Shown piece by piece: positions 1 to 57,270 of a DNA stretch of 57,270 nucleotides. This stretch comes from Archaeoglobi archaeon. Its GTDB lineage: Archaea; Halobacteriota; Archaeoglobi; Archaeoglobales; Archaeoglobaceae. Both the position numbers and the translations under genes were made by a program. The DNA is taken from assembly GCA_029259335.1 (NCBI GenBank), contig JAPDIY010000050.1:1-57270 (forward strand), read 5' to 3'. The notes under the pieces were generated by a model. The model made no database searches, had not been told where the DNA came from, and was given only the letters and a program-made list of their open reading frames with translations. The stretch's first letter is position 1. Every line of letters begins with the position of its first letter.

Positions 1-609
1 ATAAGCAACTCTGTTCGTGTACTCCAGAATTGCTGGGATATCAGAAGCCAAGAAGAACTCTCCGTCTCCCACTCCAAGAATAAGGGGACTTTTGTATCTG
101 ACGGCTACAAGTCTTTCTTCGTCTGCTTTCATCGCAACAAAAGCGTAGGATCCCTGAAGCTCTCCAACAGCCCCTCTCACAGCATCAAGAAAGTCCACTC
201 CTTTTTCAACCCAGGACTCAATCAGGTGTGGAATTACCTCGGTGTCGGTCTCGGACTTGAATCTGTGCCCTTCAGATTCCAGTCTCTCCCTCAGATTCCT
301 GAAATTTGAGATTATTCCGTTATGAACAACCGCTATCCTGTTCTTACAGTCAAGATGAGGGTGAGCATTGACTTCAGAGGGTTTGCCATGCGTCGCCCAC
401 CTTGTATGTCCCAGACCGATTCTCCCCCCACCGAGACTGAAGTCGCTGGTCTCCCCAATAGCTCCGACTCTCTTCTTGACGACGATTTCACCATTTTTCG
501 CAACTGCAACACCCCACGAGTCGTAGCCTCTGTATTCCAGTCTCTTGAGGGCCGAGATTGCAACTTCATCAGCATTTCTGAAACCTACGTAACCCACTAT
601 CCCGCACAT
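1..609 (-). CDS. glmS: Glutamine--fructose-6-phosphate aminotransferase (isomerizing), N-terminal part, truncated by window edge
   Basis: Reverse strand reads MCGIVGYVGFRNADEVAISALKRLEYRGYDSWGVAV..., with the N-terminal Cys of the class II glutamine amidotransferase domain and LGHTRWATHG. Open to the window edge. Confidence 0.95.
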   Translation of the reverse strand, partial: MCGIVGYVGFRNADEVAISALKRLEYRGYDSWGVAVAKNGEIVVKKRVGAIGETSDFSLGGGRIGLGHTRWATHGKPSEVNAHPHLDCKNRIAVVHNGIISNFRNLRERLESEGHRFKSETDTEVIPHLIESWVEKGVDFLDAVRGAVGELQGSYAFVAMKADEERLVAVRYKSPLILGVGDGEFFLASDIPAILEYTNRVAY

Positions 610-613
610 AGGC

Positions 614-1768
614 CTATACCACCATCGAATCATCCGGAATTTTACCTGAAACAACCTTGCCGGAGGATATTTTGCTGCTGTTCCCGATGATACTCCCGGC
701 CTCAATCACCACATTTCCACCCACACTGCAGTTCTCGCCAATGAAAGCTCCTGCCCTGATGTGGTGGACCTCTCCATCAACGATAATTGCTGCCTGATCG
801 CTGATGGCCGTGAATTTTGCCTTGAGCACGCAACCACTGTCTATGACCGAGTCTTTGATGTAGGAATGGGGACCGATCACAACATTATCCCCGATAACCG
901 AATTCTCGATGTAGCACAGAGCCCCTATCCTCACGTTGTCCCCTATGGACGTGCGGCCTTTGATGACCGTGTTCTGGCCTACCTCACAGTTTCTGCCGAT
1001 TACAGCATCCTTAACGAACGCACCATGCTTTATGACAGAGTTAGATCCTATCGAAACGTTTCCCACTATTTCGGCATTCTCAACTCTACCGGAAACTGTC
1101 ACCCCCCTAAAATCCATTGCAATCTCATTTATTTTCAGTATGTCCCATGGATATACTATATCGAGCCACTTCCCGGCTTCTACAGCCAAAAATTCGTATC
1201 CAGCTTCAATCATTCTGTTTATGACGCTGGGAATGTCCGTAATATCGGCGATGAAATCAAAAATCTCGCCGCCAAATCTGTACATCCCCGTGTTAATGAG
1301 CCCGGAGACAGGCTTCTCCGGTTTCTCAATTACTCTTTTGACTCTATTTTCAACAACATCCAGAACGCCGTACTTCGAAACCTCTTCCGATCTTTTGAAG
1401 GCCACACTCCACTTTTCAAGCTTCTTTACCGTTTCGGAATCGAAGATGTTATCTCCCGAAACAACAACGAAATCGTCCTCCACAAGGCTTTCAGCCTGTT
1501 TTAGGGCATGAGCGGTTCCGAGCTGCTTTTCCTGTATCGCATATTCTATTTTCACGTTCCACCTGCTACCGTCTCCAAAGTAGTCCATGACTCTGCTTCT
1601 CCTGTATCCAACAACCATAACGATATCTCTAATTCCAGCATTTCTCAGAGATTCGATAACGTATTCCAAAACTGGCCTGTTTCCGACTTTTATCATCACT
1701 TTAGGTTTGTTCACGGTGAAGGGTCTCAGCCTCTGCCCTTCTCCAGCTGCAAGAACTACAGCCTGCAT
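614..1768 (-). CDS. Sugar-1-phosphate nucleotidyltransferase with C-terminal left-handed beta-helix (GlmU-like paralogue)
   Basis: N-term MQAVVLAAGEGQRLRPFTVNKPKVMIKVGNRP nucleotidyltransferase signature; C-terminal hexapeptide repeats (IGDNVRIGALCYIENSVIGDNVVIG). Confidence 0.9.
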   Translation of the reverse strand: MQAVVLAAGEGQRLRPFTVNKPKVMIKVGNRPVLEYVIESLRNAGIRDIVMVVGYRRSRVMDYFGDGSRWNVKIEYAIQEKQLGTAHALKQAESLVEDDFVVVSGDNIFDSETVKKLEKWSVAFKRSEEVSKYGVLDVVENRVKRVIEKPEKPVSGLINTGMYRFGGEIFDFIADITDIPSVINRMIEAGYEFLAVEAGKWLDIVYPWDILKINEIAMDFRGVTVSGRVENAEIVGNVSIGSNSVIKHGAFVKDAVIGRNCEVGQNTVIKGRTSIGDNVRIGALCYIENSVIGDNVVIGPHSYIKDSVIDSGCVLKAKFTAISDQAAIIVDGEVHHIRAGAFIGENCSVGGNVVIEAGSIIGNSSKISSGKVVSGKIPDDSMVV

Positions 1769-1772
1769 AAAA

Positions 1773-2984
1773 TCACCTCAGGAAGGAGCCGGGATCAACT
1801 GTACCGCTAACGACTTTGCCCGGCCCCACTAAAACGTCATTTCCAACCATCGCGCCCACGTTGATTGAAACGTTTATACCAGTCTTAACATTATCGCCTA
1901 CCACCGCTCCAAATTTCTTTCTACCCGTCGAAACGACTCTGCCTTTAACAGCAACTCTAACTTCTTTCTCATCCAGCCTCAGGTTTGCAACCTTGGTTCC
2001 AGCGCCGAAGTTGCAACCCTCTCCTACCACCGAGTCGCCCGCATAGTTCAGGTGGGGTAGGTTGGTGTTAGACATGATAATTGAGTTCTTCACCTCGACA
2101 AACGCGCCAATGTGGCAGTTATCGCCAATTGAAGTGTGGGGGCGAATGTAGCAGTATGGGCCAATTCTGCAGTTCTTTCCAATTATCGCCGGCCCGATTA
2201 TGTAGCTGCCGGACATCACAAGGCTCCCCTCATCAACAAAGACCCTTCCTTTTATCACAGCCCCATCCTCAACTTCGCCTCTGATTTCCGGCCGTATTTC
2301 GTCCAGAAGAACCTCATTTGCTCTCAAAAGATCCCACGGATAGCCCACGTCAATCCAGCGATTTAACTCAACAGCCTCGAATTCCAGACCATTGCCAATC
2401 GCAAGCTGGATTGTATCTGTCACCTCATACTCCCCTCTTTCGGATATTTCAGTTTTTTCCAGACAGTCCAGTATGGTCGCATCAAGCTTGTAAACTCCGG
2501 CGTTTATTGTGTTGGCAGGAGGTTGTGAGGGTTTCTCGATTATTCTTTTAACTTTTCCGTCTTCAACAATAACCACCCCGAAATCCTGAGGTCTGGAAAC
2601 GCGGTATATCCCTAAAGCTCTATCTCTGGAAGCAATTCTTGCGATATCTTCTGCACCGACGATATTGTCTCCGTTCAGCATCAGAAAATCCGAATCGAGC
2701 AGATGGGAGGCAGACTTCAGAGCATCCGCAGTACCAAGCTGCCTCCTCTGCTCGACGTATCTAATTCTTACTCCCCAATTCTCGCCCTTTCCAAAGTAGT
2801 CACGGATGGTTTCACTTCTGTAGCCAACGACGAGAATCACATCCTGAATTCCCGCTTTTTTTAACTCGACGATAAGGTGCTCAATAATGGGTTTGTTCGC
2901 TACGGGCAGCATGACTTTCGGTCTTGTGTACGTGAGAGGACGCATTCTTGTCCCTTCTCCGGCTGCGAGAATTACTGCCTGCAC
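1773..2984 (-). CDS. glmU: Bifunctional sugar-1-phosphate nucleotidylyltransferase/acetyltransferase (archaeal GlmU type)
   Basis: MQAVILAAGEGTRMRPLTYTRPKVMLPVANKPIIEH; hexapeptide repeats and HLNYAGDSVVGEGCNFGAGTKVANLR acetyltransferase motif. Confidence 0.92.
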   Translation of the reverse strand: MQAVILAAGEGTRMRPLTYTRPKVMLPVANKPIIEHLIVELKKAGIQDVILVVGYRSETIRDYFGKGENWGVRIRYVEQRRQLGTADALKSASHLLDSDFLMLNGDNIVGAEDIARIASRDRALGIYRVSRPQDFGVVIVEDGKVKRIIEKPSQPPANTINAGVYKLDATILDCLEKTEISERGEYEVTDTIQLAIGNGLEFEAVELNRWIDVGYPWDLLRANEVLLDEIRPEIRGEVEDGAVIKGRVFVDEGSLVMSGSYIIGPAIIGKNCRIGPYCYIRPHTSIGDNCHIGAFVEVKNSIIMSNTNLPHLNYAGDSVVGEGCNFGAGTKVANLRLDEKEVRVAVKGRVVSTGRKKFGAVVGDNVKTGINVSINVGAMVGNDVLVGPGKVVSGTVDPGSFLR

Positions 2985-3090
2985 AAGAACAGAATATCAT
3001 ACTTCGTTAAAAAATTAACTGTCGTTTAGAAGAGTTTTCCCAGCGAGTTCCTAGATTGCCTCTGCAATGGACCAAGTTAACTTATTTATA

Positions 3091-3109
3091 CTTGCACACA
3101 TAATGCAAG
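3091..3109. promoter_or_regulatory. Candidate operator: inverted repeat CTTGCA-N7-TGCAAG between TATA-like element and ATG
   Basis: cttgcacacataatgcaag; TATA-like cttatttata lies immediately upstream (3081-3090) and the ATG is at 3111. Confidence 0.45.
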
Positions 3110-3110
3110 C

Positions 3111-3383
3111 ATGGGCGAAAGAGTAGAAACACTCATCCGAATTCCACTTGGCATCTTTTACGGACTGATTCTGGACATACTTGGGATAGCTGTGGCATTT
3201 GTGTGGATTTTCTGTTTCTTTTACACTCTAATTCTTGGGAAAAGGCATGAAGGGGCAGCGAGATTTATGAACGGCTATGTCTCCCTTCTTTACAGCGTTT
3301 ACAGATATATGACATTCGCGACAAACCAGCGGCCAAGCCTTAGCCTTCAGCCACTTGAGCCATGTGACTTCGAGATGCGATAA
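3111..3383 (+). CDS. Small two-TM membrane protein, DUF4389-like
   Basis: 90 aa; IRIPLGIFYGLILDILGIAVAFVWIFCFFYTLILGKRHEGAARFMNGYVSLLYSVYRYMTF resembles the DUF4389 pattern. Confidence 0.7.
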   Translation: MGERVETLIRIPLGIFYGLILDILGIAVAFVWIFCFFYTLILGKRHEGAARFMNGYVSLLYSVYRYMTFATNQRPSLSLQPLEPCDFEMR

Positions 3384-3463
3384 GGAGCAACCCTCTTTAG
3401 GACTGCTCCACAACCTTTGAAATCCAGATAAAATATATATATTGCAATACAGAATTGTGATAA

Positions 3464-4453
3464 ATGCGCGAAAGTCTGAAAGTAGATTTAACCAGAGATA
3501 TCAGCTTACCCGTTAGCAAGGTAAATGTCTATATGCTTCTCCTGTTGCTGTCATGTGGCACAGTGGCATATATTATAAACATCTATGGTCCGGCATTTGA
3601 ACCCCTCTTTCTTGCCCTGATCTTCGGAATAATCGCAGGCAATCTTCAGAATGATGAGGTAAAAAAGAGAATGTCGGAGAAATCACTTTCGGTGCTTTTA
3701 CCTCTCGGTATAACTCTCTATGGCCTCAACATCAACATCCCATATCTCGGCGAATTCGACCCAAAGGTGGTTCTATCAACCCTGCTCGTTGCTTCAGCAA
3801 TTTTCGTTTCAATTATCTGGCTTTCTAAGATTTTTAAACTTAGCAGACAGCTATCATTGCTCCTTGCATGTGGGAGCACCATATGTGGAGTATCGGCTAT
3901 TGCAATCGTGTCACCTCTTCTGAAACCGAAAAAGGAGGAATTTTCTGCTGCTATTATCATAATAACAGCTGTTGGATTGACAGGAGCGATAATCTACCCG
4001 AGTGTAGCTCATTTTACCGGTATCTCTCCGGAAGACTACGCTGTGCTTACTGGTGCAACCTTACACCAGACCGGGATAGTCAAGATATCCTCTCATTTCT
4101 TTGGGGTTGAAAATGAGGCGCTTGCTGTAAAGGGGATAAGAATAGCAATGATAGCTTTGGTTGCTCTTGTTCTGTCCGTGCTTTACTCTGAGAGCCGTTT
4201 CTACGTGCCTTGGTACATCGTTAGCTTTCTTGCTGTTGCCCTCTTTGCCACCACCTATCTCCCAAGCGAGATCGTGATGACATTAAGACCGGTTGCAACC
4301 ATAGTGTTTTCAACAACCCTTGCAGCTATCGGTTATACGGTCAATCTAAGAAAGGTTCAGAGAGTCGGCATTAAACCTCTGCTTGTATCCTACGGTGGAT
4401 GGGTTGCGGGAGTGGCCGTGTTTGCAGTACTGTTGTGGAGTGGTGCCATATGA
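3464..4453 (+). CDS. YeiH/UPF0324 family putative sulfate exporter (short form)
   Basis: 329 aa, about 10 hydrophobic segments; LACGSTICGVSAIAIVSP and TGATLHQTGIVKISSHFFG are typical of the family. Confidence 0.85.
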   Translation: MRESLKVDLTRDISLPVSKVNVYMLLLLLSCGTVAYIINIYGPAFEPLFLALIFGIIAGNLQNDEVKKRMSEKSLSVLLPLGITLYGLNINIPYLGEFDPKVVLSTLLVASAIFVSIIWLSKIFKLSRQLSLLLACGSTICGVSAIAIVSPLLKPKKEEFSAAIIIITAVGLTGAIIYPSVAHFTGISPEDYAVLTGATLHQTGIVKISSHFFGVENEALAVKGIRIAMIALVALVLSVLYSESRFYVPWYIVSFLAVALFATTYLPSEIVMTLRPVATIVFSTTLAAIGYTVNLRKVQRVGIKPLLVSYGGWVAGVAVFAVLLWSGAI

Positions 4454-6576
4454 GAATATTTGCAAAATTTGTCATCCTGTCTTTCCTCATATCGGCGATT
4501 TCACTGGTTTTAGGAGTCTCAGTTATCGAGGTAAGCGGAGTAGATGTTTCATATTTTGCATACATTGCAGTGGTCATCCTGTCAGTGGCCTTGTTTGCTG
4601 CTGGGAGTATCTTAGAACCAATTGAGAAGTTGAAGGAAGCTTTTGAAAAGGCCGTGAAGGGTGAACTTGAAACCGTGGAAATACATACGGGCGACGAGTT
4701 TGAGGAGCTTGCTTCAGCCTTCAACTGGATGGTGGGAGAGCTTAAGAGAGAAAGAGACGCACTGAAAGAAAGTGAGGAGAGATTCAGAAGTGTTGTGGAA
4801 GAAATTGACGGATGGGTATTTGAGCTTGACAGGGAGTATCGGATTGTTTACACGAGTCCGAAAGTCAAAGAGTATCTCGGATACAGTGAAGGGGAAGTTC
4901 TGGGGAGGAGAGTCGATGAGGTGATAGATAACTTCCCCATTGACAAGCTTGTTGAGAACAAAAAATTTGAAATCGAAGTTGTAACCGAAAGGAAAAAGAT
5001 TCGTCCCTTTGAAATCACCGTCACGGCCTCAGGCGATATTTACAGGTGTTTTGCCAGAAATATAGGGCATAGAAAGAGAATAGAGCGAGAGCTGGCCTTC
5101 TTCAGGGGGATACTGGAACACTCTGTTGATGCTATCGTTATTCTTGATATTGACAGCAGAATTGTTGCATGGAACAGAGGTGCGGAAATGATGTTTGGTT
5201 ACACCGCAGAAGAGGCAATTGGGAAACCAATCACCTTCCTTCTTCCAGAGAATCAGTGGGAACAGTGCAGGGAGAACTTCAGGAGGGCGGTTCTGGAGGG
5301 ACACGTCAAAGATATCGAGTCTGTGAGATATACGAAGAGAGGTGACACAGTAATCGTTGATCAAACCCTCACAAGTATTTATGACTCCTCTGGCGAGCTT
5401 GTAGGATTTGTTGCAATAATGAGGGATATAACGAAGAGGAAGAAAACGGAGATCGAGCTTAAGAACATGTGTGAAGAGCTTGAGAGAAGAACGAGGGAAA
5501 TCCTTGAGGTTCAGAAGGAGCTTTATCATCTTGCCAGCATTGTTGAGAACTCCAACGATGCAATTTACTCTGTGGATCTCGACGGAAAGATAACAAGCTG
5601 GAACAAAACGGCGGAAAAAATGTTTGGGTGGAGTAAGGAAGAAGCAATTGGAATGGATTCGTCAAAGCTACTACCAGATGAAATTAAGAATGAAACTGAG
5701 TTCATTCTCAGAAGGTTGAGGGAAGGTAGTCGAGATCTCAGATTCGAAACGCGCAGATTAACGAAGAGTGGAGATGTGGCAGATGTGGAGATTACAATAT
5801 CTCCACTGCTTGACGAGTCGGGTGAGCTTAGAGGTTTCTCGGTTATTTCGAGAGACATATCACTTAAAATGGAAGCAGAGAGGGAAGCAGAGAGGAGAAT
5901 GCTGAAGTATGATGTTGAGAGGGGTAGGGTGTACTTTACTGACAACTTTGATATTGCAGTTGATGTCCTCAATGACCTAATCAAATGCGGATACGATGGG
6001 AAGGTGATAAGCAGAAGGTATCCTGAAGTAATCGGAGTATGTGGAGAAAACCATTTAATGATGGCGAGCAGGAGGAAAGGGAAGACAGTGGAGCCTGACC
6101 CGGAGAAGATATATCGGGAAATAGCTAACATGTCAGGGTGGAAAAATGTAGTTCTACTTGATCTCGATTATCTACTGGTTAAAAAATCCTTTGAAGAAAT
6201 TTATGAACTTTTGCAAAAATTAAAGGACTTGTTTTTTGTTCTGAGCAAAGGCGTATTGATTGTGGCATCGGACAGTGGCATGCTGAGTGAGAGGGAATTG
6301 ACGCTGCTGAAAATGGAATGTGGAATTATAAGAAGTAAAGACGTGGATCTACCTGACGAGATGTACGAACTGCTAAGGTTTATCTACTCAAGAAATAGGG
6401 TTGGAGAGAGACCTTCTATCAAGGATATAATGAGCAACTTTAACATTACAAGGAACACGGCAAAAAAAAGAATTGGATACTTAGCCGATAGAGGATTAAT
6501 CAAAATGATTAAAGATGGACGAATGAAAGTTCTCGAACTTACAGAAGAGGGTAGGGAGGTGATGCGTACCGTCTGA
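4450..6576 (+). CDS. Membrane-anchored multi-PAS sensor with HAMP-like, DUF835-like and C-terminal winged-helix regions; no histidine kinase domain
   Basis: ATG at 4450 overlaps the yeiH stop (ATGA). N-terminal TM pair, then PAS cores (SVVEEIDGWVFELDREYRIVYTSP, ILDIDSRIVAWNRGAEMMFGYTAEEAIG, SVDLDGKITSWNKTAEKMFGWSKEEAIG), DUF835-like DLDYLLVKKSFEEIYELLQKLK, and wHTH SIKDIMSNFNITRNTAKKRIGYLADRGLIKMI. Confidence 0.88.
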   Translation: MRIFAKFVILSFLISAISLVLGVSVIEVSGVDVSYFAYIAVVILSVALFAAGSILEPIEKLKEAFEKAVKGELETVEIHTGDEFEELASAFNWMVGELKRERDALKESEERFRSVVEEIDGWVFELDREYRIVYTSPKVKEYLGYSEGEVLGRRVDEVIDNFPIDKLVENKKFEIEVVTERKKIRPFEITVTASGDIYRCFARNIGHRKRIERELAFFRGILEHSVDAIVILDIDSRIVAWNRGAEMMFGYTAEEAIGKPITFLLPENQWEQCRENFRRAVLEGHVKDIESVRYTKRGDTVIVDQTLTSIYDSSGELVGFVAIMRDITKRKKTEIELKNMCEELERRTREILEVQKELYHLASIVENSNDAIYSVDLDGKITSWNKTAEKMFGWSKEEAIGMDSSKLLPDEIKNETEFILRRLREGSRDLRFETRRLTKSGDVADVEITISPLLDESGELRGFSVISRDISLKMEAEREAERRMLKYDVERGRVYFTDNFDIAVDVLNDLIKCGYDGKVISRRYPEVIGVCGENHLMMASRRKGKTVEPDPEKIYREIANMSGWKNVVLLDLDYLLVKKSFEEIYELLQKLKDLFFVLSKGVLIVASDSGMLSERELTLLKMECGIIRSKDVDLPDEMYELLRFIYSRNRVGERPSIKDIMSNFNITRNTAKKRIGYLADRGLIKMIKDGRMKVLELTEEGREVMRTV

Positions 6577-6674
6577 TACTATTTGACGCTTTTTTTGACG
6601 ATATTCTAATATTTGTTAAAATTCAAATTATGAATGTGGGATTTGTTGTCGGAGTGGTGTTGAGTAGTTGAGAG

Positions 6675-8162
6675 GTGGTAGGTATGGTGGAAGAGAAAGG
6701 AATAGACTGGTCATCGTTGTGGAAGAAAGAGGACTGGTGGTCGTTCTGGCTGGGGATGCTGCTGTTCTTCCTCTGCCTTGCTGCCGCATACGGCATGGAT
6801 CTCATGGGCTGGGCAGTAGGTGCAAGCACATGGGTCGATCCTGCCAAAGCGATGAAGCCCGTATCGGCGAACTATGCCTATCTCGGCCCCATTGGATCGT
6901 TAGTAGTAACTTACATTGTAATGTTGATTTTGCTTAGTATCGGTGCTAAGGCAATGGGGTGGAAGGTGGGCAAGTTTGCTGGCGGTTTTACAGTGATATT
7001 CTTCCTTACTTGGATCTGCTGGATTATCGGACATAACGCATGGATCGCTGCAACCAAGCCTGAGCAATATGGACTTCCGTGGTCTGCGCACATGACTGGA
7101 GAAGCGGGATACATCATCGCTCTGATACTTGGTTTGCTTATAGGAAACCTTGCGAAGGGATTTGCAGAACAGTTGAAAGAGGCTGCGAAACCCGAGTGGT
7201 TCATCAAAACTGCTATCGTGCTGCTCGGTGCAGTTGTAGGTTTAAAAGCTCCTAGCGTTCCACCTGAAATACTGTACAACTTCCTCTTCAGAGGTCTTTG
7301 TGCTATAGTTGAGGCCTACCTGCTATACTGGGCTCTGGTTTACTGGGTTGCAAGGAGGTATTTCGGGCTCAGCAGAGAATGGGCAGCTCCACTTGCATCT
7401 GGTATATCGATTTGCGGTGTTTCTGCGGCCATAGCTACTGGAGGTGCTATCAGAGCAAGACCAATTGTGCCAGTTATCGTCGCTTCGTTGGTCATAGTTT
7501 TTGCAGTAGTTGAACTCTTGATCATACCTTTCGTTGCCGTTGCAGCCTTCTGGAACCAGCCACTCGTTGCAGGAGCGTGGATGGGACTGGCTGTTAAAAC
7601 AGATGGCGCTGCAGCAGCAAGTGGTGAAATCGTTGATTCTCTTATCACTGGGATGCATCCAGAATTTGCAGCCTTGCAGGGGTGGATTTTGAATGCGGCA
7701 ATCATAACCAAAATCTTCATTGACATATTCATAGGTGTCTGGGCATTTGTACTCGCAGTCATATGGGTGTATTGGATCGAGAGAAGACCGGGAGAGAGAG
7801 TGGAAAAACTTGAGATATGGTACAGGTTCCCCAAGTTCGTCATCGGTTACTTCTTGACGTTCTTCATAGTACTTGTTCTCGCTTCGGCAATAGCTGGCAG
7901 TGTACCCCATGAACAAGTAACCGAAGCTTTGAAGCCAATGAGTTTAGCCGTGAAAAGTGAGATGAATGCTTTCAGGAGAATATTCTTTGCACTGACGTTC
8001 TTCAGCATAGGACTGATTTCCGACTTCTCCACACTGCGCAAAGAGGGCATTGGAAAACTTGCATTGGTCTACTTTGTCTGTCTGTTCGGTTTCATACTGT
8101 GGATCGGTCTCTTCATAAGCTGGCTGTTCTTCCACGACGTGCACTTACTGTTCCTGAAGTGA
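6675..8162 (+). CDS. YeiH-type putative sulfate exporter, long form
   Basis: 495 aa, many TM helices; ASGISICGVSAAIATGGAI family core; FFALTFFSIGLISDFSTL. The true start may be a few codons downstream. Confidence 0.8.
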   Translation: MVGMVEEKGIDWSSLWKKEDWWSFWLGMLLFFLCLAAAYGMDLMGWAVGASTWVDPAKAMKPVSANYAYLGPIGSLVVTYIVMLILLSIGAKAMGWKVGKFAGGFTVIFFLTWICWIIGHNAWIAATKPEQYGLPWSAHMTGEAGYIIALILGLLIGNLAKGFAEQLKEAAKPEWFIKTAIVLLGAVVGLKAPSVPPEILYNFLFRGLCAIVEAYLLYWALVYWVARRYFGLSREWAAPLASGISICGVSAAIATGGAIRARPIVPVIVASLVIVFAVVELLIIPFVAVAAFWNQPLVAGAWMGLAVKTDGAAAASGEIVDSLITGMHPEFAALQGWILNAAIITKIFIDIFIGVWAFVLAVIWVYWIERRPGERVEKLEIWYRFPKFVIGYFLTFFIVLVLASAIAGSVPHEQVTEALKPMSLAVKSEMNAFRRIFFALTFFSIGLISDFSTLRKEGIGKLALVYFVCLFGFILWIGLFISWLFFHDVHLLFLK

Positions 8163-8172
8163 GGTGAGGAAG

Positions 8173-8403
8173 ATGCCAGAAGAAATCTGTCCAAGATGCG
8201 GCTCAACTGCTGAACTCGTTAAGATGGGAGACGAAGAGGTTCTTCGATGTACTAAGTGCGGCTATGAGGCTAAAATACGTGCAGAGGAAGAAATACTACC
8301 AATAGAGAAAAAGCTGGTTGCAGTAAGCATAGTGCTAGCAGTAATTTTACTGGCGATACTGTATTACGTGAGTTGGTCAATGATCGCCCACTTAACGCCC
8401 TAG
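8173..8403 (+). CDS. Small zinc-ribbon protein with C-terminal TM helix
   Basis: CPRCGS...CTKCGY (two CxxC) followed by LVAVSIVLAVILLAILYYVSW. Confidence 0.75.
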   Translation: MPEEICPRCGSTAELVKMGDEEVLRCTKCGYEAKIRAEEEILPIEKKLVAVSIVLAVILLAILYYVSWSMIAHLTP

Positions 8404-8433
8404 TATTTTTCCATATTTTTTAGAAAAAGGGTT

Positions 8434-8673
8434 GTGATGATGCTGATCTTAACTCTAAGGTTTGATCGGGAATGGATTGCCGAAAACAGTGTCATTTCTG
8501 TGAAAGGAAGCTCTCTGGAGGATCTTGATAGAAAGCTGAAATATGAGCTGAAAAAAGTGGGATACAGTGGAAAAATCGAAGTCCTTATGAGGTTCGATTA
8601 CTCAACAATTCCGCGATGGATGAGGCAGTTTCATCCGCACTATTTCAACAGAAGAGTCGTTATAGATGTTTGA
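8434..8673 (+). CDS. Conserved hypothetical small protein
   Basis: 79 aa ORF co-directional with upstream genes; no domain recognised with confidence. Confidence 0.55.
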   Translation: MMMLILTLRFDREWIAENSVISVKGSSLEDLDRKLKYELKKVGYSGKIEVLMRFDYSTIPRWMRQFHPHYFNRRVVIDV

Positions 8674-9657
8674 CTAAACTGACCACGCTTTGTAGCAGGT
8701 CTTGCAGACATCGGGAAGATCGGGGATGTTGAGCGGGAGAGACTGATAGCGGGTCTGCAGTCTTCTCTCAAAGATTTCTCTGAATCGCCTGTATTCTTCT
8801 TTCCACACGCGGTTAAATTCAGATACATGGCCAAAATACAGTTTTGGCACTTTAGTTTTTCTACCTCTGAAGTATCTGCTGATGTACTCGGATCTAGTTG
8901 GCAAATGCAAGTATACGCATGGTGCGATTCTACCATCAACGGTGATAAGACAATTCTTTATTGGATCTTCAGCACATACCAGAGCTTCTTCGAGTTTAAC
9001 CGGTTTTGCGACAAAATTGATCCCTAACTCATTAGCTTTTTTCTCAGCTTTTTTAATTTGCTCCAAAACGCCCGGATCTGGACTGCTACCGAAAACTTCC
9101 ATGCCGACAAGCTGTTCGGATGGAATGTAGTCCATATTGTTTGCAATCACCTCATCAGCACCACATTCATGGGCAAGATCAACAATGTCTGGAAGCTGCT
9201 CAACCGTATTTTTGAGCATCATCGTCGCTATCACGATCTTTGGCTCCCTGTCTCTCTGCTCTGAAACGAGCTTTATGTTCTCTTTCAGCTTTTCGAGCCT
9301 GCATCCCCTGATCGCCATGTGCTCCTCAGCATCAGCACTGGCGATTGAGACGGCAAGCAGATCGAGCTTAAGCACATCTTCGAGATGTCTGTCGATAAGA
9401 ATCCCGTTCGTGGTTAAACCGACACTGCAGTGCTTTCTCGCAGTTTCAATCATCTCCCCGATGTTTGGATTTAGCAATGGCTCACCCCAGCCCTGAAGAT
9501 GAGCGTATCTGAACTTTTTGAAGGGAATGGAGTGAAAGATTTCCATATCCATGTCTTTTGAAATCCATTCATCTTTGAATTGAAATTTTGGACACATCAG
9601 GCAGCTAAGCTGGCATCTTGTCGAGACTTCAACCTGCACGATCCCTAACTTTCCCAT
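8674..9657 (-). CDS. Radical SAM protein with SPASM-like C-terminal Cys cluster
   Basis: CQLSCLMC (CxxxCxxC) near N-terminus; C-terminal CLITVDGRIAPC...CKTCY. Confidence 0.9.
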   Translation of the reverse strand: MGKLGIVQVEVSTRCQLSCLMCPKFQFKDEWISKDMDMEIFHSIPFKKFRYAHLQGWGEPLLNPNIGEMIETARKHCSVGLTTNGILIDRHLEDVLKLDLLAVSIASADAEEHMAIRGCRLEKLKENIKLVSEQRDREPKIVIATMMLKNTVEQLPDIVDLAHECGADEVIANNMDYIPSEQLVGMEVFGSSPDPGVLEQIKKAEKKANELGINFVAKPVKLEEALVCAEDPIKNCLITVDGRIAPCVYLHLPTRSEYISRYFRGRKTKVPKLYFGHVSEFNRVWKEEYRRFREIFERRLQTRYQSLPLNIPDLPDVCKTCYKAWSV

Positions 9658-9770
9658 GCTTTTACGTTGAACTGAAAACTTAATTATGTTTTGTGCGAAT
9701 TCGAAGGTGAGGTTCTCAGGTAACGTTAAAGTTTTAGAAAGGATTTAAATTTTAACAACCAAGTTTTTTC

Positions 9771-11099
9771 ATGAGTGAGTTTGAAATGTATGATAGATAC
9801 ATTGACAAAAAATACGAACCCGATTTGAGTAGCGATGTTATAGCGGTTTTCCGCGTAAAACCTGCTGAAGGATTCAGCATTGAAGATGTTGCTGGTGCTG
9901 TAGCTGCCGAAAGCAGTACAGGAACTTGGACGACCCTTTATAACTGGTACGACGATGAGAGAGTTGAGAAGCTATCTGCTAAAGCTTACGGTTTTCACGA
10001 TATGGGTGACGGTTCGTGGATCGTCAAAATCGCCTATCCCACTGAACTGTTTGAAGAGCACAACATGCCCGGACTGCTTGCTTCAATAGCTGGAAACGTT
10101 TTCGGAATGAGGAGAGTGGCAGGTTTAAGACTGGAAGATCTTTACCTACCCGAAAAGTTCCTGAAGGACTTCAAAGGACCAGGAAAGGGCAAAGAAGGAG
10201 TTAAGAAGATTTTTGGAGTTAAGAACCGTCCCATTGTTGGGACTGTGCCAAAGCCAAAGGTCGGTTATTCGGTGGAGGAAGTGGAAAAGCTCGCATACGA
10301 GTTGCTGAGTGGTGGGATGGACTACATAAAGGATGACGAAAATCTCACGAGCCCCGACTACTGCAAATTTGAAGATAGGGCGGAGAGGATTGTCAAGACG
10401 ATGGAAAAAGTTGAGAGTGAGACGGGAGAGAGAAAGACTTGGTTTGCAAATATAACCTCAGATGTCAGGGAGATGGAAAAGAGGCTAAAACTTGTTGCAG
10501 AACTTGGCAACCCGTATGTCATGGTGGATGTCGTTGTAACGGGATGGGGAGCTTTGGAGCATATCAGAGACCTCGCCAGCGACTACGGTTTGGCAATCCA
10601 CGGTCACAGAGCCATGCACGCTGCCTTTACGAGAAATCCTCACCATGGCATTTCGATGTTCGTTCTCGCCAAGCTTTACCGCATCATTGGTATAGATCAG
10701 CTTCATGTTGGCACCGCTGGAGCGGGGAAGCTTGAAGGCGGTAAGTGGGAAGTGGTACAGTACGCGAAGGTCTTCAGCGAGCCGGTTTATGAGCCTGGCA
10801 GCAATGACGTCTTCCACCTGAAGCAGAAATTTCACCACATAAAGCCGGCAATGCCTGTTTCATCTGGGGGGCTGCATCCAGGCAATCTTGAGCCTGTAAT
10901 TGAGGCTCTTGGCTCTGACGTAGTTATTCAGGTTGGAGGTGGAACGCTTGGACACCCAGACGGTCCGTTAGCAGGGGCTAAGGCAGTCAGACAGGCGTTG
11001 GACGCAATAATGCAGGGAATACCACTTGAAGACTACGCAGAAACTCATAAAGAGTTGGCGAGAGCCCTAGAGAAGTGGGGCAGGGTGAAGCCAGCTTAA
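9771..11099 (+). CDS. rbcL: Ribulose-1,5-bisphosphate carboxylase/oxygenase, form III
   Basis: GTVPKPKVGYS, GGMDYIKDDENLTSP, HGHRAMHAAFTRNPHHGIS, HVGTAGAGKLEGG and SSGGLHPGN catalytic motifs; 442 aa, archaeal type. Confidence 0.97.
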   Translation: MSEFEMYDRYIDKKYEPDLSSDVIAVFRVKPAEGFSIEDVAGAVAAESSTGTWTTLYNWYDDERVEKLSAKAYGFHDMGDGSWIVKIAYPTELFEEHNMPGLLASIAGNVFGMRRVAGLRLEDLYLPEKFLKDFKGPGKGKEGVKKIFGVKNRPIVGTVPKPKVGYSVEEVEKLAYELLSGGMDYIKDDENLTSPDYCKFEDRAERIVKTMEKVESETGERKTWFANITSDVREMEKRLKLVAELGNPYVMVDVVVTGWGALEHIRDLASDYGLAIHGHRAMHAAFTRNPHHGISMFVLAKLYRIIGIDQLHVGTAGAGKLEGGKWEVVQYAKVFSEPVYEPGSNDVFHLKQKFHHIKPAMPVSSGGLHPGNLEPVIEALGSDVVIQVGGGTLGHPDGPLAGAKAVRQALDAIMQGIPLEDYAETHKELARALEKWGRVKPA

Positions 11100-11240
11100 T
11101 TTCTTGAGGTTTTAAGTGCTAAAAGCCTGTGGTCAGATAACAGGCGTAACAAAGAACTGTCAGCGGATAAATATGGAGAGAAAGAATATGCTCACTCAAA
11201 AATCGAAAACTTTATTTTTTAGCTCGAATCATTTTTAAAA

Positions 11241-12602
11241 ATGAGCATTGATGAGATTATTGCTATTCTTGAGAGTGCCGAAAAGGAGGACTTAAATCCG
11301 CATTCAGGCAAGCTCTTTGCCTATGTATACGAGACGGGCGATGAGAACATAAGAAAGGTTGCGCAGGAAGCTCTAGTCAGGTTCGCGGAAAAGAACCTGC
11401 TCGACTTCACGGTTTTCAGAAGCGCTGTATTCTTCGAGAAGGAAGTTGTTGGATTTGCGAAAAAGCTGATGCATGGAAATGACGGTGTTGTCGGCAGTTA
11501 CACCTTCGGTGGGACTGAGAGCATAATGCTGGCTGTGAAGGCTGCGAGAGATTACTACAGGAAAAGAGAAGGTAAGGCTGAGGTTCCTGAAATTTTAGCA
11601 CCCATCACGATCCATCCCGCATTCTGCAAAGCTGCCCATTACCTCGGTTTGAAGGTTGTAAGACTGCCGGTTGAGGAAACAAAGGCTGACGTCAACGCAT
11701 TCAGCGAGGCAATCAGCGATAAGACTGCATTGGTAGCTATATCGGCCCCCAACTGGCCCTACGGGACGGTTGACCCTGTTGAGGATATTGCCGAGATTGC
11801 GAGGGATAAAAACGTGCTGGTGCATGTTGACGCCTGCCTCGGAGGCTTTATTCTGCCCTTCTTCGAGATGCTCGGAGAGAAGGTTCCGGTTTTCGATTTC
11901 AGAGTTGAAGGCGTGACATCAATTTCCTTGGATGCTCACAAGTATGGCTATGCTCCGAAAGGCTCATCCGTTGTGCTTTTCAGAAATCCAGAACTGAAGA
12001 AATGCTCGATGTATGTTGATGTATCCTCTCCCGGCTACGTTTTTGTCAATCAAGCTGTGCTTTCCTCAAGACCGGAAGGGCCATTAGCTGCTGCCTTTGC
12101 CGTGGTAAAGTATCTCGGCATGGATGGATACAAGGAGCTGGCATCCAAGGTGTTATCTGCCAGAAATAAAATTTATCATGGGATGAAAAAGCTGGGATTC
12201 GAGAGTGTTGGTAAAGTGGAGAGCAGCGTTCTCTCTCTTTACAGCGATGCTGACCTGTTGGGCTTTGTCAACAACATGAAAAAGCTTGGATGGCAGTTGC
12301 ATTTACAGAAGGGGCTGAAGGATTACAGTATCCCGGACAACATCCATCTCACCCTCAGCCCTGTGCACGACAGCGTTGCTGATAGCTTTTTGAGAGATGC
12401 TGAAAAAGCAATTGAGATGAAAGCAGAGGTGGACTCTAAACAGATTTATGCAATGGCTGAGAAGGGTGAGTTTGCGGAGCTAATCAGAGGGATTGAGGAT
12501 GGTAGAATAGACTCCAGCGTTATACCCATGCTACTCGAATCCATTCCTGAGGAAATAGCGGTTGAGCTGATAAAGAACGTCGTGATTGAGTGGTTCAAAT
12601 GA
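11241..12602 (+). CDS. PLP-dependent group II decarboxylase / sphingosine-1-phosphate lyase-like
   Basis: GSYTFGGTESIMLAVKAARDYYR, HPAFCKAAHYLGLKVVRLPV, HVDACLGGFILPF, SLDAHKYGYAPKGSSVVL (PLP lysine). Confidence 0.85.
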   Translation: MSIDEIIAILESAEKEDLNPHSGKLFAYVYETGDENIRKVAQEALVRFAEKNLLDFTVFRSAVFFEKEVVGFAKKLMHGNDGVVGSYTFGGTESIMLAVKAARDYYRKREGKAEVPEILAPITIHPAFCKAAHYLGLKVVRLPVEETKADVNAFSEAISDKTALVAISAPNWPYGTVDPVEDIAEIARDKNVLVHVDACLGGFILPFFEMLGEKVPVFDFRVEGVTSISLDAHKYGYAPKGSSVVLFRNPELKKCSMYVDVSSPGYVFVNQAVLSSRPEGPLAAAFAVVKYLGMDGYKELASKVLSARNKIYHGMKKLGFESVGKVESSVLSLYSDADLLGFVNNMKKLGWQLHLQKGLKDYSIPDNIHLTLSPVHDSVADSFLRDAEKAIEMKAEVDSKQIYAMAEKGEFAELIRGIEDGRIDSSVIPMLLESIPEEIAVELIKNVVIEWFK

Positions 12603-13759
12603 AAGCTTTGCTGACTCTGGGGTTCATACTGATAGTTTTCGCCTCTCAGGCGGTGTGGGTAACATTCTCCCCTGTTTTAACCCTCGCTTCGGAAGATCTC
12701 GGTGTTTCGGTGGAGCTTCTGGGATTGCTAGCCGTAACATACCCTATATTCTTTCTAATTCTCACAATACCTAGTGGACTGCTGTTAGACAGAGACTTCA
12801 AGCGGTGGTTCCTTTTCGGCACCGTTATGACATTTTTCGCCGCTGCTGGCAGATTGTTGAGCTTTAACTACTGGTGGCTGCTGATATGCCAGCTTTCAGG
12901 AGCTCTTGGTCAGCCCTTTTTGCTCAACGCTTTCGTCCCCTACGCATCGCAGCTTTACGGAGAGAAAAGGACTGCTGTGATATCCGCCCTGAGCCTTTCA
13001 ATGTATCTCGGAACGGTTTTTGCACTGGCGGCGGGGCTTAAACTGTACTCCATCGGCGGATTGAAGACATTAATACTGCCCGCTGCAATGGTATCTGTAC
13101 TCGGGATTCTGCTAATTTTAATTGCTTTGAAAGGCGTTGAATTTCGCAAAGCCGAGGAATTTGCCATCAAACAGTTCGGAGCCGTGGTGAAGAGAAAAGA
13201 CCTCTGGATTCTTGGAGCGATTCTTGGATTCGGTGTTGCTACCTTTGACAACCTCGCAACTTGGTTGCAGCCTGCTCTGAGAAACGTGGGGCTGGAGAAG
13301 GTTGCAGGGGATGCAGTAGCGATAGCAATAGTTCTCGGCCTCATCGGTGTTGCTGTTATACCCAGCAGAATTGCGAGAAGAAATCTCAGGACAATTTACA
13401 TGAGGTCTATAACACCGCTGATAGCTCTCTTTTTCATAATTCTGAGTTTCGCCATTAACGACATAATTCTCTTCGCTTTCCTCGGAATTAGCGGGCTTCT
13501 CATGCTTCCAGCCTACGCAATAATCATGGACTGGATCGGTAAGTTCTGTGGTAAAGAGGTTCATGGCAGTGCTACGGGCTTTGTAGGACTTACGAGCAGA
13601 GCAATTTCCGTTGCTCTAACTCTGGGAGCTATGTATTTCATTGGCAGTGCACAGATTTACTTCACGTACCTCACTCTGCCGATATCCATAGCCTTCATAC
13701 TCACATTGATGCTCCCAAACGATCTCAGGATTTCAGAACCTCAAAGTGAACAACAGTGA
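12599..13759 (+). CDS. Major facilitator superfamily transporter
   Basis: About 12 TM segments; ATG overlaps the upstream stop (ATGA at 12599); PSGLLLDRDFKRW MFS loop motif. Confidence 0.85.
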   Translation: MKALLTLGFILIVFASQAVWVTFSPVLTLASEDLGVSVELLGLLAVTYPIFFLILTIPSGLLLDRDFKRWFLFGTVMTFFAAAGRLLSFNYWWLLICQLSGALGQPFLLNAFVPYASQLYGEKRTAVISALSLSMYLGTVFALAAGLKLYSIGGLKTLILPAAMVSVLGILLILIALKGVEFRKAEEFAIKQFGAVVKRKDLWILGAILGFGVATFDNLATWLQPALRNVGLEKVAGDAVAIAIVLGLIGVAVIPSRIARRNLRTIYMRSITPLIALFFIILSFAINDIILFAFLGISGLLMLPAYAIIMDWIGKFCGKEVHGSATGFVGLTSRAISVALTLGAMYFIGSAQIYFTYLTLPISIAFILTLMLPNDLRISEPQSEQQ

Positions 13760-14039
13760 CAAACTCATCATCCTTTATCTCTCCGTAAATCCGCCTCAAT
13801 GCAGAAATCAGCGCATCTCTGCTTTCAAACCCATCCCTTTTTGCATCCTCATCGGTAAGCTCTCTCACTCTTTTGACAACGACTTTCTTCACCTTTGCGA
13901 GGGCAAATCTTTTTCCATCTGCCGTAAGTTCGACAATCCTGCCTACAGGGTAGCTCTTTATCCCTCTTCTTACTGTGGTAATCTTTTCACCCGAAACTAT
14001 CGGCTCCACATATTCTGAATCGAAGTTAATCTTCTCCAT
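13725..14039 (-). CDS. ASCH-domain protein (candidate N4-acetylcytidine amidohydrolase YqfB-like)
   Basis: 104 aa; INFDSEYVEPIVSGEKITTVRRG...YPVGRIVELT...VTVVHFEVL ASCH pattern; overlaps the tmcA 3' end by 14 nt. Confidence 0.8.
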   Translation of the reverse strand: MEKINFDSEYVEPIVSGEKITTVRRGIKSYPVGRIVELTADGKRFALAKVKKVVVKRVRELTDEDAKRDGFESRDALISALRRIYGEIKDDEFVTVVHFEVLKS

Positions 14040-16323
14040 GGTACCATCTCCATACCTTCTTCACAGCGTTCAGCAAAATCCGATATTTTTTAAACCCCTC
14101 CCCCGGCAAATCCTTCCAGTGCTTGAGCTGAAGACATTTCCCGATCAGAACAAGTTCCTCGTCCTCTTCCAGTTCTCCTCTGTCAGTTCTGGAATAGTAG
14201 TATCTCACGAGGGGGCGGATGATGTCGGAAACATACTCATAAAGGCTCATTCCCTGAAAGTACTTGCTCATTCTCCTCCTCTCAACCTTCCCGAATTCTG
14301 GTAGCGGTATCTCAACATCCCTCCTGAGCGATTTGAGCAGGAGTACTGCAGTCTCCGTTTCAAGATCAGAAAGCTCATCAGCGAGATACTCAATCAACCT
14401 CCTCGTGAACTCACCGTTCAGCAGTTCAACCACATTCTCCACATCGGGCTTCAAAGCCCTCAAAACGATAACCGTGTGCTCCCCACTCACCTCATTGCGC
14501 TGAGGGGTAATATGGACTGGCGTGAACCCGTTCTTAGTCCAGAACCTGAGAAGTTCGGGAGACACTCCGAATCCCGAACCGACCCACTCCATGTCTCTAT
14601 TATATGCCCACTCGACGATCTTGGCAAGGGCAAAGCTGCCGATACCCATGTTCATCACTGCTGGATGCGTTGCTATCCTTACAACTCTCGCTCCAACCAT
14701 TTTGGGAAATTCGAAGTGCCAGTAGTGCTTCAGCATCAGATCCGGAATGATCTGACCCTTGGGCTTATACCCATCCTTTATCTTCTCGATGGTCTCATCA
14801 TCAAGCCTCCCCTCAACTGCAATGTGCAGAGAGCATACTGGCTTCCCATTGACTGTCACAACAAAGGGGATGTGATTGGGCATATCTGAGAGTATGGCGA
14901 GGTCAGAGGGGCGGTTGCGGTAGTGGGCGAGGACATAGATACCAAAAAACTCTCTCAGCAGTTTTTCATTGCTCATCAACTCATCCTTTCCAAACTCTCT
15001 GAACTCCAGCTTTCCATCTCTGATCGCCTGCAGGTCTTCCTCTGTAATCTCAGCAGGCTGTGCGTCGAGTAAAAGCACATCGTAGAGCCATTTCTCGATT
15101 GGATCACCTCTACCATATCTTATCGGCTCCTCCATGTGAATTCTGTCTATCTCTACACTTTCATCGCTCTCAAGCCTCTTCAGAAACCTTATGCTGAAAC
15201 CCCTGCCCGTGCCCTCGTAACCGTGAATCGTTGTGGAGAAGATCATGTATCTCACACCTTCGGTGATTTTCAGCAGAACAGGTACATCAATACCAGCAGC
15301 TTCATCCACGATAACAACATCGGCAAAATCCTTCTCGACCATGGCTCTTCTCGGCACGACGTACTCAACCCTTGCATACTTGCTGTTCACAACCGTTATC
15401 ATTCCATTCGTCTCCTTTGCGAAGTACTTCGTCATCCCCTGCCTGACCATCGCCTTTAAAAGGAATTTGAAGTACGTCTGGACTGATTGAGGAGTGGGGG
15501 CGACAACCATAATCCTTACGGGTCTTTTAAGCAACCTCTGCATCCTTGAGATGATGTAGGGTGTAGCAATGCCAAGAATTGCTGTCTTCCCTCTTCCTCT
15601 GTCTGCAGTTATCACAACGGCCTTTCTCTCTCTTTCCCTGTCAAAGAAACGCTCAAAAAGCTGCAAAACCCTTATCTGATCCTGAGTTGCACACAGCTTG
15701 TAGAGCTTCCTTTTTATCTCTATCCCATCCGGTATCCTGATCTCCTCTCTGGAAACTTCTTTCGGTTTGAACTCGTACTCCTTTACTACTTCCCTTCTGT
15801 CTGCATCGAATACTATTATGCCCTCCGCTTTTAAAGTCCGGTTCATGAAACGGCGAAAGAATCTGGCATTGATGTCTTCAACGCTGTATGGCTCGCTCAC
15901 CAGATCCTCATGCCACTTACTCCTTAAATTATTCCAGGCTTCAAGTGGTGGAGAGAAGGCAATGATTACACCACCCTCCCGTATCGTCTCAACAATTATT
16001 CCTAAATCGTTGGGATGGAATCCCTGAGTGAAATCGATGAGCAGAGAGGAGTAAGTTTGTCCCAGAACTCTGGGAGACTCCTTATAATGCAGAAAATCGC
16101 CTTCGAAGTATTTCTCAGCAAGCTCAAGAAAGAAACTTCTTCCGGCAATCAAAAGCTTATCTTCACCACCACTCTTCCTGTACTTCTTGTAAACCCTTTT
16201 CGCAATCTTCATAATCCTCTCATCAAGTTCCTTTGAGCACAGAATAACCATAAATCTGTGTCTGTTTTCAGCAGCAATATCCGCTGCCTTTGTTACCTCA
16301 GCGAGAAGCTTTCGGACGGTCAT
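14026..16323 (-). CDS. tmcA: tRNA(Met) cytidine N4-acetyltransferase
   Basis: 765 aa; VVITADRGRGKTAILGIATPY Walker A, VIVDEAAGIDVPVL, GNAT region RIATHPAVMNMGIGSFALAKIVEWA. Confidence 0.95.
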   Translation of the reverse strand: MTVRKLLAEVTKAADIAAENRHRFMVILCSKELDERIMKIAKRVYKKYRKSGGEDKLLIAGRSFFLELAEKYFEGDFLHYKESPRVLGQTYSSLLIDFTQGFHPNDLGIIVETIREGGVIIAFSPPLEAWNNLRSKWHEDLVSEPYSVEDINARFFRRFMNRTLKAEGIIVFDADRREVVKEYEFKPKEVSREEIRIPDGIEIKRKLYKLCATQDQIRVLQLFERFFDRERERKAVVITADRGRGKTAILGIATPYIISRMQRLLKRPVRIMVVAPTPQSVQTYFKFLLKAMVRQGMTKYFAKETNGMITVVNSKYARVEYVVPRRAMVEKDFADVVIVDEAAGIDVPVLLKITEGVRYMIFSTTIHGYEGTGRGFSIRFLKRLESDESVEIDRIHMEEPIRYGRGDPIEKWLYDVLLLDAQPAEITEEDLQAIRDGKLEFREFGKDELMSNEKLLREFFGIYVLAHYRNRPSDLAILSDMPNHIPFVVTVNGKPVCSLHIAVEGRLDDETIEKIKDGYKPKGQIIPDLMLKHYWHFEFPKMVGARVVRIATHPAVMNMGIGSFALAKIVEWAYNRDMEWVGSGFGVSPELLRFWTKNGFTPVHITPQRNEVSGEHTVIVLRALKPDVENVVELLNGEFTRRLIEYLADELSDLETETAVLLLKSLRRDVEIPLPEFGKVERRRMSKYFQGMSLYEYVSDIIRPLVRYYYSRTDRGELEEDEELVLIGKCLQLKHWKDLPGEGFKKYRILLNAVKKVWRWYHGED

Positions 16324-16385
16324 TGATTAAAGAGGTGCTGTAGGGGTTTAAAATATTGGTGTTGGGTTAAACGGGTTCTGTTCAA

Positions 16386-17327
16386 TCAACTGTGAATAAG
16401 TTCAGCCACGATTTCAAGGGCATCAGCAAGCCTATATGACGGGCGATTAATTATATCTGCATCAACGATAAATACCTTTCCATTCTCAATAGCCTTAATG
16501 CTCTTCAACCTTTCATCGCTGGTAACCCACTCATACACTATATCCTTCCCGCCCCCCATCCCCGTTCCGCTGCTGACGAGTATAACATCAGGATTCGCCG
16601 CAATTAAATCTTCAATGCTCACAACCCTCCACCCGTCAAACCTGAAAACGTTCTCACCGTTTGCAAGCGTTATGACTTCATCAATAAACGTATTTTTCCC
16701 GCTTACCCATATTGGATCATGCCATAGCAGATGCGCAACCTTCACCTTCGGCTTATTTTTAACCTTCTCCCTTGCAGCCTCTATTTTTTCAATCATCTCT
16801 CCAACTACCTTAGTGGCATTGTCGTAATTCCCAGTAGCTCTGCCAATCAAGACTATATCCTTCATCACATCCTGAATCGTTTTAGGGTCGAAGGCTATAA
16901 CGTTTATTCCAAACTTTCTCAGAGTCTCTATCGTTTCCAGACCGTTGCCGTATGACGCGACGACGAGATCTGGCTTTAATGCAAGAACTTTCTCAACGTT
17001 TATCGTCGAATACCCACCAACGCTCACGATCTCTCCATTCTCCTTTTTATCCAGCACGATTGGAGGGTAATTGCAGTAGTCAGTAACACCAACAACTCTA
17101 TCCCCTGCTCCGATAGCAAACAGAATCTCAGTGTTGCTTGGAGCGAGCGATACGATTCTTTCTGGGTGCCCTTCGGATATGGGGTAACCAGTATCGTCAA
17201 CAGGTGTGGTATTAAGTATCTCAGTGAGATTAAACCGTCCTATATTGCTGTGCTGCGGTTCTGGTGGCTGAGAGATGCAGAGAGCAAAAAATAACGCTAT
17301 AAAAACAAGGTAAAAAAATTTTCTCAT
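16386..17327 (-). CDS. btuF: Corrinoid ABC transporter substrate-binding protein (BtuF-like)
   Basis: Hydrophobic leader ending ALCIS; RIVSLAPSNTEILFAIGAGDRVVGVTDYCNYPP; VLALKPDLVVAS; genomic context. Confidence 0.87.
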   Translation of the reverse strand: MRKFFYLVFIALFFALCISQPPEPQHSNIGRFNLTEILNTTPVDDTGYPISEGHPERIVSLAPSNTEILFAIGAGDRVVGVTDYCNYPPIVLDKKENGEIVSVGGYSTINVEKVLALKPDLVVASYGNGLETIETLRKFGINVIAFDPKTIQDVMKDIVLIGRATGNYDNATKVVGEMIEKIEAAREKVKNKPKVKVAHLLWHDPIWVSGKNTFIDEVITLANGENVFRFDGWRVVSIEDLIAANPDVILVSSGTGMGGGKDIVYEWVTSDERLKSIKAIENGKVFIVDADIINRPSYRLADALEIVAELIHS

Positions 17328-19489
17328 CTTATCCGCCTCCTCAGTCCAGCTATCATTGTCAGAGCCAATAGTGCCACCACAACCGAAAATCCCGGCGTTC
17401 GTTTCTCCGTCTGAGTAAGCGTAGCTGTAACCGTAGCTGTTTCTTTAGTTTGTGTGACAGCAGTTGCGGTTGCAGTTGCAGTTTTGGCTGTGGTTGTGGT
17501 TGTGGTAGTTGTGGCTGTAATACTAATGTTAGTCTCAGCAGATACTTTAGCCTTGATCGGATGCGGTTTTCCAAGCATAGCCATGATAGCACTGACCGTC
17601 ATGTAGCCCGGATTCGATGTCTGGTAAGTGGTGTATTTAAAGTATCCCTCCTCCGTCTGAAGGCTGAGCAAATGCTCCACAACGCTGTGGTTGTTCTTTT
17701 TCCACTCCGCTGGATTTATCCCGGCAGCGACCAGAGCCTGTATCGTCCAAGCGTCGCTTGCTGCGTTGCTTGCTGAGTTGCCATAGTACCTCATCCCCCC
17801 ATCATCGTTCTGCCCCTCCTTCAGATACTCCAGAGCTTTGAGAATACAGTCTGAATCCTTGGGCTCGCCTGCGGCAATCAAAGCCTGTATTGCAGCAGCC
17901 GTATCGTCAAAATCGCTTTCTTCACCTACATTCCATGAAAAACCTCCGTCTGGATTCTGCTGAGTCTTAAGCCACTCTGCCGATTTGCTTACATCTTCCC
18001 CAACTGCCTTCAGGGCAAGCATACCCCATATTGTAGTGTAAACGAAATCTCCTATCTGGCCGTTCTTCTTAATCTTCGATCTCAGCATGCTGACGAGGTC
18101 GATTCCTGCAAAGTTTCTCGGATTCTCATCCGCGTAAACGAGGGCGAGAATTGTTCTCGCATAGTCGGCAGTTCCCATCTCTCCAACCTCTTTCCTCAGC
18201 TTATCTTTTATAAAATCAAGTGGACTTTTGTCACTCTTCTTCCAATCATGCGGGTCTTGTCCTGCTGCCACAATCGCCATTATCGCCCAAGAAGTCTTCG
18301 CAACACTGCTGTTCTCTCCGGGATTTGCAAAACCTCCATCATCGTTCTGTATTGACCTCAGCCAGTTCAAAGCTTTTACAATCCTCTCATCACTTGTATT
18401 CAGTGGAAAATCCTTCCATTTAACAGTTACTGCAAATATGCTGAAATTGTTCGTTTTTGCGGTGTAGTAGATGTATTCCTCATCCTCTCCTGTTTTCTCT
18501 GTCGGCAGTTCAATCCATGAACTGTTGAACTTCATCAGAACGACTTCTCTACTATCTGCAATGTCTCTGGGAACTCTGAAGTGTATTTTCGCATCCACTG
18601 AGGCGTTTACTTCCAACTCAAAACAGCTGTAAATAGTGCCGTAAACAACTCCTGAGGGTGTATGAGCTTCCGATAGTGTTATTTCTACAGCCTTATCGCG
18701 ATTACCAATCCAAAGCCCTGTAACCGAGAGGTTCTCTGCGACATCTTCAGGAATTGAAACATTCATCGCCTCTCCCGGTTCTAAGACCAACGGGTAGCTT
18801 GTGTTCAGAATAACTTCAGACTCTCTGACTGTTACATTCTTGCTAATCGAACTCAACAACCCATCATTGTCAGCAACTGTAAGCTTAACCCTATACGTTC
18901 CGGGTTGGGTGTAGGCATGCGTAACAACAACACCTCTGCCACTCTCTCCATCTCCAAAGTCCCAGACATAGGATATTATTTCTCCATCGTCGTATGACTT
19001 GGATGCATTGAACACCACTTCCTCACCGACAAGAGGGTTTTGTGGGGTAAAGGTGAAATCCGGGAACGGAGCTACCTTTTTCGGCCAGATGATACTCACG
19101 TATATTTCATAATCGTTGCCGATAGAGATGTAGATCTTGTATGGTGAGGTTTCTGGTGTTTCGCTCATGCTACGGGAGAAGTACCACACTATTTCGTCTT
19201 CGGGCTTCACTCTGAAATCGGTAGCTGCAACACCGGGCATTGGATCGTCGGGATAATTTACCCAGTACATCCAGCCCGATGTCTCGCCAATATCTCCCTT
19301 GCAGAGGCCTTTAATGCATTTAACAAAAATTCCCCACTCTGTAAGTTCTGGGGTTACCGTAAAACCCTCCATTTCGGAAGCTTTTTTCAGTGCCCCGTAT
19401 GCGGTTCTCCACTCAACTTCTTTCCCCAGCACCGTGAATGTTCCGTATGGCAAAACGTTCTTGTTGCTTTCCCACCACCACTTGAGCAT
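17324..19489 (-). CDS. Surface protein: DUF4430-like (transcobalamin beta-type) + PKD + prenyltransferase/squalene-oxidase-type repeats + Thr-rich stalk + PGF-CTERM anchor
   Basis: WRTAYGALKKASEMEGF...SGWMYWVNYPDDPMPGVAATDFRVKPEDEIVWYF (DUF4430-like); FDPP-like PKD YVWDFGDGESGRGVVVTHAYTQPGTYRVKLTVADNDG; repeats NDDGGFA, NPDGGFSW, NDDGGMRY; C-term TPGFSVVVALLALTMIAGLRRRIR. Lacks its own signal peptide (see 19387-19779). Confidence 0.85.
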   Translation of the reverse strand: MLKWWWESNKNVLPYGTFTVLGKEVEWRTAYGALKKASEMEGFTVTPELTEWGIFVKCIKGLCKGDIGETSGWMYWVNYPDDPMPGVAATDFRVKPEDEIVWYFSRSMSETPETSPYKIYISIGNDYEIYVSIIWPKKVAPFPDFTFTPQNPLVGEEVVFNASKSYDDGEIISYVWDFGDGESGRGVVVTHAYTQPGTYRVKLTVADNDGLLSSISKNVTVRESEVILNTSYPLVLEPGEAMNVSIPEDVAENLSVTGLWIGNRDKAVEITLSEAHTPSGVVYGTIYSCFELEVNASVDAKIHFRVPRDIADSREVVLMKFNSSWIELPTEKTGEDEEYIYYTAKTNNFSIFAVTVKWKDFPLNTSDERIVKALNWLRSIQNDDGGFANPGENSSVAKTSWAIMAIVAAGQDPHDWKKSDKSPLDFIKDKLRKEVGEMGTADYARTILALVYADENPRNFAGIDLVSMLRSKIKKNGQIGDFVYTTIWGMLALKAVGEDVSKSAEWLKTQQNPDGGFSWNVGEESDFDDTAAAIQALIAAGEPKDSDCILKALEYLKEGQNDDGGMRYYGNSASNAASDAWTIQALVAAGINPAEWKKNNHSVVEHLLSLQTEEGYFKYTTYQTSNPGYMTVSAIMAMLGKPHPIKAKVSAETNISITATTTTTTTTAKTATATATAVTQTKETATVTATLTQTEKRTPGFSVVVALLALTMIAGLRRRIR

Positions 19490-19779
19490 GTGGTAATCCG
19501 GACATTTCTTGATACCTTCTCATTATCAGCGATAGCTGTAACGTTAAGCTCTCCCTCAACCCTTGGGATAAAATAGGCGGGACTGTTCGGGGAAGCTTCG
19601 GAAAAAATGGGCGTTCCAGAGTTAATCCTGAGTATTATTGTTGCTTCTCTGTCCGTCGTCACTGTAACCTGCTCGTTCAAGCAGTTTCCGCTAACACTGA
19701 TGGTCAGGGCTGAGGTTACTGGTAGGATGAAAATAGGAAGAAATAGTAGAAGTAGAACCGGAATTCTGCGCACACGCAT
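19387..19779 (-). pseudogene. Signal-peptide-bearing N-terminal piece probably belonging to the 17324-19489 protein (apparent frameshift)
   Basis: MRVRRIPVLLLLFLPIFILPVTSALT signal peptide; overlaps the downstream ORF by 103 nt in another frame; the downstream ORF has a sorting tail but no signal. Confidence 0.6.
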
Positions 19780-21626
19780 CAGCTCACCTCACAGCTTGCC
19801 GGGCCGTAAATATGTATCGGGGCATTTGGATAGCTGCTGAACCTGTAAACGCCAGCGTAGAGTTTGTAACTTCCTGTTTGGGCTAACTGTGGGATGTGTA
19901 CAAGCACAGGAACTCTGAGTACTTCTCCGGCATTGAGGTGGAACGTCGAGATCCCTGCAAGAGCCTCGCCGCTATTGCTCACCCCGCTCACAACCACGGC
20001 ATACCACTCACTCTCTGCTGAAGTAATGTTTACCCATGCTGTTATGTTTCCACCCCTCTTTCCGTCTGAAACTTCAAGGGACGAAATTCCCACTGGCTTA
20101 ACCTGGGAGTTAATCTTCAAAAGCACAGCGCATGTGTTAAGGCCACTCCCGTCACCATAGCAGTAGTAAACCGTCTCGTTCCCTGAGATGAGATAGGCAT
20201 CGGCGCTAACAGGAATCATAACCTTACTCTCATTCCACACCGACCAGTATATCCACTTTCCGTTCACCTGCTTAGTTCCAAGACCCATTATCGATGTGAT
20301 GAAAAGGCCTGTGGAGGTTTGCGGATCATACCAGCTATCATCCAGAGTTATCTCAAAAAATACCTCTGCATCACTGCTGTACTGCTGTGCAGCGTAAAGA
20401 GCGCCCATTGCAGTCGCCCTTTTCACGTAGTAAGTTTTCCCGTTAACGTCAACCTCAAACTTGCCGGGAATTAGGGAGACGTTGTACTGCAGATTCCCTG
20501 AGGTGCTGAAGCAGTATACATAGCCACTATCTGCTCCGATGTAGAGTCTGTTGTTGGCGACAAATGGGGATGACATGATGTTGTAGTAGGACCCAGAGGG
20601 GGGTTTTAGTCTGTAGTACCAGAGAAGACTGCCAGTATCGGCATTCAGAGCATAAATCGTTCCTTCTGGCGTATTCGTTGCAAAGTAAACAACCCCATCG
20701 GCAACAGCGGGAGAGGAGTCAATTTTGCCATTGGCTGCAAACTCCCAGAGCTTATTACCGGTAGTGGCGTTAAAGCAGTAGAGCTTACCTTCAGCCGAGC
20801 CTATGTAAATCCTGCCGTAAGCAACGGCTGCGGAGGAAATCGTTCCATTAAAGCTTACACTCCACGCCTCACTCCCGTCCAGATTTACTGCATAGAGCCT
20901 CTTGTCGGTGGCTACGAAAACCTTACCGTAACCTACGGATGGTGTGTTCGTTATCTTACCCTCAACCGGGAACTTCCAGACCAGATTTCCGTTTTCGTCA
21001 ACGGCAAACAGGCTATTTCCACTATCATTTCCTGCAAAGAAAATTACGCCGTTATAGGCTGCAGGAGAGGTATAATGCGAAATCTCCCCACCAGTCGAGT
21101 ACTTCCATCGGATATTTCCGCTTGAGTCGAGGCTCCAGAGGGTTCCATTTGAAAAGGTTGTAACGTAAACTGAACCATTGTAAACAAGGGGAGATGAGGT
21201 AATTCCCCACCAAGATGGTGAGGATTCGAGCAGAATTGATTTTTCTATCGCTCCGGTGGTTGTGTTGACGTAATAGAGGTGTCCAGAAAGGTTTCCAACA
21301 ATGATAACATTTCCAAACACTGCTACGCTTGAAGCTCCCGTAATTTTCTCATTCCTCCACTCTACATTCCCGGTGTCAGCATTCAGTGAATACAAACCCG
21401 GATTCCAGCCTCCCCATCCGTACCAGTTGGCAACATAAATATGCCCGTTCGAGTAAACCGGTGATGCTCCGACAAGTCCAGTAAGCTCCTGCTTCCATGC
21501 CAGAATCGGAAGAATTTCGCTACTTGCTGTAAAATTCCCCGTCCTCTGTATATCTCCATGAAACGTGTTAGCCTGCGCTGAGCCAATCACTACAAAGATC
21601 AGCAAAGTCAACATAACTTTCCGCAT
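19779..21626 (-). CDS. Secreted PQQ-type beta-propeller protein with C-terminal DUF4430-like domain
   Basis: Repeated blades (SPAVADGVVYFATNTPEGTIYALNADTGSLLWYY; GRIYIGSAEGKLYCFNATTGNKLWEF); DUF4430-like KTYYVKRATAMGALYAAQQ...FITSIMGLGTKQVNGKWIYWSVWNESKVMIPVSADAYLISGNETVYYCYGDG. Start chosen at MRKVMLTLLIFVVIGSAQA (signal peptide); the ORF extends to 21665. Confidence 0.83.
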   Translation of the reverse strand: MRKVMLTLLIFVVIGSAQANTFHGDIQRTGNFTASSEILPILAWKQELTGLVGASPVYSNGHIYVANWYGWGGWNPGLYSLNADTGNVEWRNEKITGASSVAVFGNVIIVGNLSGHLYYVNTTTGAIEKSILLESSPSWWGITSSPLVYNGSVYVTTFSNGTLWSLDSSGNIRWKYSTGGEISHYTSPAAYNGVIFFAGNDSGNSLFAVDENGNLVWKFPVEGKITNTPSVGYGKVFVATDKRLYAVNLDGSEAWSVSFNGTISSAAVAYGRIYIGSAEGKLYCFNATTGNKLWEFAANGKIDSSPAVADGVVYFATNTPEGTIYALNADTGSLLWYYRLKPPSGSYYNIMSSPFVANNRLYIGADSGYVYCFSTSGNLQYNVSLIPGKFEVDVNGKTYYVKRATAMGALYAAQQYSSDAEVFFEITLDDSWYDPQTSTGLFITSIMGLGTKQVNGKWIYWSVWNESKVMIPVSADAYLISGNETVYYCYGDGSGLNTCAVLLKINSQVKPVGISSLEVSDGKRGGNITAWVNITSAESEWYAVVVSGVSNSGEALAGISTFHLNAGEVLRVPVLVHIPQLAQTGSYKLYAGVYRFSSYPNAPIHIYGPASCEVS

Positions 21627-21648
21627 GTCAAGACTGCTTGATTTTTGC

Positions 21649-21656
21649 TTTATAAA
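21649..21656 (-). promoter_or_regulatory. TATA box of the propeller gene (TTTATAAA)
   Basis: TTTATAAA centred about 26 nt upstream of the ATG at 21626, consistent with a leaderless archaeal transcript. Confidence 0.5.
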
Positions 21657-21672
21657 CTTTTTCAATTATTTT

Positions 21673-21691
21673 GATATTCGATAAAGTTTGT
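21673..21691 (-). promoter_or_regulatory. Putative regulatory motif copy 2 (+ strand: GATATTCGATAAAGTTTGT)
   Basis: Matches copy 1 at 24443-24461 (GACATTTGATAAAGTTTAC) at 15 of 17 core positions. Confidence 0.4.
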
Positions 21692-21699
21692 TTGACTTG

Positions 21700-22266
21700 C
21701 TACCATTTAGCCAGACTCTCCTTTACCGCTTCGATTACTGAACTCCACAGCATCTTTCCAGCATCACTTCCCGGCCCTGCATATCTGCGATATTTTCCCT
21801 TCTGAGTGCAGAGCACTATGACTGCATCGGTGTTTGTCCCGGTAAAGTTGTACCCGGACTCAATCAAAGCCTTTGTCTTGGCCTCGGTTGCTGTTATTAT
21901 AGCGTTCAGCATGGCTGCCCTGCTCAATCTGCAGTCAAACACCGCTATTATGTTTATCGTCCCTATCCTTTCGTTGGGATTCTTCACTCCTGCCGTCACG
22001 AATGCTGTAACGTCACCGCAGCTCTTTACACTCAGGTTGCTCATCGGTACTGAAGTAAGAAGTCCGAAGTAGGACTTGAGACCATACCGCCCCGCAACCT
22101 TTCTGAGGTATTCGACTGGGTCTGAAAAAGAGAAGGTATCATCAACGGTGTGGTTGAACGCGTATCTAACCTTCTTCCATCCCCCATGCAGGCCGGTGCT
22201 AACTCCAAAAAAGTCTCCAGAAACTATTAGAGTTCTATCGTCAACCCAGTAATTTTCGTATGGCAT
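21700..22266 (-). CDS. cbiZ: Adenosylcobinamide amidohydrolase
   Basis: DRTLIVSGDFFGVSTGLHGGWK; CGDVTAFVTAGVKNP; GTINIIAVFDCRLSRAAMLNAIITATEAKTKAL; GTNTDAVIVLC. The start overlaps btuD. Confidence 0.9.
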   Translation of the reverse strand: MPYENYWVDDRTLIVSGDFFGVSTGLHGGWKKVRYAFNHTVDDTFSFSDPVEYLRKVAGRYGLKSYFGLLTSVPMSNLSVKSCGDVTAFVTAGVKNPNERIGTINIIAVFDCRLSRAAMLNAIITATEAKTKALIESGYNFTGTNTDAVIVLCTQKGKYRRYAGPGSDAGKMLWSSVIEAVKESLAKW

Positions 22267-23461
22267 CCAGAACATCCCCCTCTCCGCCAACAACTATCGC
22301 TTTTTTTAGAATTTCCTCGTAAATTCTTTCAGCGCTCTCCCCAACAAAGTTTCTTTGGTTGAATGGAGTACCATTCACAACAATCAGCTTACCAAGCTCT
22401 GCGGCGTGTTTTGCAGCCAAAAGATTCCTGAAGTTGCCCCACCCGACACTCAAATTTGCAAGAATTACTGCATCGCTCTCCTCAACCATTCGGAGGTTTC
22501 TCTCATGTGCTGAGTCACTTATCTGCGAGAACGGGGCCTCGTCAATAACCTCTCCGAGTTCCGAAACAACCTCCCAATCTGAGTCGAGGACATTCACGAC
22601 ACCCGCTGAAACCCTGAATCCAGCTTCAGCCAGAGCATACAGAATATTCTGGCCACTCCCCCCTCCACATATCACATGGATCCTTTTCTGCCCGCCAACT
22701 GGCTTTAATTTCGGAACGACATAAACACCCCTTCCATACCTCCTGACACTCACTTCAGCTCCAAAAACATCCCGTATGCTTTCCTCGGTAATCACATCCT
22801 CTGCCTTCCCCGCATACACAATCTTACCATCTTTGACCATTAGAATATGAGTAGCAAAGGACGATGCAAGGTTTATATCGTGAATTGCAACAATAGCTGA
22901 CTTACCCTCTTCAACCTTTTGCCTTACGATCTCCATTATCTCAATCTGAGCCGCTATATCGAGATGTGCAGTCGGCTCGTCCAGAAGCATTATCTTCGGC
23001 TGCTGGGCAAAGACTCTTGCAAGCATAACCTTTTGCCTCTCTCCCCCACTCAACTCGGAAAAGACCCTATCTGCAAAATCCTCCAGCCCAACTTCTTCAA
23101 GTGCCTTTCTTGCCACCCTATAATCACTCTCGTCTGGCCTTCTCAAACTGCTGCTCATGTATGGAGTTCTTCCGAGCAGTACAATGTCCAACACCTTCAG
23201 GTTGGTAATCGGAGTATCCTGCGGAAGATAACCAAGTATCCTTGCAGCACTCTCAACACTTCCAATTTCCTTTCCGTCGAGCATCACAACGCCTTTCATG
23301 GGTTTGAGGACGCCGAATACTGTTCTGAGAATGGTTGATTTTCCGCTTCCGTTTGGACCGAGCAGAGCAACAAGCTCGCCCTCCTTTACCTCAAAGGTTA
23401 CGTCCTTCAGCACATCCCTGCTGCCAAGCCTAACAACCACATCTTCAACTTTGAGTTTCAT
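22241..23461 (-). CDS. btuD: Corrinoid ABC transporter ATP-binding protein with fused C-terminal nucleotide-binding-like domain
   Basis: LLGPNGSGKST Walker A, LSGGERQKVMLARVFAQQPKIMLLDEPTAHLD; C-terminal about 150 aa IHVICGGGSGQNILYALAEAGFRVSAGVVNVLDSDW... Confidence 0.92.
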   Translation of the reverse strand: MKLKVEDVVVRLGSRDVLKDVTFEVKEGELVALLGPNGSGKSTILRTVFGVLKPMKGVVMLDGKEIGSVESAARILGYLPQDTPITNLKVLDIVLLGRTPYMSSSLRRPDESDYRVARKALEEVGLEDFADRVFSELSGGERQKVMLARVFAQQPKIMLLDEPTAHLDIAAQIEIMEIVRQKVEEGKSAIVAIHDINLASSFATHILMVKDGKIVYAGKAEDVITEESIRDVFGAEVSVRRYGRGVYVVPKLKPVGGQKRIHVICGGGSGQNILYALAEAGFRVSAGVVNVLDSDWEVVSELGEVIDEAPFSQISDSAHERNLRMVEESDAVILANLSVGWGNFRNLLAAKHAAELGKLIVVNGTPFNQRNFVGESAERIYEEILKKAIVVGGEGDVLDAIRKLLG

Positions 23462-24426
23462 ATCGACCTCCTCATAAGTAAGTATAGGAAGAACGGGCCA
23501 CCGAGCATTGCTGTTATTGCTCCCACTGGTAGCTCTCCACTGGTGGATATCCTGGCAAAAATATCTATTGCGGGCATGAAGGCTGTTGAAAGCAGAATGG
23601 TTGAGGGAAGCAATCGCTGATGTTCTTCTCCTACCATCATTCTAACTGTATGGGGAATTATAATACCAACAAATCCGATAACCCCACTTACAGCAACCGT
23701 AGCAGATGTGAGGAGGGCTACAACCGCTATCAGGGATCTCCTGTACCTCTCAACATTTATTCCCACTGCAGCAGCATGCTCGTCACCCAAAAGTAGAGCG
23801 TTGAGGTTCCAGGATGTTATCAGCAGATAGGCAATTCCCGCAATTGTAATGGGGAGTGCAAAGTAGACTTCTTCCCACTGTGGGTTCGAAAAGCTGCCCA
23901 TAAGCCAGAATACAACTTTATGCATGCTCTGTGCTGCGAAGTAAATGAGCAGGGACGTGAGACCTGAGAAAAAGGAAGCTATCGCCACTCCTGCAAGAAG
24001 AATCGCATATGTCTGGTCTCTGAAGCGGCTTGAGGTTCCTATGAGATACACCAGATACGCTGTAAACAGGGCTGAGAAAAAGGCAAAGACCAACCTTGAA
24101 TGAATAGCTCCAATGCTGAGGGCTACAGAGAGGGCAGCACCAACGCTCGCCCCACTCGCCACACCGAGTATGTAGGGCTCTGCGAGAGGGTTTCTGAACA
24201 ACGCCTGCATCGCACATCCGCTTGCCGATAAAGAGGCTCCGGCAATCATTGCAAGCAGCAATCTCGGCAGTCTGTAACCAAAAACTATGGTTTTTGTTGT
24301 ATCATCAGCTTTGTTGGTGAGTATCCTAAAAATCTGGTCATAGCCTGAGCTACCAACTCCAAGAGCCAGCACTACTGCCAGCAGATTGAAGATCAGGAGC
24401 AGGGGTATTATCGCGGTAAGTCTCAC
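23458..24426 (-). CDS. btuC: Corrinoid ABC transporter permease (FecCD/BtuC family)
   Basis: FGYRLPRLLLAMIAGASLSASGCAMQALFRNPLAEPYILGVASGASVGAA; GVIGFVGIIIPHTVRMMVGEEHQRLLP; GTG start. Confidence 0.93.
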   Translation of the reverse strand: MRLTAIIPLLLIFNLLAVVLALGVGSSGYDQIFRILTNKADDTTKTIVFGYRLPRLLLAMIAGASLSASGCAMQALFRNPLAEPYILGVASGASVGAALSVALSIGAIHSRLVFAFFSALFTAYLVYLIGTSSRFRDQTYAILLAGVAIASFFSGLTSLLIYFAAQSMHKVVFWLMGSFSNPQWEEVYFALPITIAGIAYLLITSWNLNALLLGDEHAAAVGINVERYRRSLIAVVALLTSATVAVSGVIGFVGIIIPHTVRMMVGEEHQRLLPSTILLSTAFMPAIDIFARISTSGELPVGAITAMLGGPFFLYLLMRRSI

Positions 24427-24442
24427 GAGATCAACTTAGATG

Positions 24443-24461
24443 GACATTTGATAAAGTTTAC
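24443..24461 (-). promoter_or_regulatory. Putative regulatory motif copy 1 (+ strand: GACATTTGATAAAGTTTAC)
   Basis: Upstream of the btuC GTG; similar sequence recurs upstream of the propeller gene. Confidence 0.4.
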
Positions 24462-24463
24462 TT

Positions 24464-25816
24464 TTACGTTCTTACCTTTCCCCTCCCCAGAGAGGCAAAA
24501 ATTCCCACAAAGCATAGGGCTGTGAATATTGTGAAGGAAAGCTTTGCGCTCTGTATTAGCTGAGGGTAGTATTCGGGAGTTATCTCGGCCCTTCCGATGA
24601 AAAGGGAGAAAACGAACATAACCAGTGCCATGCTGAGTGTCTGCCCAACCAATCGCATGGTCGCCACGGTTGCTGATGCAATCCCGAAAAACTTCCTCTC
24701 GACCGAGTTCATTATTGCGTTGGTGTTTGGAGAACTGAACAGTGCTAGGCCGAATCCAAGGAACATGAGATTAGCTATTATCATCTTCAGATCTGTTTCC
24801 ATTGTTATGCCGGTGAATAAAAAGAGGCTAAGCGTTGTAGCGGCCATTCCCGCTGACGCCACAACTCTTGGCTCTATTCTGTCAGACAACCAACCAGAAA
24901 ATGGAGCGAAGAGAGCCATTATAACAGGCTGAGAAATGAGTATCAGTCCAGCCTGCTGAGCATCGAATCCCTTGATGTACTGCAGATACAAACTCATGAG
25001 AAAGCCCACAGCGAAAGTTGCAGCGTAGTTTAGCAGTGCGGCAAGGCTTGAAAGAGAGAATGTAAGATTTCTTTTCAGCAGCCTGACCTCGAATACAGGA
25101 TACTCTCTTCTGCTCTCGTAAATCAAGAATGCGAACAGCAGAATGAATCCAGCGATGAGAAACGGAACTTTGAACTCCGAAAAGCCATAGATCAGAGAGA
25201 GGAGCATGAGCGCGTAGATTACTGAACCCAGCAAGTCAAACCTCTCCTCCCTCGCATCCGCCCACTCTTCCTTCAGATATAGCAGAGATATCAGCAGACC
25301 CAAAATCCCTAAGAAGCCGTTGAAGAGGAACACGCACCTCCATCCGAAATTCTGAGTCAGATAACCACCAAGAAAAGGTCCAAGGCTTAGGCCAGTGTAA
25401 ACCGCTCCGGTATTGATGCCTATCGCCTTTCCCCTCTTAGCCGGAGGATATACGGATGTGAGAATTGCAACGGCAGTGGCGAATATCATCGCCCCGCTAA
25501 TCCCTTGAAGAACTCTGAAGACTATGAGAGATTCGGCCGAGGGAGCAATGGCTGAAAGAACTGATCCGAGAGTGAATGTGGCAAGTCCGGCAACGAAGAC
25601 TTTCTTTCTCCCCTTTATGTCTGCAATCCTTCCGAAAGGTACCGAGAACATTCCGGCTGCAAGCAGATAAGAGGTGGCAACCCAGCCAAGGGTGATCGCA
25701 TCAACTTCAAATTCCCTACCGATTGATGGCAGGGCAACATTCGTTGCGGAGCCGATGAAGGGGGTGAGAAATGATGAAATGCATGCAGCAAGGAGAGCAG
25801 CATTGCGGATATCCAT
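24464..25816 (-). CDS. MFS drug:H+ antiporter-like transporter (14-TM DHA2/EmrB type)
   Basis: FLTPFIGSATNVALPSIGREFEVDAITLGWVATSYLLAAGMFSVPFGRIADIKGRKKVF. ORF extends to 25834; MDIRNAALLAAC start preferred. Confidence 0.87.
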   Translation of the reverse strand: MDIRNAALLAACISSFLTPFIGSATNVALPSIGREFEVDAITLGWVATSYLLAAGMFSVPFGRIADIKGRKKVFVAGLATFTLGSVLSAIAPSAESLIVFRVLQGISGAMIFATAVAILTSVYPPAKRGKAIGINTGAVYTGLSLGPFLGGYLTQNFGWRCVFLFNGFLGILGLLISLLYLKEEWADAREERFDLLGSVIYALMLLSLIYGFSEFKVPFLIAGFILLFAFLIYESRREYPVFEVRLLKRNLTFSLSSLAALLNYAATFAVGFLMSLYLQYIKGFDAQQAGLILISQPVIMALFAPFSGWLSDRIEPRVVASAGMAATTLSLFLFTGITMETDLKMIIANLMFLGFGLALFSSPNTNAIMNSVERKFFGIASATVATMRLVGQTLSMALVMFVFSLFIGRAEITPEYYPQLIQSAKLSFTIFTALCFVGIFASLGRGKVRT

Positions 25817-25870
25817 GCTGAATGTTTGTCGCATCGCTTTTAAGTTTTAGCTGAAATAGAGGAGGTAAGA

Positions 25871-27298
25871 TTAATCTCTCTTATACAGAATCCACTCAGG
25901 TGTTCCGGCTGGTATCGTGTAGTTCGGCGGGAATATGCCGAGCTTCCTCGCCTCCTCTTCAAGCCAGTCCCTGTAGTCTGGGTGGGCGAGGTGAATCATG
26001 GCTATAGCTCTGTCCTTTACTGTCAATCCTTTGAGATACGCAACTCCCCACTCCGTTGCAACAACCTGAACCATGCTTCTCGGAACTGTGACTGCAGAAC
26101 CTGCTGGCAGAATCGGAACGATTCTGGAAGAGCCGTTGTATGTCGAGTACATTGCAATAACACTTGCTCCCTGCCTGTCTCTGCTGAAAAGACATCCCAT
26201 CACGAAGTCAAGCTGCCCACCAGTCCCGCTGACCTGGTAAAGCTTGCCCGTGGGTGATATTATTCCCATCTGCTCCGAGTTTATCTGACCCATCAGGTCA
26301 GCCTGAGCAGCCTGGTTGAGAGAGAACATTTTGGGCTGCTGAGCGATGATGAAGGGGTCGTTGGTGTAATCAACCGGGTATGTAGCAACCTCTGGATTTC
26401 TGTCGAGGTACTCGTAGAGCTTGAGACTGCCAAAGGCGAATGTGAAGACACTCTTGCCCTTATCGAGCGTCTTTTTGCTGTTCGTAACTATCCCCTCCTC
26501 GATGAGTTCAAGAGTGCCATCTCCGATCATTTCAGTGTGCACACCGAGATCCTTGTAGCCAGCCTCCTTCAGCATCCTAACAACTGTGTCGGGCAATCCA
26601 CCAATTCCAACCTGAATTGTTGAGCCGTCCTGAATCAATCTCCTCCCCTTCGACTCTGCCTCTAAGATGTTTTCGGCAATCATCTCATCCTCTTTCGACG
26701 GTGGCATGGTGAAGGGCAGGAATGGTAAAGGCATTTCGTTATCTTCTACAATATAATCAACCTCAGAGATATGGATGCACTCATCATATCCACCATTCAC
26801 CCAAGGCATGTTTTCCTTGACAACAACAACGACCTTCTTGGCAACCTCTGCCAGCGCTTTTAGATGAGAGCAGGTTAGGCCGAAGTTGAAGTAACCGTGC
26901 TTGTCCATTGGTGTAGTGACAAGATAAGCAATGTCTATCGGTTCGTACTCGCGAGAGAACTCCCTCACTATTTTCGGAACATCGTGGTAGAGGTTGGGTC
27001 TGAAAACGCATGGCCCAAGCTCTTTACTGCGAGGCCTTACTGGGGCATAAAGAAAACCGCTCGACCACTCGAAAACTTCACCCGTTGGATCCGCTTTCAG
27101 AAATTCATAATTGGCGAGATCGATAAAAGTGCCAACCTTCACTTTTTTAAGCTCGTCCTTCCTCTTTGCAAGGTACTTGTCGATGATTAGAGCAGTGTTG
27201 GCAGATCCTCCAAGCTCTATGTGCATACCATTCTCTACAAGCCCTGCAGCCTCTTCAGGACTGATAAGCTTTCTTTCATATTCTTCTTTAACGTTCAT
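25871..27298 (-). CDS. Acetyl-CoA hydrolase/transferase family CoA-transferase
   Basis: GSTIQVGIGGLPDTVVRMLKEAG; GVHTEMIGDGTLELIEEGIVTNSKKTLDKGK; GGQLDFVMGCLFSRDRQGASVIAMYSTYNGSSRIVP. Confidence 0.9.
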   Translation of the reverse strand: MNVKEEYERKLISPEEAAGLVENGMHIELGGSANTALIIDKYLAKRKDELKKVKVGTFIDLANYEFLKADPTGEVFEWSSGFLYAPVRPRSKELGPCVFRPNLYHDVPKIVREFSREYEPIDIAYLVTTPMDKHGYFNFGLTCSHLKALAEVAKKVVVVVKENMPWVNGGYDECIHISEVDYIVEDNEMPLPFLPFTMPPSKEDEMIAENILEAESKGRRLIQDGSTIQVGIGGLPDTVVRMLKEAGYKDLGVHTEMIGDGTLELIEEGIVTNSKKTLDKGKSVFTFAFGSLKLYEYLDRNPEVATYPVDYTNDPFIIAQQPKMFSLNQAAQADLMGQINSEQMGIISPTGKLYQVSGTGGQLDFVMGCLFSRDRQGASVIAMYSTYNGSSRIVPILPAGSAVTVPRSMVQVVATEWGVAYLKGLTVKDRAIAMIHLAHPDYRDWLEEEARKLGIFPPNYTIPAGTPEWILYKRD

Positions 27299-27425
27299 TC
27301 TTCACACCTCTTCATTTGAGATTTATCCATAGTATTTAACTTTTTCCCAACTAAAAAACGCTCTGATTAATCCTTTAGGAAATCAGAACTGTAAATGATT
27401 TTATCTGATTGAAATTTTAAAATGT

Positions 27426-28655
27426 TTAGAATTCCTGCTGCTTGCCCCACTTCTTCATCCAGTATTCATTTATTACTTCAAGGGCTGCCAGTCTTTCGCC
27501 ACTCAGAAACCTTATACAAGCCCCCCCTGCTGTAGAGACGTGATTAAATCTCTCAGCTAGGCCAAACAACCTCGCTGCCGATGCGATGTGTCCTCCCCCT
27601 ACAACAGAATATTTGGCCTTTGTTGCAGCCTTCAAAACTTCATAAGTCCCCAGAGAAAATCTGTCATCTTCAAAAACTCCGGCAGGTCCATTTATGATCA
27701 CATAGTCGAATTCAGGTATCAAACTTGAGAATTGATTTACGCTCTCAAGCCCGATATCCATTATTCTGAGTTTACCATCAAAATTGCCTACTGGAACGTC
27801 TGCTCTAACACCATCTTTTTCCACACCAAAATCAACCGGAAGAACTATTCGGTCAGAATACTTTTCGAGCAAAGCTCTCATCTCCTCGTCATTCGCACCC
27901 TCCTTGTTATCTTCCACAACCTTTCTGTTAACCTCTCCGATATCCACACCCTTTAGCATCAGGAAGTAGTTGGCAACCACACCAGTCAGGATCGCCTTGT
28001 CCGCTATGTTGTTCTCAAGAACATTTTTCAGAACTTTCACAGAATCTTTGATTTTTGCACCGCCTAGAATGAATAATTTTCTTCCTTCTCCCTTCAACGC
28101 CTTGCTTAAAGCAGACACTTCTTTTTCCACAAGTCTTCCAACAACTGAGGGGATGACAGGAACAAAACCGACAAGAGAGGCATGGCTTCTGTGAGAAGCG
28201 GAGAATGCGTCGTTGACAAAAATATCAAAAAGACCCTTCAACTTTCTGACCATGTGCGATTCGGCATGTTCTTCAGCACTTCTGTTAAGCTGTTCTTCCG
28301 AGTAGAACCTCACATTTTCAAGTAAAAGAATTTCGCCGCTCTCCATTTCCTTGATCCTCTGGATCACGTTTCTACTGAATATCTCGTCAATGTAGTCAAC
28401 CTTTCTGCCGAGAAGTCTTGAAAGCGTCAAAGCGTGGCTTTCGAGGGTTGTGAAGTCCTTTCTTCCCGGTCTGCTCTGGTGGGCTAGCAGCACCAGTTTT
28501 GTGTCAGAAAGCTCTTCAATTGTCGGCAGGTGACTTTCAAATCTTGTTGTGTCGAGGATTGTGGAGTTCACGATTGGCGCATTCACGTCCAGCCTCAGAA
28601 GAACAAATTTGTCATAAAAGTTGATATCGTCGAGCGTTGGCAACCCATCAATCAT
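27426..28655 (-). CDS. pgk: Phosphoglycerate kinase
   Basis: LLRLDVNAPI, FVNDAFSASHRSHAS, LFILGGAKIKDSVKVL, VVGGGHIASAARLFG. ORF extends to 28706; MIDGLPTLDDINF start preferred. Confidence 0.95.
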   Translation of the reverse strand: MIDGLPTLDDINFYDKFVLLRLDVNAPIVNSTILDTTRFESHLPTIEELSDTKLVLLAHQSRPGRKDFTTLESHALTLSRLLGRKVDYIDEIFSRNVIQRIKEMESGEILLLENVRFYSEEQLNRSAEEHAESHMVRKLKGLFDIFVNDAFSASHRSHASLVGFVPVIPSVVGRLVEKEVSALSKALKGEGRKLFILGGAKIKDSVKVLKNVLENNIADKAILTGVVANYFLMLKGVDIGEVNRKVVEDNKEGANDEEMRALLEKYSDRIVLPVDFGVEKDGVRADVPVGNFDGKLRIMDIGLESVNQFSSLIPEFDYVIINGPAGVFEDDRFSLGTYEVLKAATKAKYSVVGGGHIASAARLFGLAERFNHVSTAGGACIRFLSGERLAALEVINEYWMKKWGKQQEF

Positions 28656-28867
28656 TAATCCTCCATCATGTTCTGACTTTAAAATTTTTCTGGAATTTTT
28701 TAGCACTTACAGTCAGGGCTAATCATTTTAGAACTTATAAAAATTAAGAAAAAAGCTGGTAGATCGTTGATAAAGCCTCTTGTATCCTGAAATCCTCACC
28801 ACAATGTGTCCTGACTGCTGATAGAGATATATAAAACAATTTATTTACTGCATAACAAAAATGTAAT

Positions 28868-30007
28868 ATGGAAATCACAGATATTGCGGGAGTTTACTGC
28901 AACGGAGTCAAAGAGGGGAAGTTCGGTCTTGGGCTGGTGAAATGCAGCGGTACGGTCGCTGGAGTTTTCACGAGGAACAAAATAAAGGCTGCTCCGGTAA
29001 TTGTCTGCACGGAGAACATAGCGGACGGATACGTGAAGGGAATAATCGTAAACAGTGGAAATGCCAACGCCTTTACAGGCGAGCAGGGGATTGAGGATGC
29101 GAGGGAGATGTGCAGGATAGCTGCAGGGCTTTTTGGCTGCAATGAGTGGGAGGTAGCGGTGGCATCAACGGGCGTGATAGGTAGAAGGCTCGACATGGAA
29201 TGGATAAGGGTGAAAGCCCCTGAAGTTTATGCTGGTTTGGGAAATACCAAGGCTCATGCGGACAATTTCGCAAGATCGATAATTACCACTGACAGGTTCG
29301 TTAAGAAGACTTGTTCGGAAAAAGCGAGGATTGCGGCAGTGGCGAAAGGGGCTGGGATGATTGCTCCAAACATGGCTACAATGCTCTGCTTCATCTTCAC
29401 CTCAGCAAAATTTGACAGCGGAGAGCTTTATGAGATGCTGAGAAAAGCCGTTGACAGATCCTTTAACAGACTAACGGTTGATGGGGATACCTCAACAAAC
29501 GACACGGTTCTTCTGGTTTCCACTGGCAGGGAAAGGGTGGATGCGGGAATTTTTGAGGAGGAACTTGAAAAGGTCTGCTACAGCCTTGCCAAGCAGATGG
29601 CGAGGGATGGAGAAGGGACGACGAGGGTTTTTGAGGTCGCTGTTGATGGTGCAGCGAGTGACGAAGATGCTGACAGAATTGCTAGGACTGTTGCAAGCTC
29701 TCTGCTTGTGAAAACAGCAATTTTCGGATGTGATCCAAACTGGGGAAGGATAGTTGCTGCTGTTGGATACAGTGGGGCAGATGTGGATGAGAAGATAACG
29801 CTATCCTTTGAAAATCAAACCGACAGAGTTTTGCTCGTTGATTGCGGTAGGCCAGTGGGGAATGAGAGGGAGGCGAGGGAGTTACTGAAGAACAGTGAAG
29901 AATTTGTAATAAAGATTGAACTGGAAAAGGGGAAGGGGAAAGGCTTCGCAATAGGTTGTGATTTGAGCTATGATTATGTAAAGTTGAACTCAGAGTACAC
30001 CACCTGA
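28868..30007 (+). CDS. argJ: Glutamate N-acetyltransferase (ArgJ)
   Basis: KCSGTVAGVFTRNKIKAAPV; NSGNANAFTGEQG; KGAGMIAPNMATMLCF autocleavage motif. Confidence 0.96.
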   Translation: MEITDIAGVYCNGVKEGKFGLGLVKCSGTVAGVFTRNKIKAAPVIVCTENIADGYVKGIIVNSGNANAFTGEQGIEDAREMCRIAAGLFGCNEWEVAVASTGVIGRRLDMEWIRVKAPEVYAGLGNTKAHADNFARSIITTDRFVKKTCSEKARIAAVAKGAGMIAPNMATMLCFIFTSAKFDSGELYEMLRKAVDRSFNRLTVDGDTSTNDTVLLVSTGRERVDAGIFEEELEKVCYSLAKQMARDGEGTTRVFEVAVDGAASDEDADRIARTVASSLLVKTAIFGCDPNWGRIVAAVGYSGADVDEKITLSFENQTDRVLLVDCGRPVGNEREARELLKNSEEFVIKIELEKGKGKGFAIGCDLSYDYVKLNSEYTT

Positions 30008-30457
30008 CTAAATCTCGATGAGGTGTGTCTCTTTCACAACGTTCAGCACGAGCATGGTGTAGGTTTTCATCACTTTCTCCATTCCTGCAATTCTTTTCAC
30101 GAATGAGTTGAGATTCTCTCTGTTCTTGAATTTTGCAACTACAAGAATATCGTACTCCCCGGTAACGTCGTAAACTGCGGTAACATTCTTTTCCTTTGCA
30201 ATTTCCTTCTCAATCTCCACCAGATATCCTCCTTCCGCTGTGATGCCGATAACAGCAATTATGTCATAGCCAAGATAAGTATAGTCGATCACAGGGATAA
30301 ATTTCTTTATCACTCCAGCTTTCTTCAGCTTGTTTATTCTATTATAAACCGTGCCCTCAGCTACACCAACTTTTTCCGCAATCTCCTTCAGGCTCTTTCT
30401 TGCATCATCTTGCAGTTCCCTCAAAATTTTTATGTCAACTTCATCAATCTTTACCAT
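30008..30457 (-). CDS. Lrp/AsnC family transcriptional regulator
   Basis: VDIKILRELQDDARKSLKEIAEKVGVAEGTVYNRINKLKKAGVIKKF HTH; C-terminal RAM domain. Confidence 0.92.
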   Translation of the reverse strand: MVKIDEVDIKILRELQDDARKSLKEIAEKVGVAEGTVYNRINKLKKAGVIKKFIPVIDYTYLGYDIIAVIGITAEGGYLVEIEKEIAKEKNVTAVYDVTGEYDILVVAKFKNRENLNSFVKRIAGMEKVMKTYTMLVLNVVKETHLIEI

Positions 30458-30536
30458 GGATGGGTTTTATTTGAAAAATTTTTAAGTTTTTCTGTCAGAA
30501 AAAATTAAATTCTCCCTGACCTACTTCAAATCTGCG

Positions 30537-33227
30537 ATGGTGGGTAAGAAGCTAATGGATGCACTGAAAGCTGCAGGAATAGAAAGGCTGACTGATCTAC
30601 AGACTGAAGCATACAGAAAGATACTTTCAGGCAGAGATGCACTCATAATAGCCCCGACAGGTAGTGGGAAAACAGAGGCAGCTTTGATCCCTGTTTTTGA
30701 CAGAATAATCGGGATGGATAAAAAGGAGGGGATTATTGCCATCTATATCACACCCTTGAGAGCTTTGAACAGAGATATGCTGAGGAGAATAAGAAAGATC
30801 TCCGAGATGCTTAAAATAACTGTGGATGTTAGGCACGGAGATACACCGGAGAACGTGAGGGCAAGACAGTCAAAAAAGCCACCTCAGGTACTTATCACAA
30901 CGCCCGAAACATTCCAGATTCTTTTTCTCGGCAAAAAACTCAAGAAAGCTCTGAGAAATGTGAAGTTCGTCGTCATAGATGAAATTCACGAGCTCATCGA
31001 TAGTGAGAGAGGCGTGCAGCTTAGCATAGCAGTTGAGAGGTTAAGGGAGATTGCAAAGTTCCAGACCATAGGCCTTTCAGCAACGGTCAGCAAGCCAGAA
31101 GTTGTTTCGAGGTTTCTGGGAGCGAACGCAGAGGTTATCGAGTGGAGGGCTGAGAAGGAGTATGATGTAAGGGTTGTGAAGCCCGGACTCGATAGTGGGA
31201 TAGCGGAGGAGCTTGGGATTGATGAGGAAATCGCTGCCGAACTGAAATTTATTGCTGATGTTGTGAAAGAGCACGGATCTGCATTGATATTCGTAAATAC
31301 CCGACAGACCGCTGAAGCTCTCGGTATAAAGCTGAAAAAGCTGGTAAAGGCTGAAGTTCATCACGGCAGCCTTTCGAGGGAAGCGAGGGTTGAGGCTGAA
31401 GAGAGGTTTGCGAGGGGTGAGCTTGAAGCTCTAATCTGCACATCGTCAATGGAACTTGGGATCGATATCGGGCATGTGGATGTGGTTATACAGTACGGCA
31501 GTCCGAGACAGGTTGTGAGGCTCGTTCAGAGAGTCGGGAGGAGTGGACATGGTTTGGGGAGGATTTCGAGGGGTTACATCGTTGCCAGCAGCTTTGATGA
31601 CATACTGGAGTCGATTGCGATAGTCAGAAGGGCGAAGGAGGGGTTGCTTGAGGACGCAGAAATACACTTTGGTAGCCTTGATGTTCTTGCCAACCAGATA
31701 TGTGCATTGGCTCTTGAATACGGAAGAATTGACGCCGAAAAAGCTTACAGAATAATCAGGAAAGCTTATCCATACAGAACTCTCAGTTTTGAGGATTTTG
31801 AGAAAATCTGCGAGTATCTGAGTAACATCGGGAAAATATTCTACGATGATGGAGAGATTGGAGCGAGGAGGAACACGAGAAGGTACTTTTACAGCAACAT
31901 CTCGATGATTCCGGATGAGAAAAGATATAAGGTCGTTGATATCACCACGGGCAGAACCATCGGATCTCTCGACGAGAGCTTCCTTTCAACATTCAGTGGT
32001 GAAATTTTTGCGATGAAGGGGGAGCTATGGAAGGTTCTGAGCGTTGAGGACGTTGTGAAGGTTGAGCCAGTAGCGATGGAGGGCGAAATTCCTTCATGGG
32101 CTGGTGAGGAAATTCCAGTGCCTTTTGAAGTTGCTCAGGATGTCGGAGTTCTGAGAAACTGGATTGCAGGAAATGTCAGAGTTAAAGGGAAGAGAGGAGC
32201 GATTGAAGCTCTTCTGGAATTCACAAATGAAAATGCAGCCAAGTTTGTGGTTGATGTAATATCCAAACAGATTGAAAGGGGTTTTTCGATTCCGTCCGAC
32301 TCTCATATCGTTGTGGATGGTTCGGAGGGGATGGTGGTTGTCAACGCCTGCTTCGGACACAAGGTTAACGAGACCATCGGCAGAATACTTGCTTTACTAC
32401 TATCAGCAAGGAGAGGAAGCAGCGTTGCGGTTGAGATCGATCCATATCGCATAAAGCTTTCTCCTTCAAGGCCAGATGAAGTTTTGAGTGTAATTCAGTC
32501 CGTGGAGCCAGATAGCGTAGAATTTCTGGCTGAAAGGGCAGTTTTCGACACGAGATTGATGCAGTGGAAGGTTGTAAATGCTGCAAGAAAGTTTGGACTG
32601 ATTGACAAGGAGGACGAGTTGAGCAGGATTAACCTCAGAAACCTCGTTCTGAAGCTCAGAGACACTCCAGTTTACAGAGAGGCTCTCAGAGAGATTTTCC
32701 TTGAGAAGATGGATCTGGAAAAAGCAAGAGAAGTTTTCAGTGGCATCAGAAACGAAGAAATCGATATATCAGTTTACAGCGAGCTAAGTCCGATTAGCAC
32801 GGCTTCGAGGCAGAGAGCAATTGACGTTCTTGCCGTGAGGTCGTCTGAGGCGATACTGAAAGCTTTCAAAAAGAGGCTTGAAAAGGAGACCTGCAGGGTT
32901 TACTGTCTGAACTGCAAGGCGAGCTATACCGAGAAAGTTTCAGATTTCAGCAGATTCACGTGCATACGGTGCGGGTCGAGGATGATTGCAGTATTCAATT
33001 CAAGAAGGGATGTTAAGGAGTTCAAAAAAGAGGAGCTTTTCAGACTGGCAAATCTCGTGATGAGCTATGGAAAGATGGCTGTTTACGCTTTATCCACTTA
33101 CGGCATAGGGGCTGAAACTGCTGCAAGAATTCTTTCTAAGTTTTACCTGACAGAGGATGATTTCTTCAAAGCTCTGATTGAGGCTGAGAGGAACTACGTC
33201 AGAACGAGGAGGTTCTGGGGTAGCTAA
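30537..33227 (+). CDS. Lhr-like DEAD/DEAH-box ATP-dependent helicase
   Basis: APTGSGKTEAALIP, VIDEIHEL, IGLSATVS, CTSSMELGIDIGHVDVVIQYGSPRQVVRLVQRVGRSGHG; C-terminal CxxC...CxxC zinc finger. Confidence 0.92.
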   Translation: MVGKKLMDALKAAGIERLTDLQTEAYRKILSGRDALIIAPTGSGKTEAALIPVFDRIIGMDKKEGIIAIYITPLRALNRDMLRRIRKISEMLKITVDVRHGDTPENVRARQSKKPPQVLITTPETFQILFLGKKLKKALRNVKFVVIDEIHELIDSERGVQLSIAVERLREIAKFQTIGLSATVSKPEVVSRFLGANAEVIEWRAEKEYDVRVVKPGLDSGIAEELGIDEEIAAELKFIADVVKEHGSALIFVNTRQTAEALGIKLKKLVKAEVHHGSLSREARVEAEERFARGELEALICTSSMELGIDIGHVDVVIQYGSPRQVVRLVQRVGRSGHGLGRISRGYIVASSFDDILESIAIVRRAKEGLLEDAEIHFGSLDVLANQICALALEYGRIDAEKAYRIIRKAYPYRTLSFEDFEKICEYLSNIGKIFYDDGEIGARRNTRRYFYSNISMIPDEKRYKVVDITTGRTIGSLDESFLSTFSGEIFAMKGELWKVLSVEDVVKVEPVAMEGEIPSWAGEEIPVPFEVAQDVGVLRNWIAGNVRVKGKRGAIEALLEFTNENAAKFVVDVISKQIERGFSIPSDSHIVVDGSEGMVVVNACFGHKVNETIGRILALLLSARRGSSVAVEIDPYRIKLSPSRPDEVLSVIQSVEPDSVEFLAERAVFDTRLMQWKVVNAARKFGLIDKEDELSRINLRNLVLKLRDTPVYREALREIFLEKMDLEKAREVFSGIRNEEIDISVYSELSPISTASRQRAIDVLAVRSSEAILKAFKKRLEKETCRVYCLNCKASYTEKVSDFSRFTCIRCGSRMIAVFNSRRDVKEFKKEELFRLANLVMSYGKMAVYALSTYGIGAETAARILSKFYLTEDDFFKALIEAERNYVRTRRFWGS

Positions 33228-33742
33228 AGGTATCCGAGCTCCTTCAGCTTTTCAAGTATCGCCTCAACCTCCTCCTCGACGCTCGTCCTGTCTGTATCGA
33301 GAACAACCTCAGGGTTTTCAGGTTCCTCATAAACACCGTCAAAACCCGTCAAGCCTTTGATCTCTCCTCTGAGCGCCTTAGCATACAAACCCTTTGGGTC
33401 TCTCTGGATTCTAACTTCAAGGGGACATCTCAGGTAAACTTCTACAAATCTGCCAATTTCTCTTCTTGCAAACTCCCTCCACTCTTTGTAGGGAGAGATT
33501 ACGGAAACCACCACGATAACCCCATTTTTTGCAAGCAGGTTCGCCATCTCTACAACAACCTTGTTGTGCATTTCCCTCTCTTCCTTGCTGAATCCGAGGT
33601 CTGGATAAAGCTTTGACCTCACCTTATCTCCATCAAGGTGTTCAACAGTGTAACCCATGGACTGCAGTTTCTCAACGATTGCCTTAGCAAGTGTAGTCTT
33701 TCCCGCACCACTTGGCCCGGTAATCCAGATTACGAAGCTCAT
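33224..33742 (-). CDS. cysC: Adenylyl-sulfate kinase
   Basis: VIWITGPSGAGKTTLAKAIVEKL; HLDGDKVRSKLYPDLGFSKEER; YLRCPLEVRIQRDPKGLYAKALRGEIKGLTGFDGVYEEP. Confidence 0.93.
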   Translation of the reverse strand: MSFVIWITGPSGAGKTTLAKAIVEKLQSMGYTVEHLDGDKVRSKLYPDLGFSKEEREMHNKVVVEMANLLAKNGVIVVVSVISPYKEWREFARREIGRFVEVYLRCPLEVRIQRDPKGLYAKALRGEIKGLTGFDGVYEEPENPEVVLDTDRTSVEEEVEAILEKLKELGYL

Positions 33743-35097
33743 ACCAAGCTCTTCCCCTTCAGATCCGTCTTTATGTCGAACATCTTAAGAATTGTTGGTG
33801 CCACATCGTATATCTCGCATTCCACAACCTTTCCTCCTTCCATGCCGGGCACTTTTAAGGAAAACACACCGTATTCGGAGTGAACAGCATCATCCGGGCC
33901 AGTGTCATTTTCCAGCAGATAATACGACTCCCACCCGACAGTTCCCGCTGATCTCCAAGAGAGGTTGTCGAAGTAGACCATCAGGTCGGGCTTATCACCT
34001 TTTGCCACAGGATAGATTTCCTCAGGATAGTAAACCTTAGTTTCCCATCTCTCTCCGTTCGGCCCTCTGATGGATTTTATCATCTCTGTCGCTTCTTCTC
34101 TAACCTTATCATACTCTGAGAGTCTGACAACACCCTCAGCCTCCCTACCCTTCACATTCAGGAAAACTCTGGCGTAGTAACCTCCCCAAGCCCATGCTGT
34201 TGTGTCTCTCCATTTAACGTCAAGCTGCTCGAATTTCCTGACCCCATTACCGTATTCAGCTTTGAGCAAACCCTCATCGATCATCCACTGGTTTACAGCA
34301 AAGCAACCCTTCATCGCCTTAACTCCGTGATCAGAGACTATCATCACTGCCGTGTCCTCATCAAGCAATTTCAGAGTCTTTCCGAGTTCTTTATCTAACA
34401 GTCTGTAGTAGTCAGGGATGACGTTTCTATACCTACTGTTGGGCTCATGGAGGTGGTGGTTCTCATCAAAATACTTCCAGAACGCATGATGAATTCTGTC
34501 AAGTCCAATTTCCACAAACCACAGCAGATCCCAGTCCTGAGTCTGGATAAAGTGTCTGATGAGTTCAAAGCGCTTTTCGGTCATTTCCCATATTTTCTCC
34601 TTCACCTCATCTCTCTCATCCTTTCTGAAAACAACATCAAATATGTACTCACCAACAACCTTCTCGATTTCACCTTTGATGCTCTGAGGGTAGGTATAGT
34701 TAACAGATGAATCTGGAGTTATGAAGCAACCAACCATTATCCCATTGATTTTTCTTGGAGGATAGGAGGGGGGGATACCGATAACTATGGATCTGTAGCC
34801 TTTCTCTCCCAGATAATCCCACACAGTTTTCTCCTTTACCGTTAAGCTGTGTGCTATCCAGATGTCTTTATAGCTGTTCTTCTTCCTGTGCCTGAACCCG
34901 TAAAGGCCAAGCTCACCTGGTGTTTTGCCAGTAGCCATGCACATCCACGCTGGAATTGTTATTGCAGGAATGCTGCTTTTCATGGGGCCGTAAACTGAAT
35001 CCGAGAGGAGTTTCTTGATGTTTGGCAGATCATCTATGAACTCGCTGAAGAGGAGTTCGGGTGGGGCAGAGTCCAGACCAGCAACGAACAGCTTCAT
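33739..35097 (-). CDS. Alkaline phosphatase superfamily protein (type I phosphodiesterase/nucleotide pyrophosphatase-like)
   Basis: GLDSAPPELLF; SSIPAITIPAWMCMATGKTPGELGLYGFRHR; VIVSDHGVKAMKGCFAVNQWM; overlaps cysC by 4 nt. Confidence 0.9.
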   Translation of the reverse strand: MKLFVAGLDSAPPELLFSEFIDDLPNIKKLLSDSVYGPMKSSIPAITIPAWMCMATGKTPGELGLYGFRHRKKNSYKDIWIAHSLTVKEKTVWDYLGEKGYRSIVIGIPPSYPPRKINGIMVGCFITPDSSVNYTYPQSIKGEIEKVVGEYIFDVVFRKDERDEVKEKIWEMTEKRFELIRHFIQTQDWDLLWFVEIGLDRIHHAFWKYFDENHHLHEPNSRYRNVIPDYYRLLDKELGKTLKLLDEDTAVMIVSDHGVKAMKGCFAVNQWMIDEGLLKAEYGNGVRKFEQLDVKWRDTTAWAWGGYYARVFLNVKGREAEGVVRLSEYDKVREEATEMIKSIRGPNGERWETKVYYPEEIYPVAKGDKPDLMVYFDNLSWRSAGTVGWESYYLLENDTGPDDAVHSEYGVFSLKVPGMEGGKVVECEIYDVAPTILKMFDIKTDLKGKSLV

Positions 35098-35098
35098 A

Positions 35099-35323
35099 CT
35101 AATCCAGGTAACCGAGAGCCCTCAGCCTCTCCTTAACTTTCTCCTCTTCCTCCTCCGTGAAAACCTCTTCTTCCTCCTCTTCTAAGCTTGCGAGAACCTC
35201 TCTTAGCACGTAGGTTACGTACTCATCAACCGACTTGAATTCTGTGTCCCTGATCCTTTCCTCGATCTTTTCGTAAACCTCCTTGGGTATCTTTACCTCG
35301 ATCTCCTCTGGCATGATGTTCAA
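35099..35323 (-). CDS. Small acidic ribbon-helix-helix-like protein
   Basis: EIEVKIPKEVYEKIEERIRDTEFKSVDEYVTYVLREVL (RHH pattern) with Glu-rich tail. Confidence 0.7.
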   Translation of the reverse strand: MNIMPEEIEVKIPKEVYEKIEERIRDTEFKSVDEYVTYVLREVLASLEEEEEEVFTEEEEEKVKERLRALGYLD

Positions 35324-35388
35324 GCTTCGGGAGTGTATAAAAAAGTTAGTTGTAATAAGGCTTTAAAACCCACAGACCAAAATCCCAT

Positions 35389-35619
35389 GTGAAAGCCAGA
35401 GCCGAAGTCAAAATTGGTGGAATTGATGACACAATCCTGAGAAGTATTAAGCCGGAAGAGATGGGTTCGATAAGCAGGGCAAAGGTTTATCAATCTGGTG
35501 GAAAGCTGGTATTAGAAGTCGATGCAGATGATGTTTCGGATTTGAGAGCAGCCATAAACTCTTGGCTGCGGCTAATCAAAATGAGTATCGAGATAAGCGA
35601 GGTGTTGGAGAATGGGTGA
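35389..35619 (+). CDS. pcc1: KEOPS complex subunit Pcc1
   Basis: 76 aa, IKPEEMGSISRAKVYQSGGKLVLEVDADDVSDLRAAINSWLRLIKMSIEI; GTG start. Confidence 0.85.
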   Translation: MKARAEVKIGGIDDTILRSIKPEEMGSISRAKVYQSGGKLVLEVDADDVSDLRAAINSWLRLIKMSIEISEVLENG

Positions 35620-35962
35620 ACTTCCCCCGCAGGTTCAGAATCTGGTTGCACAGCTTCAGCAGCTTCAGCAGCAGCTTCAGGCTGTAATCACTCAGAGAGC
35701 TCAGGTTGAAGCTTTGTTGAGAGATGCAGAACAGGCACTTGAAGAGTTGCAGAAGATAGAGGATGAAGCTCCGGTTTACAAAGCAGTGGGCAACGTGCTG
35801 GTTAAGGAGAAGAAGGAGGACGTGATAAAGGAACTGACAGAAAAGAAGGAAACCTACGAGATAAGGATAAAGACACTTCAGAGGCAGGAGGAAAAGCTGA
35901 GAGAGAGGTTTGCTGAAACGCAGAAGAAGCTTCAGGGCATTCTCAGCCCTCAGGCAGGATAG
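35612..35962 (+). CDS. pfdB: Prefoldin subunit beta
   Basis: LPPQVQNLVAQLQQLQQQLQAVITQRAQVEALLRDAEQALEELQ...VYKAVGNVLVKEKKEDVIKEL. Confidence 0.94.
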   Translation: MGELPPQVQNLVAQLQQLQQQLQAVITQRAQVEALLRDAEQALEELQKIEDEAPVYKAVGNVLVKEKKEDVIKELTEKKETYEIRIKTLQRQEEKLRERFAETQKKLQGILSPQAG

Positions 35963-36308
35963 CGTCGAGAATTTCTGAAAGCAATTTTTTGTCAAGTTCT
36001 CTGCTTATCCTCAAAAATTTTCCTTCAAAGGCTACAAATCCTTTACTGAATCTCCAAGCGGTTTTGAAAGGGTGCATTTTACACTTCCTCCCACCAAAGC
36101 TTTTAAGTTCGGCCTTTCTCAATTCCTTGTCGAGCTTTACTGTGAAAGAGAGGTCGTCTCCTACCGCTATAACGTTCTCGTAAATCTCTCTCAGCCTGCT
36201 TTGAAGTTCCCATGGCCTCCATTCCTTTGAGTTTGCTGTGTCGTAAAGCTCCAACAGCAGGTCTTTCAGCCCCATGATTTGGTCTGATACAAGCAGTTTT
36301 AAATTCAT
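35943..36308 (-). CDS. Conserved hypothetical protein
   Basis: About 121 aa ORF convergent with pfdB; start chosen at ATG 36308 (ORF extends to GTG at 36326). Confidence 0.6.
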   Translation of the reverse strand: MNLKLLVSDQIMGLKDLLLELYDTANSKEWRPWELQSRLREIYENVIAVGDDLSFTVKLDKELRKAELKSFGGRKCKMHPFKTAWRFSKGFVAFEGKFLRISRELDKKLLSEILDAILPEG

Positions 36309-36326
36309 TACTCTAAACTTTAACAC

Positions 36327-37409
36327 GTGCGTCTCTGCAGGCAGTGTCTTTCGTTAATCGGAAAGGGTGAGCTTTCGGAGGAGTGTGAGGCATGCTGCAA
36401 CGCATTCGACAGGGTTGAGGAGTTTGCAAAAAGTATTGTGAAAAAGCTTTCCGGTTATGAATTTCAGACATTCAACGTGGGCAGCAGAGTTTGGGGAAGC
36501 GCAAGGGCTTTGCATGAATTGCTAAAGGGTAGAGGGATTGAGTATAATATGAAAAGGGAATTTAACGACAGTCTCGGAAGAAAAATTTCGGAATTAAGTG
36601 GGAAGATTAGAAGTCCGAAACCTGATATAAACGTAATTTTTGATCTGGAAACGTTCAATTTTGAGCTTCAGGTAAGGCCGGTTTATATATATGGGAGATA
36701 TATCAAGAGAGTCAGAAACATATCTCAGACGAGGTGGATATGCGGCTTTTGTATGGGCAAGGGGTGTGAAATCTGTAATTTCACGGGGAAGAAGTACGGA
36801 ACGTCGGTTGAAGAGCTGATCTCAACTCCGACAATCGGAATTTTTAAGGCAAAGGATGCAAAGCTGCATGGAGCAGGAAGGGAGGATGTTGATGCCAGAA
36901 TGCTTGGAAGGGGTAGGCCTTTTGTCCTCGAGGTGATAGATCCCAGAAAAAGATTTGTTGATCTCGAAGAGCTTGAGAGGACAATCAATGAATACGCAAG
37001 GGGTAAAGTGAAGGTTCTCGGACTGGAGTACACTGATTCCAAGATGGTCAGAGAGGTTAAGATGGAGAGACACAGAAAGAGGTATAGGGTGAAGATCGCT
37101 TTTGATGATGAAGTGAGCACAGAGAGCTTGATCAAGGCTCTTGAAAGCTTAAAAGGTGAAATTAGGCAGAGAACGCCGAAAAGGGTTGTGCACAGGAGGT
37201 CTGACAGGGTTAGGGTAAGAAGGGTCTACGACACAAAGTTGCTCTTCCACTCAGGCAGAGTTGCTGTAGTAGAAATCGATGCTGAGGCGGGGCTTTACAT
37301 AAAGGAGCTTGTCAGCGGGGACGATGGGAGAACCCAGCCGAGCCTTTCATCGATTCTCGGAGTAAATGGGAGAGTTGAGAAGCTCGATGTGCTGGACGTT
37401 TTTGATTAG
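36327..37409 (+). CDS. pus10: tRNA pseudouridine synthase Pus10
   Basis: CRQCL...CEACCNAF; GAGREDVDARMLGRGRPFVLEV; YIKELVSGDDGRTQPSLSSILG; GTG start. Confidence 0.94.
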   Translation: MRLCRQCLSLIGKGELSEECEACCNAFDRVEEFAKSIVKKLSGYEFQTFNVGSRVWGSARALHELLKGRGIEYNMKREFNDSLGRKISELSGKIRSPKPDINVIFDLETFNFELQVRPVYIYGRYIKRVRNISQTRWICGFCMGKGCEICNFTGKKYGTSVEELISTPTIGIFKAKDAKLHGAGREDVDARMLGRGRPFVLEVIDPRKRFVDLEELERTINEYARGKVKVLGLEYTDSKMVREVKMERHRKRYRVKIAFDDEVSTESLIKALESLKGEIRQRTPKRVVHRRSDRVRVRRVYDTKLLFHSGRVAVVEIDAEAGLYIKELVSGDDGRTQPSLSSILGVNGRVEKLDVLDVFD

Positions 37410-37415
37410 CTTCCA

Positions 37416-38504
37416 TTACTCCACTTCCACCAACCTGTAATCCAAGCTACCGAGTCCGAGTTCACTGGCGTATTCCAGCACACCATCAACATCCGTCCAC
37501 GGCCAGAACCTCTCTTTTTCAAGCAATGCACCTCTGATTGCCTCTGCCCTCATGTACATGTCAACGCTCGCCTTGTCAATCGCCACCATATCCTTCGATG
37601 CCAGAATTCCCAAATCTGGAACTATCGGAATGTCGCTGAAGGGATGGCAGTCGCAGTGAGGGGTTATGTCCATCAGGAAGTTGAGGTAGGCGAAATTGCT
37701 ATTAATATCCATAACGCCTCTTGCACATTCAACGATCCTCTCTCCTACCTCTCTGCCAACAGTCCAGTAAAGATTTACTGCATCATACTCGCAAACCTCT
37801 GCACAGCCTGTGCACTTCAGACATTTCTCCTCCACGATCCTGTAATCCTCAATCGCATTTGCAGGGCAAATTTCAATGCATTTATCACATTTCGTGCACT
37901 TTTCATTTATCTCAGGATACTTCGACATGTGTATGTCGAATTTTGAGGGCTTCGCAACACATCCCACTCCAACATTCTTTATGCTCCCTCCTATTCCCGC
38001 CTGCATATGGAGTTTGAAGTGCGTGACGCAGATAACTGCATCGCATTCTGCTATGGCCTTCGCAACATATACCTTATCAAGATACTTGCCCTTTGCAGGC
38101 ACTTCAACGAAGTCGAATCCGAGTAACCCGTCTGCTATTATTATCGGAGCCCTAACCGTTTGCTGAGTGTAACCATTCTCTTCGGCAATTTCCAGTCTTC
38201 CAAAAGCTGTACTTCTCAACCTCGTCAACCCCAGTCCCGTGGTTTCAGTGACAAAGGGTCTTCCTCCAATCTCTCTAACCTTCTCAACTACACTCCTGAT
38301 AAAAACACTCCTTATCGTTTTTGTAGTTCCCCTATCGCCAAAATGGGTTTTTACCGCTACCAGATCCCCTTTTGACACTACATCAAGGACTCCACTCTCG
38401 TCAATCAACTTCTCAAGCTTTCTTACCATACTCAAGTTAGGCTGGTACCATCTCGCAGGGTCTGTAACCTCTGCTCTTGGATTTACGTAAAAAACGTCGC
38501 TCAT
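37416..38504 (-). CDS. DUF362 domain protein with two 4Fe-4S clusters
   Basis: VAVKTHFGDRGTTKTIRSVFIRSVVE; CTKCDKCIEICPANAI; CLKCTGCAEVCEYDAV. Confidence 0.9.
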   Translation of the reverse strand: MSDVFYVNPRAEVTDPARWYQPNLSMVRKLEKLIDESGVLDVVSKGDLVAVKTHFGDRGTTKTIRSVFIRSVVEKVREIGGRPFVTETTGLGLTRLRSTAFGRLEIAEENGYTQQTVRAPIIIADGLLGFDFVEVPAKGKYLDKVYVAKAIAECDAVICVTHFKLHMQAGIGGSIKNVGVGCVAKPSKFDIHMSKYPEINEKCTKCDKCIEICPANAIEDYRIVEEKCLKCTGCAEVCEYDAVNLYWTVGREVGERIVECARGVMDINSNFAYLNFLMDITPHCDCHPFSDIPIVPDLGILASKDMVAIDKASVDMYMRAEAIRGALLEKERFWPWTDVDGVLEYASELGLGSLDYRLVEVE

Positions 38505-39085
38505 AAACTTTCAAGCAACATCTTCTTTATAATACCTTTCGCATCTTTGAAATCAAATTCATTTTTCTCAAGCGGAATGCTCGATTTGATTACCTTTACA
38601 GCGTTCCCTTCTGTATCAACAATATTCGGGAAGAACATTGATATTGAAACTTCAACACTCTTTTCGTGGGCGTGCTTTACAAGAGAAAACATGCTGTGAG
38701 ATTCCTCATTTTCTACTCTCACGAGGATGGCTCTCAAAAAGTGTAGAAGTCTCTGGTAGCTGTGATAAATCAAAAGTCCGGAAATCGAGTTCATGACGAG
38801 GAGGTATTCTCCATCTATCCCGTCTAAGACTTTATTTACTGCAAGACTAACCTCATTCAGGTTGAGTGGGTTGGAAACTACGACATCTCTCTCTTTCCTA
38901 CCATCTTTCTTTCCCCATGTGAAGGTGTCTATAATCCAAACATCATCCCTTCCAAGCTTTTTTCTCACGAATTCGGCACTGGATAGTGTTGTGACCCACA
39001 CTACATTCTTGAACTCGCTTGATACTAGTTCCAGTATTTTGCACTTTCCAGTCCCCGGCGGCCCGCTGATTAGCAGATGGGTCAT
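38501..39085 (-). CDS. RecA/KaiC-like P-loop protein
   Basis: MTHLLISGPPGTGKCKILELV Walker A; YLLVMNSISGLL Walker B-like. ORF extends to 39124. Confidence 0.6.
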   Translation of the reverse strand: MTHLLISGPPGTGKCKILELVSSEFKNVVWVTTLSSAEFVRKKLGRDDVWIIDTFTWGKKDGRKERDVVVSNPLNLNEVSLAVNKVLDGIDGEYLLVMNSISGLLIYHSYQRLLHFLRAILVRVENEESHSMFSLVKHAHEKSVEVSISMFFPNIVDTEGNAVKVIKSSIPLEKNEFDFKDAKGIIKKMLLESL

Positions 39086-39156
39086 TTGATATTCCCCACA
39101 CAAAGTGTTGACTATGGTGCTCAAAGGGATTTTAAACTTTTGCGTTTCATTATTTT

Positions 39157-39843
39157 ATGATGAGAAGAGTTGTTATCAATAGCATATGCCTGACTCCCGA
39201 AAAAGCTGCGATTGTTGATAACACTGCAATCATCGCCGATCTGCATCTCGGATTTGAGAATGTTATGCAGAATAGGGGTGTGGCGATTCCGAGAATGCAG
39301 GTTAAAGAAATTGTAGAGGATGTAAAAAAGATTATTGATAAATATAATGTAAACAAATTGATAGTTGCAGGCGATCTGAAACATGAATTTAGCAGGAATT
39401 TACCATACGAGTGGGAAGACGTGAGAGAATTTATTGAGTCTGTCGATGTAAATCTGGAAGTCGTAAGGGGGAATCATGACAATTTTCTGGCGTCAATTCT
39501 GGCTGAGTATGGAATAGAGCTGAAGGAGTACGTTAAGGTGGGAGATTACTACGTGATTCATGGGCACAAAGATTCGGAATTCGAAAGGGTGATAATGGGA
39601 CACGAGCATCCAGCTGTTAAGATCAGAGTGAGAGGGGCTTTATACTCCTTCCCGTGCTATCTTGTCGCTGACAGCTCCAAAATAGTTTTACCTGCTTTCT
39701 CGCCACTGATGAGCGGTAGTGATGTCCTCCAGAATTCCTTTCTATCCCCTATCCTGAAAAGGGCTGAAAAAATCGAGGTTTATGCTGTTGAGGATGAGGT
39801 GTTCTACCTTGGAACCGTAGGGGACTTGAAGAAAGTAATTTAA
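39157..39843 (+). CDS. Metallophosphoesterase
   Basis: IIADLHLGFE, IVAGDLKHEF, VVRGNHDNF, YVIHGHKD, IMGHEHP calcineurin-like motifs. Confidence 0.93.
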   Translation: MMRRVVINSICLTPEKAAIVDNTAIIADLHLGFENVMQNRGVAIPRMQVKEIVEDVKKIIDKYNVNKLIVAGDLKHEFSRNLPYEWEDVREFIESVDVNLEVVRGNHDNFLASILAEYGIELKEYVKVGDYYVIHGHKDSEFERVIMGHEHPAVKIRVRGALYSFPCYLVADSSKIVLPAFSPLMSGSDVLQNSFLSPILKRAEKIEVYAVEDEVFYLGTVGDLKKVI

Positions 39844-41271
39844 TCATTCCTCAACATCGAGACCTATCGTTTTCCTGTATCTCATTCCCGGGAAGCTGAT
39901 TTTGCTTAAAGCTGAATAGGCTTTCTCCCTTGCAACCTCTATGCTCTCTCCCTTTCCCACAACTGTCAGAACTCTTCCTCCTGTGGTCACATAGCCCCCG
40001 TTACTCTTCTCAATACCGTTTGCGTAGATTATCGCTTCCTTCATCGCCTCCTCTATACCGCTTATCGGCTGGCTTGTGTAATGGTCAGCAGGATAACCGG
40101 GCTTCAATCCCTCTCTCCCCTTCAACGCACCGCTCACAGCACATACTGCAACACACCAGTCACTGCTGAATTCAATCTCCACATTCTCAAGTTCACCTTC
40201 AATTATCGCCATAGAGATCTCGGCGATGTCGCTTTCGAGTCTTGGAAGCTTCGCCTCAGCCCCCGGATCACAGTCCCTCACGTTTATTTCCAGAACCTTT
40301 GGAATCAGCTCTCCGTTCTCTTCCACAAGCATGATGACCGGATACAGCACCCCTTTGAATTCGACACCCTCGTACTCCCTAAACTTGGACACGATAGGCT
40401 CGACGACCATTTCCATTATCTTCCTCTCTATCTCCACCTTAACATCTGGATGTGGACTTACAGCGCCCATACCTCCTGTGTTTGGGTTGATGAGCTTTCC
40501 CTCCCTGAAAAGCTGCTCAATCTGGGCTTTCGTGTAAAATTTTCTCGTTAATCCGATGTAAAAATCCCTTAAACTCTCAATGTCGTCTCTATCAAATGCT
40601 CTCTTGTAATCTTTCGCATGGCCGAATGGCTTTACGGTTTTACCGTCACTCACGGCAGTAAAGGCAACTTCAATTCCTCTCAACCTTTCCTCAACAACTA
40701 TCCTATTTCCAGCATCTCCAAACTTCTTTTCTACCATTATCTCATCCACAGCTCTCAAAGCCTCCTCTATTGACTCGCAGACGTAAACACCCTTTCCGGC
40801 AGCCAGCCCATCTGCCTTGACAACGATACCATCTTTGAAATTCTCTCTAATGTATTCCTTTGCCTCCTCAGGATCATCGAAGTTAGCATAATCGGGAATA
40901 GGGACTCCAATCTTCTTCATGAAATCTTTAGCCCAGCACTTGCTTGCCTCAAGTATCGTAGCATCCTTCTTCGGTCCAACTGCTGCTATCCCCTCCTCCT
41001 CAAGCCTGTCAACCAAACCGAGACTCAGAGGCTCCTCTGGGCCTATGTAAACGAGATCAACTTCTGCAGATTTGGCGAATTTTACGATTTCATCAATAGC
41101 CCTGATTGAAGGTATCTTATTCCTGTTCAATTTTGAAATTCTGCACTTTTCAAAAAATTCGCTCCCCCCATTTCCGGGGGCGACATAAACTTCTTTTACT
41201 CTTTTACTTCTTGAAAAAGCGTGAGCAATTGCATTTCCCCTCCCACCTGCATCAACCACGAGAACCTTCAT
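39844..41271 (-). CDS. purD: Phosphoribosylamine--glycine ligase
   Basis: MKVLVVDAGGRGNAIAHAF; DGIVVKADGLAAGKGVYV; NPNTGGMGAVSP; EINVRDCDPGAE. Confidence 0.95.
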   Translation of the reverse strand: MKVLVVDAGGRGNAIAHAFSRSKRVKEVYVAPGNGGSEFFEKCRISKLNRNKIPSIRAIDEIVKFAKSAEVDLVYIGPEEPLSLGLVDRLEEEGIAAVGPKKDATILEASKCWAKDFMKKIGVPIPDYANFDDPEEAKEYIRENFKDGIVVKADGLAAGKGVYVCESIEEALRAVDEIMVEKKFGDAGNRIVVEERLRGIEVAFTAVSDGKTVKPFGHAKDYKRAFDRDDIESLRDFYIGLTRKFYTKAQIEQLFREGKLINPNTGGMGAVSPHPDVKVEIERKIMEMVVEPIVSKFREYEGVEFKGVLYPVIMLVEENGELIPKVLEINVRDCDPGAEAKLPRLESDIAEISMAIIEGELENVEIEFSSDWCVAVCAVSGALKGREGLKPGYPADHYTSQPISGIEEAMKEAIIYANGIEKSNGGYVTTGGRVLTVVGKGESIEVAREKAYSALSKISFPGMRYRKTIGLDVEE

Positions 41272-41444
41272 GGTGTTTTTTATCTCCCCCATTATATTCC
41301 GTTTTCGGTTTCTGAGTTTTCTGAAATAATTAATATGCGTTTTTAATTACAAATAGAACCTGTGTAAAAATAACAAAACTTAAATAGGCTTCGGTTAGGC
41401 TTTCGAATGTCTTTAAAGTGTAGAGTTTAGTCAAGGTGGTTACC

Positions 41445-41774
41445 ATGGATAGGACAGAAATTCTTGAGAAAATTAAAGAAGCAGAGATTAAAGTTGAAGA
41501 AAGTATCAGAGCCGCAGAAGAGGAAAAGAAGAACAAAATTCTTGAAGCAAAGATGAAAGCAAGGGAAATCATTGAGAGTGCTGAGGCTGAGGCTGCTAAG
41601 GTCAAAGAAGAGATTCTAAACAACATGAAAAACCAGATAGAGTCAGAAAAAGAAGAGATAAGGAAAAAAGAGGCCAAAAAAATCGAAGAATTTTCGAAAA
41701 AGGGGAAAGATAACGTCTGGAAGGCTGTTGATACTCTTTATAATGAATTCGTAGGGATGGTGGAACATGCTTAA
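41445..41774 (+). CDS. atpH: A-type ATP synthase subunit H
   Basis: Coiled-coil MDRTEILEKIKEAEIKVEESIRAAEEEKKNKILEAK; first gene of the A-ATPase operon. Confidence 0.85.
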   Translation: MDRTEILEKIKEAEIKVEESIRAAEEEKKNKILEAKMKAREIIESAEAEAAKVKEEILNNMKNQIESEKEEIRKKEAKKIEEFSKKGKDNVWKAVDTLYNEFVGMVEHA

Positions 41775-43797
41775 GCCGGAGAAGATGGTTAAAATTTCGG
41801 TAGTGGGATCCAGAGAAAAGATAGAGGAAGTTGCTAGTCTTCTCCACAGGATGAACCTTGTCCACATCGAAGAACCTGAAGAATCAGAGTATTTCAGAAT
41901 TGGAGAGCCACTTGAAAGCGCATCTTACGTTTCCAGAGCCCTTGTACAAATGAGGAGCTTCATCTCGCATCTAAAACTTGACCCTTCAAAGATCGTTCCG
42001 AAGCGAAAGTATAAAGCTTCTGAAATAGAAGCACAGCTCAAACAGAAGCTTGAAGAGTATCAGAGGCTGATTGGAGAGAAACTTGAGTATCTAAGGAGTG
42101 TTGACGAAAAAGTATCTTCTCTGAAGGAGGAGCTGAACAACATTGAGCCGCTGAAACAACTTGGCATTCCGGCAAGGCTGCTGAAGAGATACAAGACTCT
42201 GAGAGTTTTCGTTGGTATGGTAAAGGAGAATCCCGAGAGCAAACTTTCCGAGATAACCAGCGAATTTGAGATGTTCGCCAAGGAATACGGAAAAGAACTC
42301 GTGGTTGCGGTGTTTGTCAAGGCAGAATACGGAGATGAATTCCTGAGAATCCTGCAGGAATCGGGTTTCAGAGAACTCCCGGTTCCGGATGTAGATGACT
42401 TTGATGCAAGGATTGCGGAAATTGAGAAAGAGATCGAATCGTTACAGAGTAAAAAGGAGCAGATAGAAAAAGAAATCGAGGAGATCAAGGTAAAGGAAGC
42501 AGAAACGATCCTTGCAATAGAAGAATTCCTGAGCATACAGATGGACAAATACGAATTGCCGCTTAAAACTCTGGTTTCCAGGTACTCCTTTGTCCTCGTG
42601 GGATACATTCCTGCAAAGTCCCTTGACACCTTCAAGGCTCAGATGGACTCGAATGGTGTTGCAGTGGAGGTTCTTGAAGAGGAGGGTGAGCCGCCGACAA
42701 AGCTCAACAACCCCGTTGGAGTTAGGAACTTCGAACTTTTAACTACGACCTTTGGAGTGCCTAAATACAAGGAAATCGATCCGACGCTGTTTATTGCAAT
42801 CTTCTTCCCGATCTTCTTCGGAATGATGCTTGGTGATATCGGCTATGGCCTTCTTGTCACCATCCTCTCGCTGTACCTGAAGAGGGTCTTCAAGACAGAG
42901 GGATGGCAGAGGATGCTCAATATCGGTGTTTATGCAGGCGTCATGTCCATAGTATTCGGAGTGATCTACGGTGAGTGCTTTGGCCCGTTCGTAGTTCCCG
43001 GAGAGTATGAGCCCTACCAGATCCACTTCATAGGCTCCCAGCTTGAGCATTTCTACGAGTTCCATCATGGCCACCCGATCTTTGACAGAGTAGAGGAGAT
43101 GGGTGTCAAGATTCTGCTGTTTGCAACGATCATTATAGGTATTGCAAAGATCCTCTTTGGTTTCGCTCTCGGTTTCTACAATGTATACGTCGAACATGGT
43201 CTCAAGGATGCAATTCTTGAAAAGCTTTCTTGGATCATCGGTGTTACGGGGCTGGCAATGATAATCTTCGGCTTTGCCTACAATGTTGGCGTGTTCTACC
43301 AGCTTGGACTTGGTCCAGATCCGGGTGATGTGCCGCCACTGCCACTTCCGGGACTCATGGAGGGATGGCAGGCCGGAGTGAACATGTTCTATGTAGCATC
43401 ACTGCCGCTGCTGGTCATCTGGTTCATCCTCTTCGTCATGGGTGAAGTCCCGAAGATGGGTGCAATGGGTGTCATTCTCGCTGTGGAGCTGCTGACTTGG
43501 TTTGGACAGATAATGAGCTACGCCAGATTGCTGGCCATCGGCCTCTCATCGGTCTACATAGCCTTCGTCGTCAACTTCATAGGGATGAAGATCATCGATC
43601 CGGTGGGTATCAGCATCCCAATCTTGGGAGCGCTGATACTTGTCGTGGGCCACATTGGAAACTTAATACTCGGCATTCTCGACCCCGGTTTACAGTCATT
43701 ACGTTTACACTACGTAGAGTTCTTTACCAAGTTCTTCGAGGGAGGAGGAAAGCTTTACGAGCCGTTTGGTAGGATTAAGAGGTTTATTGAGGAGTGA
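41767..43797 (+). CDS. atpI: A-type ATP synthase subunit I
   Basis: GMMLGDIGYGLLVTILSLYL; SYARLLAIGLSSVYIAFVVNFIG; GHIGNLILGILDPGLQSLRLHYVEFFTKFFEGGGKLYEPF. Confidence 0.96.
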   Translation: MLKPEKMVKISVVGSREKIEEVASLLHRMNLVHIEEPEESEYFRIGEPLESASYVSRALVQMRSFISHLKLDPSKIVPKRKYKASEIEAQLKQKLEEYQRLIGEKLEYLRSVDEKVSSLKEELNNIEPLKQLGIPARLLKRYKTLRVFVGMVKENPESKLSEITSEFEMFAKEYGKELVVAVFVKAEYGDEFLRILQESGFRELPVPDVDDFDARIAEIEKEIESLQSKKEQIEKEIEEIKVKEAETILAIEEFLSIQMDKYELPLKTLVSRYSFVLVGYIPAKSLDTFKAQMDSNGVAVEVLEEEGEPPTKLNNPVGVRNFELLTTTFGVPKYKEIDPTLFIAIFFPIFFGMMLGDIGYGLLVTILSLYLKRVFKTEGWQRMLNIGVYAGVMSIVFGVIYGECFGPFVVPGEYEPYQIHFIGSQLEHFYEFHHGHPIFDRVEEMGVKILLFATIIIGIAKILFGFALGFYNVYVEHGLKDAILEKLSWIIGVTGLAMIIFGFAYNVGVFYQLGLGPDPGDVPPLPLPGLMEGWQAGVNMFYVASLPLLVIWFILFVMGEVPKMGAMGVILAVELLTWFGQIMSYARLLAIGLSSVYIAFVVNFIGMKIIDPVGISIPILGALILVVGHIGNLILGILDPGLQSLRLHYVEFFTKFFEGGGKLYEPFGRIKRFIEE

Positions 43798-43821
43798 GGT
43801 GTTTGTAGGAGGTGAGAATAA

Positions 43822-44052
43822 ATGGTGGAAGATGCACTGGCTAAGGGTTTGATTGCAGTTGGAGCTGGACTGGCAGTCGGACTGGCAGGTATTGGTGCTG
43901 GACTTGGTGAGAGTGGAATTGGTGCAGCTGCCGTAGGTGCAACAGCGGAAGACAGAGGTTTCTTTGGTCTCGGTATTCTGTTCACAGTTATACCGGAGAC
44001 CATAGTCATCTTCGGGCTGGTCATTGCGTTCATACTGATGTTCGCATTCTAA
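43822..44052 (+). CDS. atpK: A-type ATP synthase membrane rotor subunit K (c)
   Basis: 76 aa, two TM; IGAGLGESGIGAAAVGA and FTVIPETIVIFGLVIAFIL. Confidence 0.95.
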   Translation: MVEDALAKGLIAVGAGLAVGLAGIGAGLGESGIGAAAVGATAEDRGFFGLGILFTVIPETIVIFGLVIAFILMFAF

Positions 44053-44064
44053 TAGGTGAAGTGA

Positions 44065-44631
44065 ATGCCACTGGATAAGGTATTGCAAGAAATTCAGCAA
44101 AAGGGCGAGGAGGAAGTCAAGAGAATCAGGGAGGAGGCTGAGAAAGAGGTAGAGAAGATACTGGCTGAAGCAAAAGCTGAAGCCGAAGAGATTCTGAAGA
44201 AGGCAAGGGAGGAGGCTGAGAAAGAGGCCGAGGCCTTGAGAAAGCAGGAAATTTCGAGTGTCAAGCTGGAGATGAAAAGGGAACTGTTGAACGTCCAGAA
44301 AGAAATACTTGAAGAAGTTTTCAACCTTCTCAAGCAGAGAATCAGAGAGATGGATGAGGAAACAAAGAAGAAGGTTTTGAAAACTCTGCTCCAAAATAAC
44401 GCTACAGCTGGGATGGTTGTATACTCAAAGGCAGAGGACGAGGAACTTGTAAAGGAGCTCATCAAGGAGCTGAACTTGGATGTCAAGTACGGTGGACATG
44501 TGGACTGCATTGGCGGAATTGTTCTTGAGGATGCAAGTGGTGATGTTAGGATAAATCTGACCTTCGATGAACTTGTGAGTCAGATTTACGAGCAAAAGAT
44601 GAGTGAAGTTTCGAAAATACTTTTCGAGTAA
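44065..44631 (+). CDS. atpE: A-type ATP synthase subunit E
   Basis: GEEEVKRIREEAEKEVEKILAEAKAEAEEIL; GGHVDCIGGIVLEDASGDVRINLTFD. Confidence 0.95.
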   Translation: MPLDKVLQEIQQKGEEEVKRIREEAEKEVEKILAEAKAEAEEILKKAREEAEKEAEALRKQEISSVKLEMKRELLNVQKEILEEVFNLLKQRIREMDEETKKKVLKTLLQNNATAGMVVYSKAEDEELVKELIKELNLDVKYGGHVDCIGGIVLEDASGDVRINLTFDELVSQIYEQKMSEVSKILFE

Positions 44632-44646
44632 CCGAGGGTGATTGTC

Positions 44647-45666
44647 ATGATCTACAGAGGAAATAGAGCTGCTTGGGCTTACATCGTTGCAAGAACAAAG
44701 GTGATGAAGAGCAGACTGCTGAAGGCAGAGGACTTCAGGAAGTTGCTGAACATGGACTTTGATGAAATTATCAGATATGTTGGTGAAACAGAATACAAAA
44801 GAGAAGTGGACGAAATGGGCTACAAATACACCGGCCCAAGGTTGCTCGACTATGCACTGTTTGCAAATCTTGCTAGAACGTACAGGAAGCTGATTGAAGT
44901 ATCCTTTGGAGCCTCAAAGTTCCTGATAGCCAAGTATCTCGAAAAATGGGACGTCTGGAATCTGATCAACATACTGAGAGGAAAAATGGCAGGTGTACAG
45001 CCAGAGATCATAGAAGATACCTTGGTTCCTGCTGGAGAGAAAGATTTTGAATTCTATAAAACACTGATTGTTAGGGATGTTGAAGAAGTTGTGAAGGCCT
45101 TTGAGGGTACACCTTACTATGAAGCCCTCTCAAAGATTGGCAGTGAGGATATGAGCAAGATTGAGGATGAACTTTACAAGATATACTATAGAGAACTTTT
45201 GAAGCTCAGCCCTTCAGATTTCGCCATGAAACTGTTCTTAGATTTCATCAGAATGGAAGTGGATATCAGGAATATAAAGACAATATTGAGGCTGAAAGCG
45301 GACGATGCTACTGCAGAAGAAATTATGAACTGCATCATTCCTGGAGGATACGAGCTTACAGAAGATGAGGCAAGAAAGCTTGCAGCGATGCCACTGGACG
45401 AGCTTGTTAAAGCTCTTGAAGGATACTGGTTCTGGAAAGATATCGAGATAGAAGGAAAGGAGGTTGCAAGAGTCGAAATAGAGTTCGACAAGATTTGGAT
45501 AAGTACGATTGCGAAAAGAGCAAGCAACTATCCACTCAGCATACTGCCGGTTCTCCAGTATGTGGTTCTCAAGAAAGTCGAGGTGGACAACCTGAGGATT
45601 CTCGGATGGGGCAAATGGTATGGATTGCCAAATGAGGAGATCGAGAGACAGATGGTGATATTATGA
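44647..45666 (+). CDS. atpC: A-type ATP synthase subunit C
   Basis: YIVARTKVMKSRLLKAEDFRKLLNMDFDEIIRYVGETEYKREV; IRMEVDIRNIKTILRLK. Confidence 0.95.
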   Translation: MIYRGNRAAWAYIVARTKVMKSRLLKAEDFRKLLNMDFDEIIRYVGETEYKREVDEMGYKYTGPRLLDYALFANLARTYRKLIEVSFGASKFLIAKYLEKWDVWNLINILRGKMAGVQPEIIEDTLVPAGEKDFEFYKTLIVRDVEEVVKAFEGTPYYEALSKIGSEDMSKIEDELYKIYYRELLKLSPSDFAMKLFLDFIRMEVDIRNIKTILRLKADDATAEEIMNCIIPGGYELTEDEARKLAAMPLDELVKALEGYWFWKDIEIEGKEVARVEIEFDKIWISTIAKRASNYPLSILPVLQYVVLKKVEVDNLRILGWGKWYGLPNEEIERQMVIL

Positions 45667-45968
45667 AGAAATTAGCGGTAGTCGGGGATCCAGATTTCAC
45701 TCTCGGTTTCATGCTCGCAGGAATAGCAGACACATATGAAGTATCAACGGATGACGAAATAGTTAAGGCTGTTGAAGATGTTTTAAAGAGGGATGACGTC
45801 GGTGTTGTTATTATCAGGCAGGAATATCTCCAGAAGCTCCCTCCGGTGGTGAGGAGGGAGATTGATGAAAGAGTAGAGCCCACCTTTGTCTCGGTGGGCG
45901 GAACTGGAGGTGTGGAAGAAATTAGGGAGAAAATAAGAAAGGCGATAGGTGTTGACCTATGGAAGTGA
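45663..45968 (+). CDS. atpF: A-type ATP synthase subunit F
   Basis: [27 protein letters not shown]; overlaps both neighbours. Confidence 0.95.
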
Positions 45969-47704
45969 AAGAAGCTGGATTAGTGGGAGAAATCTACAGG
46001 ATTTCTGGGCCCCTTGTAGTTGCTGAGGGACTCAAAGCGAGAATGTACGATCTCTGCAAGGTCGGTGAAGAGGGGCTGATGGGAGAGGTTGTAGGTTTGG
46101 TAGGTGAGAAAGTACTCATTCAGGTTTACGAGGATACTTCTGGTGTCAAACCCGGTGACAGGGTAGAGAACACGGGAATGCCACTCAGCGTGGAACTAGG
46201 ACCGGGACTTATAAGGAACATCTATGATGGAGTACAGAGACCGCTCCCAGTTCTTAAAGAGGTCAGTGGAGATTTCATTGGAAGAGGTATTGAGGCTCCC
46301 GGTTTGGACAGAAAAACAAAGTGGGAGTTCAAGCCGATAGTGAAGAAGGGTGACAAAGTAAATCCGGGAGAGATCATCGGAACTGTTCAGGAGACGGATG
46401 TTGTTGAGCAGAAAATACTGGCTCCACCGAACATCAAGGGTGGCACAGTCACAGAGATCTACGAGGGCAGCTTTACTGTTGAGGATACCATAGCGGTTCT
46501 TGATGATGGGACTGAGCTGAAGCTCTACCACAAGTGGCCGGTCAGAATCCCAAGGCCATATGTGGAGAAGCTTCCACCTGTGGTGCCACTCATCACGGGA
46601 CAGAGAATCCTCGATACCTTCTTCCCGGTTGCAAAGGGTGGTACAGCAGCAATTCCGGGGCCCTTCGGAAGCGGTAAGACAGTAACGCAGCACCAGCTTG
46701 CAAAGTGGAGTGATGCTCAGATTATCGTTTACATCGGATGCGGTGAGAGAGGCAATGAGATGACAGAGGTTCTTGAGGAATTCCCGGAGCTTGAGGATCC
46801 GAGGACAGGAAAGCCATTGATGGAGAGAACGGTTCTTGTTGCCAACACATCAAACATGCCTGTTGCAGCAAGAGAGGCTTCGGTTTACACAGGAATCACG
46901 ATTGCCGAGTACTTCAGAGATATGGGATACGATGTGGCCATTCAGGCCGACTCAACGAGCAGATGGGCTGAGGCAATGAGAGAGATTTCGGGAAGACTTG
47001 AGGAGATGCCCGGTGAAGAAGGATATCCAGCTTACCTCGCATCAAGGCTTGCCGAGTTCTACGAGAGAGCCGGGAGAGTCAAGACACTTGCAGGCAATGT
47101 GGGGAGTGTCACAGTTGTCGGTGCAGTTTCACCACCCGGTGGTGACTTCAGTGAGCCGGTTACTCAGAACACTCTCAGAATCGTGAAGGTGTTCTGGGCT
47201 CTCGATGCGAAGCTGGCAGCAAGGAGACACTTCCCTGCCATAAACTGGCTGCAGAGTTACAGCCTCTATGTCGATACTCTGAAGGACTGGTTTGCAGAGA
47301 ACGTAAGTGAGGAGTGGAATGAACTGAGAAGATGGGCAATGGAGGTTCTTCAGGAAGAGGCCAACCTGCAGGAAATCGTGCAGCTTGTTGGTAGCGACGC
47401 CTTGCCAGAATCTCAGAGGTTGCTGCTTGAAGTTGCGAGAATCATCAGAGAGGTTTACCTTGTCCAATATGCATATCATCCAGTTGACACGTACTGCAGT
47501 GTTGAAAAGCAGTACGATATGCTCAAGGCAATAAAGCAGATCAACGACTGGTTCTTCAAGGCTCTTGAAGCTGGAAAGACCATTGATGAAATCACGGGTG
47601 TTGATGGCATGGAGGAGTTTGCAAGGGCCAAGTTCGAGGAGGACTACAAGACGGCAATGAATGCTGCGCTTGAGAAGATTAGAAAGAATCTGCTCGGAGA
47701 GTGA
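45959..47704 (+). CDS. atpA: A-type ATP synthase catalytic subunit A
   Basis: [45 protein letters not shown]. Confidence 0.98.
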
Positions 47705-49125
47705 TGGAGATGAAGGAGTATAAGACCATAACTCAGGTTGCCGGACCCCTTGTTTTTGTTGAAAAAACAGAGCCGGTAGCTTACGGAGAGCTTGTTACCC
47801 TGACTCTTCCCGATGGTTCAACAAGGAGAGGACAGGTTCTCGACACATCCAAGGATATCGTTATCGTTCAGGTTTTTGAGGGTACAAGAGGTGTTGACAC
47901 CACAAGTACTGTCAGATTCACAGGAGACATCGTCAAGCTGAACTGCTCCCAAGACATGCTCGGTAGAATTCTGAGCGGTTCTGGAGAGCCGATTGATGGA
48001 GGGCCAAAGATTGTGCCTGAGGAAAGGAGACCTATTGTAGGAGCAGCCATCAACCCCTATGCAAGGCAGTATCCGAGAGAGTTCATTCAGACTGGTATCT
48101 CAGCCATTGACGGAATGAACACGCTTGTCAGGGGGCAGAAATTGCCGATTTTCAGCGGCTCAGGTTTGCCACACAACGATATCGCTCTGCAGGTTGCAAG
48201 GCAGGCGAAAGTTCGCGGTGAGGGTGAAGAATTCGCTGTCATATTCGCGGCTATGGGTATCACATACGAAGAGGCCTACCAGTTCATGAAGGAGTTTGAG
48301 AGAACTGGAGCGCTGGAGAGAGCTGTGGTTTTCCTGAACCTCGCCAACGATCCCGCTATTGAGAGATTGCTTACGCCAAGAATGGCCCTCACGGCAGCAG
48401 AATTCCTCGCCTACGAGTACGATCTGCACATCCTCGTCATCCTGACGGACATGACCAACTACTGTGAAGCATTGAGAGAGATCTCGGCTGCAAGAGAAGA
48501 GGTTCCGGGAAGAAGAGGTTATCCGGGTTACATGTACACAGACCTGGCAACAATATACGAGAGAGCAGGGAGAATCAGAGGAAGGAAAGGTACGATTACG
48601 CAGATGCCAATTTTAACAATGCCCGGTGACGATATCACACACCCAATCCCAGACCTGACAGGCTATATTACGGAGGGTCAGATAGTTCTGAGCAGAGAGC
48701 TGCATGCAAAAGGCATTTATCCGCCAATTAACGTTCTGCCATCGCTCAGCAGGTTGATGAAAGAGGGTATTGGTGAGGGTTACACCAGAGACGATCATCC
48801 ACAGTGGAACGACCAGATGTATGCAGCCTATGCAGAGGGTGTCGATCTCAGAGGTCTTGTGGCAATTGTCGGTGAAGAGGCTCTGTCTGAGAGAGATAGG
48901 CTCTTCCTGAAGTTCGCTGATGAATTCGAGAGGAGATTCGTCCAGCAGGGCAGGTATGAGGATAGAGACATCGAGTACACTCTCGACCTCGGATGGGAGC
49001 TCCTTTCAATGCTGCCTGAGAGGGAGCTGACAAAGGTTGAGAGGAAGTTCATCGAGAAGTATCATCCGAAATACAAGAAAGGAGCGGAAGCAAAACCTGC
49101 TGAAGGAGAGGCTGAAGCCTCTTAA
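47704..49125 (+). CDS. atpB: A-type ATP synthase regulatory subunit B
   Basis: [69 protein letters not shown]. Confidence 0.98.
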
Positions 49126-49147
49126 TTATTTTTAGAGGTGACAGAGA

Positions 49148-49777
49148 ATGGCAGAGGTACAGCCAACTCGAATGGAACTCATTAAACTCAGAAGAAGGAT
49201 AAAGATGGCTACTCGTGGTCATGCATTGCTAAAGATGAAGAGAGATGGCCTTATAATGGAGTTCAGGCAGTTGCTTGAAGAAGCGAAGGAAGTTATTGGC
49301 GGGATGGTTGAGAAGTACGAGAAAGCTCAGCAAAAGCTGACTTTGGCTATAGCCGTTGATGGAATTGTGGCTGTAAGGTCAATTGCCTTTTCCTGCTGCC
49401 AGATCCAGCCTGAGTTCAGTATGAAGAGGAAAAACATAATGGGGGTCGTTGTTCCGGTAATAAAGCGTGAGCCTGTAAGGAAGAAAGCAACAGAAAGGGG
49501 TTACGGTATCTTAAGCACGTCAACAAGAGTTGATGAGGCCGTTGAAGCTTATGAGGAGCTTGTTGATGCCGTCCTTGAGGTGGCAGAGATAGAGACTACA
49601 CTTAGAAAGCTCATTGAGGAGATTGAAAGGACGAAGAGGAGAGTTAACGCACTCGAATACAGAGTTATTCCGACGATGGAGGAATTAGCGAAGTTCATCG
49701 CCTTCAAGCTTGAGGAGATGGACAGAGAGAACATTATAAGGTTGAAGAAGCTCAAGACGAAGAAAGCTGCAACTTAA
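49148..49777 (+). CDS. atpD: A-type ATP synthase subunit D
   Basis: TRMELIKLRRRIKMATRGHALLKMKRDGLIMEF; ERTKRRVNALEYRVIPTM. Confidence 0.96.
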   Translation: MAEVQPTRMELIKLRRRIKMATRGHALLKMKRDGLIMEFRQLLEEAKEVIGGMVEKYEKAQQKLTLAIAVDGIVAVRSIAFSCCQIQPEFSMKRKNIMGVVVPVIKREPVRKKATERGYGILSTSTRVDEAVEAYEELVDAVLEVAEIETTLRKLIEEIERTKRRVNALEYRVIPTMEELAKFIAFKLEEMDRENIIRLKKLKTKKAAT

Positions 49778-49831
49778 TCTTTTTTATTTTGTATTTTTCG
49801 CGAGTACTGCTATTTTGTTCAAATTATATGT

Positions 49832-49875
49832 GGTAGAATGAAAAAACTTATAAAAAATTTTGTTCACGTTCTATC
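49832..49875. promoter_or_regulatory. Imperfect inverted repeat flanking the TATA box of the acyl-CoA synthetase gene
   Basis: Left arm ggtagaatgaaaaaac (49832-49847); right arm ttttgttcacgttctatc (49858-49875), revcomp gatagaacgtgaacaaaa; TATA-like cttataaaaaa lies between. Confidence 0.4.
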
Positions 49876-51603
49876 ATGGTGCTCGGAGTAGAAGGAGAAA
49901 ACATACGTGAAGTTGATCCAGTGAAAATAAACAGGGTGTGGCTTAAATTTTACGATGAAGGTGTGAGAGCGAACATTGACTATCCCGTCATCCCGGCATA
50001 CAAACTATTGGATGATGCTGCCGCAACTGATCCAAACAAAATATGCTTCGAATTCTTCGGGGCGAAGTGGACGTATCAGCAGGTTAAGGATGCATCGGAT
50101 AAGGTTGCGAATTTCCTTTTCGACATAGGGGTTGAGAAGGGTGACAGAATTGTGGTTGGTTTACCCAATACACCACACTATGCAATCATCGCTTCGGCAA
50201 TCTACAAGGTCGGAGGGATAGTCGTTCAGTGCAATCCAATATACACGGAGAGAGAGTTGAGGTACATTGTCAGGAACAGCGAAGCAACCAGAATGTTCTG
50301 CTTTGAAGCGATGTATCCCAGAGTTAGACCTTTGATTGAGGAGGGGTTGCTTGATAAGGTAGTCATATGTAAGATTGAGGACTTCCTTGGCTGGCTAATA
50401 GGAGCTCTTTTCAAAGCGTTCCTCAAGAGAAAGGTTGTTGGAAAGGTTGATATTGACAAGAGGAGTGAGGTAGTTTTCTGGGATGATGTATTGAAATACG
50501 AGAGAACGGATAAGAGGGTCGAAATCAATCCAAAAGAAGATGTTGCAATGTTCCAGTATACTGGAGGGACTACCGGCTTTCCAAAGGGCGTCATGCTGAC
50601 GCATTACAACCTTGTAGTCAACGCCTATCAGGTTGCAGAATGGGATGTAAAAAGCACACCCCACGATGTTGCTGTCGGCTGCCTTCCCGTATTCCATGTC
50701 TATGGCATGACGATGCTAAATTCGGCCGCCGTTCTTAGAATGAAAGTCATACCCATTCCCGATCCGAGAGACACAGAAGCAATATTGAAAGCTGTGCACA
50801 AGTATAAGGCAACGACATTCACGGGAGTGCCAACGATGTTCATTTCGATGCTCAATCATCCGAAACTTCGCAAGTATAACCTGAGGAGTCTTAGAGTTTG
50901 TGTTAGCGGCGCTGCACCACTTCCCGTGGAAGTCAAAAAGAGATGGGAGGAAATTACTGGCGGCAAGCTCGTTGAGGGTTATGGACTGAGCGAGGCGTCT
51001 CCTGTTACCCACTGCAATCCGCTTTACGGGCTCAACAAAGCTGGAAGCATAGGGGTCCCATATCCCGACACCTACGCTGTAGTTATCGATGAGGACGGAA
51101 ACATTCTCCCACCCGGAGAAGATGGGGAGTTAGCAATCTACGGGCCTCAGGTAATGAAGGGCTACTGGAAGATGGACGAGGAGACGGACAAGACTCTGAT
51201 AAACGGATGGCTACTGACAGGAGACATGGCGAAAATGGACGAGGATGGCTACTTCTATATTGTCGACAGGAAGAAGGACATGATCGTGGCTGGTGGGTAC
51301 AACATCTATCCCAGAGAGGTTGAGGAGGTTCTGTTTGAACATCCAGCAGTTGCCGAGGCTGCGGTTGTTGGCATTCCTGATCCGTACAGGGGTGAGACCG
51401 TTAAGGCCTATATTGTGCTCAGGCCGGAGTACAAGGGGAAGGTTACAGAGAGAGACCTGGACAAGTTCTGCAGAGAAAGACTAGCTGCCTATAAGGTTCC
51501 GAGGATTTACGAGTTTAGGGATGAACTGCCTAAGTCCTTGGTTGGAAAAGTGCTGAGAAGGGTGCTGAGGGACGAAGAGCTTGAGAAATTGAAAAAAGGT
51601 TAA
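49876..51603 (+). CDS. Long-chain acyl-CoA synthetase (AMP-forming)
   Basis: [79 protein letters not shown]. Confidence 0.95.
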
Positions 51604-52613
51604 AGTTTTTCTTTTCTTAAATCTATTATCTGCTTTGTTTCAGGTCCTGTTGAGATCAGAGTTACCGGAACCTTCACATCATCCTCAACCTTCTCAACAA
51701 ACTGCTTTGCCTTCGGCGTAAGCTTCTCCCACTCCGTAACCCCATAGCACTCCTTGTCCAGCTTGTCGATGCCAGTAAGGGCAATCTGAGTGGCTCCGTT
51801 CACCATCGCAGAATAGCGAGCAAACTCTCCATCCCAGTACCCTATCCTCCTCCTTCTACCAGTGACGGTACCGTATTCCACGATTCCGAGCTTTTCCGCC
51901 TCCTCTTGTGGTATCTCTGTAGGGAAAGGCCCTGCACCAACCCTCGTGGGGAAGCATTTGAACACCACAATGACATCGTCAATTTTAGTCGGCCCAACAC
52001 CGACATCTGACGCCATAGCCGATGCACTTGTATCCTTCGAGGTCACGTAGGGGTATGTACCATAGTAAAGGCTCAAACCGAAGCCCTGGCTACCCTCAAT
52101 TAAAACAAACTCTCCATTATCGATAGCTTGATTAACCTCCAGTGGCACGTCAACTAAGAAATCCTCCAGTTCAGGAATGTCCTTGGCCTGCCTTGCAGTT
52201 CTATTCACCCTGTCAACGTTTGCAGGCCCGCATCCTGTTCCAGTTGTTCCAATCTTCTTGCTCAAATGCTCGCTCCCCTTGTCAGCCTCGATGTGCTTCG
52301 GCTCGATTATGGCACATCTGTAATCAACTCTCGCCCTATCTGCAACATTCAGCAGTTCAACCTCTTTCAGAAAAACCTCTGGGTTGACAAGGACGCCAGC
52401 ACCGATATAAAGCTTTGCGTCCTTATAAACGAAGCCGGACGGGATCATTCTGACTCCGAATTTCTGGCCATTAATTTCAACCGTATGCCCAGCATTTGGC
52501 CCAACTCCACCCCTTGCGATTATTACAGGTTTATCACTGTATGCAACATGAGCCACAATCTTTCCCTTGCCTTCATCTCCCCAAAATCCGCCAACAACTA
52601 TCGTAGCTCCCAT
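51600..52613 (-). CDS. purA: Adenylosuccinate synthetase
   Basis: [56 protein letters not shown]. Confidence 0.96.
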
Positions 52614-52721
52614 AACGTAGAAAGTTTTTCTTGGCTGTTTATTTCATTTGCGATTTTTTGACCAATTGTCATTCGATCTTACTTTCCATTTCTTCCAGCC
52701 TCACGTACACACTGCAACTCC

Positions 52722-53861
52722 TCAAACGAGTCTTTCAATTAAGGGCAAAAGAGGAGAGATGAGTCTGATTTTCCGCGGAATTCTGCACCTTAAAATTTTC
52801 CCCATATCAGCATTACTCGCCAGACTCAGAATTCTAGTTATCTTCTCATCACTGCTCGAAAACCTGTCCCAGAGCCTCTTCAGATAGTAGGCGTTCATCA
52901 GTGGCTGGTAGAGGTACTTTTTCCACAGCCTGTCGTACTCCTCCAGTCCATTTTCACCGTCAAAGTAGCCGTTTATCACCCTCGCAGCAGCATCGCCAGC
53001 AACCATTGATGGTGGTATCCCACCCCCAACGTGGCTGATCACCATGCTTGCAGAATCCCCTGCAAAGAGCACATTGCCGTAAACTGCCCTGTCAAAGGGT
53101 AGGTCGATAGGTACAACAGCTCCAATGCTGCTCACGACCTCAGCTTTTTTCAGAAATGGCGAGGAGTAAGGATACTCCCTGACGAACCTGTCGAGGGCTT
53201 TTACGATCGTATCTCTTTTGTCCGCATATCTGGGTCTGAATCCAATTCCGACGTTGGCAACACCGTTCCCCTTGGGGATTATCCACGCGTAGGCTCCAGG
53301 GGATATTTTTCGGCCGATGTACATGTAAACAACATCCTCATCGCACTCAACGCCTCTCATGACGTACTGTTTTGCCGGTGAAAGCTCCTTTTTCGGCAGA
53401 TTCAGAGTTCTGGCTATCCTTGAGTTCGGGCCATCAGAGGCTACGATGACCTCCGCATTAACCTCTCCACTCTCTGTGAGTAGTTTGTTCCCGCTCAACC
53501 CCTTGATTCTTGTTTTCAGCATCAACTCATGGCCAGACTCTTCGGCGATGGTCTGAATCATTCTGTCCCTGTTTACGACATGGAACTCAAAGTCTACCTC
53601 GAAAGTCTTCCCGTCTGGCAGGACGAAATGAACTTCCTTCGTCCTGTTGCTCTCAAATCTTTTCGGGATGTCAAAAAGGGAGTAATCGTCAAGAGTTGGG
53701 AGAAGAACTTTCATCTCCTTCTTTGTGGGTATGATTTCTCCACATTCTACCGGATATCCCAGCTTTTCCCTCTTGTCAATCCCCACAACTTCGAGGGATT
53801 TGCTTAACTGCCTGAGAGTAAAAGCTCCGGCAATACCAACGCCTGCTACGGCAACGTCCAT
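52722..53861 (-). CDS. Geranylgeranyl reductase family FAD-dependent oxidoreductase
   Basis: VAVAGVGIAGAFTLRQL; GVECDEDVVYMYIGRKISPGAYAWIIPKG; NVLFAGDSASMVISHVGGGIPPSMVAGDAAARVI. Confidence 0.9.
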   Translation of the reverse strand: MDVAVAGVGIAGAFTLRQLSKSLEVVGIDKREKLGYPVECGEIIPTKKEMKVLLPTLDDYSLFDIPKRFESNRTKEVHFVLPDGKTFEVDFEFHVVNRDRMIQTIAEESGHELMLKTRIKGLSGNKLLTESGEVNAEVIVASDGPNSRIARTLNLPKKELSPAKQYVMRGVECDEDVVYMYIGRKISPGAYAWIIPKGNGVANVGIGFRPRYADKRDTIVKALDRFVREYPYSSPFLKKAEVVSSIGAVVPIDLPFDRAVYGNVLFAGDSASMVISHVGGGIPPSMVAGDAAARVINGYFDGENGLEEYDRLWKKYLYQPLMNAYYLKRLWDRFSSSDEKITRILSLASNADMGKILRCRIPRKIRLISPLLPLIERLV

Positions 53862-53901
53862 GAGCCAAAGTGGGCATCAACTTTTTAAAGTTTTCATATG
53901 A

Positions 53902-54201
53902 ATGCTGATCATGGATGCAGAAATTTTGTCGTATGCAGTTAGGATCCTTGATTCTTTTGAATCTTTGAGAAAATTGCTCGCCGAGAGGGCGGAATGTCAT
54001 GAAAATGAAATTGTTGTTTACGATGACCCCCTGAAGATTATTATAAAAAGAGACAGAATCGATTTTTACTTTGATGACGTTTATCATGGCTCTGCTGGAA
54101 GAAGCTATGTTAAGCTGAGTGATGAAATTAGAGAGGAAGCAAGGCTCTGGCTTCAGGGCTTGGCGATGCTGAAGTTCAAAAGATTTAGTGTGAGGAGGTA
54201 G
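53902..54201 (+). CDS. Conserved hypothetical protein
   Basis: 99 aa ORF immediately upstream of the radical SAM gene, co-directional. Confidence 0.6.
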   Translation: MLIMDAEILSYAVRILDSFESLRKLLAERAECHENEIVVYDDPLKIIIKRDRIDFYFDDVYHGSAGRSYVKLSDEIREEARLWLQGLAMLKFKRFSVRR

Positions 54202-54202
54202 C

Positions 54203-55120
54203 ATGTACGACTTCCCACCCTTCCGCCCGCCGAGTGAGGCTGGGAGCTATTTGATAAGGGCTGTTAGAGGTTGCAACTGGAATAAGTGCGCTTTTTGTGC
54301 GATGTACAAAGGAATGAAGTTCGAGATCAGGAAAAAAGAGGACGTTCTGAGGGATATAGACAACATCCCCAGATATTTTCCGCCATCGAGGACGGCATTC
54401 ATAGGAGACTCCAATCCCCTCATTCATCCGAACATAGTTGAGATAGTCAGATATTTGAGGGAAAAGAGAAGAGAAGTAGAAAGAGTTACAGCCTATGCAA
54501 GAATCAAGACGATAGCAAAGATGCCAGAGAAGAGGCTTGAGGCATTGAGTGAAGCGGGATTGACAAGGCTGCACATGGGTCTTGAGAGCGGAGATAAAGA
54601 TGTGCTTGAGCTTGTAAATAAAGGGATAAAGCCTGAAGATGCTGTTGAAGCAGGTAGAAAGGCGACAAAGTACTTTGAAGTTACGTACTACGTTATGACG
54701 GGTCTTGGCGGGAAAGAGAGAAGCGAAAGACATGCAAGGAACACTGCAGAGGTGATAAACGAGGCAAAACCCACATTCGTGAGGATTCGCAACTTCACGG
54801 TTATAGAGGGGACGCCGATAGAGGAGATGATAGGAAAGGAGATAACTTTGCTCAACGCAAGGGAACAGCTTGAGGAGCTGAGGATGCTGATTGAGGGAAT
54901 AGAAATCAAGACGTATTTCACTTGCGACCACGTTTCCAACTATCTCTTTACGAGAAGCGGCCCAATCTTTTTTGGCGTGCATGGAATGCTGCCGGATAGT
55001 AAGGAGAGCATGCTTGAGCAGATTGATGACACAATCAGGACAGTGGAGGTGCTGGAAAAGAGCGGAGAGAGGGTTTTGACGAGCAATGACATGTACAAGA
55101 TGGGATTAATTGGGCTGTGA
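54203..55120 (+). CDS. Radical SAM protein (coproporphyrinogen oxidase/Elp3-like arrangement)
   Basis: VRGCNWNKCAFCAMYKGMKF (CxxxCxxC); RLHMGLESGDKDVLELVNKG. Confidence 0.9.
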   Translation: MYDFPPFRPPSEAGSYLIRAVRGCNWNKCAFCAMYKGMKFEIRKKEDVLRDIDNIPRYFPPSRTAFIGDSNPLIHPNIVEIVRYLREKRREVERVTAYARIKTIAKMPEKRLEALSEAGLTRLHMGLESGDKDVLELVNKGIKPEDAVEAGRKATKYFEVTYYVMTGLGGKERSERHARNTAEVINEAKPTFVRIRNFTVIEGTPIEEMIGKEITLLNAREQLEELRMLIEGIEIKTYFTCDHVSNYLFTRSGPIFFGVHGMLPDSKESMLEQIDDTIRTVEVLEKSGERVLTSNDMYKMGLIGL

Positions 55121-55183
55121 CAAAGTCTGAAAGAGGAAAGAAAGACAAGACAATTTTAAAAATCGCCATGAAATTCAGAGCAT

Positions 55184-56155
55184 ATGGATGTCGCTGAAAA
55201 GCTAAAGCTCGTCATGAGGAACGCAGAAGAAGTTGTGACTGAAGAGGAGCTAAGACAACTCCTCGAAACCCACGAAAGGCCAACTGCTTATGTCGGTTAT
55301 GAGCCGAGCGGTGAGATTCATCTTGGACACATGATGACAGTACAGAAACTCATGGACCTGCAGGAGGTCGGTTTTAGGGTTATAGTTCTTCTTGCCGACA
55401 TTCACGCTTATCTAAACGAGAAGGGCAGTTTTGAGGAGATTGCAGAGATTGCTGATTACAACAGAAGAGTTTTCATAGCCCTCGGACTCGATGAAACAAA
55501 AGCGGACTTTGTGCTCGGCAGCGATTACCAGCTTGATAGAGACTACGTTCTCGACGTTCTGAAGCTTGCGAGAATCACAACCCTCAACAGAGCCAGAAGG
55601 AGCATGGATGAGGTCAGCAGGAGAAAGGAAGATCCCATGGTCTCCCAGATGATATACCCCCTAATGCAAGCTCTCGACATAGCTCATCTAGGAGTTGATC
55701 TGGCGGTTGGCGGTATAGATCAAAGGAAGATACACATGCTCGCAAGGGAAAACCTGCCGAGGCTCGGCTACAAATCGCCAATTTGCCTCCACACCCCTAT
55801 TCTCGTTGGATTGGATGGCGAGAAAATGAGCAGCTCGAGGGGCAACTACATATCTGTCAGGGATGCTCCAGATGTTGTGGAGAAGAAGATCAGGAAGGCT
55901 TACTGTCCCGCAGGTGTTGTTGAAGACAATCCCATACTGGATATTGCGAGATATCACATCTTTCCGAGATTTGGGGAGATGAAGATTGAAAGGGATGCCA
56001 AGTTCGGAGGAGATGTTGAATACGAGAGCTTTGAAAGTCTGGCAGAAGACTTCAAATCAGGCTCGCTACATCCACTTGACCTAAAAATTGCCGTGGCAAA
56101 ATATTTAAACAAGCTTCTCGAAGATGCAAGAAAAAGATTAGAGGTGTCTGTCTGA
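55184..56155 (+). CDS. tyrS: Tyrosyl-tRNA synthetase
   Basis: [40 protein letters not shown] (KMSKS-like). Confidence 0.97.
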
Positions 56156-56445
56156 GTGATGAAGAGGATGTAATTAGGGTTAGGCTTCCGGACAGGAATA
56201 AGGGAGAGATGTTCGGGATAGTGACGTCTATGCTGGGAGCTGGGCATATAAGGGTCAGATGCGAGGATGGTGTAGAGAGACTGGCAAGGATTCCGGGAAA
56301 GATGAGGAAGAGAATATGGATCAGGGAAGGGGATGTGGTGATAGTCGTTCCCTGGTCGTTCCAGAAGGATAGAGGAGACATAGTCTGGAGGTACACAAAC
56401 CCGCAGGTTGAGTGGCTTGAGAGAAAAGGATATCTGAAGTTCTGA
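56152..56445 (+). CDS. eif1A: Archaeal translation initiation factor aIF-1A, apparently starting at CTG
   Basis: In-frame from CTG 56152: (M)[67 protein letters not shown]...; the first ATG, at 56209, would delete the conserved N-terminal VIRVRLP strand. Confidence 0.88.
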
Positions 56446-56446
56446 A

Positions 56447-57270
56447 ATGGAGATTATTGATCTTCTGAAAGAGGCGGAGAGCAGGAAGGCTCTTGCTTTC
56501 GGAATCGGTGGCGGAGGAGATATAGTAAGCACGATACCCATTGCGGGGTTTTTGAGACATTTTGGGTTTGAAGTCTACCACGGTAGCATAATCTGGGACA
56601 GAATAGTTGTTGATCCCAAACCCGGTCCGAGAAGTCTGGCAGAGCTTGAAGGTGTTGAGATTATCAACGAGACTGTTGGGATTGCAGATGGGAGAACAAG
56701 GACTGCTGACGGCATTACACCAAACATAGCGAAGGCTGCAATACATTTCGGGAAGGTTGTGGCGCTTGATATAACAAGAGGTGCAGGGAAGCTTGCAGAG
56801 GGAATAAGGGATTTTGCAGAGAAAAACGACATCTCGATTATAGTCGGTGTTGATGCTGGTGGGGATGCCATCTCGGTGGGCTTTGAGTCGGGAGTCAGGA
56901 GTCCTCTTGCCGATGCTTTATGTGTTGCAGCGTTAAAGCAGGTTGATGGAATAGTTGCAGTTGCGGGCTTCGGCAGCGATGGAGAGCTGAGGGTGGAAGA
57001 GCTTTTGCTGAACATTTCGCAGATTTTAGCCAATGGGGGCTTTCTCGGATGCTCATCCATGAGCAGGAAGGATTACCTGCTGATGAAGGAAGTTGTTAAA
57101 GATGTTACAACGGAGGCGAGTCTGATACCCGTTCTGGCTTACGAAGGTGAGATAGGATTGAAAAAGCTCAGAAAGGGTAGAACTGCTTTAATTACTCCCC
57201 TCTCAACCTTGATTTTCTATTTCAAAGCGAAGAGTGTTTTTGAAATTAATGAGGCTGCAAAAATTGTTGA
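56447..57270 (+). CDS. DUF1152-like protein, truncated by window edge
   Basis: MEIIDLLKEAESRKALAFGIGGGGDIVSTIPIAGFLRHFG...IVGVDAGGDAISVGFESGVRSPLADAL; open to the window end. Confidence 0.75.
   Translation, partial: MEIIDLLKEAESRKALAFGIGGGGDIVSTIPIAGFLRHFGFEVYHGSIIWDRIVVDPKPGPRSLAELEGVEIINETVGIADGRTRTADGITPNIAKAAIHFGKVVALDITRGAGKLAEGIRDFAEKNDISIIVGVDAGGDAISVGFESGVRSPLADALCVAALKQVDGIVAVAGFGSDGELRVEELLLNISQILANGGFLGCSSMSRKDYLLMKEVVKDVTTEASLIPVLAYEGEIGLKKLRKGRTALITPLSTLIFYFKAKSVFEINEAAKIV

Follow-up and report, generated by a model that had tools for sequence, protein, structure and literature searches.

What do two large secreted proteins do when their genes sit inside an apparent B12-import operon of an archaeon? 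The window analyzed here, a stretch of 57,270 nucleotides from an Archaeoglobi archaeon, raises this question through six genes, all co-directional on the minus strand from 24426 to 16386, in the order btuC, btuD, cbiZ, propeller/DUF4430, toroid, and btuF (Table 1). Our results suggest that the locus is likely a corrinoid acquisition system with a surface trap for B12-type molecules; corrinoid binding is inferred here, in the absence of binding or expression data. The anatomy itself is shown. Specifically, the btuC/btuD and toroid/btuF junctions each overlap by 4 nt, btuD and cbiZ overlap by ~26 nt, and the propeller and toroid genes by 1 nt (TGATG), with a 34-nt gap between cbiZ and the propeller gene. 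This arrangement is not due to chance, because the same order recurs across the Archaeoglobales. The cbiZ start is likely 22266 rather than the ORF-listed 22293, as the former agrees with 188-aa orthologues. The Rfam scan of the window found no element, hence no riboswitch, the sigma-70 and terminator scans of the window (both unsuited to archaea) remained at chance level, and a PHROGs search returned one match, with a function that is not known.

Table 1. Features of the putative corrinoid acquisition locus, in window coordinates
Feature	Position	Strand	Support
btuC, FecCD-type permease	23458..24426	-	PF01032, E 1.3e-90
btuD, ABC ATPase (residues 1-240) with C-terminal extension of ~150 aa	22241..23461	-	PF00005, 3e-34
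cbiZ, adenosylcobinamide amidohydrolase	21700..22266	-	PF01955, E 2.1e-44, 152 bits vs cut-off 27
Secreted BamB-like PQQ-repeat beta-propeller with C-terminal DUF4430-like domain	19779..21665	-	PF13360, 2.6e-40
Toroid gene, 5' part: signal peptide and first domain, different frame	19387..19779	-	Open in one frame in congeners
Toroid gene, main part: DUF4430, PKD, PGF-pre-PGF, alpha/alpha toroid, Thr-rich stalk, PGF-CTERM anchor	17324..19489	-	
Toroid domain with invariant QNxDGGFxW...SDxDDT signature	17555..18409	-	
btuF, TroA-type corrinoid-binding lipoprotein (binding predicted)	16386..17327	-	PF01497, 1.4e-39

The sequence-only reading had described this six-gene run, its span, and its overlapping or abutting junctions, all of which held, with the correction that the toroid gene is not intact. 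A one-base frameshift near 19475 splits that gene in the window, leaving the signal peptide and the first ~100 residues in the ORF at 19387-19779, in another frame. DNA alignment locates the break within a Gly/Ser linker that varies, and in the same-genus orthologues the gene reads through as one open frame of 806-818 aa. The intact relatives, and the position of the break in a variable linker of a 101-contig assembly, speak against programmed frameshifting or phase variation. The N-terminus of this ORF, like that of the toroid orthologues, resembles a signal peptide. The main ORF matches PF14478 (3.8e-9, over the cut-off), PF18911 (2e-21), and PF13243 (2e-17), TIGR04213 (51.7 bits) and TIGR04126 (25.3 bits) are each above their cut-offs, and the AF2 model of the main part has a mean pLDDT of 85.9. 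Further, the source genome encodes ArtA (TIGR04125, 221 bits), which supports anchoring of this PGF-CTERM protein.

Homologues of BtuF, BtuC, and BtuD are encoded together at the locus, and none reaches an NCBIfam equivalog cut-off: the best models for btuC are the BtuC models NF007081 and NF003001, both under cut-off, and that for btuD is NF007082, “corrinoid ABC transporter ATPase” (292 bits, likewise under). The BtuD C-terminal extension has no match in Pfam or the PDB. BtuF, which begins with a lipobox-like ALC, has as its best PDB relative the vitamin B12-binding protein 5ysc (5e-30), with E. coli BtuF at 5e-23. B12 binders outrank haem and iron binders, with the one exception of 4m7o, an “iron-binding protein” (2e-24), so that the alternative specificity that had been allowed for BtuF (e.g., haem) is disfavored. 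Corrinoid as the BtuFCD substrate is nevertheless supported only indirectly, through this similarity and the linkage to CbiZ, of which the assembly holds a single copy, the one in the window; there are no binding data.

If the two large proteins were plain S-layer or adhesion proteins whose place in the btuF operon is accidental, their association with btuF should not persist across relatives. It does, and this linkage is shown. Within the Archaeoglobales, propeller, toroid, and btuF are kept together in 30 of 31 evaluable loci, and at most of these the start and stop codons of neighboring genes overlap. A further 12 loci, spread over several genera, have BtuC, BtuD, and CbiZ next to the module, and in another genus cbiB lies beside the propeller gene, one member also having cobS and cbiZ nearby. 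Across the phylum, close toroids at evaluable loci adjoin BtuF in 31 of 33 cases, 28 of them as single toroid::BtuF polypeptides (the domains of one, the Methanoculleus protein at L095:10608-12644, were confirmed by Pfam) and three as adjacent genes. Two exceptions, L065 and L191, have no btuF downstream, but both genomes encode BtuF elsewhere. The sequence-only reading, which would have been refuted by a lack of conserved linkage in relatives, thus held at both scales. In favor of the accidental explanation, PKD, propeller, and PGF-CTERM domains are frequent in archaeal surface proteins, and distant giant toroid proteins (1500-3200 aa) are not adjacent to BtuF. Set against the order-wide and phylum-wide linkage, the fusion to BtuF, and riboswitches upstream of clostridial relatives, this explanation is all but ruled out. 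Specifically, an RF00174 cobalamin riboswitch lies directly upstream of clostridial DUF4430/toroid/ECF-transporter operons at 14 of 29 scanned loci, a count limited by several of the remaining loci being cut off at the operon start. The riboswitch context is shown; that archaea and Clostridia carry one capture module on unrelated importers (BtuCDF and ECF, respectively) rests on an inferred capture function.

The DUF4430 domain ties the locus to known B12 carriers. In a search of the PDB, the best matches of our DUF4430 profile (A5) were haptocorrin (TCN1, 6e-8), transcobalamin (TCN2, 7e-6), and intrinsic factor (IF, 1e-3). The domain is therefore homologous to their beta domain, as had been claimed for transcobalamin and intrinsic factor. 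A DUF4430-like domain had also been proposed in the propeller protein. There, PF14478 does not call it in the source genome, while hhalign profile comparison matches residues ~398-513 to DUF4430 (99.8%), a call that is partly circular because profile A5 includes the sister copies; a profile built from toroid proteins only also detects the domain in a propeller orthologue (L068). Archaeoglobales propeller proteins carry one to three DUF4430 copies, and the protein in the window has a further C-terminal beta domain besides the DUF4430-like one. Its AF2 model (mean pLDDT 91.6) is best matched in Foldseek by BamB-like propellers; BtuG was not among the 50 best matches, which comprised BamB, tetrathionate hydrolase, YxaL, and designed propellers.

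The toroid adds transcobalamin's second domain type, a connection that the earlier reading did not draw. By sequence, class II terpene cyclases are nearest (6e-30; squalene-hopene cyclases), and neither the transcobalamin alpha domain nor intrinsic factor appears among the 60 best matches of the toroid-only profile. Intrinsic factor reached only a weak E of 0.17, although the toroid fold itself is present by Pfam and in the AF2 model. A Foldseek search with the whole-protein toroid model gave transcobalamin no prominence: the 50 matches listed are dominated by PKD, complement, and cyclase structures, and the fold search therefore gives no specific support for a likeness to transcobalamin. These observations permit a rival explanation, in which only the DUF4430 domains bind corrinoid and the toroid either serves BtuF as a docking partner or acts as an enzyme, secreted and related to class II terpene cyclases. 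In its favor are the squalene-hopene cyclase similarity, the invariant SDxDDT, which aligns with the DVDDTA of SHC (the DXDDTA motif of class II terpene cyclases, also in an alpha/alpha toroid), and the split seen in many archaea, where toroid and BtuF form one chain and the DUF4430 copies reside in the propeller protein. Against it, and against polyprenyl cyclization in particular, the toroid is secreted and anchored, its operon context is corrinoid-related with no recognized isoprenoid genes, and transcobalamin pairs the same two folds. We therefore give this rival very little credence, with the role of the DXDD motif undetermined by these data.

Could the surface proteins and importer instead handle another small molecule, such as another tetrapyrrole, a cobalt chelate, or an unknown metabolite? 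A different ligand in archaea was suggested by Burroughs et al. 2007 (PMC1796856), who predicted that the bacterial transcobalamin-like proteins scavenge B12, with a “distinct metabolite” for the archaeal ones. In line with this, binding data are absent, and many archaea with these proteins have genes for corrin-ring synthesis, CbiD being found in 36 of 57 genomes of the order, most congeners included. However, seven module-bearing genomes (96-99% completeness) lack CbiD and, as inferred from that absence, are likely unable to make the corrin ring de novo. Together with the shown linkage to CbiZ and CbiB, the linkage to BtuF, and the cobalamin riboswitches of clostridial relatives, this makes a different ligand highly improbable, and the corrinoid-capture interpretation is supported, with binding inferred. 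CbiZ occurs without the module in 11 genomes of the order, and the module is therefore accessory. The co-occurrence of CbiZ and DUF4430 (Fisher p 0.001) is uncorrected for phylogeny, and so the case rests on linkage and fusion.

In the proposed mechanism, the propeller/DUF4430 and DUF4430/toroid proteins would capture cobamides or cobinamide on the outer side of the membrane, the latter protein tethered through a PGF-CTERM anchor presumably processed by archaeosortase. The beta-grasp and alpha/alpha toroid would clamp the ligand as in human transcobalamin, intrinsic factor, and haptocorrin, and hand it to lipoprotein BtuF for import by BtuCD, after which CbiZ would open the nucleotide loop and return the corrin ring to cobamide assembly. 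Corrinoid binding, the sandwiching of the ligand between the two domains, and the order of hand-over are all inferred. A bolder reading, which we regard as no more than possible, is a split transcobalamin: the beta-grasp and toroid, on separate chains (propeller/DUF4430 and toroid::BtuF), would close on the corrinoid in trans at the cell surface and deliver it into the attached BtuF. If so, an archaeal machine would have its single-chain relatives in the B12 carriers of animals. The capture model gives a testable answer to the question left in 2007 of what archaeal transcobalamin-like proteins bind, and the natural single-chain toroid::BtuF protein suits direct ligand assays. Surface corrinoid trapping, known in Bacteroides and animals, is indicated to be common also among archaea from habitats of methane and sulfur cycling, some of them with genomes seemingly unable to build the corrin ring.

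The description “archaeal analogue” of surface B12-capture systems, used in the sequence-only reading, was both too weak, given that the beta domain is homologous, and too strong, given that similar bacterial and Archaeoglobus proteins were described in 2007. That study (PMC1796856) already listed an Archaeoglobus member and reported operons with CbiO/CbiQ; its text does not mention BtuF, FecCD, CbiZ, or riboswitches. In the open-access literature, we found no prokaryotic B12 paper for DUF4430 and no report of a toroid::BtuF fusion, and the published description of operon-2 of the Dehalobacter corrinoid-starvation response names transporters, CbiZ paralogues, and chelatases, with no toroid or DUF4430 proteins mentioned. 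Relative to the literature searched, then, transcobalamin-like proteins in bacteria and Archaeoglobus were known, and the linkage to BtuF and CbiZ, the BtuF fusion, and the riboswitch context appear to be new.

Among known systems, the locus resembles the prokaryotic transcobalamin-like SLBB proteins of that study (DUF4430), which share the secreted beta-grasp, a toroid before or after it, propeller fusions, and a second SLBB paralogue in the operon, here the propeller/DUF4430 protein. It differs from those operons in the adjoining BtuCDF and CbiZ and in the Methanomicrobiales toroid::BtuF fusion. All four components of a BtuFCD importer with archaeal CbiZ salvage are present; beyond that standard set, the locus encodes two surface proteins, placed between cbiZ and btuF, and BtuD carries its C-terminal extension. 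Bacteroides BtuG/BtuH (PMC6143338, PMC13398666) likewise lie at the cell surface and are encoded alongside a B12 importer, and one of the pair is a beta-propeller; however, BtuG is seven-bladed and partners the outer-membrane transporter BtuB, whereas the archaeal propeller is BamB-like, and homology between them is not shown. Finally, animal transcobalamin, intrinsic factor, and haptocorrin combine the same two domain types, beta-grasp and alpha/alpha toroid, as the archaeal proteins, but in the order alpha then beta, whereas the archaeal DUF4430 precedes the toroid; the archaeal toroid protein has an additional PKD domain and stalk and is membrane-anchored, and its system feeds an ABC importer, where the animal carriers rely on receptor endocytosis.

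The sequence-only reading had claimed a minus-strand run of six genes, btuC, btuD, cbiZ, a PQQ-propeller gene, a toroid gene and btuF, and all six were confirmed in that order and on that strand, with overlapping or nearly abutting junctions along the entire run (table below). The assembly itself, whose named relatives are Archaeoglobus, spans 1.75 Mb in 101 contigs and is 89% complete. The reading had also proposed testing co-occurrence with btuCDF and cbiZ across the Archaeoglobales, where DUF4430 is present in 35 of 57 genomes. The propeller gene, toroid gene and btuF were consecutive on one strand, with codons mostly overlapping, in 30 of the 31 loci with enough sequence, and 12 loci besides the window had the same run led by BtuC, BtuD and CbiZ. 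At two loci from another genus (L044 and L045), cbiB precedes the propeller gene; at the former, cobS, an NTP transferase gene and cbiZ are also close by. Seven genomes, 96-99% complete, carry the module without CbiD and thus cannot be dismissed as ring producers, while many other carriers do have CbiD, so the module is not limited to auxotrophs. CbiZ occurs without the module in eleven genomes of the order.

Beyond the order, a profile trimmed to the toroid domain only was searched against 391 genomes of the phylum. The close group comprised 34 fetched loci whose toroids scored more than 240 bits against the Archaeoglobales model; one of these, cut at a contig end, was left out. Toroid and BtuF form a single polypeptide, usually of ~600-700 aa, in 28 of the 33 evaluable loci, and btuF adjoins the toroid gene in three more. 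The exceptions are L191, whose genome encodes BtuF elsewhere, and L215, whose toroid is a giant protein. Among named relatives, Methanoculleus, Methanogenium, Methanocalculus and Methanofollis carry the fusion; separate genes occur on ANME-type, Methanophagales and Nitrosotalea-labelled contigs. In one fusion locus (L095), Pfam placed the toroid and Peripla_BP_2 in one protein, and PQQ_2 with four DUF4430 domains in its neighbour. These counts take in related genomes, so the events are not independent, and the fusion may have arisen only once, in Methanomicrobiales. Because distant giant toroid proteins mostly lack an adjoining BtuF, we restrict the linkage inference to the close group.

Clostridial relatives link the toroid and DUF4430 family to corrinoid supply by evidence that does not rest on BtuF, since cobalamin riboswitches lead many of their ECF operons. 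The gene order there is an SLH-anchored DUF4430 protein, a DUF4430 lipoprotein, CbiQ/EcfT, a double ABC ATPase, an SLH-anchored toroid and an ECF S component, whose ligand is presumably a corrinoid; in one operon (L111) CbiZ comes first. A cobalamin riboswitch lay just upstream of the first gene, on the same strand, in 14 of 29 bacterial loci, and none was found elsewhere within the loci scanned; in several of the remainder, the operon start lies off the contig.

The toroid protein contains DUF4430, PKD, PGF-pre-PGF and alpha/alpha toroid domains and a PGF-CTERM motif (over the NCBIfam cut-off), and the genome encodes the archaeosortase that processes this motif (TIGR04125, 221 bits). The propeller protein is BamB-like with a DUF4430-like domain at its C-terminal end, a domain present in one to three copies in relatives. 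AF2 models of both were confident (mean pLDDT 85.9 and 91.6). A DXDDT signature, invariant or nearly so across archaeal and clostridial toroids, aligns with the squalene-hopene cyclase catalytic motif; this is a similarity in sequence only, here in a toroid that is secreted and encoded in a corrinoid operon. The toroid gene lies in two ORFs in different frames. Same-genus orthologues are one unbroken frame of 806-818 aa, and DNA alignment against two congeners revealed a one-base frameshift near 19475, within a variable Gly/Ser linker. This is probably a sequencing or assembly error, although a real lesion cannot be excluded.

Features of the window and of comparison loci from other genomes (L handles)
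Feature	Position	Observation
btuC/btuD junction		4 nt overlap
btuD/cbiZ junction		overlap ~26 nt
cbiZ/pqq (propeller) junction		gap 34 nt
pqq/toroid junction		1 nt overlap
toroid/btuF junction		4 nt overlap
Toroid gene, main (3') ORF	17324-19489	begins just ahead of DUF4430; no signal peptide
Toroid gene, 5' ORF	19387-19779	encodes the signal peptide
Toroid domain	17555-18409	invariant SDxDDT motif; corresponds to DXDDTA, the catalytic motif in squalene-hopene cyclase
BtuD C-terminal extension, ~150 aa	22241-22702	no Pfam or PDB relative; lacking in the shorter BtuD of L052 and L053
DHA2-type MFS transporter gene	24464-25834	directly upstream of btuC, same strand; congeners L034 and L036 retain this neighbour
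Salvage-cluster gene immediately upstream of cbiZ	L044:15365-16354	no Pfam match at E 0.001
Gene after toroid::BtuF in Methanoculleus and relatives	L095:12654-13772	weak propeller similarity
Giant archaeal proteins, ~2000-3200 aa	L211:2998-12516; L219:4297-11331; L221:6356-12625	distant toroids; BtuF not adjacent
Clostridial ECF operon with SLH-anchored DUF4430 and toroid proteins	L115:1022-11201	directly behind cobalamin riboswitch; likewise L111, L140 and similar loci

BtuF specificity for another ligand, such as haem, had been named as a refutation of corrinoid capture. The top solved relative of the window's BtuF is the vitamin B12-binding protein 5ysc (5e-30), E. coli BtuF matches at 5e-23, and haem and most iron binders fall below the B12-binding matches, the exception being 4m7o, named just iron-binding protein; this is similarity only, without binding data. 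CbiZ is the amidohydrolase of archaeal cobinamide salvage (reviewed in PMC3541065). In the most likely mechanism, which is likewise inferred, the two anchored or secreted proteins would trap corrinoids and give them to BtuF, BtuCD would bring them in, and CbiZ would open the nucleotide loop for remodelling. The toroid::BtuF fusion makes direct hand-over from toroid to BtuF plausible and, given that the fused form has its DUF4430 copies on another protein, clamping in trans is conceivable.

Toroids and propellers had been described in transcobalamin-like proteins of prokaryotes, one of them from Archaeoglobus, by Burroughs et al. 2007 (PMC1796856), who predicted bacterial B12 scavenging from CbiO/CbiQ operons and suggested that archaea might scavenge a distinct metabolite; the main text, figures and supplements excluded, mentions neither BtuF, CbiZ nor riboswitches. 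The Bacteroides BtuG system (PMC6143338) is a parallel in function, with homology not shown. The kinship of DUF4430 with the beta domain of transcobalamin and intrinsic factor, asserted from sequence alone, held: a profile of 29 archaeal and bacterial domains, searched against the whole PDB, had haptocorrin as its best match (6e-8), followed by transcobalamin (7e-6) and intrinsic factor (1e-3). Haptocorrin YITCIQGLC aligned with the window's FVKCIKGLC, and a conserved Trp in the next stretch (GWMY) pairs with YW or FW of the carriers; this position lies near the region where the haptocorrin beta domain touches the corrinoid via bulky residues (PMC4350170). The toroid's nearest sequences, in contrast, are squalene-hopene cyclases (6e-30); among the 60 listed matches of its profile, no transcobalamin alpha domain appears. 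Hence, relative to the animal carriers, the window protein has a homologous beta domain, a toroid that shares the fold type, and a reversed domain order.
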